A stretch of DNA of 38,554 bases from Elusimicrobiota bacterium (GTDB lineage: Bacteria; Elusimicrobiota; Elusimicrobia; Elusimicrobiales; UBA9959): the NCBI GenBank assembly GCA_016234365.1, contig JACRER010000005.1, positions 1 through 38,554 on the forward strand, in the 5' to 3' direction. The translations under genes were made by a program, and so were the position numbers. Positions 1-38,554 of this stretch are shown here, one piece after another (the stretch's first letter is position 1; every line of letters starts with the position of its first letter). The notes under the pieces were generated by a model, which was given only the letters and a program-made list of their open reading frames with translations, was not told where the DNA came from and made no database searches.

Positions 1-66
1 CGACACTACGCTGTCGGGGTCGTCTGTTATGCTATACCCGACGGGTGGCGGAGGGCGGCACGGCTA

Positions 67-94
67 TTGACAAATATAGCATATGTGCTATAAT
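67..94 (+). promoter_or_regulatory. Sigma70-type promoter with internal operator for the toxin-antitoxin operon
   Basis: TTGACA at 67-72 and TATAAT at 89-94 are separated by 16 bp, both perfect hexamers. A 7-bp inverted repeat, TATAGCA (75-81) and TGCTATA (86-92), fills the spacer and runs into the -10 box. A further TGCTATA half-site lies at 30-36. Operators in this position are typical of autoregulated toxin-antitoxin operons, so the XRE-type antitoxin encoded downstream is the likely ligand (inference). A start point near 101 would lie after both upstream ATGs of the toxin frame. Confidence 0.75.
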
Positions 95-460
95 ATGAAT
101 AAGGCGAAATTTCGGGTGCGTTTTTACAGGGCGATTAGCGGGAAATGTCAGGCCTGTGATTATGCCCGGGCAATGGATATCAATCACCAGACAAAGGCCA
201 AGAAGTTCTTTAAAGCCTTAGGTGAGCTGGGGCCGGAGATGCCCGAGGATTATGCGAAGCATCTTAAGGATGGTATCTGGGAGCTTCGGATAATAATATT
301 GCACCATCAGCACCGCTTCCTCTACTTCTTCCGCGGGGAACTTGTTGTGGTAACCAATGCCTTCCTTAAAAAGTCGGCGGCAGTTCCTGAAGCAGAGATA
401 GAGCGGGCTAAAAGGGCGATGTTGGACTGGACTCTACGCAGGGGTTGGGAAGATATATGA
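95..460 (+). CDS. higB: HigB-like toxin, RelE/ParE superfamily (phage Gp49-like, DUF891)
   Basis: A small basic protein of about 121 residues. It shows the RelE-like order of the Gp49/HigB family: an N-terminal strand FRVRFYR, a helical middle, the strand pair GIWELRI and HRFLYFF, then the tail AFLKKS plus P-x-AEIERAKRAM. Family members are mostly ribosome-dependent mRNA endonucleases that inhibit translation and are neutralised by the partner antitoxin. The order toxin then antitoxin, with an ATGA overlap (457-460), is the HigBA arrangement. The start is uncertain. ATG at 83 and ATG at 95 are both in frame, but both precede the start point predicted from the promoter at 67-94. A GTG at 116 (VRFYRAISGK) is the first alternative downstream. 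I chose ATG 95 because homologous toxins usually have a few residues before the first strand. Confidence 0.8.
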   Translation: MNKAKFRVRFYRAISGKCQACDYARAMDINHQTKAKKFFKALGELGPEMPEDYAKHLKDGIWELRIIILHHQHRFLYFFRGELVVVTNAFLKKSAAVPEAEIERAKRAMLDWTLRRGWEDI

Positions 461-759
461 GAAAAGATAAAGCAAGCATTTCCTTGGATGAGGTCTTTGC
501 CGAGTCGGAGAAGGATCCCCGCTGGGCAGAGGCCTACGCTAAAGCGGATATTGAGGTGCGTCTGGCGCTGCAGATAGCCAAAGCCAGGCAGAGGGCCCGT
601 ATGACGCAGGGGCAGCTTGCTAAAGCCGTGGGGACTACCCAATCCGTCATCTCCCGCATAGAGTGCGGAAACCAGAACCTCACCATCAACACCCTCGCCC
701 GCATAGCCGCCGTCCTGCACGCCACGCTCCTTATCCAGCTCCGCCACCCCCACCCCTAA
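457..759 (+). CDS. higA: HigA-like antitoxin, XRE-family helix-turn-helix protein
   Basis: A 100-residue protein starting at ATG 457, which overlaps the toxin stop codon. A purine-rich GGTTGGGA lies about 7 bases upstream. The N-terminal third (MRKDKASISLDEVFAE, then DPRWAEAYAKAD) is the helical extension common in HigA-type antitoxins paired with Gp49-like toxins. The second half is a Cro/C1-type HTH: RARMTQGQLAKAVGTTQSVI carries the recognition helix, followed by SRIECGNQNLTINTLARIAA. It should bind and neutralise the toxin and repress the operon through the inverted repeat at 75-92 (inference from family behaviour). An in-frame ATG at 445 is less likely because it would enlarge the overlap and lacks a better ribosome site. 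Confidence 0.85.
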   Translation: MRKDKASISLDEVFAESEKDPRWAEAYAKADIEVRLALQIAKARQRARMTQGQLAKAVGTTQSVISRIECGNQNLTINTLARIAAVLHATLLIQLRHPHP

Positions 760-764
760 AACAA

Positions 765-805
765 AACCGCCGGGTCTCCCCGGCGGTTCTGCCCTTGCCC
801 TTTTT
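765..805 (+). terminator. Probable terminator of the toxin-antitoxin operon
   Basis: A perfect 10-bp stem, AACCGCCGGG (765-774) and CCCGGCGGTT (779-788) with a TCTC loop, begins six bases after the antitoxin stop codon. The T-run (801-805) is 12 bases beyond the stem, so this is not a textbook intrinsic terminator, although position and stem strength suit the role. Confidence 0.5.
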
Positions 806-817
806 GGGCTCTTTTCA

Positions 818-841
818 AAATACAACAAATTTGTTGTATTT
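818..841. repeat. 24-bp perfect palindrome, possible operator
   Basis: The half-site AAATACAACAAA (818-829) is followed immediately by its exact reverse complement (830-841), with no spacer. It is strikingly AT-rich against its GC-rich surroundings and lies in the gene-free stretch 760-1072. Perfect 24-bp dyads are typical of operators for dimeric regulators or recombinase sites. Nothing in the sequence identifies the ligand, and it does not resemble the XerCD dif consensus. No promoter hexamers are visible right next to it. Confidence 0.6.
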
Positions 842-933
842 CCAAAGCCACGCAAAAACACCATACCGCGACTCCTCTAGCGACCGGGGAGCCGGCGTAT
901 TCGCCTCGTGCGCCTAAGCGGGCGCGGCTTTGC

Positions 934-1057
934 GGGCGGCAGGGGCTTTGGCCCTCGAACCCGCTGGGAACCGTTGCGCGGTTCCCCCCGCCCTTTGGGG
1001 AATTATGGGCGGGGCCCCCCTCCCAAATGGGTTCTCGAACCAAAGCCCCTGCCGCCC
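934..1057. repeat. Structured intergenic element: 18-bp inverted repeat enclosing two hairpins
   Basis: GGGCGGCAGGGGCTTTGG at 934-951 is repeated as its exact reverse complement at 1040-1057. Inside are two further stems: GGGAACCG/CGGTTCCC (966-973/979-986) with a TTGCG loop, and CCCCGCCC/GGGCGGGG (986-993/1007-1014). The element therefore folds as a closed outer stem with two internal arms. Candidates are a REP/MITE-type repeat, an attC-like recombination site or a structured RNA; no transposase or integrase is nearby to decide. Together with the palindrome and terminator it accounts for most of the gene-free interval 760-1072. I see no convincing gene there. Confidence 0.6.
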
Positions 1058-1072
1058 CTCCATTAATCGCTT

Positions 1073-1927
1073 TTATAACTTCTTGATTGTATATTCCTGT
1101 TCAGTTCTCTCAATAGAGTATTCTTGATTTACTGGGAGTTTCTTATGGGGAAAAGGATTTTTCGCATTGATATTGTGGACTAGAATCATATCGCTATCAG
1201 GATCGTTTGCATGTCGATTTGAAACCAATAATGCACTTATATGTGAATGATCTTTTGAAAGGAAGGCATCCTTTCGGATATCTGCTCCGTTTGCGTTCGT
1301 TATAAGTGGGCTGTACTGAATGCTGTGTTTGATATTTTTAGTATTTCTTGGGTCGATGAGTAATTGTTGCGGGCCAAGTGCATAAACACACTCAAGTGCT
1401 GGATGGAATTGTGATATCCCCTCTGAACCGAAAACCCCAAGTTGACAGCCATTTATGGCAATTATTGTGTATTCTCCCTCCAATACTTTTCCGCTGGAGA
1501 TATACTCCTTAATTTTTTTACTTTTTTTGTGAAAAGCACTAAGCCATCTTAATTGAACTTCTTTCACTGGGACGTTGTACGATGTAATTTTTTCGGAGTT
1601 CGTGGCTGGGGGGCAGGGTGGGATGCGGTTATTTTTGTCTCCGCAAGTTGGGCAAATTGCTTCGAGGGCGATGTCTGAATTTTCTATACGAATTTTAAAA
1701 TCTACAGAGTCTCCACGGTTAGGGTGGACATATGCATTTGCATCTAAAAGCCAACATCCTAATGCGAGTTCCCAATAACGGGAATTGCACTTGTCCCAAT
1801 CCCCGGAGCAAAATTCATTTTCAAAGTGGTTATCGGCATGGTTCTTGAATTTATTCCATAGTGCAATCGTGTGATATTTTCGTAAGAATGATTGCTCCTT
1901 TGTTATGAATTCTTCGACTTTTGCCAT
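1073..1927 (-). CDS. Hypothetical protein with PD-(D/E)XK nuclease-like motif layout
   Basis: 284 residues with ATG at 1927. The N-terminal half has a pattern seen in restriction-endonuclease-fold proteins: a helix with RYWELALGCWLL (E53), then SVDFKI (D76), then DIALEAICP (E89). This is followed by Cys92, Cys95 and Cys105, which could bind a metal. The C-terminal half has ISALLVSN and VHNINAKNPFP, resembling conserved blocks of uncharacterised proteins with this layout. The catalytic Lys of the DXK pattern is not clear (D-F-K at 76-78 is one option, E-A-I at 89-91 the other). The gene is visibly AT-rich, with many AAT, ATA and TTA codons, unlike the GC-rich core genes after it, suggesting recent acquisition. 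Next to a toxin-antitoxin pair, a defence or mobile-element role is possible but unproven. Confidence 0.6.
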   Translation of the reverse strand: MAKVEEFITKEQSFLRKYHTIALWNKFKNHADNHFENEFCSGDWDKCNSRYWELALGCWLLDANAYVHPNRGDSVDFKIRIENSDIALEAICPTCGDKNNRIPPCPPATNSEKITSYNVPVKEVQLRWLSAFHKKSKKIKEYISSGKVLEGEYTIIAINGCQLGVFGSEGISQFHPALECVYALGPQQLLIDPRNTKNIKHSIQYSPLITNANGADIRKDAFLSKDHSHISALLVSNRHANDPDSDMILVHNINAKNPFPHKKLPVNQEYSIERTEQEYTIKKL

Positions 1928-1946
1928 GGGATTGAATTCTTAAAGT

Positions 1947-1977
1947 AAGAGCCCCTGGCATGGGGCCAGGGGCTCTT
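1947..1977 (-). terminator. Terminator of the groESL operon
   Basis: A 13-bp perfect stem, AAGAGCCCCTGGC (1947-1959) and its complement (1965-1977) with a 5-nt loop, lies 19 bases beyond the groEL stop codon. On the minus strand the stem is followed by ACTTTAAG, a weak U-tract. It also separates groEL from the AT-rich accessory gene. Confidence 0.7.
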
Positions 1978-1995
1978 GTTGGTTACCTTCGCCGA

Positions 1996-3630
<1,635 letters not shown>

Positions 3631-3651
3631 ATTATTTATCCTCCTTATATA

Positions 3652-3957
3652 TTACCGCACTATGCCGAGCACGTCGCTCTCGGTCATTATGAGGTATTCT
3701 TCGTCGTTGATCTTTATTTCGGTGCCGGAGTATTTTCCGTAGAGCACTGTGTCGCCGGTCTTTATTTCCATGGGGACCAGCTTGCCGTCCTCGGTCTTGC
3801 CTTTGCCGGTGGCCACTACAAGGCCTTCCTGCGGCTTTTCTTTGGCGGTCTCGGGGATAATGATCCCGCTCTTCTTTATTTCCTTGGGCTCGGATACTTT
3901 AACTATGATCCTGTCGCCAAGGGGCTGTATCTTTATCTTGGTAGCGGTGTCTGCCAT
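3652..3957 (-). CDS. groES: 10-kDa co-chaperonin GroES
   Basis: 101 residues, covering the full Cpn10 fold: [12 protein letters not shown] at the start, the mobile-loop region [19 protein letters not shown] that docks on GroEL, then [14 protein letters not shown] and [14 protein letters not shown] at the end. It caps the GroEL ring during folding. AGGAGG sits 7 bases before ATG 3957. It is the first gene of the operon, and a CIRCE-like element and promoter lie 56-110 bases upstream. Confidence 0.98.
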
Positions 3958-4012
3958 ATTACTGCCTCCTGTGTTTCTTTTAATCTTGTCCCGCGGGAGC
4001 GGGGCGTCAAAT

Positions 4013-4039
4013 TTAGCACTTCAACTTCCTTATTGCTAA
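4013..4039 (-). promoter_or_regulatory. CIRCE-like operator (HrcA binding site)
   Basis: On the minus strand TTAGCAATA, nine bases, then AAGTGCTAA. The CIRCE consensus is TTAGCACTC-N9-GAGTGCTAA, so the right arm matches 8 of 9 and the left arm 6 of 9, with the correct spacing. It overlaps the -10 box and predicted start point of the groESL promoter, as HrcA operators commonly do. This predicts repression by HrcA and induction on heat or protein-folding stress. Confidence 0.85.
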
Positions 4040-4067
4040 TTTTAGCAAACGGCAGAAAACATGTCAA
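4039..4067 (-). promoter_or_regulatory. Sigma70-type promoter of groESL
   Basis: Reading the minus strand, TTGACA (4062-4067) is followed after 17 bp by TAAAAT (4039-4044). This is near consensus. The predicted start point near 4032 lies inside the CIRCE element. Confidence 0.85.
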
Positions 4068-4090
4068 GCACTCTTAGGGCAAGACTGCTA

Positions 4091-4122
4091 AAAAAGAAAA
4101 GCCGGGCGCTTGGCCCGGCTTT
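4091..4122 (-). terminator. Intrinsic terminator of the Ser/Thr signalling operon
   Basis: A 10-bp perfect stem, AAAGCCGGGC and GCCCGGCTTT (4098-4107/4113-4122) with a 5-nt loop. On the minus strand it is followed by a T-rich run (TTCTTTTTTAG). It lies 16 bases after the stop of the FHA gene and separates that operon from the groESL promoter. Confidence 0.9.
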
Positions 4123-4138
4123 CCTCCGCGCGTTTTCC

Positions 4139-4783
4139 TTATTTCTTAAGGAAGAAGCGGAAGCGGGTGCTGCCCACTTCTATCACGTCGTCGTCCTTAA
4201 GCATCACCTTCTCGTTAAGCGGCCCGCCGTTGTATTTGGCGTAGCCTTCCTTTATGGGGTTCAGGTAATAGCCTTCGGGGCGCATGGTTATCACGGCGGC
4301 CAGTTCCGGCCCGCCGCCAAACAGCCCCCCCGCCTTGTACGGGATGCTGGCCTGGGCGGACTTGCCTATATAGGTGGACAACGCGGTGAGTTCGAATTCC
4401 TTGCGCTCGTCGGCGGGGTTCTCCATCACCTCTATGTTGCCCTGCGCGGTCTTGGCCTTCTGCTGCGGCAGCGGCGCGTCGGCCTTGGCGGCGGCGCTCT
4501 CGTCGGTGAACAGCAGGGAGTATTTTACGATGGTTACGCTGTCGCCCTGCTTAAGGCCGGCCTTCAGCGTCTTCTTGCCGTTCACGAACGTACCGTTGGT
4601 GGAATTCAGGTCCTCCACGAACCAGGTGCCGCCGGACTCGTAGAACTTGCAGTGGTGGCCGGAGACGGCGGCGTTATCCAGCGCTATGTCGTTGTCGGGC
4701 TTGCGGCCCAGCGTGAACGCGGGCTTGTCCAGCTTCACCTCCTTTATGAAGGCGGCTTCAAATTTGATCATCAGTTTAGGCAT
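4139..4783 (-). CDS. FHA-domain protein with a second, degenerate FHA-like half
   Basis: 214 residues, soluble, no signal peptide. The N-terminal FHA domain (about 5-95) keeps all hallmark residues for phosphothreonine binding: Gly26-Arg27, Ser41-x-x-His44 and NSTNGT at 60-65. A charged linker follows. The C-terminal half (about 125-214) repeats the outline of an FHA fold (TYIGK, YYLNP, YNGGPL, DDDVIEVGSTRF) but lacks the Arg, Ser and His ligands, so it probably does not bind phosphopeptides. The start overlaps the PP2C gene by 8 bp, so the two are translationally coupled. As the last gene of an operon with two Ser/Thr kinases and a phosphatase, it is the likely reader or effector of their phosphorylation, in the way GarA/FhaA-type proteins serve PknB-type kinases (inference). 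Confidence 0.88.
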   Translation of the reverse strand: MPKLMIKFEAAFIKEVKLDKPAFTLGRKPDNDIALDNAAVSGHHCKFYESGGTWFVEDLNSTNGTFVNGKKTLKAGLKQGDSVTIVKYSLLFTDESAAAKADAPLPQQKAKTAQGNIEVMENPADERKEFELTALSTYIGKSAQASIPYKAGGLFGGGPELAAVITMRPEGYYLNPIKEGYAKYNGGPLNEKVMLKDDDVIEVGSTRFRFFLKK

Positions 4784-5585
4784 ATGATTTTTTGAACATG
4801 TCCTTTAGGTTTTCTTTGAACGTTTTTTTGCTCGTCGTGCCTATCGCCACGGTGACGTTGTCCGGGCCGCCGTTGGCGTTGGCTGTGGTGACCAGCGCTT
4901 CGCAGGCCTTCTGGTCGTCCGGGTTGGCTTTCATGATTTCCGTCAGGGCGGCTTCCTTTACGGCTTTAAAGAGCCCGTCGGTGCAGAGCAGCAGGCGGTC
5001 CCCTTCCTCCAGCGCCACTTCCACCAGGTCCACGGCAGGGGCCTTTTGGGCGCCCAGCGCGCGGGTAAGGATGTTCTGCAGCGGCGAGGTTTCGGCCTGT
5101 TCCTTGGTGAGCAGGCCCTTGCGGACGTGGTCCATTACCAGCGAGTGGTCTTCGGTGAGCTGCTGCATGATGCCGCCGCGGTAAAGGTAGATGCGGGAAT
5201 CGCCGATGTGCGCTATGCAGAGGCGGTTCTTGTTCAGGAGCGCCGCGGAAAGCGTGGTGCCCATGCCCTTGTTCTCGGGCCCGGCGTTGCCGGCCTCGTA
5301 GATGACGGAGTTTGCCAGCTGCACGGCGAAGCCGAGCTGGTTGGATTCCAGGGAGAATTTGTCGTTATACGGCGCGGGCTTCATGCCGGTGCTGTGCATG
5401 GACTCGAATTTGTCCTTGGTCACCTTTACCGCCAGCTGGCTGGCCACCTCGCCGGATTTGTGTCCGCCCATGCCGTCGGCCACCATGGCCAGTTCCAGAC
5501 CGGGCTCTATGAGGTAGTTGTCCTCGTTGTTCTGGCGGACCTTGCCCTTGTCGGAAAGGGCCGCGAATGTCAGTTTCAGGTTCAT
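4776..5585 (-). CDS. PP2C-family Ser/Thr protein phosphatase
   Basis: 269 residues containing the complete PPM/PP2C motif series: RQNNED (17-22), VADGMGGHKSGE (35-46, metal ligand Asp37), GMGTTLSA, AHIGDSRIYLYR, LTEDHSLV, LCTDGLFKAV and GGPDNVTVAI near residue 240. These provide the two-metal catalytic site that hydrolyses phospho-Ser/Thr. There is no membrane segment; a short basic tail follows (KKTFKENLKDMFKKSYA). ATG 5585 overlaps the stop of the upstream kinase as ATGA. It most likely reverses the action of the two kinases encoded just upstream and acts on the FHA protein or on the kinases themselves (inference). Confidence 0.95.
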   Translation of the reverse strand: MNLKLTFAALSDKGKVRQNNEDNYLIEPGLELAMVADGMGGHKSGEVASQLAVKVTKDKFESMHSTGMKPAPYNDKFSLESNQLGFAVQLANSVIYEAGNAGPENKGMGTTLSAALLNKNRLCIAHIGDSRIYLYRGGIMQQLTEDHSLVMDHVRKGLLTKEQAETSPLQNILTRALGAQKAPAVDLVEVALEEGDRLLLCTDGLFKAVKEAALTEIMKANPDDQKACEALVTTANANGGPDNVTVAIGTTSKKTFKENLKDMFKKSYA

Positions 5586-8500
5586 TTCTTATCCTCTTCG
5601 GGGTAGATCAGAGGCAGTGTTTTTTCAAAGTCCCCGCCGTTAGCGGCGGAGAGCGGTGCGGGCTTGGGGGCCGGCGCCGGGGCCGTGGCCGGTGCGGGCT
5701 GGGCTGCAGGTTTGGGTGCGGCCAAGGGTGCGGGAGCCGGAGCGGGCGCCGGTGCGGGTGCCGCCGCCGGTTTGACGTTGAGGGTCATTTCCAGGCCTGC
5801 GCGCGGGGCCAGCTCTATGCCAGCCGGGGTCAAGGGGGCCGCTGCGGGTTTCAGGGAGGCCATGGGCTTGGGCTCCAGCGCCGGGGCCGCGGCCGCGGGT
5901 TTGGGCAGGGCTGCGGGTGCGGGCGCCGGAGCGGGAGCCGGCTTTGCCGCAGGTATGGGTGCCGCCGCCGGTTTAGGGGCAGGGGCCGGCTTGGGCTGGG
6001 CGGCAGGCGCTGCGGGTGCGGGTTTAGGGACCGGCGCGGGAGCGGCGGCGGCGGCCGCCGGGGCCGTCTTTATATCCGGGGTCTTGCCGGCCTGCACGGC
6101 GCGCAGGGCTTCCGCCATCTCCATGCCGGTCTGGAAGCGTTCTTCGGGATTCTTTTTGAGGGCCTTGTCTATGACGGCCAGGATGGCCGGCGGCAGGTCC
6201 TTGCGTACCGTCAGCGGGTCCGGGTAGGGGTCGCTGGTGATCTGGAACAGCAGCGTCCCAATGGATTCCCCTCCCTTCCACGGCTTCTCGCCGGTAAGCA
6301 GTTCGTACAGTGTCACGCCCAGGGAGAACAGGTCCGCGCGGCCGTCCACTTTCTTGCCGGCTATCTGTTCGGGGCTCATGTAGTACGGCGTGCCCAGCAC
6401 GGTGCCGGTGGCCGTCTTGGAAGATTCCGTTATGCGCGCTATGCCAAAGTCCGCCACGCGGATGTTGCCGTCTTCCAGAAGCATGATGTTGGCGGGTTTG
6501 ATGTCGCGGTGTACTATGCCGTTCTTGTGGGCGTAGCCCAGCGCGTCGGCGGCGTCGGCCACGTAGCCCAGCACTTTGTCGACGGGCAGCAGGGTTTCCT
6601 TGGTGGTCCACTTCTTCAGGTCGTCGCCCTTCAGCAGTTCCATGGCTATGTAGGCTATGTCCTGCTCTTCGCCGGCGTCGTAGATCTTTACTATGTGCGG
6701 GTGGGTAAGGTTGCCCGCGGCCTGGGCCTCGCGGAAGAAGCGGTCCTTCAGTTCCTTCATGGCCTTTTCTTCCAGGCCTTCCTCGAAGCGCATGGTCTTT
6801 ATGGCCACGGTGCGGTTGATCTTGGGGTCCACGCCCAGGTAAACGATGCCCATGGCGCCTTTGCCCAGCTCTTTCTTTATCTCGTAGCGGCCCAGCATGG
6901 GCGTGGCCGAGGAGCCGGCCATCATCATGGTGGCGTCGCCGCCGCCGCCGGCCTTGCCGCCCACGCCGCCGAACACGGCGCCGTCCGCGGCCTTTTTAAG
7001 CACGTCCACCTTGCTCTTGATGTCCTTGAAGTCGCCGTCCACGTTGCCGATATGTTCGTACACGGCCACGGCCTTGTTGTACTGGCGCTTGCGCTCGAAG
7101 TCCAGCGCCAGGTTGTAAAGCGTGTCCTTCATGTTGTCGTCGATGGGGCACAGGCGGAACTTCTCGAAAGCCAGGTCCAGCATGCCCTGGCCCTGGAAGG
7201 AGAGCCCCAGCATCTTGTTGGTCTCTATCTGCGAGACCTCTATCAGTTCCTTCTTCTTTTCGGTCAGGAAGAAGCGCTTGGTGATAACGAAGACGTAGCC
7301 CACCAGCAGTACTGTGGCCGGGTACATGATCTTGAGCCACAGGCCTTTGGAAGTGAAGAGGAAGATGCCTGCCCCCACGAGGGCGGCGAACATGGTGCCT
7401 GCGAGCACGGCGCCCATGCCTGCCTTGAGGCGCGGCAGCACGAAAGCGGTGAACAGGCCCGCTATGATTATCAGCCCCAGTTCCACCGGGAAAGCCCATT
7501 CGGGCCGGGCTATAAAGCGGCCCGCCAGGATATTGTCCACCACGTTGGCGGTAAAATCCACGGTGGTCATGGCGCTGTCCGTGGGCGTCACGTAAAGCGA
7601 GCCCACGCCCTGCGCGGTGAGGCCTATGAGCACTATCTTGTCCTTGAACGCCTCCGGCACTATCTTGCCGTTGATGACGTCGTAGAAGGAGTAGTATTTA
7701 AAGGTCTTGCTCTTGTTGAAGGCGATGAGCGCGGAGGAAGCGGCGTCCAGCGGCATGGTGCTTTTGCCGAAGGCGGCCGAAGCGCCGGGAGCCAGCGTAA
7801 CTTTGTCCGGCGCCAGGCCCAGGCTTACGCGCACCAGTTCGGCCGCGAACGACGGGTAAAAATTCTGGCCGTACGGGATATACGGGTATTCCTTGCGCAC
7901 GGAGCCGTCTATGTCGCTGAAAACGTTGACGTGGCCCACGCCGGCCGCGGAAGAGGCCAGCACGTCAAGCGGCAGCGTCATGTCGGTGCCTTCCACGGAG
8001 GGTTCCGAAGGTGCCGCCGAATGGGAGATGGCCGGCGCCAGGCGTTTGAGCCACTCGGGCTCGGGTTTTATTTTGGATACCGGGGCGCCGGTGGCGAAGT
8101 AGAGCGGCAATACCACGTTGCCGGCGTCGGCGCAGGCCTTGGCCAGTTTGGCGTCGTTGTCGGTGGCGCGCTTTTCGGACTCTATCACCTTCAGGAATTC
8201 CGACTCTTTGCCCGTTTCCTTTATCTTTTTGGCGGCCACCAGTTCGGTGTAGCGCGTCTTAAGCAGTTCCGCCATGTCGGCGCCGCTGTTCTTTTCCGGT
8301 TCGGAGAAAAGGATGTTGAGGCCTATCACGGACGGCTTGGCCGGCGCCGAGGAGAGCCAGACCAGCATGTCGGCTATCTTGGAGCGGGACCAGGGCCAGC
8401 GGCCTATCTTGGAGATGCTTTCGTCGTTGATCTCTATCACCGCCACGTCGCCCTTTACCGGCGCGTCGGCGCTCATGCGGGCGCGGAAGTCGTAGAACTT

Positions 8501-8602
8501 GAGCTCGGCCGTTTCCAGGCCGGTGCCGGTGAAGTAGAAGAACAAGGCGGCCAGCGCCAGCGCCAGGCCCCACAGGATGTCCGAAAAGATGAATTTTCTC
8601 AC
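5582..8602 (-). CDS. CHASE2-domain transmembrane Ser/Thr protein kinase with Ala/Pro-rich tail
   Basis: 1006 residues, starting at GTG 8602 with GGAGGAG upstream. Order: one membrane helix (about 5-25), a CHASE2 extracytoplasmic sensor (about 30-365, with FYDFRARM, DVAVIEINDESI and PWSRSKIADML), three membrane helices (about 371-442), a TPR-like helical hinge (about 470-535), a Gly-rich linker, then a Hanks-type kinase (about 573-835). The kinase keeps GKGAMG (580-585), Lys602, HRD (698-700), DFG (718-720) and SPEQ (743-746), so it should be active. From about 845 to 985 runs a low-complexity Ala/Pro/Lys tail, and the last 20 residues include EKTLPL with Thr995. It probably senses an envelope signal through CHASE2 and phosphorylates cytoplasmic targets. 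A 12-bp gap follows the preceding kinase gene. Confidence 0.95.
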   Translation of the reverse strand: MRKFIFSDILWGLALALAALFFYFTGTGLETAELKFYDFRARMSADAPVKGDVAVIEINDESISKIGRWPWSRSKIADMLVWLSSAPAKPSVIGLNILFSEPEKNSGADMAELLKTRYTELVAAKKIKETGKESEFLKVIESEKRATDNDAKLAKACADAGNVVLPLYFATGAPVSKIKPEPEWLKRLAPAISHSAAPSEPSVEGTDMTLPLDVLASSAAGVGHVNVFSDIDGSVRKEYPYIPYGQNFYPSFAAELVRVSLGLAPDKVTLAPGASAAFGKSTMPLDAASSALIAFNKSKTFKYYSFYDVINGKIVPEAFKDKIVLIGLTAQGVGSLYVTPTDSAMTTVDFTANVVDNILAGRFIARPEWAFPVELGLIIIAGLFTAFVLPRLKAGMGAVLAGTMFAALVGAGIFLFTSKGLWLKIMYPATVLLVGYVFVITKRFFLTEKKKELIEVSQIETNKMLGLSFQGQGMLDLAFEKFRLCPIDDNMKDTLYNLALDFERKRQYNKAVAVYEHIGNVDGDFKDIKSKVDVLKKAADGAVFGGVGGKAGGGGDATMMMAGSSATPMLGRYEIKKELGKGAMGIVYLGVDPKINRTVAIKTMRFEEGLEEKAMKELKDRFFREAQAAGNLTHPHIVKIYDAGEEQDIAYIAMELLKGDDLKKWTTKETLLPVDKVLGYVADAADALGYAHKNGIVHRDIKPANIMLLEDGNIRVADFGIARITESSKTATGTVLGTPYYMSPEQIAGKKVDGRADLFSLGVTLYELLTGEKPWKGGESIGTLLFQITSDPYPDPLTVRKDLPPAILAVIDKALKKNPEERFQTGMEMAEALRAVQAGKTPDIKTAPAAAAAAPAPVPKPAPAAPAAQPKPAPAPKPAAAPIPAAKPAPAPAPAPAALPKPAAAAPALEPKPMASLKPAAAPLTPAGIELAPRAGLEMTLNVKPAAAPAPAPAPAPAPLAAPKPAAQPAPATAPAPAPKPAPLSAANGGDFEKTLPLIYPEEDKK

Positions 8603-8614
8603 GTGTCTCCTCCG

Positions 8615-10714
8615 CTAGAGCGGTTCCTCCGTAAAATACCCGGCGAGCAGTTCCTCTATGAAGCAGGCGTTGGCCATGAGGGCCAGGAAGAAAGCTATGA
8701 AGATGATGCCGGCGGATTCGGCCAGCGCCCCGCGTATGCGCACGGCCAGCGCTTTGTAATATTCCAGGCGGGCCAGGTTCTTAAGCCGGCCGGCGTCGGG
8801 CGCCTTTATCTCGGCGGGGGGCGGCGGCGGCTTGCGCTCTATGGCGTTGCCTTGCTCGTCGTAGAGGGCCTCGGCCTGCATTTCCATGACCAGCTTGCGG
8901 TAGTTGTAGGCGTTCACGCGGTTCTGCTGCGCGGCCTTCAACTCCTCGGCGCGGCCCTTCTCCGCGGCGATGGCTTCCACCTGCGGGTTGGTGAACATGG
9001 CGAACATGGTTATGTTGGCCGCCAGGAAAAATGTCGGCGGGCTGAAGAGCACCGCCCGTTCTTTCTGCACCAGCGCCGCCAGCAGGCCTATCAGGGCCAG
9101 CGCGCCGCCGGCGGCCAGCCAGGTCTTTTCCGGGGATACCGCGGCGCCGGCCTTGAAATAGGCGTAGGTCAGCGCCAGGCCGCCCAGGTAGGCCGCCACG
9201 CCCAGGCCCTTGAGTATCCAGTTCTCACGGTTCACGGCTTTGGAGGCCGCCAGGTAGAGGATTATGGCGTATACTATGGTGTTCGCCGACGAGAAAATGT
9301 TTCCCAGGCCTATCTTGAGGGCCAGGAAACCTTTGGAAACGGTGTCCGCCCCCTCCGGCGCGGGGATGTAGGCGCCGCCGGCGTAGGCCGCGAGGGCCGC
9401 CGCAAGGATGAACAGCGCGTAGGCCCCCGTGAACTTGCGGGGCTTCTGGAACAGCGCCCAGGCGTAGAGGGCCGCGCCGATGCCGGTCAGTATGAAGAAC
9501 GCCGCCGGGTTGGAATTGATGGGCGAGGAGAGCGATCCTGAGACGGCTCCGGAGGCCCCGGCCAGTATGAACAGGCCGGTGGCGGTCATTGTGAGCGCCA
9601 GGTGGATGGCGGCCTTTATGCCGTAGTGCAGGGCGTCCAGCTGCAGCCTGGGCTGCGGGGGCTGCTCCGGTGCCGGGGCAGCCTGTCCGGACAGCGTTTT
9701 AAAGACCGGCGGCGGGGGCGCCACGGGCGCCTTCTGGCGGGCGGAGATGCTGCGGTCGGAGACCACCGGGTCGGCGCGGTCCAGGGAGGCCGTGGGCTGC
9801 GGGGCGTCCGTGCGCATGCGGGCCGTGACTTCCGGCAGGTCGAAGGTTTTTTCCGCGGAAGCGTTGTCGGGGTTCTCGTCGGGATTCTTGTACTTGTTTA
9901 TTAACGCTATCACTTCCGCCGCGCTCTGGTAGCGCTCTTGCGGCTTCTTGCTCATCAGGCGCTCTATGATCCGGGCGGCCCAGAGCGGTACGTCGGGGCG
10001 GTACAGGACGATGTTGGGGACGGGGTTGCCGATGTGTTTGTGGATCACTTCCACGGAGGTCTTGCCCTCGAACGGGTACTTGCCGGTCATGATGTAAAAG
10101 AAGGTTGCGCCTACCGCGTAGAGGTCGGCGCGGTGGTCCACAGGGGACGCCAGGCCCTGCTCGGGCGACATGAAGTAGGCGGTGCCCACCATCTCGCCGG
10201 CCATGGTAAGCTGCTTCTCCTCGCTGATGCTGCGCGCCAGGCCGAAGTCCACTATGCGCGGGATGCCGTCCGTGCCGATCAGGATGTTGGCGGGTTTTAT
10301 ATCGCGGTGAATGACGGATTTAGAATGGGCGTGAGCCAGGCCGTCGAGTATGCCTATCAGGATCTCGGACGCTTCCAGGACCGGCAGCGGGCCGCGTTCG
10401 GTCACCAGGTCCTGCAGGCTCTTGCCTTCCACGTAGGACATGATGATGAAGTAGGTGCCGTTCTCCTGGCCGAAGTTGTAGATATGGACTATGTTGGGAT
10501 GTTCCAGCTTGGCCGCCGAACGAGCTTCGCGCAGGAAAAATTCTATATTGCGCTGGTCTTTGGCCAGCTCTGGGGAGAGCAGCTTCACGCAGACCAGTTT
10601 ATCCAGGGCGTCGTGTTTGGCCTTGTAGACCGTGCCCATGCCGCCCTGGCCTATCTTGGCGATTATGGTGCAACCGGCAAAAATGGTCCCTTCCGGTCCC
10701 TGCGCTTCTGTCAT
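8615..10714 (-). CDS. Membrane Ser/Thr protein kinase with multi-helix C-terminal region
   Basis: 699 residues. The N-terminal Hanks-type kinase (about 10-275) keeps GQGGMG (22-27), Lys44, HRD (136-138), DFG (156-158) and SPEQ (183-186). Just after it comes AEKTFDLPEV with Thr290, then a Pro-rich linker to about 355. The C-terminal half has roughly seven hydrophobic segments between 366 and 575, a charged helical stretch (about 576-660) with a run of five prolines, and a final membrane helix near 664-686. No known sensor domain is recognised in the membrane part. ATG 10714 overlaps the stop of the upstream response regulator as ATGA. It differs from the neighbouring kinase by having its kinase domain first and no extracytoplasmic sensor. 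Confidence 0.93.
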   Translation of the reverse strand: MTEAQGPEGTIFAGCTIIAKIGQGGMGTVYKAKHDALDKLVCVKLLSPELAKDQRNIEFFLREARSAAKLEHPNIVHIYNFGQENGTYFIIMSYVEGKSLQDLVTERGPLPVLEASEILIGILDGLAHAHSKSVIHRDIKPANILIGTDGIPRIVDFGLARSISEEKQLTMAGEMVGTAYFMSPEQGLASPVDHRADLYAVGATFFYIMTGKYPFEGKTSVEVIHKHIGNPVPNIVLYRPDVPLWAARIIERLMSKKPQERYQSAAEVIALINKYKNPDENPDNASAEKTFDLPEVTARMRTDAPQPTASLDRADPVVSDRSISARQKAPVAPPPPVFKTLSGQAAPAPEQPPQPRLQLDALHYGIKAAIHLALTMTATGLFILAGASGAVSGSLSSPINSNPAAFFILTGIGAALYAWALFQKPRKFTGAYALFILAAALAAYAGGAYIPAPEGADTVSKGFLALKIGLGNIFSSANTIVYAIILYLAASKAVNRENWILKGLGVAAYLGGLALTYAYFKAGAAVSPEKTWLAAGGALALIGLLAALVQKERAVLFSPPTFFLAANITMFAMFTNPQVEAIAAEKGRAEELKAAQQNRVNAYNYRKLVMEMQAEALYDEQGNAIERKPPPPPAEIKAPDAGRLKNLARLEYYKALAVRIRGALAESAGIIFIAFFLALMANACFIEELLAGYFTEEPL

Positions 10715-11646
10715 AGGCGCCTGTCCCTCACGAAGATGCTGCCGTGCCGCTCGGCCAGTTCCTTGGCGTAGTGCTTGAGTTCGGCGGCGCTTTCCACTAT
10801 CTTGGCGTAATGCCGCTGCTGGTTGCGGGGTGCCACTATGGCCACGGTCAGCGACATGATCGGGAAATCCCGCGTCTTGTTCTTGCGGTCCATAGTGGTG
10901 ATGAAGCCGCGCTTGCGGTCCACCTCGTTGTAGAATTCGGGGATGATGCGGTCGAACTCTTCGGTTATGGCTTTGGCGGTCTGTTCGGCCAGTTCGGGCA
11001 CGGTAACAAAGACGAAGTCGTCGCCTCCCACGTGTCCAACAAAGTAGTTCTCCCCCGCCGTTTCGCGGGCCTTGTCGGTAAGCAGCAGCGCGATGCGCTT
11101 TATAACGTCGTCGCCCTTGGCGTAGCCGTAGACGTCGTTGTAGGCCTTGAAGTTGTCCGCGTCCACGTAGCAGAAAGCGAAGGGCTCGTTGTCCGCCACG
11201 CGGCGCATAACGTCTTCTTCTATGGCCGGGTTGCCGGGCAGGCGGGTCAGCGGGTTCAGCGCGGTGTCGGCGCTCTTGCGTTTAAGGATGCGGTTGATGC
11301 GCGCGCGCAGTTCGCGCACGTCGAAAGGTTTGGTGATGAAATCGTCGGCGCCCAGTTCTATGGTGTCCACGCGGGCGTCCACTTCCGAGACGCCGCTGAG
11401 GATCACTACGGGGATGTCCCGCGTGTCCGGCGCCTCGCGGATCTTCTTGCACAGGGCGTAACCGTCTATGCCCGGCATGCGCAGGTCCAGCAGGATGAGG
11501 TCCGGTTTATTTTCGCGCAGGAAAACCAGCACCTCGTCCCCGTGGTAGAGGGTGGTTACGGCGTAGTTGTATTTTTTCAGGACGGCGGAAACGAGCAACC
11601 CCACGTTGGGGTCGTCGTCCACTACCAGTACTTTCTTTCCCTGCAA
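10711..11646 (-). CDS. Response regulator with REC and GGDEF-type (GGDDF) domains
   Basis: 311 residues, starting at TTG 11646 with GGGGGAA just upstream. The REC domain (1-122) has the acidic pair Asp10/Asp11, phospho-acceptor Asp54 in ILLDLRMPG, and Lys106 in TKPFD. The GGDEF-type domain (about 130-300) starts with NPLTRLPGNP, has VDADNFKAYND and YGYAKGDDVI, and carries GGDDF (207-211) in place of GGDEF or GGEEF. No RxxD inhibitory site precedes it. Diguanylate cyclase activity is possible but the Glu-to-Asp change in the signature makes it uncertain; it may act as a nucleotide sensor. As first gene of the kinase operon it brings a two-component input into a Ser/Thr phosphorylation module. 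No cognate histidine kinase gene is in the window. Confidence 0.92.
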   Translation of the reverse strand: MQGKKVLVVDDDPNVGLLVSAVLKKYNYAVTTLYHGDEVLVFLRENKPDLILLDLRMPGIDGYALCKKIREAPDTRDIPVVILSGVSEVDARVDTIELGADDFITKPFDVRELRARINRILKRKSADTALNPLTRLPGNPAIEEDVMRRVADNEPFAFCYVDADNFKAYNDVYGYAKGDDVIKRIALLLTDKARETAGENYFVGHVGGDDFVFVTVPELAEQTAKAITEEFDRIIPEFYNEVDRKRGFITTMDRKNKTRDFPIMSLTVAIVAPRNQQRHYAKIVESAAELKHYAKELAERHGSIFVRDRRL

Positions 11647-11708
11647 GTTTCCCCCGAAATCCGTTGACTGCCGGCCGCCGGCTCGTCGCGCTTCTTTAGG
11701 TCAAATTA

Positions 11709-11737
11709 ATTATAAAACATAATATATATAAACGCAA
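11709..11737 (-). promoter_or_regulatory. Promoter of the Ser/Thr signalling operon
   Basis: On the minus strand TTGCGT (11732-11737), 17 bp, then TATAAT (11709-11714), about 63 bases before the TTG start of the response regulator. It lies in an AT-rich stretch of the 211-bp divergent intergenic region. Confidence 0.65.
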
Positions 11738-11782
11738 CGGGTAAGCAAGGCCGCCGGTTTTGAACTTTACCGCGCGCAGGCC

Positions 11783-11810
11783 TTGCTAAAATTTTAATTT
11801 CTGCTATAAT
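11783..11810 (+). promoter_or_regulatory. Extended -10 promoter of the HTH-REC regulator gene
   Basis: TTGCTA (11783-11788), 16 bp, then TATAAT (11805-11810) preceded by TGC, an extended -10. It is 47 bases before ATG 11858 and points away from the kinase operon promoter, so the two transcription units share one control region. Confidence 0.75.
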
Positions 11811-11857
11811 ATCAAAGACGTTAAAAGTCGCAAAAACCACAACAACAGGAAAGCATC

Positions 11858-12436
11858 ATGAGACAGAAGATCTTCAGTACCTTTGAAGTTGCGAAAATGC
11901 TGGAATTGTCGCCGGGGACCGTGGCCAACTGGGTGGACGCGGGCAAGCTCAAAGCCTTCAATACCCTTGGCGGACACAGGCGGATAAAAGCGGAGGACCT
12001 GGAGGATTTCCTCCGGGAGAACAAGATCCCCGCGCCAAAGGAGCTATGTAAGCGTATGGCGGCCTCAAAGAAAGTGCTGATAGTGGAGGACGACGAGAAA
12101 TTCCTCAAGCTGATGGAGCGCTTCTTCCGGACCTTCCGCAAGAAGTGGGAGATCTTTTCGGCTCCGGACGGCTTCCAGGCGGGGTCGCTGGTGGGCAGCG
12201 AGAAGCCCGATGTGGTGATCCTGGACATAATGCTGCCGGACATCAACGGTTTCAAGGTCTGCGAGATCATCAAGGCCAGCAACAAGCGCACGCTGGTCAT
12301 AGCGGTGACCGGTTACGATTCGGAAGACATCAAGAACAAGATACTGGCCGCCGGCGCGGACGCGTACTACGTCAAGCCTTTCAAGTTCCAGGATATAGTG
12401 GCGCGCATAGAATCCTGGGCCGGACCGCAGGAATAG
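11858..12436 (+). CDS. Excisionase/MerR-type HTH fused to a response-regulator receiver domain
   Basis: 192 residues, with AGGAAAG seven bases before the ATG. The N-terminal domain (5-55) is a MerR/excisionase-type winged helix: FSTFEVAKMLELSPGTVANW followed by the hallmark GGHRRI (38-43). The C-terminal REC domain (71-188) has acidic Glu77-Asp78-Asp79, phospho-acceptor Asp123 in VVILDIMLPD, Thr151 and Lys173 in YVKPF. DNA binding is thus placed before the receiver, the reverse of the usual OmpR/NarL order, and the domain is small like BldC. It is transcribed divergently from the kinase operon, so it could regulate that operon, itself, or both (inference from position). No partner histidine kinase is adjacent. 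Confidence 0.9.
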   Translation: MRQKIFSTFEVAKMLELSPGTVANWVDAGKLKAFNTLGGHRRIKAEDLEDFLRENKIPAPKELCKRMAASKKVLIVEDDEKFLKLMERFFRTFRKKWEIFSAPDGFQAGSLVGSEKPDVVILDIMLPDINGFKVCEIIKASNKRTLVIAVTGYDSEDIKNKILAAGADAYYVKPFKFQDIVARIESWAGPQE

Positions 12437-12471
12437 TTTTGGGTAAGGGTAAGGGAGGCGTACCGACAGAA

Positions 12472-12515
12472 GGGGCCTCGTGCCGCCGGGGGGCGGCGCG
12501 GGGCCCCGCCCTTTT
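12472..12515 (+). terminator. Strong GC-rich terminator after the HTH-REC gene
   Basis: A 16-bp stem with two G-U wobbles (12472-12487 with 12492-12507, loop GGGG) is followed by GCCCTTTTGG. It begins 36 bases after the stop codon. The U-tract is short, but the stem is very stable. Confidence 0.75.
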
Positions 12516-12542
12516 GGTGTGTGACTTAAGTTACATTGGGGC

Positions 12543-12571
12543 TTGACAAGTGTCAAACGGGGTGTTAGAAT
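12543..12571 (+). promoter_or_regulatory. Consensus-like promoter for the TPR/DUF2723 gene pair
   Basis: TTGACA (12543-12548), 17 bp, then TAGAAT (12566-12571) with TGT ahead of it, an extended -10. The -35 box is half of a short dyad, TTGACA-AG-TGTCAA (12543-12556), which could be an operator. Confidence 0.8.
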
Positions 12572-12579
12572 GAATATGT

Positions 12580-12630
12580 CAGGGCTGCCTCCCTCACCCT
12601 ACCCCCCAAAAGGCAGCCCTGCCTTATTTT
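12580..12630 (+). promoter_or_regulatory. Leader hairpin, possible attenuator
   Basis: A perfect 11-bp stem (CAGGGCTGCCT at 12580-12590 with its complement at 12611-12621, 20-nt pyrimidine-rich loop) lies between the promoter and the first gene. It is followed by CCTTATTTT. The stem would form at the very 5' end of the transcript and resembles a terminator or an mRNA-stabilising leader. No leader peptide or known riboswitch is recognised. Confidence 0.5.
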
Positions 12631-12640
12631 CCCGGAAAAC

Positions 12641-13723
12641 ATGACAAGGAACGTCAGGATAATACTGCTGGCAGGGGCCGCCGCGGCCCTCCTGCTGGCC
12701 GTAGTCCTTTCCACGCTGAAGCGTTCGGAGACCGCCCGCAGCGAAAGCGTTACCTGGGCCTTCATAGAGGAGCTTTCCCGCGGCGGGTACGGCAAAGCGC
12801 TGGCGTTCCTCGACGAGCGCATCCTGGCCCACCCCAACGACGCCCTGCTCTATTACTACCGGGCGCGGCTTAACTACGAGGCCGCCGAAGGCGCCGCCGC
12901 CCTGCGCGACGCTGACCGGGCCATTTCGCTGGGTTACGCCCAGGAGGTTTCCCACCTGCTCAAAGGGCTGGTGCACGGGCGCCTGTACGGCGACTGGCGC
13001 ATGCAGGCCGATCTGGCGTCCAAGGCGCTAGTCTACGACCCCATGTATTCCGACGGTTACCTGGCGCGCGCCGAGGCCCGCTACGCCCTGGGCGATTATG
13101 CCGCCTGCGCGCAGGACGCCGCCGCCGTCTCGCGCCTGGAGCCGGCCTCCGCCGAGGGTTGGGAGTATTCGCTGCTCTGCCTGGCCGGGCTGGGAGACCA
13201 GGCCGGCGCCGAGGCCGCCGGCCTGAAGGTGCTGGCGCTCAAGCCGGGCAGCCATGCCGCCCTCTGGCGCCTCGGGCGCAGTTACGCCGCGCGCGGCCAG
13301 CACAAGCGGGCCATCAAGGACTTTTCCGCCGCCATCCGCCTGAGCGGCGGCCGCGCGCCGTATTACCTCGACCGGGCCGCTTCTTGCGCGGCCGAAGGCG
13401 ATTTTTCCTGCGAGGCCTGGGACCTGGCCGCGGCCATGGACTGGAAGGAGATCTCCTCTTACGCCAGTTATTACCTGCTCCTTGGCACCGCTATGCACCG
13501 CGTCGGGGAATTGGACCGCGGCCTGGCCGCCGCGGACCGGGCCGCCGCGCTGGCGCCCGGGGCGGCGGACGCGTACGCGTTGCGGGCTCGGCTGCGGGCG
13601 GAGGCCGGCGACGCGGCCGGGGCCGCTAAAGACCTGAAGCGCCTGGCCGGGCTGGCCCCGGACCGGGCCGCAGAGGCCGCGGCCCTGGTAAAAAAAACCG
13701 CGGGTTCACGGCGCGCGAAATAA
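12641..13723 (+). CDS. Membrane-anchored TPR-repeat protein
   Basis: 360 residues. An N-terminal signal anchor (about 6-26, RIILLAGAAAALLLAVVLS) is followed by at least six TPR-like helix pairs to about residue 350, for example ALAFLDERILAHPNDALLYY, LYYYRARLNYEAAEGAAAL, ARYALGDYAACAQDAAAVSR and LRAEAGDAAGAAKDLKRLAG. TPR arrays are protein-interaction scaffolds; here the array would face the periplasm. It lies 18 bp before the DUF2723 membrane protein, with no terminator between, so the two are probably cotranscribed and may act together. Composition is very rich in Ala and GC. No catalytic motif is seen, so a more specific function cannot be given. Confidence 0.85.
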   Translation: MTRNVRIILLAGAAAALLLAVVLSTLKRSETARSESVTWAFIEELSRGGYGKALAFLDERILAHPNDALLYYYRARLNYEAAEGAAALRDADRAISLGYAQEVSHLLKGLVHGRLYGDWRMQADLASKALVYDPMYSDGYLARAEARYALGDYAACAQDAAAVSRLEPASAEGWEYSLLCLAGLGDQAGAEAAGLKVLALKPGSHAALWRLGRSYAARGQHKRAIKDFSAAIRLSGGRAPYYLDRAASCAAEGDFSCEAWDLAAAMDWKEISSYASYYLLLGTAMHRVGELDRGLAAADRAAALAPGAADAYALRARLRAEAGDAAGAAKDLKRLAGLAPDRAAEAAALVKKTAGSRRAK

Positions 13724-13741
13724 GTTATAAAATAAATCCAT

Positions 13742-15856
13742 ATGGAAGGTCCCGCCGCGCCGCAAGAGCGCAGGTTTTCCGCCGAGTACGTTTACGCAGT
13801 ACTGCTGGCCGCCGTGCTGCTGCCGCTCTACGTTTGCACGCTGCCGCCGGGCCTCCCCCCTTACCGCGACGCCGGGGAAATGGCCAGCGCGGCGTGGACG
13901 CTGGGCGTGGCGCACCAGCCCGGCTACCCGCTCTACATAATCTCGGCCAAACTTTTCTCTTTGCTGCCGCTCGGCAACCCCGCCTGGCTGTTGAACCTGT
14001 TCTCGGCCGCCGCCGCGTTCGCCGGCGTTCTTGTTTTCTGGCGCCTGGCGGCGTCGGTCTTTCCGGGCCCGGCCGCCTTCTTCGCGGCGCTGTGCCTGGC
14101 CTTTAACTTTACCCTGCGCACCGTCGGGGCCGTGCCGGAAATGTACGCGCTGCATTTCCTGCTGGCCGCCCTGCTGCTGCTGGCGGCTTCGGCTCCCTGG
14201 CGCTGCGCGGTGTTCCTGACGGCGTTTTTGCTGGGGCTGGGCATGGCCAACCGCATGGACCTGCTGCTCTGCGCGCCGGCGCTGCTGCTTTTGCTGCGGC
14301 CGCGCCTCATGGCCGGCGGCTGGGGCGGGCTGCTGAAGGCCATAGGTTTTTTTACTCTCGGCTTCTCCCTCTACCTTTACCTGCCCTTCCGCTCGTCGGG
14401 CTGGCCGCTGTTCGACTGGAGCCACCCGGCCGGGGCCGCGGCTTTCTTCGCCGTGATCACGCGCAAGAGTTACGGCTCCACGCTGGACCTGATCTCGCTT
14501 AACTATTCCACAGGGGAGCTCTTCTGGCCTAACCTCAAGTATTACGCCGCGCACCTGGCCCGCAACTTCAGCGTGGCGCTGGCCTTCGCGGCGGTCGGGG
14601 CTTGGGCGGAGTGGCGCGCCAACCGCGGCCGCTTCCTGGCTTTCGCCGCCCTGCTCATCTTCCCCGGTCCGGTTTTCCTGTTCCTGGCTAATATGCCGCC
14701 CAACCCGCACGCGCTCGCTATCGTCGAGCCCTACTACCTGCTGCCGGACCTGGCCGTGGCTTTCTGGGCGGCGGCCGGGCTTTGCTGGGCGGCTCGCGCG
14801 TATCCCAAGGCGGCGCCAGGCGTGCTGCTGGCCGCTCTGGCCGCGGCGGGCCTGGTCTTCTTGGCCAACGCTTACGGCACCAACCGCCGCAACCTGTTCG
14901 TCGCGCAAGATTACGCTTCGGACGTGCTGCGCGGCGTCCCGCCCGGCTCCGTGCTGGTGGCCAAGAAGGACGTGCAGCTTTTCTCCCTGTGGTACCTGCA
15001 GGCGGTAAAGAAGCTGCGGCCCGACGTGCAGGTGGTGGCCCAGGGGCTTAGCGGAGCCGGCTGGTATAAAGCTTCCAAGGCCCGCTATAACCCGTCGCTG
15101 GCGCTGCGAAACCTAAATTCCGGGACCGAAACGGACTGGAAGGAATTCCGGGACGCCAATCCCGGGCGCCTCTACGCCACTATGGACGTGGAACTGCCCG
15201 GTAAAACCCCCGCCGCCGCCCGCGGCCTGGTAAGCGAGATCTTTCCCGCCGCGGCCCCGGCCGGGCCGGACCCGTGGGCCTTCTATTCCTACGGCCGGCT
15301 CGGCAGGCCGTACAGGGACTTCTTCGACCGGGACCTGGGGACCTCCTACGCCCAGGCCCTGGTGGGCAGCGCCGCCGCCCGCTCCGGCTCGCTTACTCCG
15401 CTCGACGTGTTCAGGCTGCGGCTGGCGGCGGTCTTCGACGGGGAGATCCCCGACGCCCCCCTCTACGAAGGGTTCTACCATTCATCGCGCTCGGACTGGC
15501 CGGCGGCCAAGGCCTGTTTCCTGGCTTCCGTCCGGGTTTACGACCGGCTGCTGGAGCTGAGCCTGGAGTACCACTCCCTCCCGTCGCTGAAGCAGGGGCT
15601 TACCGCCGCCAGCGCCTACGCCTGGCTGAATTACGGGGTGACGCTTGAAAAGACCGGCGACCGGGCCGGCGCCGAGCGCGCCTACTCCGCGGCGCTCGCC
15701 GCCAATCCGGCCATGGCCGACGCGCACTACAACCTGGCCATCCTTTACTGGAACCGGGACTGGGCGCGGGTGCGCTATGAGCTGGAGCAGACGGTGCGCC
15801 TTAACCCCGGCCACTCCCGCGCGGCCGCCTACCTGGCGCAGATGCGCGGGCGCTGA
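13742..15856 (+). CDS. DUF2723 (GT-C-like) multipass membrane protein with C-terminal TPR
   Basis: 704 residues. The N-terminal half is a polytopic membrane region with the DUF2723 signature near its start: YRDAGEMASAAWTLGVAHQP then GYPLY (Asp43, Glu46, His58). These acidic and His residues sit in the first periplasmic loop, where GT-C glycosyltransferases keep their catalytic acid. About ten hydrophobic segments follow to near residue 380, then a soluble region (about 385-600) and TPR-like repeats at 620-700 (WLNYGVTLEKTGDRAGAERA, HYNLAILYWN). The family is thought to transfer a sugar from a lipid-linked donor to protein or other envelope acceptors, but substrates are mostly unknown. No clear Shine-Dalgarno precedes ATG 13742, so translation may be coupled to the TPR gene upstream. 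Confidence 0.85.
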   Translation: MEGPAAPQERRFSAEYVYAVLLAAVLLPLYVCTLPPGLPPYRDAGEMASAAWTLGVAHQPGYPLYIISAKLFSLLPLGNPAWLLNLFSAAAAFAGVLVFWRLAASVFPGPAAFFAALCLAFNFTLRTVGAVPEMYALHFLLAALLLLAASAPWRCAVFLTAFLLGLGMANRMDLLLCAPALLLLLRPRLMAGGWGGLLKAIGFFTLGFSLYLYLPFRSSGWPLFDWSHPAGAAAFFAVITRKSYGSTLDLISLNYSTGELFWPNLKYYAAHLARNFSVALAFAAVGAWAEWRANRGRFLAFAALLIFPGPVFLFLANMPPNPHALAIVEPYYLLPDLAVAFWAAAGLCWAARAYPKAAPGVLLAALAAAGLVFLANAYGTNRRNLFVAQDYASDVLRGVPPGSVLVAKKDVQLFSLWYLQAVKKLRPDVQVVAQGLSGAGWYKASKARYNPSLALRNLNSGTETDWKEFRDANPGRLYATMDVELPGKTPAAARGLVSEIFPAAAPAGPDPWAFYSYGRLGRPYRDFFDRDLGTSYAQALVGSAAARSGSLTPLDVFRLRLAAVFDGEIPDAPLYEGFYHSSRSDWPAAKACFLASVRVYDRLLELSLEYHSLPSLKQGLTAASAYAWLNYGVTLEKTGDRAGAERAYSAALAANPAMADAHYNLAILYWNRDWARVRYELEQTVRLNPGHSRAAAYLAQMRGR

Positions 15857-15883
15857 CGCGGCCGGCCCCCGGCGTAAAAGAAC

Positions 15884-15915
15884 AAGAGCCGCTGCAAGCG
15901 GCTCTTTTCTTTTGT
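15884..15915. terminator. Bidirectional intrinsic terminator between convergent genes
   Basis: A 10-bp perfect stem AAGAGCCGCT/AGCGGCTCTT (15884-15893/15897-15906) with loop GCA. On the plus strand it is followed by TTCTTTTG, and on the minus strand by GTTCTTTTAC. It serves the DUF2723 gene from the left and the long rpsO-pgpA operon from the right. Confidence 0.9.
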
Positions 15916-15928
15916 CCCGGCGGGAGAG

Positions 15929-16843
15929 CTATTTAGGCAGGTAGTTGTAGCGGAACTGGAACATGCCCATCAGGTCCCAGCCGCCCTTGAAGGTAAGGTA
16001 GGAAAGTTCGAAATTGAGTTTGAGCAGGGTGCCAAGGTGCAGGTTGAAGAGCTTGGGGCTCTGCGGCGCGCCCTGCGGGATCATGACTTCCAGGCCTATC
16101 GGTGAATTCTTTTTGGGCAGCCACATGAAGCCGCCGAAGAGCATGCCGGTGGGGATCTGCAGCTCCGCGTTGGTGGGGTTGTTCTTCGTAAGGTTGATGG
16201 CTTCCTTGGACAGGAATTCCGAGAGGCCGTAGATGACCTTGGGCATGTCTCCGTCGGAGTAGCCGGCGTTCACGAAGAACTTGGGGTGCAGCCGCTTGGT
16301 GAGGGCCACGTAGGCGTTGGCGTAACTGTCGGTGTTCTTGGAATCTATCTTGGTGGAGACGGTGGGCTGGTTCAGCGAGGGCTGCGCGCCGTCGCGGAAC
16401 TTCAGGATGCCCTGCACGCCGGCGGCCATGGCCGGTCGCCAGGAGCCTTCGGTCTGTACCTGCATCTTGGAATCCGCCGATAAAAACCAAAGTCCGACGC
16501 GGTCGAGGTAGTTCTTCTTTTCCACGGTCCAGGCGTAGTTGTTCTTGCCGTAGAGGCGGCCGATGTAATACGCGGCGTTGAAGTCCAGCCCCAGGCCTAT
16601 GGAATTGCGGCCCTTGCCGCGGTAGGCGGTGGGCATCAGCACGATGCCGCTGAGCGGCACGTCCCCGATCTCGTAGGCGGCCGCCCTGGACGGGCCGGCC
16701 TTGGCGGCGGGCGCGGGCATGGCGGTGGAAAGCAGGAGCCCTTCCGGAGCGGCGGTGCTGACGGCCGGGATGACCTGTATCATCTGGGCGCGCAACGGGG
16801 CGGCGAGGAGGAGCGGGAGCAGGGCGCGCAGGAGGGTCTTCAT
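15929..16843 (-). CDS. Exported protein, probable outer-membrane barrel, unknown function
   Basis: 304 residues. A clear signal peptide (LLRALLPLLLAAPLRA-QMI, cleavage near 19/20) is followed by a Pro/Ala-rich stretch. From about residue 60 there are alternating polar and hydrophobic strands ending in aromatics, such as NSIGLGLDFNAAYYIGRLYG, KFFVNAGYSDGD, FELSYLTFKGGWDLMG and MFQFRYNYL. The pattern suits a beta-barrel or beta-sandwich envelope protein, though the chain ends in Leu-Pro-Lys rather than an aromatic. ATG 16843 overlaps the pgpA stop codon as ATGA, making it the last gene of the long operon. No named family was recognised. Confidence 0.65.
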   Translation of the reverse strand: MKTLLRALLPLLLAAPLRAQMIQVIPAVSTAAPEGLLLSTAMPAPAAKAGPSRAAAYEIGDVPLSGIVLMPTAYRGKGRNSIGLGLDFNAAYYIGRLYGKNNYAWTVEKKNYLDRVGLWFLSADSKMQVQTEGSWRPAMAAGVQGILKFRDGAQPSLNQPTVSTKIDSKNTDSYANAYVALTKRLHPKFFVNAGYSDGDMPKVIYGLSEFLSKEAINLTKNNPTNAELQIPTGMLFGGFMWLPKKNSPIGLEVMIPQGAPQSPKLFNLHLGTLLKLNFELSYLTFKGGWDLMGMFQFRYNYLPK

Positions 16844-17325
16844 AGGAAAATTTTAGCGGCTAACCGCGCGAGGAGGTTCGCCTCGGCGCCGGCAAGCACG
16901 TCGTCTATAATTATACCAAAACCCCCGGCGCAGGCGGTTTCCAGTTTCTTTATGGGCCAGGGCTTGAGCGTGTCCAGCGCGCGGAACAGCACGAAGGCGG
17001 CCGCCAGGTTGAACGGGGTGCGCTCCAGGAACAGCAGCGCGGTCCAGTAGCCGATGATCTCGTCGATAACTATGCGCGGGTCGTCATGGGTGCCGTAGGA
17101 CGCGGAAGCGAGCCCGGCGATCCAGATGGAGAACGGAAAAAAGCCCAGGCAGAAGGCCGCGAAAAGGGTCTTGTCTTCCGGCAGGAAAGGTACCAGGGCC
17201 AGCGCGACCAGGGTGCCGGCCATGCCGGAGCCGGTGAATTTTTTGAAGCCTGTCAGGCGGGCCGGGACGTAGCTTACGAAGCCGCCGCTCGCCAGGAACC
17301 TTACGATGAAGTCTTTCGCGCGCAT
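16840..17325 (-). CDS. pgpA: Phosphatidylglycerophosphatase A
   Basis: 161 residues. PgpA removes phosphate from phosphatidylglycerol phosphate to give phosphatidylglycerol, directly after the PgsA step in the inner membrane. Family motifs are present: TGSGMAGTL near residue 31, HDDPRIVIDEIIGYW at about 80, FRALDTLKPWPI, and GIIIDDVLAGAEANL at about 136. These hold the acidic metal-binding residues. Three to four hydrophobic segments match the small membrane enzyme. It lies 7 bp after pgsA on the same strand, so two consecutive steps of phosphatidylglycerol synthesis are cotranscribed. No clear ribosome site precedes ATG 17325, suggesting coupling to pgsA. Confidence 0.93.
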   Translation of the reverse strand: MRAKDFIVRFLASGGFVSYVPARLTGFKKFTGSGMAGTLVALALVPFLPEDKTLFAAFCLGFFPFSIWIAGLASASYGTHDDPRIVIDEIIGYWTALLFLERTPFNLAAAFVLFRALDTLKPWPIKKLETACAGGFGIIIDDVLAGAEANLLARLAAKIFL

Positions 17326-17332
17326 GCGGCGG

Positions 17333-17941
17333 TCAGTGTCCGCGTTCGCTCCAGGATTTGTAGAGCAGGGCGCGGTGGTTGTAGAGATAAATGCCGCCGC
17401 TGATCAGCGTGAAGAAGGCGGTTATTACGGTGAGCCACCAGGTTACGGGCTTGGCCAGCTGGGGCGCCCAGGCCAGGAAGACGGGCAGCGGCTCGGCTTT
17501 GGCCCAGAGGTGGAGCGTCAGCAGCGTCAGGATAGTGAAAGCCGAGATGAGCTGGATGGTGGTCTTCACCTTGCCGGCGGCTTCGGCTTTCATCACGTCG
17601 CCGTGCAGGGCCGACAGGACGCGCAAGGTGGAGATGGTCAATTCCCGCAGGAGGATAATGAAGACCGCCCAGATAGGGACGGCGAGTTCCCGCAGCGAGG
17701 CGAAGGCCAGGAAAACGGACATGATCAGGATCTTGTCGGCGAAGGGGTCAGCCACCGCGCCGAACGGGGTGGTGGTTTTGGTGCGTCGGGCTATGGCGCC
17801 GTCTATACCGTCCGAAATGCTCGCCACGGTCAGGAGCACCAGGGCCGCTACCTCGGACCAGAGGGTCTTGGAAATTATCAGCGCGAAAATTATCAGGCTG
17901 AGGCCCATCCGGGCCATGGTGATGCGGTTTGCTAGTGTCAT
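17333..17941 (-). CDS. pgsA: CDP-diacylglycerol--glycerol-3-phosphate 3-phosphatidyltransferase
   Basis: 202 residues with an N-terminus (MTLANRITMARMGLSLIIF) typical of PgsA. The CDP-alcohol phosphotransferase signature D-x2-D-G-x2-A-R-x8-G-x3-D-x3-D is complete: Asp44, Asp47, Gly48, Ala51-Arg52, Gly61, Asp65 and Asp69. Six membrane helices are expected. It makes phosphatidylglycerol phosphate, the precursor of phosphatidylglycerol and cardiolipin, and pgpA for the next step follows immediately. It begins 3 bp after the stop codon of lolA. Other CDP-alcohol transferases share the signature, but the N-terminus and pgpA neighbour favour PgsA. Confidence 0.93.
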   Translation of the reverse strand: MTLANRITMARMGLSLIIFALIISKTLWSEVAALVLLTVASISDGIDGAIARRTKTTTPFGAVADPFADKILIMSVFLAFASLRELAVPIWAVFIILLRELTISTLRVLSALHGDVMKAEAAGKVKTTIQLISAFTILTLLTLHLWAKAEPLPVFLAWAPQLAKPVTWWLTVITAFFTLISGGIYLYNHRALLYKSWSERGH

Positions 17942-17944
17942 CGG

Positions 17945-18691
17945 TCAGTTTTTGAAAGTCAGAACTTCCACGCCTTTGGGCGGAGAGAACTTGAAGAGTT
18001 CCCGGTCCACGGGCGCGTTGCGCTCCACGGAGGTCATGCGGGTGCGGATGACGGTATTGTCCACCGTGAGCTCGGCTTCCGTCGGGAAATAGTCCTGGTC
18101 CAGCGTAAGGGCCAGGGAGTACGCTGCGCCGGAGCGCGGCGTGAAGGTTATTTTGACGGGGGCCCCGTCCTTCCCCCCGCTTACGGCCGCGTTGTTGCGG
18201 GCGGTAAGCGCGGCGTAGCCGCCGAAGTCCAGGATACCGGAGAAGTTCTGGTCCTGCGTCTTGCGCCATGCTTGCCAGCCGGTGCGCACGGCCTGCTTGT
18301 CTTCGGGCTTGTAGATCCAGATGTCGGCCTTGTCCGTCACTACCAGCTGCCGGGCGGGCTTCACGTGCTCGATGCGCAGCAGGTTGGGTTTGACGTAGCG
18401 CAGGTTGCCGTCGATGTTCTGCTTGAGGCCCGCTTCCTTGAAATTAACTTCCTGGGAGAAGTCCGCCTTGAGGGTCTCCAGTTTGTCGTCCCAGGCTTTC
18501 AGTTTGGCTATGACTTCCGCGGTCCGGTCCTCGGGTTTGGCGGTTTCCGGGGCGGCGGCTGTCCGGGTTGAGACGGCGACGGCCGCCGGTTTTTTTGCTT
18601 TGGCCGGCTGTTTTTTTGGAGCCAACTTCTGCTGGGCGTGCGCGCCAGCGGTCAAAGCGAGAAGCAGTACGGCGGTAAATACCTTATTCAT
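17945..18691 (-). CDS. lolA: LolA-family outer-membrane lipoprotein carrier
   Basis: 248 residues. A signal peptide (MNKVFTAVLLLALTAGAHA-QQ) is followed by a Lys/Pro/Ala-rich linker of about 35 residues, longer than in typical LolA. The LolA domain runs from about 60 to 245: LETLKADFSQEV, GNLRYVKPNLLRIEH, LVVTDKADIWIYKPEDKQAV, and a C-terminal strand series ending in FSPPKGVEVLTF. LolA ferries lipoproteins across the periplasm to the outer membrane, direct evidence for a diderm envelope. The start overlaps the end of ftsK by 8 bp, with GAGGAG inside ftsK as ribosome site. LolA-like proteins can have other roles, so the exact function rests on family membership. Confidence 0.85.
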   Translation of the reverse strand: MNKVFTAVLLLALTAGAHAQQKLAPKKQPAKAKKPAAVAVSTRTAAAPETAKPEDRTAEVIAKLKAWDDKLETLKADFSQEVNFKEAGLKQNIDGNLRYVKPNLLRIEHVKPARQLVVTDKADIWIYKPEDKQAVRTGWQAWRKTQDQNFSGILDFGGYAALTARNNAAVSGGKDGAPVKITFTPRSGAAYSLALTLDQDYFPTEAELTVDNTVIRTRMTSVERNAPVDRELFKFSPPKGVEVLTFKN

Positions 18692-21011
18692 TTCGCGAGA
18701 ACTCCTCGCCGGCCGGCTCTTCCGCGCCCTGGGGCTGCTGGGCCGCGGTCGCCAGGGACTTCAGGTGATTCTCCATCTTGTCGAAGAAGATCTCCCAGCG
18801 GTTGGAACCTTCCGGCTTGTGTATGAACCCGTTCATTTCGAGGATGCTAAGAATGTTGGTGGCCCTGGCGGAGGAGCCGAAGTGCGCCTTCAGCAGGTCC
18901 TGCGAAACGCGGCGGCGCTCCAGCACCAGTTTCAGCGCGGCTATCATCTCTTCGGAGGAACTGCCTTTGCCGGTGCCGGCGGTCTCTTCATCCTCGGTCA
19001 GCGGCTGGTAGTTGGGCCTGGCCTGCGCCTTTACGCAGTCGGCCACCTTGCGGATCTCGTCCTCGCCCACGTAGGCGCCCTGGATACGGGACGGCTTCTG
19101 CGCGTCGATGGCGAGGTACAGCAGGTCCCCCTTGCCTATCAGCGCCTCGGCGCCGGGGCAGTCCAGGATGACGCGGGAATCGGTCTTGGAGGTGACTTGC
19201 AGCGCCACGCGCGAAGGCAGGTTGGCCTTGATGACTCCGGTGATCACGTCCACCGACGGGCGCTGGGTGGCGAGCACCAGGTGGATGCCCACGGCGCGCG
19301 CCATCTGCGCCAGGCGCTGGATGGCGTCCTCCACCACGTTGCGCGTCTGCAGCATCAGGTCGGCCAGCTCGTCTATGACGACGATGATGTAATATTCCTG
19401 CGGAGCGCCGTTCTCGAGCGCCCACTTGTTGTAGGAAGCGATGTTCTTTACGCGCGCTTTCTCGAACTTCTTGTAGCGCTTCTCCATCACGCGCGTCAGC
19501 GCCACCAGGGACTTGGAGGCGTCCTTGGGGTCCGTGATCACGGAAACGCGGTCCGGCGTTTCCTTGGGGTCGTATAAATAAGGAATGTCCTCGTAGAACG
19601 TCAGTTCCAGGCGCTTGGGGTCTATGAACAGGAATTTGACCTCATCGGGCTTGTTGCGGAACATGAGCGACAGGATGAGCGATTGCATGAATACGCTCTT
19701 GCCGCTGGCGGTGGCGCCGGCCACCAGCAGGTGCGGCATCGACTCGAGGTTCGCTATGGCCACCTTGCCCTCGGCGTAGCGGCCCAGCACGAACGTCAGC
19801 GGCGAGCGGGCCTCGTTGAACGTGGAGCTTTCCAGCAGTTCGCGCAGGCCCACCTTGGCGCGGGTATTGTTGGGAATCTCGAAGCCGATGGCGGACTTGC
19901 CCGGAATGGGCGCTATCACGCGGATGGCGCCGGCGGACTTCATGGCGAGCGCCACGTCGTTGGAAAGCGAGACTATGGAACTGATCTTTACACCGGAGGC
20001 CGGGGTGACCTCGTAGCGGGTGATGACCGGGCCGGGGTAGACGCCGGAAACCTGCACGTCGACCTTGAAGCTCTTGAAGGTGGTCTCCAACTGCACCCGC
20101 GCGGCGTTGATCTCGGCGTCGTCGGGGCCTATGGCCACCTGCTTGGCGGGCGGCTCCAGCAGGTCGGTGCCGGGCAGTTTGAAGTTCTTGAAATAGGGGT
20201 CGGTGAGCTTTTCCTTGTCGTCGGCCGGTTTGGCCTGGGCCGCGGGTTTGGCGGCCGGTTTGGGCTGCACGGCGGCGGCAGGTTGCTCCGCCGCGGTCCT
20301 GACCACCTTTATCTCCGGTGCAGGGACGGGCTTTGCTTCCTTGGGCTTCTCCTCGCTGCGTATCACCGGCGGCGGCTCCGGGATGGGCTTGGCGTCGTAG
20401 GCGGGGCCTTCGGCCTTTTCCTTATCGGAGATCAATTTGAGCCGGGCGGAAAGTTCGCGGCGGGCGGAAAGCCAGTGGCGGTAGTCGTCCATGGCCGTGG
20501 ACGTGGCGTACTTGAAAACCTTGCGCCAGGAGATCTTGAAGAGCACCTGCACGCCGGCGAAGAAGACCACGGCCGAGAAGAGGCCTGCGCCTACCGCGCC
20601 GAACATGCGCGAGAGCAGCTGCCCCAGGGCGTAGCCGAGCCAGCCGCCGGCGTCGACCCAGGGCCCGAAGCGGGCGCTGAGGAGTTCTATGACCGCCGAC
20701 ATGGAGCCCAGCACCATCAGCGTGCCTGCGGTCAGCGTAAGCACGCCCTTGTTGGGCTTGCCCAGGTTTACCAGCAGGGCTATGAGCCCGTAGAGAAAAA
20801 TGAAAGGAAATAAGTAAGCCGTGTGGCCGAGGAAGTTGGTCAGCGCCGTGGCGACGGTGTCGCCCACCACGCCGCGCGACCCGGGGCTCATCAGGGCCCA
20901 GATCAGCCAGACGTTGAAAGCGAAGGCCCCCGCCCAGTACAGCGCATAGGAAAGGGCGGAGGTCTTTTTCTTCCCCTGAGAGGAAGCTCGGTTCTTTGAG
21001 AAGTCGCGCAT
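18684..21011 (-). CDS. ftsK: DNA translocase FtsK (SpoIIIE family)
   Basis: 775 residues. Four membrane helices (about 21-42, 57-83, 90-112, 137-160) anchor it at the septum. A short Pro/Ala/Lys-rich linker (about 200-265) leads to the motor. The alpha/beta RecA-like motor has Walker A GATASGKS (432-439) and Walker B YYIIVVIDELAD (540-551), followed by ATQRPSVDVITG. The gamma winged-helix domain (about 685-748, EEMIAALKLVLERRRVSQDL and ILSILEMNGFIHKP) would read polarity sequences on the chromosome and activate XerCD. The linker is much shorter than in E. coli FtsK, nearer SpoIIIE in length. It pumps DNA through the septum and helps resolve dimers. No clear Shine-Dalgarno precedes ATG 21011. 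Confidence 0.97.
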   Translation of the reverse strand: MRDFSKNRASSQGKKKTSALSYALYWAGAFAFNVWLIWALMSPGSRGVVGDTVATALTNFLGHTAYLFPFIFLYGLIALLVNLGKPNKGVLTLTAGTLMVLGSMSAVIELLSARFGPWVDAGGWLGYALGQLLSRMFGAVGAGLFSAVVFFAGVQVLFKISWRKVFKYATSTAMDDYRHWLSARRELSARLKLISDKEKAEGPAYDAKPIPEPPPVIRSEEKPKEAKPVPAPEIKVVRTAAEQPAAAVQPKPAAKPAAQAKPADDKEKLTDPYFKNFKLPGTDLLEPPAKQVAIGPDDAEINAARVQLETTFKSFKVDVQVSGVYPGPVITRYEVTPASGVKISSIVSLSNDVALAMKSAGAIRVIAPIPGKSAIGFEIPNNTRAKVGLRELLESSTFNEARSPLTFVLGRYAEGKVAIANLESMPHLLVAGATASGKSVFMQSLILSLMFRNKPDEVKFLFIDPKRLELTFYEDIPYLYDPKETPDRVSVITDPKDASKSLVALTRVMEKRYKKFEKARVKNIASYNKWALENGAPQEYYIIVVIDELADLMLQTRNVVEDAIQRLAQMARAVGIHLVLATQRPSVDVITGVIKANLPSRVALQVTSKTDSRVILDCPGAEALIGKGDLLYLAIDAQKPSRIQGAYVGEDEIRKVADCVKAQARPNYQPLTEDEETAGTGKGSSSEEMIAALKLVLERRRVSQDLLKAHFGSSARATNILSILEMNGFIHKPEGSNRWEIFFDKMENHLKSLATAAQQPQGAEEPAGEEFSRNE

Positions 21012-21033
21012 TGTGGCTGCGCCCGGTGGCGCT

Positions 21034-21261
21034 TTACTGTTTATCGTTGAGCACTACCCGGAAATTGAGTTCCTTGGGGTAGAGCGAGACCTTGCCCTGC
21101 GCGGCCAGCCAGCCCAGCGCCAGGTAGAGCGCGGAGCTGGACAGGTGGAGCTTGAGCTTGAGGTCCCAGGAGGAGGCGTCGCCGCCGGCCGCCTTGAGCG
21201 TCTCAAGGAGGTTCCCGGCGGTCTGCGCCAGCGTATCGGTGAACTTGGCGGCGTCCTGCAT
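21034..21261 (-). CDS. Small winged-helix protein, DUF2582-like
   Basis: 75 residues. The pattern AQTAGNLLETLKA, then SSWDLKLKLHLSSSALYLAL and GWLAAQGKVSLYPK, then FRVVL matches the small winged-helix family DUF2582, in which a helix-loop-helix carries an (A/L)-GWL-A block and a two-stranded wing ends the chain. DNA or nucleoprotein binding is presumed for the family, but no target is known. GAGGT lies about 5 bases before ATG 21261, which is 1 bp after the accB stop, so the two genes are tightly coupled. Confidence 0.75.
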   Translation of the reverse strand: MQDAAKFTDTLAQTAGNLLETLKAAGGDASSWDLKLKLHLSSSALYLALGWLAAQGKVSLYPKELNFRVVLNDKQ

Positions 21262-21262
21262 G

Positions 21263-21733
21263 CTACCTCTTTATATTGAACAGGTCGGCGTTGGGTTCTA
21301 CGGGCTTGCCGTTCTCCGCGGTCACTTTTTCGATGACGCAGTTGAATTCGGCCTTGATCTCGTTGAAGACCTTCATGGCCTCTATCACGCAGATCACCTG
21401 ACCTTCCTTCACCGAATCGCCCTCGCGGACGTACGGCGGGCTGGACGGGCTCGGCGCGCGGTAGAAGATGCCGGACATCGGGGCTTTGATCGTTTCCCCG
21501 GCGTGGACCGGGGCCTGGTGGGCGGCCGGGGCGGCTTTGCCGGCCGGGGCGTGCGCCGACGGCGCGAAAACGGGGATCTGGTGCACGGCGTTGTTGTGCT
21601 TGCGTACCAGCTTTATGTAGGTGCTGTCCTTGGAAAATTCTATGACCTCCAGCTTGTTGGAGTTCATGAACTGGTAGAACTTCTGCACCTGGTCGAACGC
21701 GTTCTCTGACTGGGGCTTTGCGGTTTTCTTCAT
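21263..21733 (-). CDS. accB: Biotin carboxyl carrier protein of acetyl-CoA carboxylase
   Basis: 156 residues from ATG 21733, chosen because GGAGG lies 8 bases upstream and the protein then begins MKKTAKPQSENAF like other BCCPs. The frame stays open further upstream, but that part overlaps the hairpin at 21762-21792. The N-terminal helix region (11-45) is followed by a Pro/Ala-rich linker and the biotinyl domain (about 80-156), where Lys121 in VIEAMKVFNEI is the biotin attachment site. BCCP carries CO2 between biotin carboxylase and carboxyltransferase in fatty-acid synthesis. accC, which usually follows accB, is not next to it here; a DUF2582 gene is. Confidence 0.95.
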   Translation of the reverse strand: MKKTAKPQSENAFDQVQKFYQFMNSNKLEVIEFSKDSTYIKLVRKHNNAVHQIPVFAPSAHAPAGKAAPAAHQAPVHAGETIKAPMSGIFYRAPSPSSPPYVREGDSVKEGQVICVIEAMKVFNEIKAEFNCVIEKVTAENGKPVEPNADLFNIKR

Positions 21734-21761
21734 TAAGTTGCCTCCGCGGGGTGTTTTATAT

Positions 21762-21792
21762 CCCGGCCCCCGCGGTTCGCGCGGGGGCCGGG
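21762..21792 (-). terminator. GC-rich stem between pnp and accB
   Basis: A 13-bp perfect stem (21762-21774 with 21780-21792, loop GTTCG) lies just after the pnp stop codon. It lacks a U-tract on the minus strand, so it may be a partial terminator or a processing/stability element inside the operon. Confidence 0.5.
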
Positions 21793-21798
21793 TATAGC

Positions 21799-23931
21799 TT
21801 ACTTCTTTACGGGCGGCTGCTGCGGCTGCTGCAGGAGCACGCGGCGGGACAGCCGGTATTTGCCGGCGTTCACCTCGACGCATTTAACTTCGACTTCCTG
21901 GCCCATCTTCAGCACGTCTTCAACCCTGTTGACGCGCTTGGTGTCTATTTCCGAGATGTGCAGGAGGCCTTCCTTGCCGGGCAGCACTTCGACGAAGGCG
22001 CCGAAGTCCACGATCGAGACGACGTGGCCCTTGTAGACCTTGCCGACCTCGACTTCCATGGAGAACTGCTCCACGAACATTTTCGCCGCGTCCAGGCTGG
22101 CCTTGTCGCAGCTCGAGATGAACACTGAACCATCGTCCTCGACGGCGATCTCGGCGCCGGTGCGCTCCTGGATGCCGCGGATGTTCTTGCCGCCGGGCCC
22201 TATGAAGGCGCCTATCTTGTCGCGGGGGATCATCAGCTTCACGATGCGGGGAGCGAACTCGGAGATGTCGGCGTTGGGCGCCGGCACGGCATGCTCCATG
22301 ATGTCGAGGATGTGAAGGCGGCCGCGGGTGGCCTGCTCGATGGCTTCCTTCATGATGTTCATGGGGATGCCGGTGGCGAGCTTCACGTCCATCTGCAGCG
22401 CGGTCACGCCTTTGCGCGTGCCGGTGATCTTGAAGTCCATGTCGCCGTAGTGGTCTTCCAGGCCGGCGATGTCGGACAGCACGGCAAACTTGGAGCCGTC
22501 GGTCACCAGGCCCATCGCTATGCCGGAGCAGGCTGCCTTCAGGGACACGCCGGCGTTGAACATCGCGAGAGAACCGCCGCACACGGTGGCCATCGACGAG
22601 GAGCCGTTGGACTCCAGGATGTCGGACACGAGGCGGATGGTGTAGGGGAAGGTTTCTTCCGGGGGCAGCAGCGGCAGCAGCGCGCGCTTGGCGAGGTGGC
22701 CATGGCCTATTTCGCGGCGGCCGGGACCCCTGTCTGGCTTCACTTCGCCTACCGAGTAGCTCGGGAAGTTGTAGTGGAGCATGAAGCGGTCGAAGGTCTT
22801 GCCTTCAAGGGCGTCGAGCATCTGCTTGTCGTCGGAGGTGCCGAGGGTGGCCACCACGAGGGCCTGGGTCTGGCCGCGGGTGAACACGGCCGAGCCGTGG
22901 GTGCGGGGCAGGAAGCCCGGGTCGATGTTGATCTCGCGGACCTCTTCGGTCTTGCGGCCGTCGGTGCGGATCTTGGTGTCCAGCGTGATGCGGCGCCAGA
23001 TGGTGTAGAGCACGTCTTCGAACACGGTCTTGGCCTGGTAGGAAGCCGTCGCGTCGGCGGGGTACTTTTCCACCATCGCGGTGTAGGCTTTAACCCGGAT
23101 CTCTTCCAGGGCCTTTTCCATGGCTTTCTTCTCGGGCTTGGAAGAGAGGATCCTCTCCACTTCGGCCTTCACCATGTTCTCCACGTCGGCCTTGAGTTCA
23201 GGCTTTATCTCGGGAGTAGCGATAGGGGTCTTGGCTTTGCCCACCTGCTCCTTCATCTTGATCTGCAGCTTGCAGAGCTTTTCAAGTTCGGGCTTGGCGG
23301 CTTCCATGGCGCCGATCAGGTCGGCGTTGGGGAGTTCGTGTGCCCCACCTTCCACCATCAGGATGCCGTTCTGCGTGCCGCAGATGACCATTTCCATTTC
23401 GGAGGTCAGGCGCTGCTCGTTGGTGGGGTTCATGATGAACTTGCCGTCGAGCTTGCCCACGCGCACCGCGGCCACGGGGCCGTTCCACGGGATGTCGGAG
23501 ATCATCAGGGCCGCGGAGGCCGAGTTGATGGACACCACGTCGGCGTCGTTGATGCCGTCGTAGGACATCACCATGTTGACCACCTGCGTCTCGGTGTTGA
23601 AGTAATCCGGGAACAGGGGGCGCACGGCGCGGTCCGTCAGGCGGGAGGCGAGAACTTCTTTCTCGCGGGCTTTGCCCTCGCGTTTGAAGAAGCCGCCGGG
23701 GATCTTGCCGGCCGCGTAGGTGCGCTCTTTGTAGTCGCAGCTGAGCGGCACGAACTGGGGCGGGGTGTCCTTGGGCTTGTTGGCCTGCACAGCGGTGGAC
23801 AGCACCATGGTGTCCCCGATGCGGATGATCACGGCGCCGCCGGACTGCTTGGCGATGGCGCCGGTCTCGAACGAAATGGACTTATCCCCCACCTGTTCTT
23901 CCAGGCGGAGCGGTTTAGGGTAATTTGTCAT
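21799..23931 (-). CDS. pnp: Polyribonucleotide nucleotidyltransferase (PNPase)
   Basis: 710 residues, the normal length. PNPase degrades RNA 3' to 5' with phosphate and is part of the degradosome. The two RNase PH-like halves are present: RTYAAGKIPGGFFKREGK and LASRLTDRAVRPLFP in the first, and TDGRKTEEVREI, GRREIGHGHLAKRAL and GTRKGVTALQMDVK in the catalytic second. The KH domain (IPRDKIGAFIGPGGKNIRGI) and S1 domain (VGKVYKGHVVSIVDFGAFVE) close the protein, with a short Gln/Pro tail. AAGGAA lies upstream of ATG 23931. It follows rpsO by 3 bp, the common rpsO-pnp pair, where pnp often autoregulates through the leader. Confidence 0.98.
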   Translation of the reverse strand: MTNYPKPLRLEEQVGDKSISFETGAIAKQSGGAVIIRIGDTMVLSTAVQANKPKDTPPQFVPLSCDYKERTYAAGKIPGGFFKREGKAREKEVLASRLTDRAVRPLFPDYFNTETQVVNMVMSYDGINDADVVSINSASAALMISDIPWNGPVAAVRVGKLDGKFIMNPTNEQRLTSEMEMVICGTQNGILMVEGGAHELPNADLIGAMEAAKPELEKLCKLQIKMKEQVGKAKTPIATPEIKPELKADVENMVKAEVERILSSKPEKKAMEKALEEIRVKAYTAMVEKYPADATASYQAKTVFEDVLYTIWRRITLDTKIRTDGRKTEEVREINIDPGFLPRTHGSAVFTRGQTQALVVATLGTSDDKQMLDALEGKTFDRFMLHYNFPSYSVGEVKPDRGPGRREIGHGHLAKRALLPLLPPEETFPYTIRLVSDILESNGSSSMATVCGGSLAMFNAGVSLKAACSGIAMGLVTDGSKFAVLSDIAGLEDHYGDMDFKITGTRKGVTALQMDVKLATGIPMNIMKEAIEQATRGRLHILDIMEHAVPAPNADISEFAPRIVKLMIPRDKIGAFIGPGGKNIRGIQERTGAEIAVEDDGSVFISSCDKASLDAAKMFVEQFSMEVEVGKVYKGHVVSIVDFGAFVEVLPGKEGLLHISEIDTKRVNRVEDVLKMGQEVEVKCVEVNAGKYRLSRRVLLQQPQQPPVKK

Positions 23932-23934
23932 TTA

Positions 23935-24204
23935 TTATTTCCTTAAGCCTAAGGCTTTAATTACCTTCTTGTACTCCTCGCGGTTGTTAGCTTCGAGGTA
24001 GCTGAGAAGGCGCTTGCGCTGCGAGACCAGCTTGGCCAGGCCGCGTTTGCACGCGTTGTCCTTGGGGCTGGAAAGGCTGTGCTTGGAAAGATACTGTATG
24101 CGCTCGGTTACCAGTGCGACCTGCACCGAGGTGGAGCCGGTATCGTTGGGTTTAGGGGAGAATTTCTCCGCTATTTCTCTGATCTTGTTCTTGGTTAATG
24201 CCAT
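23935..24204 (-). CDS. rpsO: 30S ribosomal protein S15
   Basis: 89 residues, full length. Features of uS15: the N-terminal helix (MALTKNKIREIAEKFSP), DTGSTSVQVALVTERIQYLS, KHSLSSPKDN (the H-x3-S-K-D 16S-binding block region), RGLAKLVSQRKRLLSYLE and the ending YKKVIKALGLRK. It binds 16S rRNA helices 20-22 early in small-subunit assembly. It is the first gene of a long minus-strand operon, with its promoter about 40-70 bases upstream. In many bacteria S15 represses its own mRNA through a leader structure; the leader here is short (about 32 nt) and no such fold was recognised. Confidence 0.98.
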   Translation of the reverse strand: MALTKNKIREIAEKFSPKPNDTGSTSVQVALVTERIQYLSKHSLSSPKDNACKRGLAKLVSQRKRLLSYLEANNREEYKKVIKALGLRK

Positions 24205-24242
24205 TTGTTTTCTCTCTTTGTTTGGTTTTATACCTTTCGTTC

Positions 24243-24272
24243 ATTATATTAATTATATCCATATATCGTCAA
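24243..24272 (-). promoter_or_regulatory. Promoter of the rpsO-pnp operon
   Basis: On the minus strand TTGACG (24267-24272), 18 bp, then TATAAT (24243-24248), giving a start near 24236 and a leader of about 32 nt. The surrounding 40 bases are AT-rich. Confidence 0.75.
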
Positions 24273-24274
24273 CG

Positions 24275-24302
24275 GAAGGCCCCCCGCCGCCGGGGGGCCT
24301 TC
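24275..24302 (-). terminator. Stem-loop ending the envelope-module operon
   Basis: An 11-bp GC-rich stem (24275-24285 with 24292-24302, loop GCCGCC) lies 26 bases past the stop codon of the 24329-26989 gene and abuts the -35 box of the rpsO promoter. On the minus strand no U-tract follows, so termination may rely on the stem or on Rho. In the plus direction it is followed by an A-run. Confidence 0.55.
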
Positions 24303-24328
24303 GCCGAAAAAAGACTGTTCTCTATGGT

Positions 24329-26989
24329 TTATTTGATGTCCCAATAGCCGCCGGACTCGGTCTTGGTTATGCGGGCCGCTCCCCCCTCCACCGCTACGTG
24401 CTCGTAGACGGAGGACTTTTCTTCCCGCTTTATGTTCTTCTTGTAGATCCGGCTGCGGATGTCCATGTCGTAGGCGGCCGTGTAGCGGCCGGGGCCGTCG
24501 TTCACAATGTTGAGGCCGGTGATGGCGACCGTAATCTCGTCATAGACCCTGAAGATGTTGCGGAACTGTTCGTCCAGGTCGGAAGCGGCCGTGCCGTCCC
24601 CCGCCGACCAGCTGTCCGAGATGAAAGACATGACCCTGGCCGCGTTGCGGCTCTCGTAGGCTTTGGCGAAATCCTCGTACATCTTTTTGACGATGGCCAG
24701 GCCGGGGTCTCTTTTGTTTTGGGCGTCGCCCAGCTCTTTGACGCGCCTGGCTTCGCTCAGGGCTTTGCCTTTGGCGCTTCCCCAGAAAGCCGCCGTGGCT
24801 TTTTCCAGTTCGTCGCGTTTGGCGCCGGCCTGCACCGTCCAGAAGCCGGTCCGCTCCAGCAGTCCGGGGGACCCGAAGAGCGCCGCTTTTTTCACTTCAC
24901 CAATTATCGCGTTCTTTTCTTCCTCCGCCCGCTGGGACGGTTCAAAGAGCTTCTGCATCTCTTCGCCGTATTTTACGGCGTCGAGGGTTTCAAGATAGGT
25001 GAGGTCCCTGGCGGCGTTGGCTTTTACTCCCGTGGCGGCCTTGCCGTAGGCGGCGGCCAGCTTGTCGCTCTGTCCCTTGAGGTACTTCAAGGCTTCCTCG
25101 GCGCCGAACATCAGGTTGGCGGCCGTCTCGCTTCCGTCATACCAGCCGTCGGCGCTGAGGCTGTAGGAAGAGTACTCTTCCGATCTTTTCAGGATGGCGG
25201 CCATCGCCGCTTTGTGCGCCTTATTCTCCGCCGAATAAGCTATGTAGCCGGCTTCGTCCCGTAGCGGGCTGGAGGCCAGCCGTGAAAGTTCCGCGGCCCT
25301 GGCGGCCAGGTCCTGGGCCAGCACGGTGCCGCCGGCGTAGAGCTTGGAGAGTTCGGAGAAGGCGGGCCTCGCGGCCGCTACCTTAGCCTCCAGGTCTTTC
25401 AGGTCGTACTTGCCGTCGTAGGCGAATTCGTTAACGAAGTCGTTGGGCAGCGCGTTGAGCACCTCGTTCTTTTTTGCGGCCGCGGCCGTTATCTTTTCCA
25501 GCTGGCCCGTGACCTGCGGTTTGTAATCCTTGAACGCCTGCGCCTTGGCCAGGTACGAGGCCATCAGTTCGCTGGCCTCCGTGTAGATGGCGTCCTTCTG
25601 CCCGGCGGCGTTGTTCTGCACGCCCCGGAACCTGGCTTCCAGCCCGTCGGTCGCTTTCAGGTAGCCTTCCGCGTATTTCAGCGGGTTCTCGTAATAGGTG
25701 GTCCAGGCGGTCATGCCTTTTACGTTGTCCGGCTCGCTCACGTAATACCCCTGGGGTTTGTAGGTGTTGTAAACCGAGCGCCATTGCGCCGCATAGCCGG
25801 AGAGGTTGGTCATGATCGGCTCGATCCTGGATCTTATGTCGCTCCGCTGGCTCTCAAGCTGGGCCCTGAGCTTGCCTATCCGCCTGGCCATGGCGTCGGC
25901 GGATTGCTCCACGCTCTGCATATTGCCGTAGGTGCGCGTCCCCCCGAGGCTGTCCTCAAGGTTGGTCAGGGAAGCGAAGAGGTCTTCTATCTCGTCGGCT
26001 ACGAAATACCGGGTGCCGCTCGTTTCCGGCTTCGTTACCGAAGCCCACGCCGCTTCCGCGGCTTTCTGCTCGGCGTTTATCCCGGACCTCAGGCCGGCGA
26101 CGTACTTGTCTATGGCGGCCTGCATTTTGAGGCGCGCCTCTTGCGGCGTGTCCTTCGGCCCGGCGGCGGGCGGCGGCACCGCCGCGGGTTTGGAGATCTC
26201 GGTATTCACCAGCCCGGCGGGCTGGGTTTTTTTTGCCAGGTCCGCGGCTTTCTCCCCGCTCTTCTTCTCTTCTTCCTTGAGTTTCGCGGCGAGGGCCAGC
26301 AGCGGCGCGGCCTGGCCGAGGACGTTCTGGATGTTCTGGTCGGCCGCCTTTATCTCTACCGCCGTCTTGTCCAGTTTGTCCTGCATGTCGAAGACCATCT
26401 GGCGCAGTTCTGGGAGCTTTTCCCGGAGCGTCCTGCCGTCGGACTCGTCCTCCAGGAGGTTCTTGGCCTTAAGCAGGACGTCGATGTTGTCCTTGGAGAG
26501 CTGGCCGCTAAGCTCGTTCTCGTCCACTTTGTTGAAAACAAAAGTGCCGGCCTTTACCGCGTCGCTGTAACCGGGCACTCCCGCGGCCTCTTTTCCGGCC
26601 TCCGTCAGGACTCCCTTGCCGATGTATTTGCCGGCTCTCTTCATCCCCTCTTTGGCCAGGACGCTCACCCCGGCTTCCGTGGCGAGCGCTATACCGCCGG
26701 CGCCCAGCGTGGCCGCTGTCAGACCGTACTCTACCGCTTTGCACGCTTTCACGGCGTTGTCGCGCTGTATCATTTCTTCCACTTTTATCTTGGTCTTGGT
26801 AAGCCGGTTCATTACTTCCAGGTTGGAGGCCTGTTCCTTTATGGCTTTGGTCATGACCTTTCGGTAGGCCGCCGCGTCGTGTGAAAGCCAGCCCAGGTCG
26901 TTCTGGGCTTCACCGTAGGTCTTGGGGCCTCCGGCGCAGGCCGGCAGGGCGCCGCCCAGCAGCAACAAGGAAAAGAGAAAGTGTTTCAT
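24329..26989 (-). CDS. Large exported helical protein with C-terminal NTF2-like domain
   Basis: 886 residues, no family recognised. The N-terminus is a signal sequence (FLFSLLLLGGALPACAGG); the Cys at 18 with LPAC before it could be a lipobox with an unusual Pro at -2, or cleavage may occur after ACA. Residues 85-145 include a Gly/Ala-rich hydrophobic segment (YGLTAATLGAGGIALATEAG) that could insert in or contact a membrane. Most of the rest is predicted helical and partly coiled coil. From about 765 (IVKKMYEDFAKAYESRN, FISDSW) to the end (RITKTESGGYWDIK) lies an SnoaL/NTF2-like domain. A similar NTF2-like block occurs in the adjacent gene. It is the last of three genes encoding envelope proteins, suggesting a joint structure. 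Confidence 0.8.
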   Translation of the reverse strand: MKHFLFSLLLLGGALPACAGGPKTYGEAQNDLGWLSHDAAAYRKVMTKAIKEQASNLEVMNRLTKTKIKVEEMIQRDNAVKACKAVEYGLTAATLGAGGIALATEAGVSVLAKEGMKRAGKYIGKGVLTEAGKEAAGVPGYSDAVKAGTFVFNKVDENELSGQLSKDNIDVLLKAKNLLEDESDGRTLREKLPELRQMVFDMQDKLDKTAVEIKAADQNIQNVLGQAAPLLALAAKLKEEEKKSGEKAADLAKKTQPAGLVNTEISKPAAVPPPAAGPKDTPQEARLKMQAAIDKYVAGLRSGINAEQKAAEAAWASVTKPETSGTRYFVADEIEDLFASLTNLEDSLGGTRTYGNMQSVEQSADAMARRIGKLRAQLESQRSDIRSRIEPIMTNLSGYAAQWRSVYNTYKPQGYYVSEPDNVKGMTAWTTYYENPLKYAEGYLKATDGLEARFRGVQNNAAGQKDAIYTEASELMASYLAKAQAFKDYKPQVTGQLEKITAAAAKKNEVLNALPNDFVNEFAYDGKYDLKDLEAKVAAARPAFSELSKLYAGGTVLAQDLAARAAELSRLASSPLRDEAGYIAYSAENKAHKAAMAAILKRSEEYSSYSLSADGWYDGSETAANLMFGAEEALKYLKGQSDKLAAAYGKAATGVKANAARDLTYLETLDAVKYGEEMQKLFEPSQRAEEEKNAIIGEVKKAALFGSPGLLERTGFWTVQAGAKRDELEKATAAFWGSAKGKALSEARRVKELGDAQNKRDPGLAIVKKMYEDFAKAYESRNAARVMSFISDSWSAGDGTAASDLDEQFRNIFRVYDEITVAITGLNIVNDGPGRYTAAYDMDIRSRIYKKNIKREEKSSVYEHVAVEGGAARITKTESGGYWDIK

Positions 26990-27008
26990 GCTAGATCCCC
27001 GTATAAGA

Positions 27009-27037
27009 CGGCGGCGCGGATCCTCCCTGCGCCGCCG
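27009..27037 (-). other. GC-rich stem-loop in the gap between two envelope genes
   Basis: CGGCGGCGC (27009-27017) pairs with GCGCCGCCG (27029-27037) across an 11-nt loop in the 60-bp gap. On the minus strand TCTTATAC follows. It could attenuate expression of the last gene or stabilise the upstream message. Confidence 0.4.
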
Positions 27038-27049
27038 GCCTGTGTGGTA

Positions 27050-28270
27050 TTAGAACTTTTTGGTGCGGAAAGTTACCGTTTCCCCTGTGGTGGTGGGCCT
27101 GCCGGAAACCAGCTCCAGGCAGTAGAACTCGCTGGAGACGTCGAAGCAGTAGGAGTAGCCGGCCCCGGAGTCCGCGAGCGCTCCGCCGGCGTAGCCAGCG
27201 GTGTTCCTTACTTCCGCCGCGGTGAGCGACGACAGGGTTTTGTTGAACGCCTTGGCGTTGACCGACATGCCGATGACGTTGGCGGGCATGGAATTGTCGT
27301 AGAACCAGATGTTGGCCCCTCCGCCTGGCCCGCAGCTGTCGGCCGCGTTGGGGAAGTTATACGCCGGGAAGCTGCTGTCGGGGCAGGTTACGGTCACTAG
27401 CGTGCCGCCGCGCAGGCTGCCGGTCTCGTCTATTGTCAGGTTGCTGCCGGTGTTGCCCAGCACTTCGCCGGTGGCCACGTTCTCCGCGTCGGACAGGCCG
27501 AACATGAGCGGAGACTTCATGCTGAACAGCGAAAGCCTGCCCTCTTTCGAGTCGAAGACGAACTCGGTGGAGCCGGTGTCCGTGCTGGAGGCGCCCGTCT
27601 TGTTGACGAAGACCATGCGGTTGAACGTGACCGCCGCGAAAACGCGGCCCTGCGCGCCCGCCGCGATGTTGTTGAGGGTATAGCGCAGGTTGATGGAGCT
27701 GAGCGCGTCGAAATCCCGCTTTACCGCGCGTTCCAGGATGTCCTTGTCGGCGGCGAAATTCTCTCCGACGTAGCCCATGAACTTCCGGAGGTCTTCCTTA
27801 TTGTAGGCGTCGAACATCCCGTCCAGGGTCTCGCGCACCTTGGCCTGGATATTCTCTTCCGAAAGGGTTATCTCCTTGCGGGTGTCCTCCACGTTGTTGG
27901 TCTTGCCGGCGGTGTCGGTGACCTCTACCAGCATGGTGTAGGTCTTGCCGGCCTCCGGCTTGAAGGAGTACTCAAAAGCGCCGTTGTCCGCGAACTTTAC
28001 GTCCTGCCAGGTGCCCTTGTTGTCCAGGGTTATCCTGATGGCGCCGGTCTGCGTCCCGGCGGGCTTGCCGGTGATCCGTACCAGCCCGTCGGAGGGCAGC
28101 ATTTCCCTGAACAGTTTCATCTTGGGCCCGGTCTCGTCGGCGGGGATCTTGTTGACGTACAGGTATTTGAGCCCGACGTCGGCCTTGGACTTGCCGAAGA
28201 CCCACCATTTAGCGTCGGCCGCTCCGGCCGAGATCAGCAGTGCCGCCGCCAGGATAAGAAGTTTTTTCAT
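27050..28270 (-). CDS. Exported protein with Ig-like and NTF2-like domains
   Basis: 406 residues. A signal peptide (KKLLILAAALLISAGAADA, cleavage before KWW) is followed by a predicted Ig-like beta-sandwich (about 60-135, GLVRITGKPAG to VEVTDTAGKTN), of the type used for binding in surface proteins. An NTF2-like region (about 140-260, VRETLDGMFDAYNKEDLRKF, KFMGYVGENFAADKD, INLRYTLNNIA) comes next. The final 150 residues hold four Cys (TCPDS, DSCGP, YCFD, FYCLEL), compatible with disulfides. AAGGGGAA precedes ATG 28270, 20 bp after the barrel gene. No family name can be given; position suggests it works with the barrel and the large helical protein. Confidence 0.8.
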   Translation of the reverse strand: MKKLLILAAALLISAGAADAKWWVFGKSKADVGLKYLYVNKIPADETGPKMKLFREMLPSDGLVRITGKPAGTQTGAIRITLDNKGTWQDVKFADNGAFEYSFKPEAGKTYTMLVEVTDTAGKTNNVEDTRKEITLSEENIQAKVRETLDGMFDAYNKEDLRKFMGYVGENFAADKDILERAVKRDFDALSSINLRYTLNNIAAGAQGRVFAAVTFNRMVFVNKTGASSTDTGSTEFVFDSKEGRLSLFSMKSPLMFGLSDAENVATGEVLGNTGSNLTIDETGSLRGGTLVTVTCPDSSFPAYNFPNAADSCGPGGGANIWFYDNSMPANVIGMSVNAKAFNKTLSSLTAAEVRNTAGYAGGALADSGAGYSYCFDVSSEFYCLELVSGRPTTTGETVTFRTKKF

Positions 28271-28290
28271 GATAATTCCCCTTTATTACC

Positions 28291-29877
28291 TTAGAAAGCC
28301 GTGTTCAGGCCCACCGTCACGCTTTTCTCGCGGAAGTTGTTGGCCGTGGTGGTGAACGAGTAGGCGTTGTAGCCGGCGCGAAGGAAGAGGGTGGACTCTT
28401 TCAGCTTTGCCAGCAGAGCGGGGCGCCAATAGGCGCTGAGCGCTGCGAAGAACTTGTCGGAATCCACGGAACCGGCGGCGGACTTGCGCAGCATATTCTG
28501 CCCAAGGCGCAGATCGCTTGTCAGGCTGGCGTCGGGCGCCTCGCACCCCAGGCTCAGCGAGTACTCGTAGAGCTTGTCGGTGGTGTCGGCCAGTTCGTCC
28601 TTGGAGTACCAGGTGCCAAGGTTCACGGCCGGCTTGAGCGCCACGGCGCCCAGCTGGTGGCGGGAGCTCAGCGAGGTGTTGAAGTTTACCTCGCGCGCGT
28701 CGCGCACCGCCGCCTTCGTCCGGTAGAGCGTATAGCCAAGGTTGGTGTCTGAGTCCAGCTCGCCGAAGCGGTCGCGGTAGTTGGCGTTAAGATAATGGTC
28801 CGCGCCGCTTTGCCCTGCGCCGTACTTGCGGTCGAACTTGTAGGAGAGGTCGGCGAAGGAGTAGGGCCTGGATGCGAAAGGCTTCTTGATGGCGGCGGAA
28901 ACTTCCGGCTTCCAGTTGCGCGTGGTGCCGGCCGCGGTATTGCCGTCGAGGTTGTTGCGGTACCAGAGCAGGCCGGAGGTGACGGTGACCTGGCTGGAGT
29001 ACTTGTAGCGCCACTTGGTCTTTATTTTGCGGCGGTCGGGGCTGGCCGAGCCCAGCGCGGAGAAAAAGTCGGGCTCCACGTTCTCGTATTCGAGCGTTAC
29101 GCGGCTCGGGTCGGCGTCGCCCGTGAGCTCAAGACGGGCCGCGGTGCCGTTGGCGGAAACCTTGGCGGCGCCGGCCGAAGGAGACTGCAGCGAGTCGGCC
29201 TTGGAGTATTCCCCGCCCAGCGTAAGGCCGGGCATCGGCAGGTAACTGAAGTCCGCGGTGTAGTTCTTCGCGTCGTAGAGGGCGTCGGTGGCGTTGAGCC
29301 GGCCGGTGTCCTTGGCGGAAACGGCGCTGAGGCCGGCCCAGAGATCGCCGCTGAAATTTTCCTTGACCCGCAGGCCGGCGGCCTGGCGGTCTACGGTGCG
29401 CGTCACCGGGTCTTTCCAGACGGAATCCCAGCGGGGGTAGGCCCAGCCGAAGACGCCGGTGACTTCCGGCAGCTTTGACCCGTCCTTGAAGAACCTGTAA
29501 GAGCCGCCCTTCAGCGAGGTGGCCAGCGAATACTGGGAGAAGAATTCGAACACGTCGCCCGCGGTCAGCGTGTGGACGTTGTTCGTAGCGCGGCCCTGCA
29601 CGTTGGTCAGGGAGAGCTTTTTGGCGTCGTTGCGCAGGTCGTCGGTGGCTTTACCGCCGGCGGTATAGTTGTAGGTCCACTCGCCCCTGGCGCCGTTGCC
29701 GTAGACGTTGAGGACTTCCAGGTAATTAAGGCCCTTGGTCAGCGAGGAAGCTGCCTTGCCGGCGCCTTTTATCTGGTTGCTCACAACGGAGAATTCGTTG
29801 GAGGCGTGGAATTCGGAAGCTGCCCGCGCCGGAACGCAGGCGAAAAAGATCGATATGGCCGCTGCTATGGTCTTCAT
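28291..29877 (-). CDS. Outer-membrane beta-barrel protein, unknown function
   Basis: 528 residues from ATG 29877, with signal peptide MKTIAAAISIFFACVPARA-AS. An in-frame ATG at 29907 adds ten mostly basic residues and has AAGG 5 bases upstream, so it is a real alternative. The mature chain is a long series of amphipathic strands with aromatic ends (for example LTLGGEYSKAD, RVTLEYENVEPDFF, KWRYKYSSQVTVTSGLLWYR, LYEYSLSLGCEAP), separated by polar turns; 14-18 strands seem possible. It ends SVTVGLNTAF, the C-terminal Phe expected of BAM-inserted proteins. It is the first gene of the three-gene module and is divergent from the glutamine-synthetase-like gene. No clear promoter was found upstream. 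Confidence 0.85.
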   Translation of the reverse strand: MKTIAAAISIFFACVPARAASEFHASNEFSVVSNQIKGAGKAASSLTKGLNYLEVLNVYGNGARGEWTYNYTAGGKATDDLRNDAKKLSLTNVQGRATNNVHTLTAGDVFEFFSQYSLATSLKGGSYRFFKDGSKLPEVTGVFGWAYPRWDSVWKDPVTRTVDRQAAGLRVKENFSGDLWAGLSAVSAKDTGRLNATDALYDAKNYTADFSYLPMPGLTLGGEYSKADSLQSPSAGAAKVSANGTAARLELTGDADPSRVTLEYENVEPDFFSALGSASPDRRKIKTKWRYKYSSQVTVTSGLLWYRNNLDGNTAAGTTRNWKPEVSAAIKKPFASRPYSFADLSYKFDRKYGAGQSGADHYLNANYRDRFGELDSDTNLGYTLYRTKAAVRDAREVNFNTSLSSRHQLGAVALKPAVNLGTWYSKDELADTTDKLYEYSLSLGCEAPDASLTSDLRLGQNMLRKSAAGSVDSDKFFAALSAYWRPALLAKLKESTLFLRAGYNAYSFTTTANNFREKSVTVGLNTAF

Positions 29878-29985
29878 TTTTCTGTTCTTTCTCCCCTTCC
29901 CGTGCATTTGTGCCTTGAAACGATATCAAAAAAAAGGCCTGCCTTCAAATATTCTACGGCGAAAAAAATTTGTTATTATCATCTT

Positions 29986-31476
29986 ATGAATCCTAATAGA
30001 ATATACGCCAACCGGATAGCAGCTTTCCTTAACAAGGAGCCCCGCGACTTTACCCGCCCGGACCTTGTGAAATACATCAAGGCCAACGGCGTGAAGATGG
30101 TCAACTTCCGCTACGTCGCGGGCGACGGCCGCCTGAAGACCCTGAATTTCATAATCAACGACGAACGCTACCTGGACCGCATCCTTTCCGCCGGGGAGCG
30201 CGTGGACGGTTCCAGCCTGTTCAAGAGCATAGACGCGGGATCGAGCGACCTGTACGTGGTGCCGCGCTACCGCACCGCGTTCGTTAACCCGTTCTCCCAG
30301 GTCCCCGCCATCGATATTCTCTGCTCGTTCTACACTCCCGACGGCAAGCCGTTCCAGAGCGCGCCCGCGGAAGTGCTGCGCCGGGCCGAGGCCGAGTTCA
30401 CCAAGGTCTCCGGCAGCGAATTCCACGCGCTGGGTGAACTGGAGTACTACGTAATAGCCCCGCGCACCCCGCTGTACCCGGCGGCCGCGCAGAAGGGCTA
30501 CCATGAAGCCCAGCCCTTCGCCAAATGGGAGGCGCTGCGCACGGAGGCCATGGCCGCCATCGCCGAGGCCGGCGGGCGCATAAAGTACGGCCACAGCGAG
30601 GTGGGCCTTATCCGCGCCGAGGATTCCGAGATGACGCAGCAGGAAATAGAATTCCTGCCGGTGCCTGCCTCCGAGGCCGCCGACCAGCTTGCCGTGGCCA
30701 AGTGGATGCTGTCCGCCATCGGCCACAAGTACGGCGTCGTCATTTCCTTCGCGCCCAAGATCTCCATAGGCCACGCCGGTTCCGGCCTGCACGTGCACAC
30801 CTGCCTGCACAAGAACGGGCGCAACATCATGCTGGAGAAGGGCGCGCTGTCGGCGCCGGCCCGCCGGCTGATAGCCGGCTACATGGAACTGGCCGCGCCC
30901 ATGACCGCCTTCGGCAATACCGTGCCCACGTCCTACTTCCGCCTGGTGCCGCACCAGGAAGCGCCCATCAACGTCTGCTGGGCTTACCGCAACCGCTCCT
31001 CCCTGGTGCGCATACCGCTGGGCTGGACCAACGCTTCCGGCATGATAAAGGACGCCAACCCCGGCTCCGCCGTGCCTGCCGTGGAACCGGCGCAGACCGT
31101 GGAGTTCCGCTCCGCCGACGGTTCAGCCGCGCTGCACCTGCTGATGGCCGGGCTCTGCGTGGCCGCGCGCCGCGGCTTTGAGCGTAAGGACGCGCTCGCC
31201 TACGCGGATAAATTCTTCGTCGACAAGAACATCTATCACAAGGAACATGCCGCGCTGCTCTCCAAGCTGCCCAAACTGCCAGCTTCCTGCTGGGAGTCGG
31301 CCGAGACGCTTCTCAAGCACCGTTCCATCTTCGAGGCCAAGGGTGTGTTCACCCCGCAGCTGATAGACGGCCTGGTTAAGCGCCTGAAGTCTTACGACGA
31401 CCAGAATCTCAGCGAGCGCCTCTTCGGCAAGGAAGAGGATATAAAGCACCTGGTGGACGAGTTCCTCTACTGCTGA
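29986..31476 (+). CDS. Glutamine synthetase family protein (divergent GlnA-like ligase)
   Basis: 496 residues from ATG 29986, where the GS beta-grasp begins; the frame is open further upstream, but that part lies over the opposing barrel gene. No Shine-Dalgarno is visible. GS landmarks: MVNFRYVAGDGRLKTLNF (beta-grasp), E-x-E at 151-153 (GELEYY), Glu205 and Glu220 (TQQEIEF), the ATP/glutamate loop GSGLHVH (His269, His271), YRNRSSLVRIP (334-344) and VEFRSADGS (372-380). Departures from classic GS-I: ALHLLMAGL replaces the usual NPYL block after the ExR motif, and there is no adenylylation Tyr motif. It may be true glutamine synthetase or a gamma-glutamyl ligase acting on another amine. It is followed 4 bp later by the M23 peptidase gene. 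Confidence 0.87.
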   Translation: MNPNRIYANRIAAFLNKEPRDFTRPDLVKYIKANGVKMVNFRYVAGDGRLKTLNFIINDERYLDRILSAGERVDGSSLFKSIDAGSSDLYVVPRYRTAFVNPFSQVPAIDILCSFYTPDGKPFQSAPAEVLRRAEAEFTKVSGSEFHALGELEYYVIAPRTPLYPAAAQKGYHEAQPFAKWEALRTEAMAAIAEAGGRIKYGHSEVGLIRAEDSEMTQQEIEFLPVPASEAADQLAVAKWMLSAIGHKYGVVISFAPKISIGHAGSGLHVHTCLHKNGRNIMLEKGALSAPARRLIAGYMELAAPMTAFGNTVPTSYFRLVPHQEAPINVCWAYRNRSSLVRIPLGWTNASGMIKDANPGSAVPAVEPAQTVEFRSADGSAALHLLMAGLCVAARRGFERKDALAYADKFFVDKNIYHKEHAALLSKLPKLPASCWESAETLLKHRSIFEAKGVFTPQLIDGLVKRLKSYDDQNLSERLFGKEEDIKHLVDEFLYC

Positions 31477-31480
31477 ACGA

Positions 31481-32650
31481 ATGGGCTTCTTAAAGGAAAG
31501 GACGGCCCGCTTCTACCTGGCCGCCGGGCTCTGCGCGGCGGCGGTGGTCGCCGTTTCCGTCCTTATCCATACGCGCGCGGCAACCCGGTTCCTCCCCGAG
31601 GGTCCCGAGGTGCTGCGTGTTTCCACCGGCACTTTTACCTCCAGCCTGGACGCGGCCCTTAAGGCGGAGGGCCTGGGCGACTCGGAACGTTACCGGGTAT
31701 CGCAAGCGCTGCGCGGCAAGCTGGACCTGCGCCGCCTGCGCCCGCAGGACTCCTATTCCGTTTCTTTCTCCACTTCGGGCGCCCTTCTTTCCCTTTCGGT
31801 AAAGCGCGACCTGCGCGATTATTACGTCCTCCCTTCCTCGGGAGGCTATTCGGTTTCCGTGCGCCAGGCCGAAATAAAGTCCTCTTCGGCCAAGGCCTCC
31901 GGGGAGATAACCTCCTCGCTCTGGGAATCCATGAGCGCCGCCGGGGTCCCCCCCGCGGTCATTCTTGATTACGCCGATATTTTTTCCTGGTCCGTGGATT
32001 TCCTGACCGAAGTGCGCGACGGGGACCGCTGGGCCGTGGCCTGGAACTACGGCAGCGACCCGTCCGGCAGGGCCGTGTCCCAGAGCGTGGCGGCCGCGTA
32101 TTACGACGGCACGGAGACCGGCCGCAAAACGGCCGCCGCTTACGCCGGCGGCTACTACGACGAACAGGGCGATTCCCTGCGCAGCATGTTCTTGCGCGCG
32201 CCGCTGCATTACCGCCGCATTTCCTCCTATTTCACCAACCACCGCTTCCACCCGGTGCTGAAGATCTTCCGCCCGCACCAGGGCATAGACTACGCGGCTC
32301 CGGCGGGCACTCCCGTTTCCGCGGTGGCCGATGGTACGGTCATTTATTCCGGCTGGAAAGGCGCCAACGGCCGCCTGGTGATACTGCGGCATGGTTCCGG
32401 TTATGAAAGTACCTATGGTCACCTGTCGCGCATCGCCAAAGGGGCGCGCAAAGGGCGCCGGGTGGCGCAGGGCGACCTGATAGGCAACGTCGGAAGTTCG
32501 GGGCTTTCCAGCGGGCCTCATCTCGACTTCCGCGTCAAGCTCAACGGTACGCCTCTTAATTTCCTGAAAATGAAATACCGCTCAAGCGGGAGCGTGAGCG
32601 GTAATGCCAAAGCCTCGATAGCCGCGGCTATCAGGGCTCTGGGCGAGTAG
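31481..32650 (+). CDS. M23-family (LytM-type) murein peptidase
   Basis: 389 residues. A signal anchor (about 11-29) is followed by a region like the N-terminal domain of MepM-type enzymes (about 45-230, VLRVSTGTFTSSLDAALKA, YADIFSWSVDF, GDRWAVAW), then the M23 domain (about 245-365). Zinc ligands His266 and Asp270 are seen in PHQGID, and catalytic His314 in TYGHLS. The last block, usually HLHFE, reads GPHLDFRV: His347 is kept but the third zinc ligand is Asp349. This Asp variant could still bind zinc; activity is likely but not certain. It should cleave peptide cross-links in peptidoglycan in the periplasm. It lies 4 bp after the glutamine-synthetase-like gene with no obvious ribosome site. 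Confidence 0.92.
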   Translation: MGFLKERTARFYLAAGLCAAAVVAVSVLIHTRAATRFLPEGPEVLRVSTGTFTSSLDAALKAEGLGDSERYRVSQALRGKLDLRRLRPQDSYSVSFSTSGALLSLSVKRDLRDYYVLPSSGGYSVSVRQAEIKSSSAKASGEITSSLWESMSAAGVPPAVILDYADIFSWSVDFLTEVRDGDRWAVAWNYGSDPSGRAVSQSVAAAYYDGTETGRKTAAAYAGGYYDEQGDSLRSMFLRAPLHYRRISSYFTNHRFHPVLKIFRPHQGIDYAAPAGTPVSAVADGTVIYSGWKGANGRLVILRHGSGYESTYGHLSRIAKGARKGRRVAQGDLIGNVGSSGLSSGPHLDFRVKLNGTPLNFLKMKYRSSGSVSGNAKASIAAAIRALGE

Positions 32651-32652
32651 GC

Positions 32653-32673
32653 AGGCCGGCGGTTACCCGGCCT
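32653..32673. terminator. Short stem between convergent genes
   Basis: AGGCCGG (32653-32659) pairs with CCGGCCT (32667-32673) across a 7-nt loop, overlapping the stop codon of the RMD1-like gene in the 12-bp gap between convergent genes. There is no U-tract on either side, so it is only a weak candidate. Confidence 0.4.
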
Positions 32674-33784
32674 TGCCGTCCCTCAGCATGATGTAGAGGA
32701 ACGGGATCACCTCTATAGCGATCAGGACTATCACTATTATTTCCAGCCAGTGGCTGCGGCGGGTGTTGACCTCGCCGTGGAGGATCTGGCTTATCTGCGC
32801 CAGGGTGTCCATCTTGCGGGAGATGCTTTTGCGCCAGTCGTCGAAATGGAACTCCAGCGCCGAGGCCCGGAAGACAACGGCCAGGTACGGGTCTCCCACG
32901 GTTTTGAGCGAGTTCTCCACGCGGCCCAGGAATTCCGAGAATTCCATGTACTTGAGGCTGGAATCCTCGGCGATGTCCGCGTAGAAGTTCTTGAAAATAT
33001 TGGCCACGCTTTCGCGCTTCTGCTCCATGGTGTCGTAGAGCTCTTCCAGCTTGCGCCCCAGCATCTCGTCGTAGTAGCGGAATTCCAGCAGGTGCGTCAG
33101 AGAGAACTCTATTACGTCCGCCACGTCGCGCTCCCCGTCGGGCTCCAGCAGCAGGGCCGAGTTCCAGTCTATGATGGCCAGGTCCGAGTTGGAGTACTGG
33201 GTGGCGCTCTCAAGGATAAAGTTGCGCGATTCCTCGCTGAGGCGTTCCTTGTCCTCGGCCAGGATGAGCGCCGCCACGTCCACCTTTTTTATGAATTCCC
33301 GGGGGTTCTCCATGCCATCCGCTTTTTCCACGATGTAGGTGATGTAGTCCTCGAAAATTTCCCATTCCGCCGGATTTGTGACGGCCGGCATTATGCGCTT
33401 TTTCAGGGCGTCCTTGCGGGAAACCGCTATCAGGTCCACTTCCTCGGATTTTTCCAGCTCCGACGCCAATTTAACGAGCTTCTCCCAGGTAGTGCCGGCG
33501 GGCATGGCTATTTCCAGGGTGACCGAGATAACGCCGTAGTTCCAGAGGCGGGCGAAGATGCGTATCGGCAGGGTCCCGCCGGGCAGGTCGAGCTTTTCCT
33601 CGCCCAGGTCCACGCGCAGCGGTGATTCCTTGATTATTACGGCCTTTCGGGTATTGGTGGCGAATTTAAGGCGCGGGCCGCTGTCCGAACTGAGCAGTTG
33701 CTCGGCCCGGGCAAGGGTTATTTCGCCTCCGATGTCGAAGACCCTGTGGACGAGAATGGTGCCTTTCTGTATTGCTACGGACAT
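32663..33784 (-). CDS. RMD1/DUF155-family protein with C-terminal membrane anchor
   Basis: 373 residues. Layout matches the RMD1/Sif2 (DUF155) family: an N-terminal alpha/beta region, LPIRIFARLWNYGVISVTLE (about 72-91), a long helical middle with DLAIIDWNSALLLEPDGERD and FSLTHLLEFRYYDEMLGRKL, and a C-terminal single membrane helix (about 347-367) preceded by NTRRSHWLEIIVIVLIAIEV. Yeast and human relatives are mitochondrial, and bacterial members have no settled function. GGAGG precedes ATG 33784. It follows the thioredoxin-like gene by 21 bp, and cinA before that, forming a three-gene operon. No enzymatic motif is seen. Confidence 0.82.
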   Translation of the reverse strand: MSVAIQKGTILVHRVFDIGGEITLARAEQLLSSDSGPRLKFATNTRKAVIIKESPLRVDLGEEKLDLPGGTLPIRIFARLWNYGVISVTLEIAMPAGTTWEKLVKLASELEKSEEVDLIAVSRKDALKKRIMPAVTNPAEWEIFEDYITYIVEKADGMENPREFIKKVDVAALILAEDKERLSEESRNFILESATQYSNSDLAIIDWNSALLLEPDGERDVADVIEFSLTHLLEFRYYDEMLGRKLEELYDTMEQKRESVANIFKNFYADIAEDSSLKYMEFSEFLGRVENSLKTVGDPYLAVVFRASALEFHFDDWRKSISRKMDTLAQISQILHGEVNTRRSHWLEIIVIVLIAIEVIPFLYIMLRDGKAG

Positions 33785-33805
33785 TTTGCCTCCGTGCGAC
33801 TCGGC

Positions 33806-34312
33806 TTATTTTTTCGCCAGCAGGGCGGTTATTGCTTTTACCATCTCGGGGTCGTAAGACTCGTCATAGCCTTCCCAGACGTTGTAGATCTTGTGGGTCT
33901 TGTCCAGCAGGTAGATATAGGGGACGCCCTGCGCCTTGTAAGCCTTGTAGACCGGCCGCCCGTTGTACGCCAACGGGAAAGTTATGCCCAGCGACTTGCC
34001 GAAGTTGAGCGCGGCCTGCGCGTCGTCCTGGATGCAGATGCCCATGACGTTAAGGCCCTTGGGACCGAAGGTCTTGTTCAGCTTTTCCACGGCCGGGCCG
34101 GCCTTGCGGCAGTACGGGCAGGTTTCGGTAAAGAACATGAGCATGACCGGCTTGCCGGCGTAGGCGGCCAGGTCCAGGTCGCCGCCGCCCGCGGCCAGCG
34201 GCAGTTTAAAGTAGGTAACGGTTTCGCCCGCCGGCGCCGGAGTTTCCGCTTTTTTCGAGCAGGCGGCCAGGGAAAGGGTCGCGGCCGCGATGATGAGCAG
34301 GGTTCGTTTCAT
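33806..34312 (-). CDS. TlpA-like thioredoxin-fold lipoprotein
   Basis: 168 residues from ATG 34312, chosen because AAGGAG lies 6 bases upstream and a lipoprotein signal follows at once: MKRTLLIIAAATLSLAAC with Cys18 as lipidation site. The thioredoxin fold has TETCPYC (active-site Cys65 and Cys68), a cis-Pro at 131 (GVPYIYLLD) and the usual final helix. This is the TlpA/ResA-type family of periplasmic thiol-disulfide reductases or peroxiredoxin-like proteins; the CPYC dipeptide resembles glutaredoxin. It is probably tethered to the membrane facing the periplasm. The substrate is unknown. It lies between cinA and the RMD1-like gene in the same operon. Confidence 0.9.
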   Translation of the reverse strand: MKRTLLIIAAATLSLAACSKKAETPAPAGETVTYFKLPLAAGGGDLDLAAYAGKPVMLMFFTETCPYCRKAGPAVEKLNKTFGPKGLNVMGICIQDDAQAALNFGKSLGITFPLAYNGRPVYKAYKAQGVPYIYLLDKTHKIYNVWEGYDESYDPEMVKAITALLAKK

Positions 34313-34353
34313 GATGTTCTCCTTAAAAGCGGTTTGCCGCTGGGCAAGTCCAG

Positions 34354-35571
34354 TTATTTTATTATTTTTCTGAGCTCGTCCAAAATAAAGGCGGCCGCCC
34401 GCGCCCGCACCGTTTCCCGGCCGCCGCGGAACTGCCGCCGGAAGGTGGCGAGCTTGCGCGGCCCGGCGAGCCCGAAATAGACCAGTCCTGCTGGCTTCTC
34501 CGGGGTGCCGCCGTCCGGCCCGGCTATGCCGGTAACGGAGAAGGCGTAATCGGAGCGGAAAGCCTTGCGAGTGCCGGCGGCCATCTCCCCCGCGCATTCC
34601 TGCGACACGGCGCCGTTCTTTTTAAGGGTGGAGGCCTTTACTCCGAGAAATCTCACCTTGGCGGAGTTGGAGTAGGCCGTGACGCCCCCAAGGAACCATG
34701 CTGAACTGCCGGGGACGTCCGTGATGAGTTTGGAGACCAGGCCGCCGGTACAGGATTCCGCGCCGGCCACGATGCGGCCGCGCGCTTTAAGTTTTTCCCC
34801 CGCCGCCGCGGCCAGGGTCAGGTCCCCTTCGCCGTAAAACTTTTCACCGGCCAGCCGGCGGCAGGCCGCGCCCGCGCGCGTTACGGCGCCGCGCGAGTTG
34901 TCGCCGGTAATTATGAAATCCACTATGCCGGCGCCCGCGAGTATGGTGTGGCTCAGTCCGGGGAAGCGCCGCCGCGCCGGCCGCAGCAGCGCTTCGGCTT
35001 GCGGTTCGCCCAGCCCGGCCAGCCGCAGCTTTATCTGCGTCAGCGGCGCCCGGCGGAAAAAAGCGCTTATCTCCGCGGCGAGGAAGCTTTCGAACATGGG
35101 CTCCCACTCGCCGCGAGGGCCCGGCAGCAGCGCCAGTAGTTTGCGCCCTTTTACCAGCACTTCGCCGAAAGCGGTGCCGTTGGCGTTCTCCAGGGCTTTG
35201 GCGCCTTCGACCAGTATCGCCTGGTCCGCCATGTTGGGCGGCAGTTTCTCGAGTTTGTAGTTGATGGAAAGGATCTGCGCGCATGCCTTGGAGCGGACCA
35301 GGCGCAGGCCCAGCGCTTTTGCCGCCGCCTGCCGCGTAAGGTCGTCGAAGGTGGGACCCAGGCCGCCGCAGACCAGTACAAGGTCTGCGCGGGAGAGGGC
35401 CGCTTTGATGGCGTCGGCTATGTCGGCAAGTTTGTCTCCGCAGGACTGTTCGCGCGCCAGCAGGAAACCAAGGGGGGCCAGGCGCGCGTGGAAGAGCGGC
35501 GGATAGAGATTGAGTTTCCCCTCCAGCAGCTCGGAGCCGGTGCAGATGAGTTCCGCTTTTCCCGCCTTCAT
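34354..35571 (-). CDS. cinA: CinA-family protein: MoCF-like domain plus nicotinamide-nucleotide amidase domain
   Basis: 405 residues. The N-terminal MoCF-like domain (about 5-170) has AELICTGSELLEGKLN and GGLGPTFDDLT (69-79), corresponding to the ADP-ribose pyrophosphatase/MoaB-like half of CinA. The C-terminal PncC-like domain (about 250-405) has AGAESCTGGLVS with Cys274 and SVTGIAGPDGGTPEKPAGLV, the block of the NMN deamidase half. The family functions in pyridine-nucleotide salvage and was first linked to competence. In the N-terminal motif the usual LLLGEIVNTN is changed to LLEGKLNLYP, so that half may be altered. No Shine-Dalgarno precedes ATG 35571. It is the first gene of a three-gene minus-strand operon. 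Confidence 0.92.
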   Translation of the reverse strand: MKAGKAELICTGSELLEGKLNLYPPLFHARLAPLGFLLAREQSCGDKLADIADAIKAALSRADLVLVCGGLGPTFDDLTRQAAAKALGLRLVRSKACAQILSINYKLEKLPPNMADQAILVEGAKALENANGTAFGEVLVKGRKLLALLPGPRGEWEPMFESFLAAEISAFFRRAPLTQIKLRLAGLGEPQAEALLRPARRRFPGLSHTILAGAGIVDFIITGDNSRGAVTRAGAACRRLAGEKFYGEGDLTLAAAAGEKLKARGRIVAGAESCTGGLVSKLITDVPGSSAWFLGGVTAYSNSAKVRFLGVKASTLKKNGAVSQECAGEMAAGTRKAFRSDYAFSVTGIAGPDGGTPEKPAGLVYFGLAGPRKLATFRRQFRGGRETVRARAAAFILDELRKIIK

Positions 35572-35612
35572 AAGGAAAGGTTAGCATAATGGCGCCCGGC
35601 TATAAAGCGCGA

Positions 35613-35641
35613 TTGACAGGCCCGGGCGGATTTGGTAGTTT
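35613..35641 (+). promoter_or_regulatory. Possible promoter of the DUF4404 gene
   Basis: TTGACA (35613-35618), 17 bp, then TAGTTT (35636-35641). The -35 is perfect and the -10 weak. A start near 35648 would leave a leader of about 16 nt containing GGAGG and would exclude the in-frame ATG at 35589. Confidence 0.45.
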
Positions 35642-35663
35642 TGAGGCTTACACCGGAGGCACC

Positions 35664-35996
35664 GTGATAAAAGACACACTTTCCAAGATAGAAGCGGCCA
35701 TCGCCAAAATACAGGCCGGAGGTTCGGCGGAGAAGGCCGAACTGGTGGCGTTGCTGGGCAAACTGAAGGCCGAACTGGCCGCGCTCCCCGAGTCCCGCGT
35801 GGAAGAGGCGCGCAGCATCGGTTATTTCACCGAGGCCGCCGCGCACGAGGTCACGCGCGCCAATTCCAGCGTGCAGCTGCGCAACCTGTCCATCTCGGGC
35901 ATTTCCTACGCGGTAAAGGGCTTCGAGGTTTCCCACCCGCAGCTGGTCGCGGTGGTGAACGAGCTCTGCATGACGCTGGCCCGCATGGGCATCTGA
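35664..35996 (+). CDS. DUF4404-family small protein
   Basis: 110 residues from GTG 35664, chosen because GGAGG lies at 35655-35659 and the protein then begins VIKDTLSKIEAAIAKI, a helix typical of the family start. An upstream in-frame ATG at 35589 would add 25 Gly-rich residues without a ribosome site. The chain is mostly helical: EKAELVALLGKLKAELAAL in the first half and the family ending GFEVSHPQLVAVVNELCMTL then ARMGI. DUF4404 proteins are small, soluble and functionally uncharacterised; the FE-x2-HP-x-L ... MGI ending is what identifies them. It precedes the oligopeptidase gene by 38 bp on the same strand, probably in one transcript. Confidence 0.72.
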   Translation: MIKDTLSKIEAAIAKIQAGGSAEKAELVALLGKLKAELAALPESRVEEARSIGYFTEAAAHEVTRANSSVQLRNLSISGISYAVKGFEVSHPQLVAVVNELCMTLARMGI

Positions 35997-36034
35997 CGGC
36001 TTTCCCGAAACGGTTCACCTTATGAGGAGACGCG

Positions 36035-38140
36035 ATGAAGAAGATCTTTGCGGCGGTCCTGCCTTTGCTTATGGCGTTAAGCGTTAATTCCGGCGCGGTC
36101 CAGCCGCCGGCGGCTAAAAAGATCCCGTACAGGATGGAGAAGCACGGCCAGGTCCGCGTGGACGATTACTACTGGCTCAAGGACCGCAAAAATCCGGAGG
36201 TCCTGGGTTACCTTAAAGCGGAGAACGCCTACGCCGACGCCGAACTGGGGCGCATCGCGCCTTTACAGGAGAAGGTCTTCGAGGAAATGAAGGGGCGCAT
36301 AAAGCAGGACGACGCCAGCGTGCCCTTCAAGTACGGGCCGTACTACTATTACAAGACCTTCCATAAGGGCCGTGAGTACCCGGTCTACGCGCGCAAAAAA
36401 GGGTCGCTCTCCGCCCCCGAGGAGGTCCTGCTGGACGTGAACGAGCTGGCCAAGGGCAGGTCTTTCTGCTCGGTCCCCTTTCCCTCCATCCGCCCCGACC
36501 ACAAGATGATAGCCTACGCCATGGACACCGGCGGGCGCAGGTTCTACGACGTGTACTTCAAGGACCTCGGCACCGGCAAACTTTACTCCGATAAGATAGA
36601 GAAGACCGCCGGGGACATGGCCTGGGCCAACGACAACAACACCTTGTTCTACGTGAGACAGAACCCGGAGACGCTGCGCTGGGAGCGCGTTTTCGCGCAC
36701 CAGCTGAGCCGCCTCAGGGATACCGAGGTTTATTACGAGCCCGACGAGACATTTGAGATCTCCGTCTCCAAATCCAACACCGATAAGTATATCTTCATCC
36801 GTTCCGGCTCCACGCTGTCCACGGAGTACCTGCTGCTGGACGCCGACGCCCCGGCGGCCGCGCCCAGGGTTTTCCAGGCGCGCCAGCCCAAACTGGAGTA
36901 CGACATAGAGGACGGCGGCGACCGGTTCTATGTGCTCAACAACTCCGGCGCCAGGAACTTCAAGGTTTCCGTCTGCAAACCCGGAGCCACCGGCAAGGCG
37001 GCCTGGACCGACCTGGTCCCCCACCGCGAGGATACGCTGGTGGAATACATCGACGTCTTCGAGGACTGGCTGGTGCTTAAGGAGCGCAAGGACGGGCTGG
37101 GCCGCTTCCACCTTTTTAACAGGAAGGACGGTAAGGAATCTTGGATAACCTTCGACGAGCCGGCCTACATGACAGACCTCGGCGAGAATTTCGAGTACAG
37201 AACGGATACGCTGCGCGTCACTTACGAATCGCTCACCACCCCGGTGTCGGTCTACGACGTGGACCTGAAGACCGGCGCCAAAACGCTGATGAAGCGGCAG
37301 GAAGTACTGGGCGGCTTCAAGGCCGAGGATTACGCCGAGGAGCGCCTCTGGTTCGCCGCGCGAGACGGCGAGATGGTGCCGGTCTCCATAGTCTACCGCA
37401 AGGACCTGGACCTGGCCAGCGGCAAGAACCCCGTCTACGTCTATTCCTACGGTTCCTACGGCTACAGCACGGACCCGTACTTCAGCTCCGCGCGCCTGTC
37501 GCTGCTGGACCGCGGTTTCATCTGCGCCATCCCCCATATCCGCGGCGGCTCGGAGATGGGGCGCCGCTGGTACGAGGACGGCAAGCTGCTCAAGAAAAAG
37601 AACACGTTCTACGACTTCATAGACGCCACGCAGTACCTGGTGGACCGCGGCTACACCTCGCCCGGCCATATTTACGCCGAGGGCGGTTCGGCCGGCGGGC
37701 TCCTGATGGGCGCGATAGCCAACATGGCGCCGGCGGGCCTGTATAAGGGCCTCATCGCGGCGGTGCCGTTCGTGGATGTGGTGACCACCATGCTGGACCC
37801 GGATATCCCGCTGACCACCGGCGAGTACGACGAGTGGGGCAACCCCGGAGTAAAGGAATACTACGACTATATGCTGTCGTATTCCCCGTACGACAACGTG
37901 GAGAAGAAAGCCTACCCCAACATGCTGGTGACCACGGGGCTCAACGATTCGCAGGTGCAGTACTGGGAGCCCGCCAAGTGGGTGGCCAAACTGCGCGCCA
38001 TGAAGACGGACAAAAACCTGGTGCTCCTCAAGACCGATATGGACACCGGGCACGGCGGCAAGTCAGGCCGGTTCGAGGCGCTGAAGCTGAAGGCGCTGGA
38101 ATACGCCTTCATGCTGGACCTGGAAGGAAAAGGCAAGTGA
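36035..38140 (+). CDS. ptrB: Exported oligopeptidase B / prolyl oligopeptidase family serine peptidase (S9A)
   Basis: 701 residues with GAGGAG five bases before the ATG. A signal peptide (MKKIFAAVLPLLMALSVNSG) precedes the mature enzyme. The N-terminal segment VDDYYWLKDRKNPEVLGYL, a seven-bladed propeller (about 95-420) and the alpha/beta-hydrolase domain (about 425-700) follow in S9 order. The catalytic triad is visible: Ser552 in GGSAGGLLMG, Asp638 in TGLNDSQVQYWEP, and His673 in DTGHGGKSGR. RWYEDGKLLKKKNTFYDFI is characteristic of oligopeptidase B, which cuts short peptides after basic residues. Most oligopeptidase B enzymes are cytoplasmic, so the export signal is notable. A GTGA overlap links it to the small membrane-protein gene after it. 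Confidence 0.94.
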   Translation: MKKIFAAVLPLLMALSVNSGAVQPPAAKKIPYRMEKHGQVRVDDYYWLKDRKNPEVLGYLKAENAYADAELGRIAPLQEKVFEEMKGRIKQDDASVPFKYGPYYYYKTFHKGREYPVYARKKGSLSAPEEVLLDVNELAKGRSFCSVPFPSIRPDHKMIAYAMDTGGRRFYDVYFKDLGTGKLYSDKIEKTAGDMAWANDNNTLFYVRQNPETLRWERVFAHQLSRLRDTEVYYEPDETFEISVSKSNTDKYIFIRSGSTLSTEYLLLDADAPAAAPRVFQARQPKLEYDIEDGGDRFYVLNNSGARNFKVSVCKPGATGKAAWTDLVPHREDTLVEYIDVFEDWLVLKERKDGLGRFHLFNRKDGKESWITFDEPAYMTDLGENFEYRTDTLRVTYESLTTPVSVYDVDLKTGAKTLMKRQEVLGGFKAEDYAEERLWFAARDGEMVPVSIVYRKDLDLASGKNPVYVYSYGSYGYSTDPYFSSARLSLLDRGFICAIPHIRGGSEMGRRWYEDGKLLKKKNTFYDFIDATQYLVDRGYTSPGHIYAEGGSAGGLLMGAIANMAPAGLYKGLIAAVPFVDVVTTMLDPDIPLTTGEYDEWGNPGVKEYYDYMLSYSPYDNVEKKAYPNMLVTTGLNDSQVQYWEPAKWVAKLRAMKTDKNLVLLKTDMDTGHGGKSGRFEALKLKALEYAFMLDLEGKGK

Positions 38141-38331
38141 GGCTTTCCGAAGTTAAACGCAGCAACAGGATGATAGGCGTCCTGCTGGCGGTGGGCATTA
38201 CTTACGCCACCGGCCTGGACGCCGCCCTGCGCCGCGCCGGCGGCCCGGTGCTGCTGGTCTGCTGCCTGGTGCCCCTCTTCGTCCTGTTCCCCCTGCTGGT
38301 GGAATACCTGGAACGCAAATTCGTGAAGTGA
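38137..38331 (+). CDS. Small two-helix membrane protein
   Basis: 64 residues starting at GTG 38137, which overlaps the oligopeptidase stop codon as GTGA; AAGGAAAAGG upstream serves as ribosome site. Two hydrophobic segments, about 12-26 (MIGVLLAVGITYATG) and 36-55 (GPVLLVCCLVPLFVLFPLLV), are separated by a short loop with DAALRRAGG, and the tail is basic (ERKFVK). The next in-frame ATG at 38170 would cut into the first helix. No family was recognised. Its coupling to the peptidase gene suggests coexpression but gives no function. Confidence 0.7.
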   Translation: MRLSEVKRSNRMIGVLLAVGITYATGLDAALRRAGGPVLLVCCLVPLFVLFPLLVEYLERKFVK

Positions 38332-38353
38332 CCGCATTCTTGCGGGCCTTTTC
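38332..38353 (+). terminator. Short hairpin with T-run after the small membrane-protein gene
   Basis: CCGCA (38332-38336) pairs with TGCGG (38341-38345) over TTCT, followed by GCCTTTT. The stem is only 5 bp, so termination is plausible but weak. Confidence 0.45.
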
Positions 38354-38406
38354 CGATATTTCGTACCATTATCCTTGTTGAACATTGCATCGGGGTAAAG
38401 GGGATA

Positions 38407-38554
38407 ATGAGGATTTCCGGGCTGCTTCTTTGTGTCTGCCTTCTCCCGTCCCCGGGTTTTTCCGCTTCCTCTGACAAAAACCTTGGTTCCGCCCGCGAGG
38501 CATTGCTTTCTCCTTCCATCCCGCCTTCCGCCGTACTACTGAAGTATTCCGAAG
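38407..38554 (+). CDS. Exported protein, N-terminal fragment cut by the window end
   Basis: An open frame from ATG 38407 runs to the last base (49 codons). AAGGGG lies 4 bases upstream. The N-terminus is a signal peptide, MRISGLLLCVCLLPSPGFSA, with likely cleavage before SSDK, followed by NLGSAREALLSPSIPPSA and VLLKYSE. The rest of the gene lies outside the window, so neither family nor function can be judged. It is separated from the preceding gene by 75 bp. Confidence 0.6.
   Translation, partial: MRISGLLLCVCLLPSPGFSASSDKNLGSAREALLSPSIPPSAVLLKYSE

Follow-up and report, generated by a model that had tools for sequence, protein, structure and literature searches.

Three adjacent genes in a 38,554-nucleotide stretch of the Elusimicrobiota contig JACRER010000005.1 (hereafter the window) form a real unit, which encodes a large outer-membrane barrel and two exported soluble proteins. 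Sequence comparison between species indicates that the barrel is kept constant while the variable ends of the two soluble proteins are replaced as blocks. The explanation that best accounts for these observations, with a probability of about one half, is that the module is a barrel-anchored surface display or attachment system diversified by cassettes, with one constant anchor and two variable passengers.

Gene order and distribution of the module

All three genes are open reading frames on the reverse strand. The barrel gene (28291..29877) encodes a protein of 528 amino acids, consisting of a signal peptide and a predicted outer-membrane beta barrel of approximately 26 strands; its start at 29877 was chosen from a 31-member alignment of relatives, a longer reading frame (29907-28291) beginning at an alternative start, 29907, on the same strand. 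After a gap of 20 nt this is followed by the gene for an exported Ig/NTF2 protein of 406 amino acids (27050..28270) and, after a further 60 nt, by that for an exported helical protein of 886 amino acids (24329..26989), here termed type A. Each product has an N-terminus resembling a Sec-type signal peptide, and a convincing lipobox is absent from all three. The cotranscription described in the sequence-only reading is inferred from the spacing of the genes.

Beyond the 3' end of the helical gene, inspection of the sequence reveals a strong GC hairpin (24275..24302, reverse strand), not followed by a run of T, that may represent the transcript end of the module. It is followed on the same strand by a near-consensus promoter (24243..24272; TTGACG-18-TATAAT, 11 of 12 matches) serving rpsO-pnp. 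As rpsO therefore has a promoter of its own, the module is probably transcriptionally separate from rpsO-pnp, which flanks it on this side. On the other side lies a divergent glutamine-synthetase-like gene. The product of this gene (29983-31476 in the window), which adjoins the module in most genus mates, scores under every curated cut-off, the best being that of GlnA (201.6 bits against 429). Another conserved neighbour (32666-33784), encoding 373 amino acids, has no NCBIfam match.

The three proteins were searched for in 101 relatives, mostly draft genomes in which contig ends cut some of the loci, and a scan of 341 genomes across the phylum found 46 positive for the barrel profile and 38 for the helical profile. 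The full triple is present in one order at 28 loci of the bacterial family, including that of the window, and in the same order at three loci from other families (L101, L103 and L104), with the gap between the barrel and Ig genes staying near 20 nt. This conservation of gene order is maintained in many different neighbourhoods: glnA and/or rpsO-pnp adjoin the module in most genus mates, unrelated genes surround it elsewhere in others, and no conserved gene besides the three is found across the sampled contexts. The separate occurrence of the genes in relatives, which would speak against a unit, is mostly absent. The exceptions are two loci with a barrel and an Ig protein at which no helical gene is detectable (L063 and L064), and two at which the region upstream of the barrel contains a second, diverged pair of Ig and helical genes in tandem, unaccompanied by a second barrel (L050 and L054). 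In family f26 the order is reversed, such that the gene for the NTF2 protein precedes that for the barrel; hence the pairing of these two proteins outlasts rearrangement.

Gain and loss of the module can also be traced. In eight genus mates lacking it, glnA directly adjoins rpsO-pnp, forming an empty site, and the same arrangement is seen in three genomes with the module at another position, reflecting relocation. In genome G012, a single reading frame between an M23 peptidase gene and rpsO (L070:7086-7535) fuses the first 80 or so residues of the barrel to the C-terminus of the helical protein, and represents an internal deletion of the module. Two side observations concern individual loci. 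In four genomes of family f21 (G306, G307, G309 and G310; L105-L112), contig breaks recur in the Ig gene, shortly after it or within the helical gene, and three barrel loci are present in G310; together these suggest several copies or mixed alleles. Just downstream of one module (L042:10959-15893) lies a gene whose product of 1645 amino acids contains fn3 repeats and gives a weak match to a CHU_C type IX sorting domain.

The barrel and its two exported partners

None of the three proteins reached a curated family in Pfam, NCBIfam or PHROGs. Searches of PHROGs, PADLOC and a library of viral folds returned nothing useful, a weak PADLOC match to LmuB (E 9e-4) being treated as a chance coiled-coil similarity. 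The sensitive profile and structure searches produced no clear match to an unrelated known family, and the sequence-only reading had likewise recognised none.

The AlphaFold2 (AF2) model of the barrel, built from 31 sequences, has approximately 26 strands over residues 32-537 (pLDDT 86, pTM 0.73), all of which is barrel, with no further domain recognised. Foldseek matches are exclusively to large outer-membrane barrels, such as the FimD/PapC usher pores, AlgE and MtrB, which bears out the original assignment of the protein to this class; a profile search of the PDB with the window protein gave no sequence match. Conservation is greater at positions predicted to face the lumen than at those facing lipid, and two outer loops of the predicted topology (120-131 and 156-172) are among the most conserved parts of the barrel, the inside and outside loops being assigned by strand parity in one AF2 model. 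One distant homologue (L062:6648-8807) has an N-terminal CsgG-type domain that scores above the Pfam cut-off (E 3.9e-6).

The lowest Foldseek E-values are those for FimD/PapC (1.6e-10), and the presence of an Ig-like partner would also fit a chaperone-usher-like assembly, with the barrel as the usher pore and the Ig protein as subunit or chaperone. This is nevertheless very improbable: the TM-scores are only 0.3-0.5 and the rmsd is large, the matches to AlgE and MtrB are about as good, MtrB having the best TM-score (0.56) among the listed matches, and no usher match is found in Pfam or NCBIfam. Membership of the chaperone-usher class itself was rejected, as neither an usher family nor a plug nor the periplasmic N and C domains are recognised, and chaperone and pilin genes are found neither in the window module nor among the sampled neighbours. 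A TonB-dependent receptor was similarly rejected, with no plug domain or Pfam receptor family recognised in 31 barrel members.

The constant part of the Ig/NTF2 protein comprises two domains on the reverse strand. The first, delimited by alignment, is a conserved mature N-terminus, KWW(I/V)FGK, with an Ig-like domain (residues 21-138; 27857..28210). The second is an NTF2-like domain (residues 139-262; 27485..27856), identified using hhalign against the C-termini of type B helical proteins. Big_13 is matched at E<=0.01 by 22 of 33 family members, the window protein having an E of 1.4e-4 and a score of 22.7, under the curated Pfam cut-off of 27. The Ig-like domain also gives a profile match to those of sulfite oxidase (E 4e-5), beyond which the PDB profile search found nothing for it. 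Pfam support for the NTF2 domains is weak, as DUF4440 and SnoaL_2 match only two of the 33 members. Together with the profile similarity to the helical proteins at their NTF2 end, these matches support the original description of an exported protein with Ig-like and NTF2-like domains.

The helical protein exists in at least two forms related at one end. Residues 762-886 of the type A protein (24332..24706, reverse strand), which align between types A and B, form a constant NTF2-like domain, fitting the cone-shaped alpha+beta fold with Foldseek target TM-scores of about 0.6-0.7 to NTF2-like structures; the matches are to LinA, scytalone dehydratase, the CaMKII hub, Csd6 and Bd1075. The preceding region (residues 25-760; 24710..26917, reverse strand) is identified from hydropathy and AF2 helices as one of very long helices, and in other species its place is taken by unrelated sequence. 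This region is modelled at moderate confidence (pLDDT 78.9 and pTM 0.55 for the type A model) and contains a Gly-rich hydrophobic stretch at about residues 76-163, found by hydropathy and modelled at low confidence. Both the helices and this segment had been read correctly from the sequence. Type B proteins are 940-1104 amino acids long, have only the C-terminal end in common with type A, and in most members carry an Ig-like domain before the NTF2 end; no Ig domain is detectable in type A, which has two cysteines. A PDB profile search with the type B proteins gave nothing meaningful.

The Ig-NTF2 pair of the Ig protein aligns with the end of the type B helical protein at a probability of 98.5% (hhalign, E 3.7e-15), and HMMs of the two NTF2 domains cross-match in several genomes. 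As these ends are homologous, the two soluble proteins are partial paralogues, built on a common platform from which the variable parts extend at opposite ends: C-terminal in the Ig protein and N-terminal in the helical protein. The sequence-only reading, although right about the types of part, overlooked this platform, the NTF2-like domain at the end of the helical protein and the swapping of cassettes.

The very long helices in the AF2 model raise the alternative of an envelope scaffold, in which the soluble parts would remain periplasmic, the helical protein would span the periplasm, and the set would hold or shape the outer membrane. The occurrence of NTF2 domains in the periplasmic proteins Csd6 and Bd1075 and the CsgG-type periplasmic domain of one distant barrel (E 3.9e-6) would be compatible with such a role. 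However, the module is patchily distributed and has been lost within a single genus, and its cassettes have been replaced repeatedly; both are a poor fit to a structural housekeeping part, and a scaffold is considered unlikely.

Replacement of the variable ends

In the Ig protein, the cassette at the C-terminus (residues 263-406, about 140 residues; 27053..27484, reverse strand) is far more variable than the Ig and NTF2 domains or the barrel. Over the 150 pairs whose barrels exceed 70% identity, mean identity is 0.77 for the barrel, 0.73 for the Ig domain and 0.79 for the NTF2 domain, as against 0.42 for the cassette. The clearest case is the comparison of loci L058 and L059, with identities of 0.97, 0.98 and 0.98 for the barrel, Ig and NTF2 domains and 0.34 for the cassette. 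The DNA of these operons is about 97% identical over most of its length, with sharp borders at a diverged block of some 570 bases that covers the cassette and the signal peptide of the next gene. The cassette of the window protein contains four cysteines and no CXXCH motif. Among 61 genomes the cassette was found in no other protein, and no second copy was found in the genome.

At least six unrelated types can be distinguished among the N-terminal parts of the helical proteins (residues 25-760 in the type A protein). Mapping types A and B onto the tree of the barrels, most inner branches of which are weak, requires six changes, of which at least three are forced by well-supported branches; L042 (type A) and L051 (type B) are sisters with support of 100/100. 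The helical proteins of L058 and L059 are 96% identical despite the different cassettes, and hence the two variable regions change independently.

That cassettes are replaced in both soluble proteins while the barrel stays constant favours a role facing the surface or a partner, rather than that of a housekeeping envelope component, though recombination could possibly swap domains within the periplasm in the absence of surface exposure. In the preferred explanation, that of display or attachment, the constant Ig/NTF2 parts would attach both passengers to the barrel and link them to one another through NTF2-NTF2 pairing, as NTF2-like domains commonly form dimers. The variable ends would face outward, where they could engage targets that change, for instance surfaces, hosts, prey or competing cells, or evade recognition by phage. 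The barrel may double as an exit channel.

The proposal that the parts resemble an export or surface-attachment machine is thus supported as regards a conserved unit of the right types of part, and cassette replacement favours its surface-facing half. Export through the barrel is hard to explain, because no linked energy source, protease or immunity gene is associated with the module. A combined outer-membrane secretion and display machine, in which the barrel of approximately 26 strands would export both passengers by means of a common Ig-NTF2 signal domain, with the ends being exchanged modularly, is a rather less probable interpretation; no Ig/NTF2 secretion system was found in the literature.

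The swappable region, Gly-rich hydrophobic stretch and constant docking end of the helical protein are also what might be expected if, in the manner of polymorphic toxins, it were a variable effector that the barrel delivers. Such antagonism seems quite unlikely, as no toxin family is matched above cut-off in Pfam or NCBIfam, and the gene that follows the module in the window is rpsO, with different neighbours elsewhere. A toxin-immunity pairing was rejected given the lack of a linked immunity gene and the independent variation of the two regions.

The cassette might instead set the specificity of an uptake system, with the barrel as channel, the Ig/NTF2 protein as ligand-binding partner and the helical protein as periplasmic spacer. 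NTF2-like domains often bind small ligands, enzymes of this kind are among the Foldseek matches, and the barrel partner in family f26 has a weakly HmuY-like (haem-binding) C-terminus (E 0.002). However, this likeness of distant cassettes is not reproduced in the window family, the window cassette having no Pfam match and nothing meaningful in the PDB profile search. The barrel has neither a recognised TonB plug nor a receptor family match, the Ig protein lacks a convincing lipobox and no transporter is linked across loci. Uptake is accordingly regarded as improbable.

Comparison with known systems

No account of the module was found in the Elusimicrobiota literature at the level of titles and abstracts. 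Were the preferred reading of surface display or attachment correct, a phylum known mainly from metagenomes would possess a modular surface device docking via an Ig-NTF2 platform, a combination unmatched by any searched family, and the natural cassette swaps would provide ready comparisons for identifying the binding target of each variable end. Should the function turn out to be another, the barrel and both types of helical protein remain unannotated families whose genetic partner is clear.

The module shares with the FimD/PapC chaperone-usher systems the combination of a large barrel in the outer membrane and an exported, Ig-like partner, but differs in that no usher plug or periplasmic domains are recognised, in its lack of pilin and chaperone families, and in the low TM-score. 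MtrB, which forms the 26-stranded conduit of the Mtr complex, is similar in strand number, but there is no sequence match to it; since no CXXCH haem motifs are seen in the window proteins, and hence no multihaem cytochrome partner, an Mtr-type electron conduit was rejected. Bd1075 of Bdellovibrio and Csd6 of Helicobacter are periplasmic proteins that, like the helical protein, have a C-terminal NTF2-like domain. In Bd1075 this domain targets the protein (PMC8938487), which provides a precedent for a targeting function of NTF2-like domains in the periplasm. Both are peptidoglycan carboxypeptidases, whereas no carboxypeptidase domain was recognised in the module proteins.

Polymorphic toxin and variable-tip adhesin systems join a constant export or docking part to a replaceable variable domain. 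The module is like these in logic only, with no family in common, and differs in having no immunity genes and in that no other copy of the cassette was found in the genome. Although no homology to any described member was found, the module would be a system of this general kind, exported and composed of a constant platform and variable domains.
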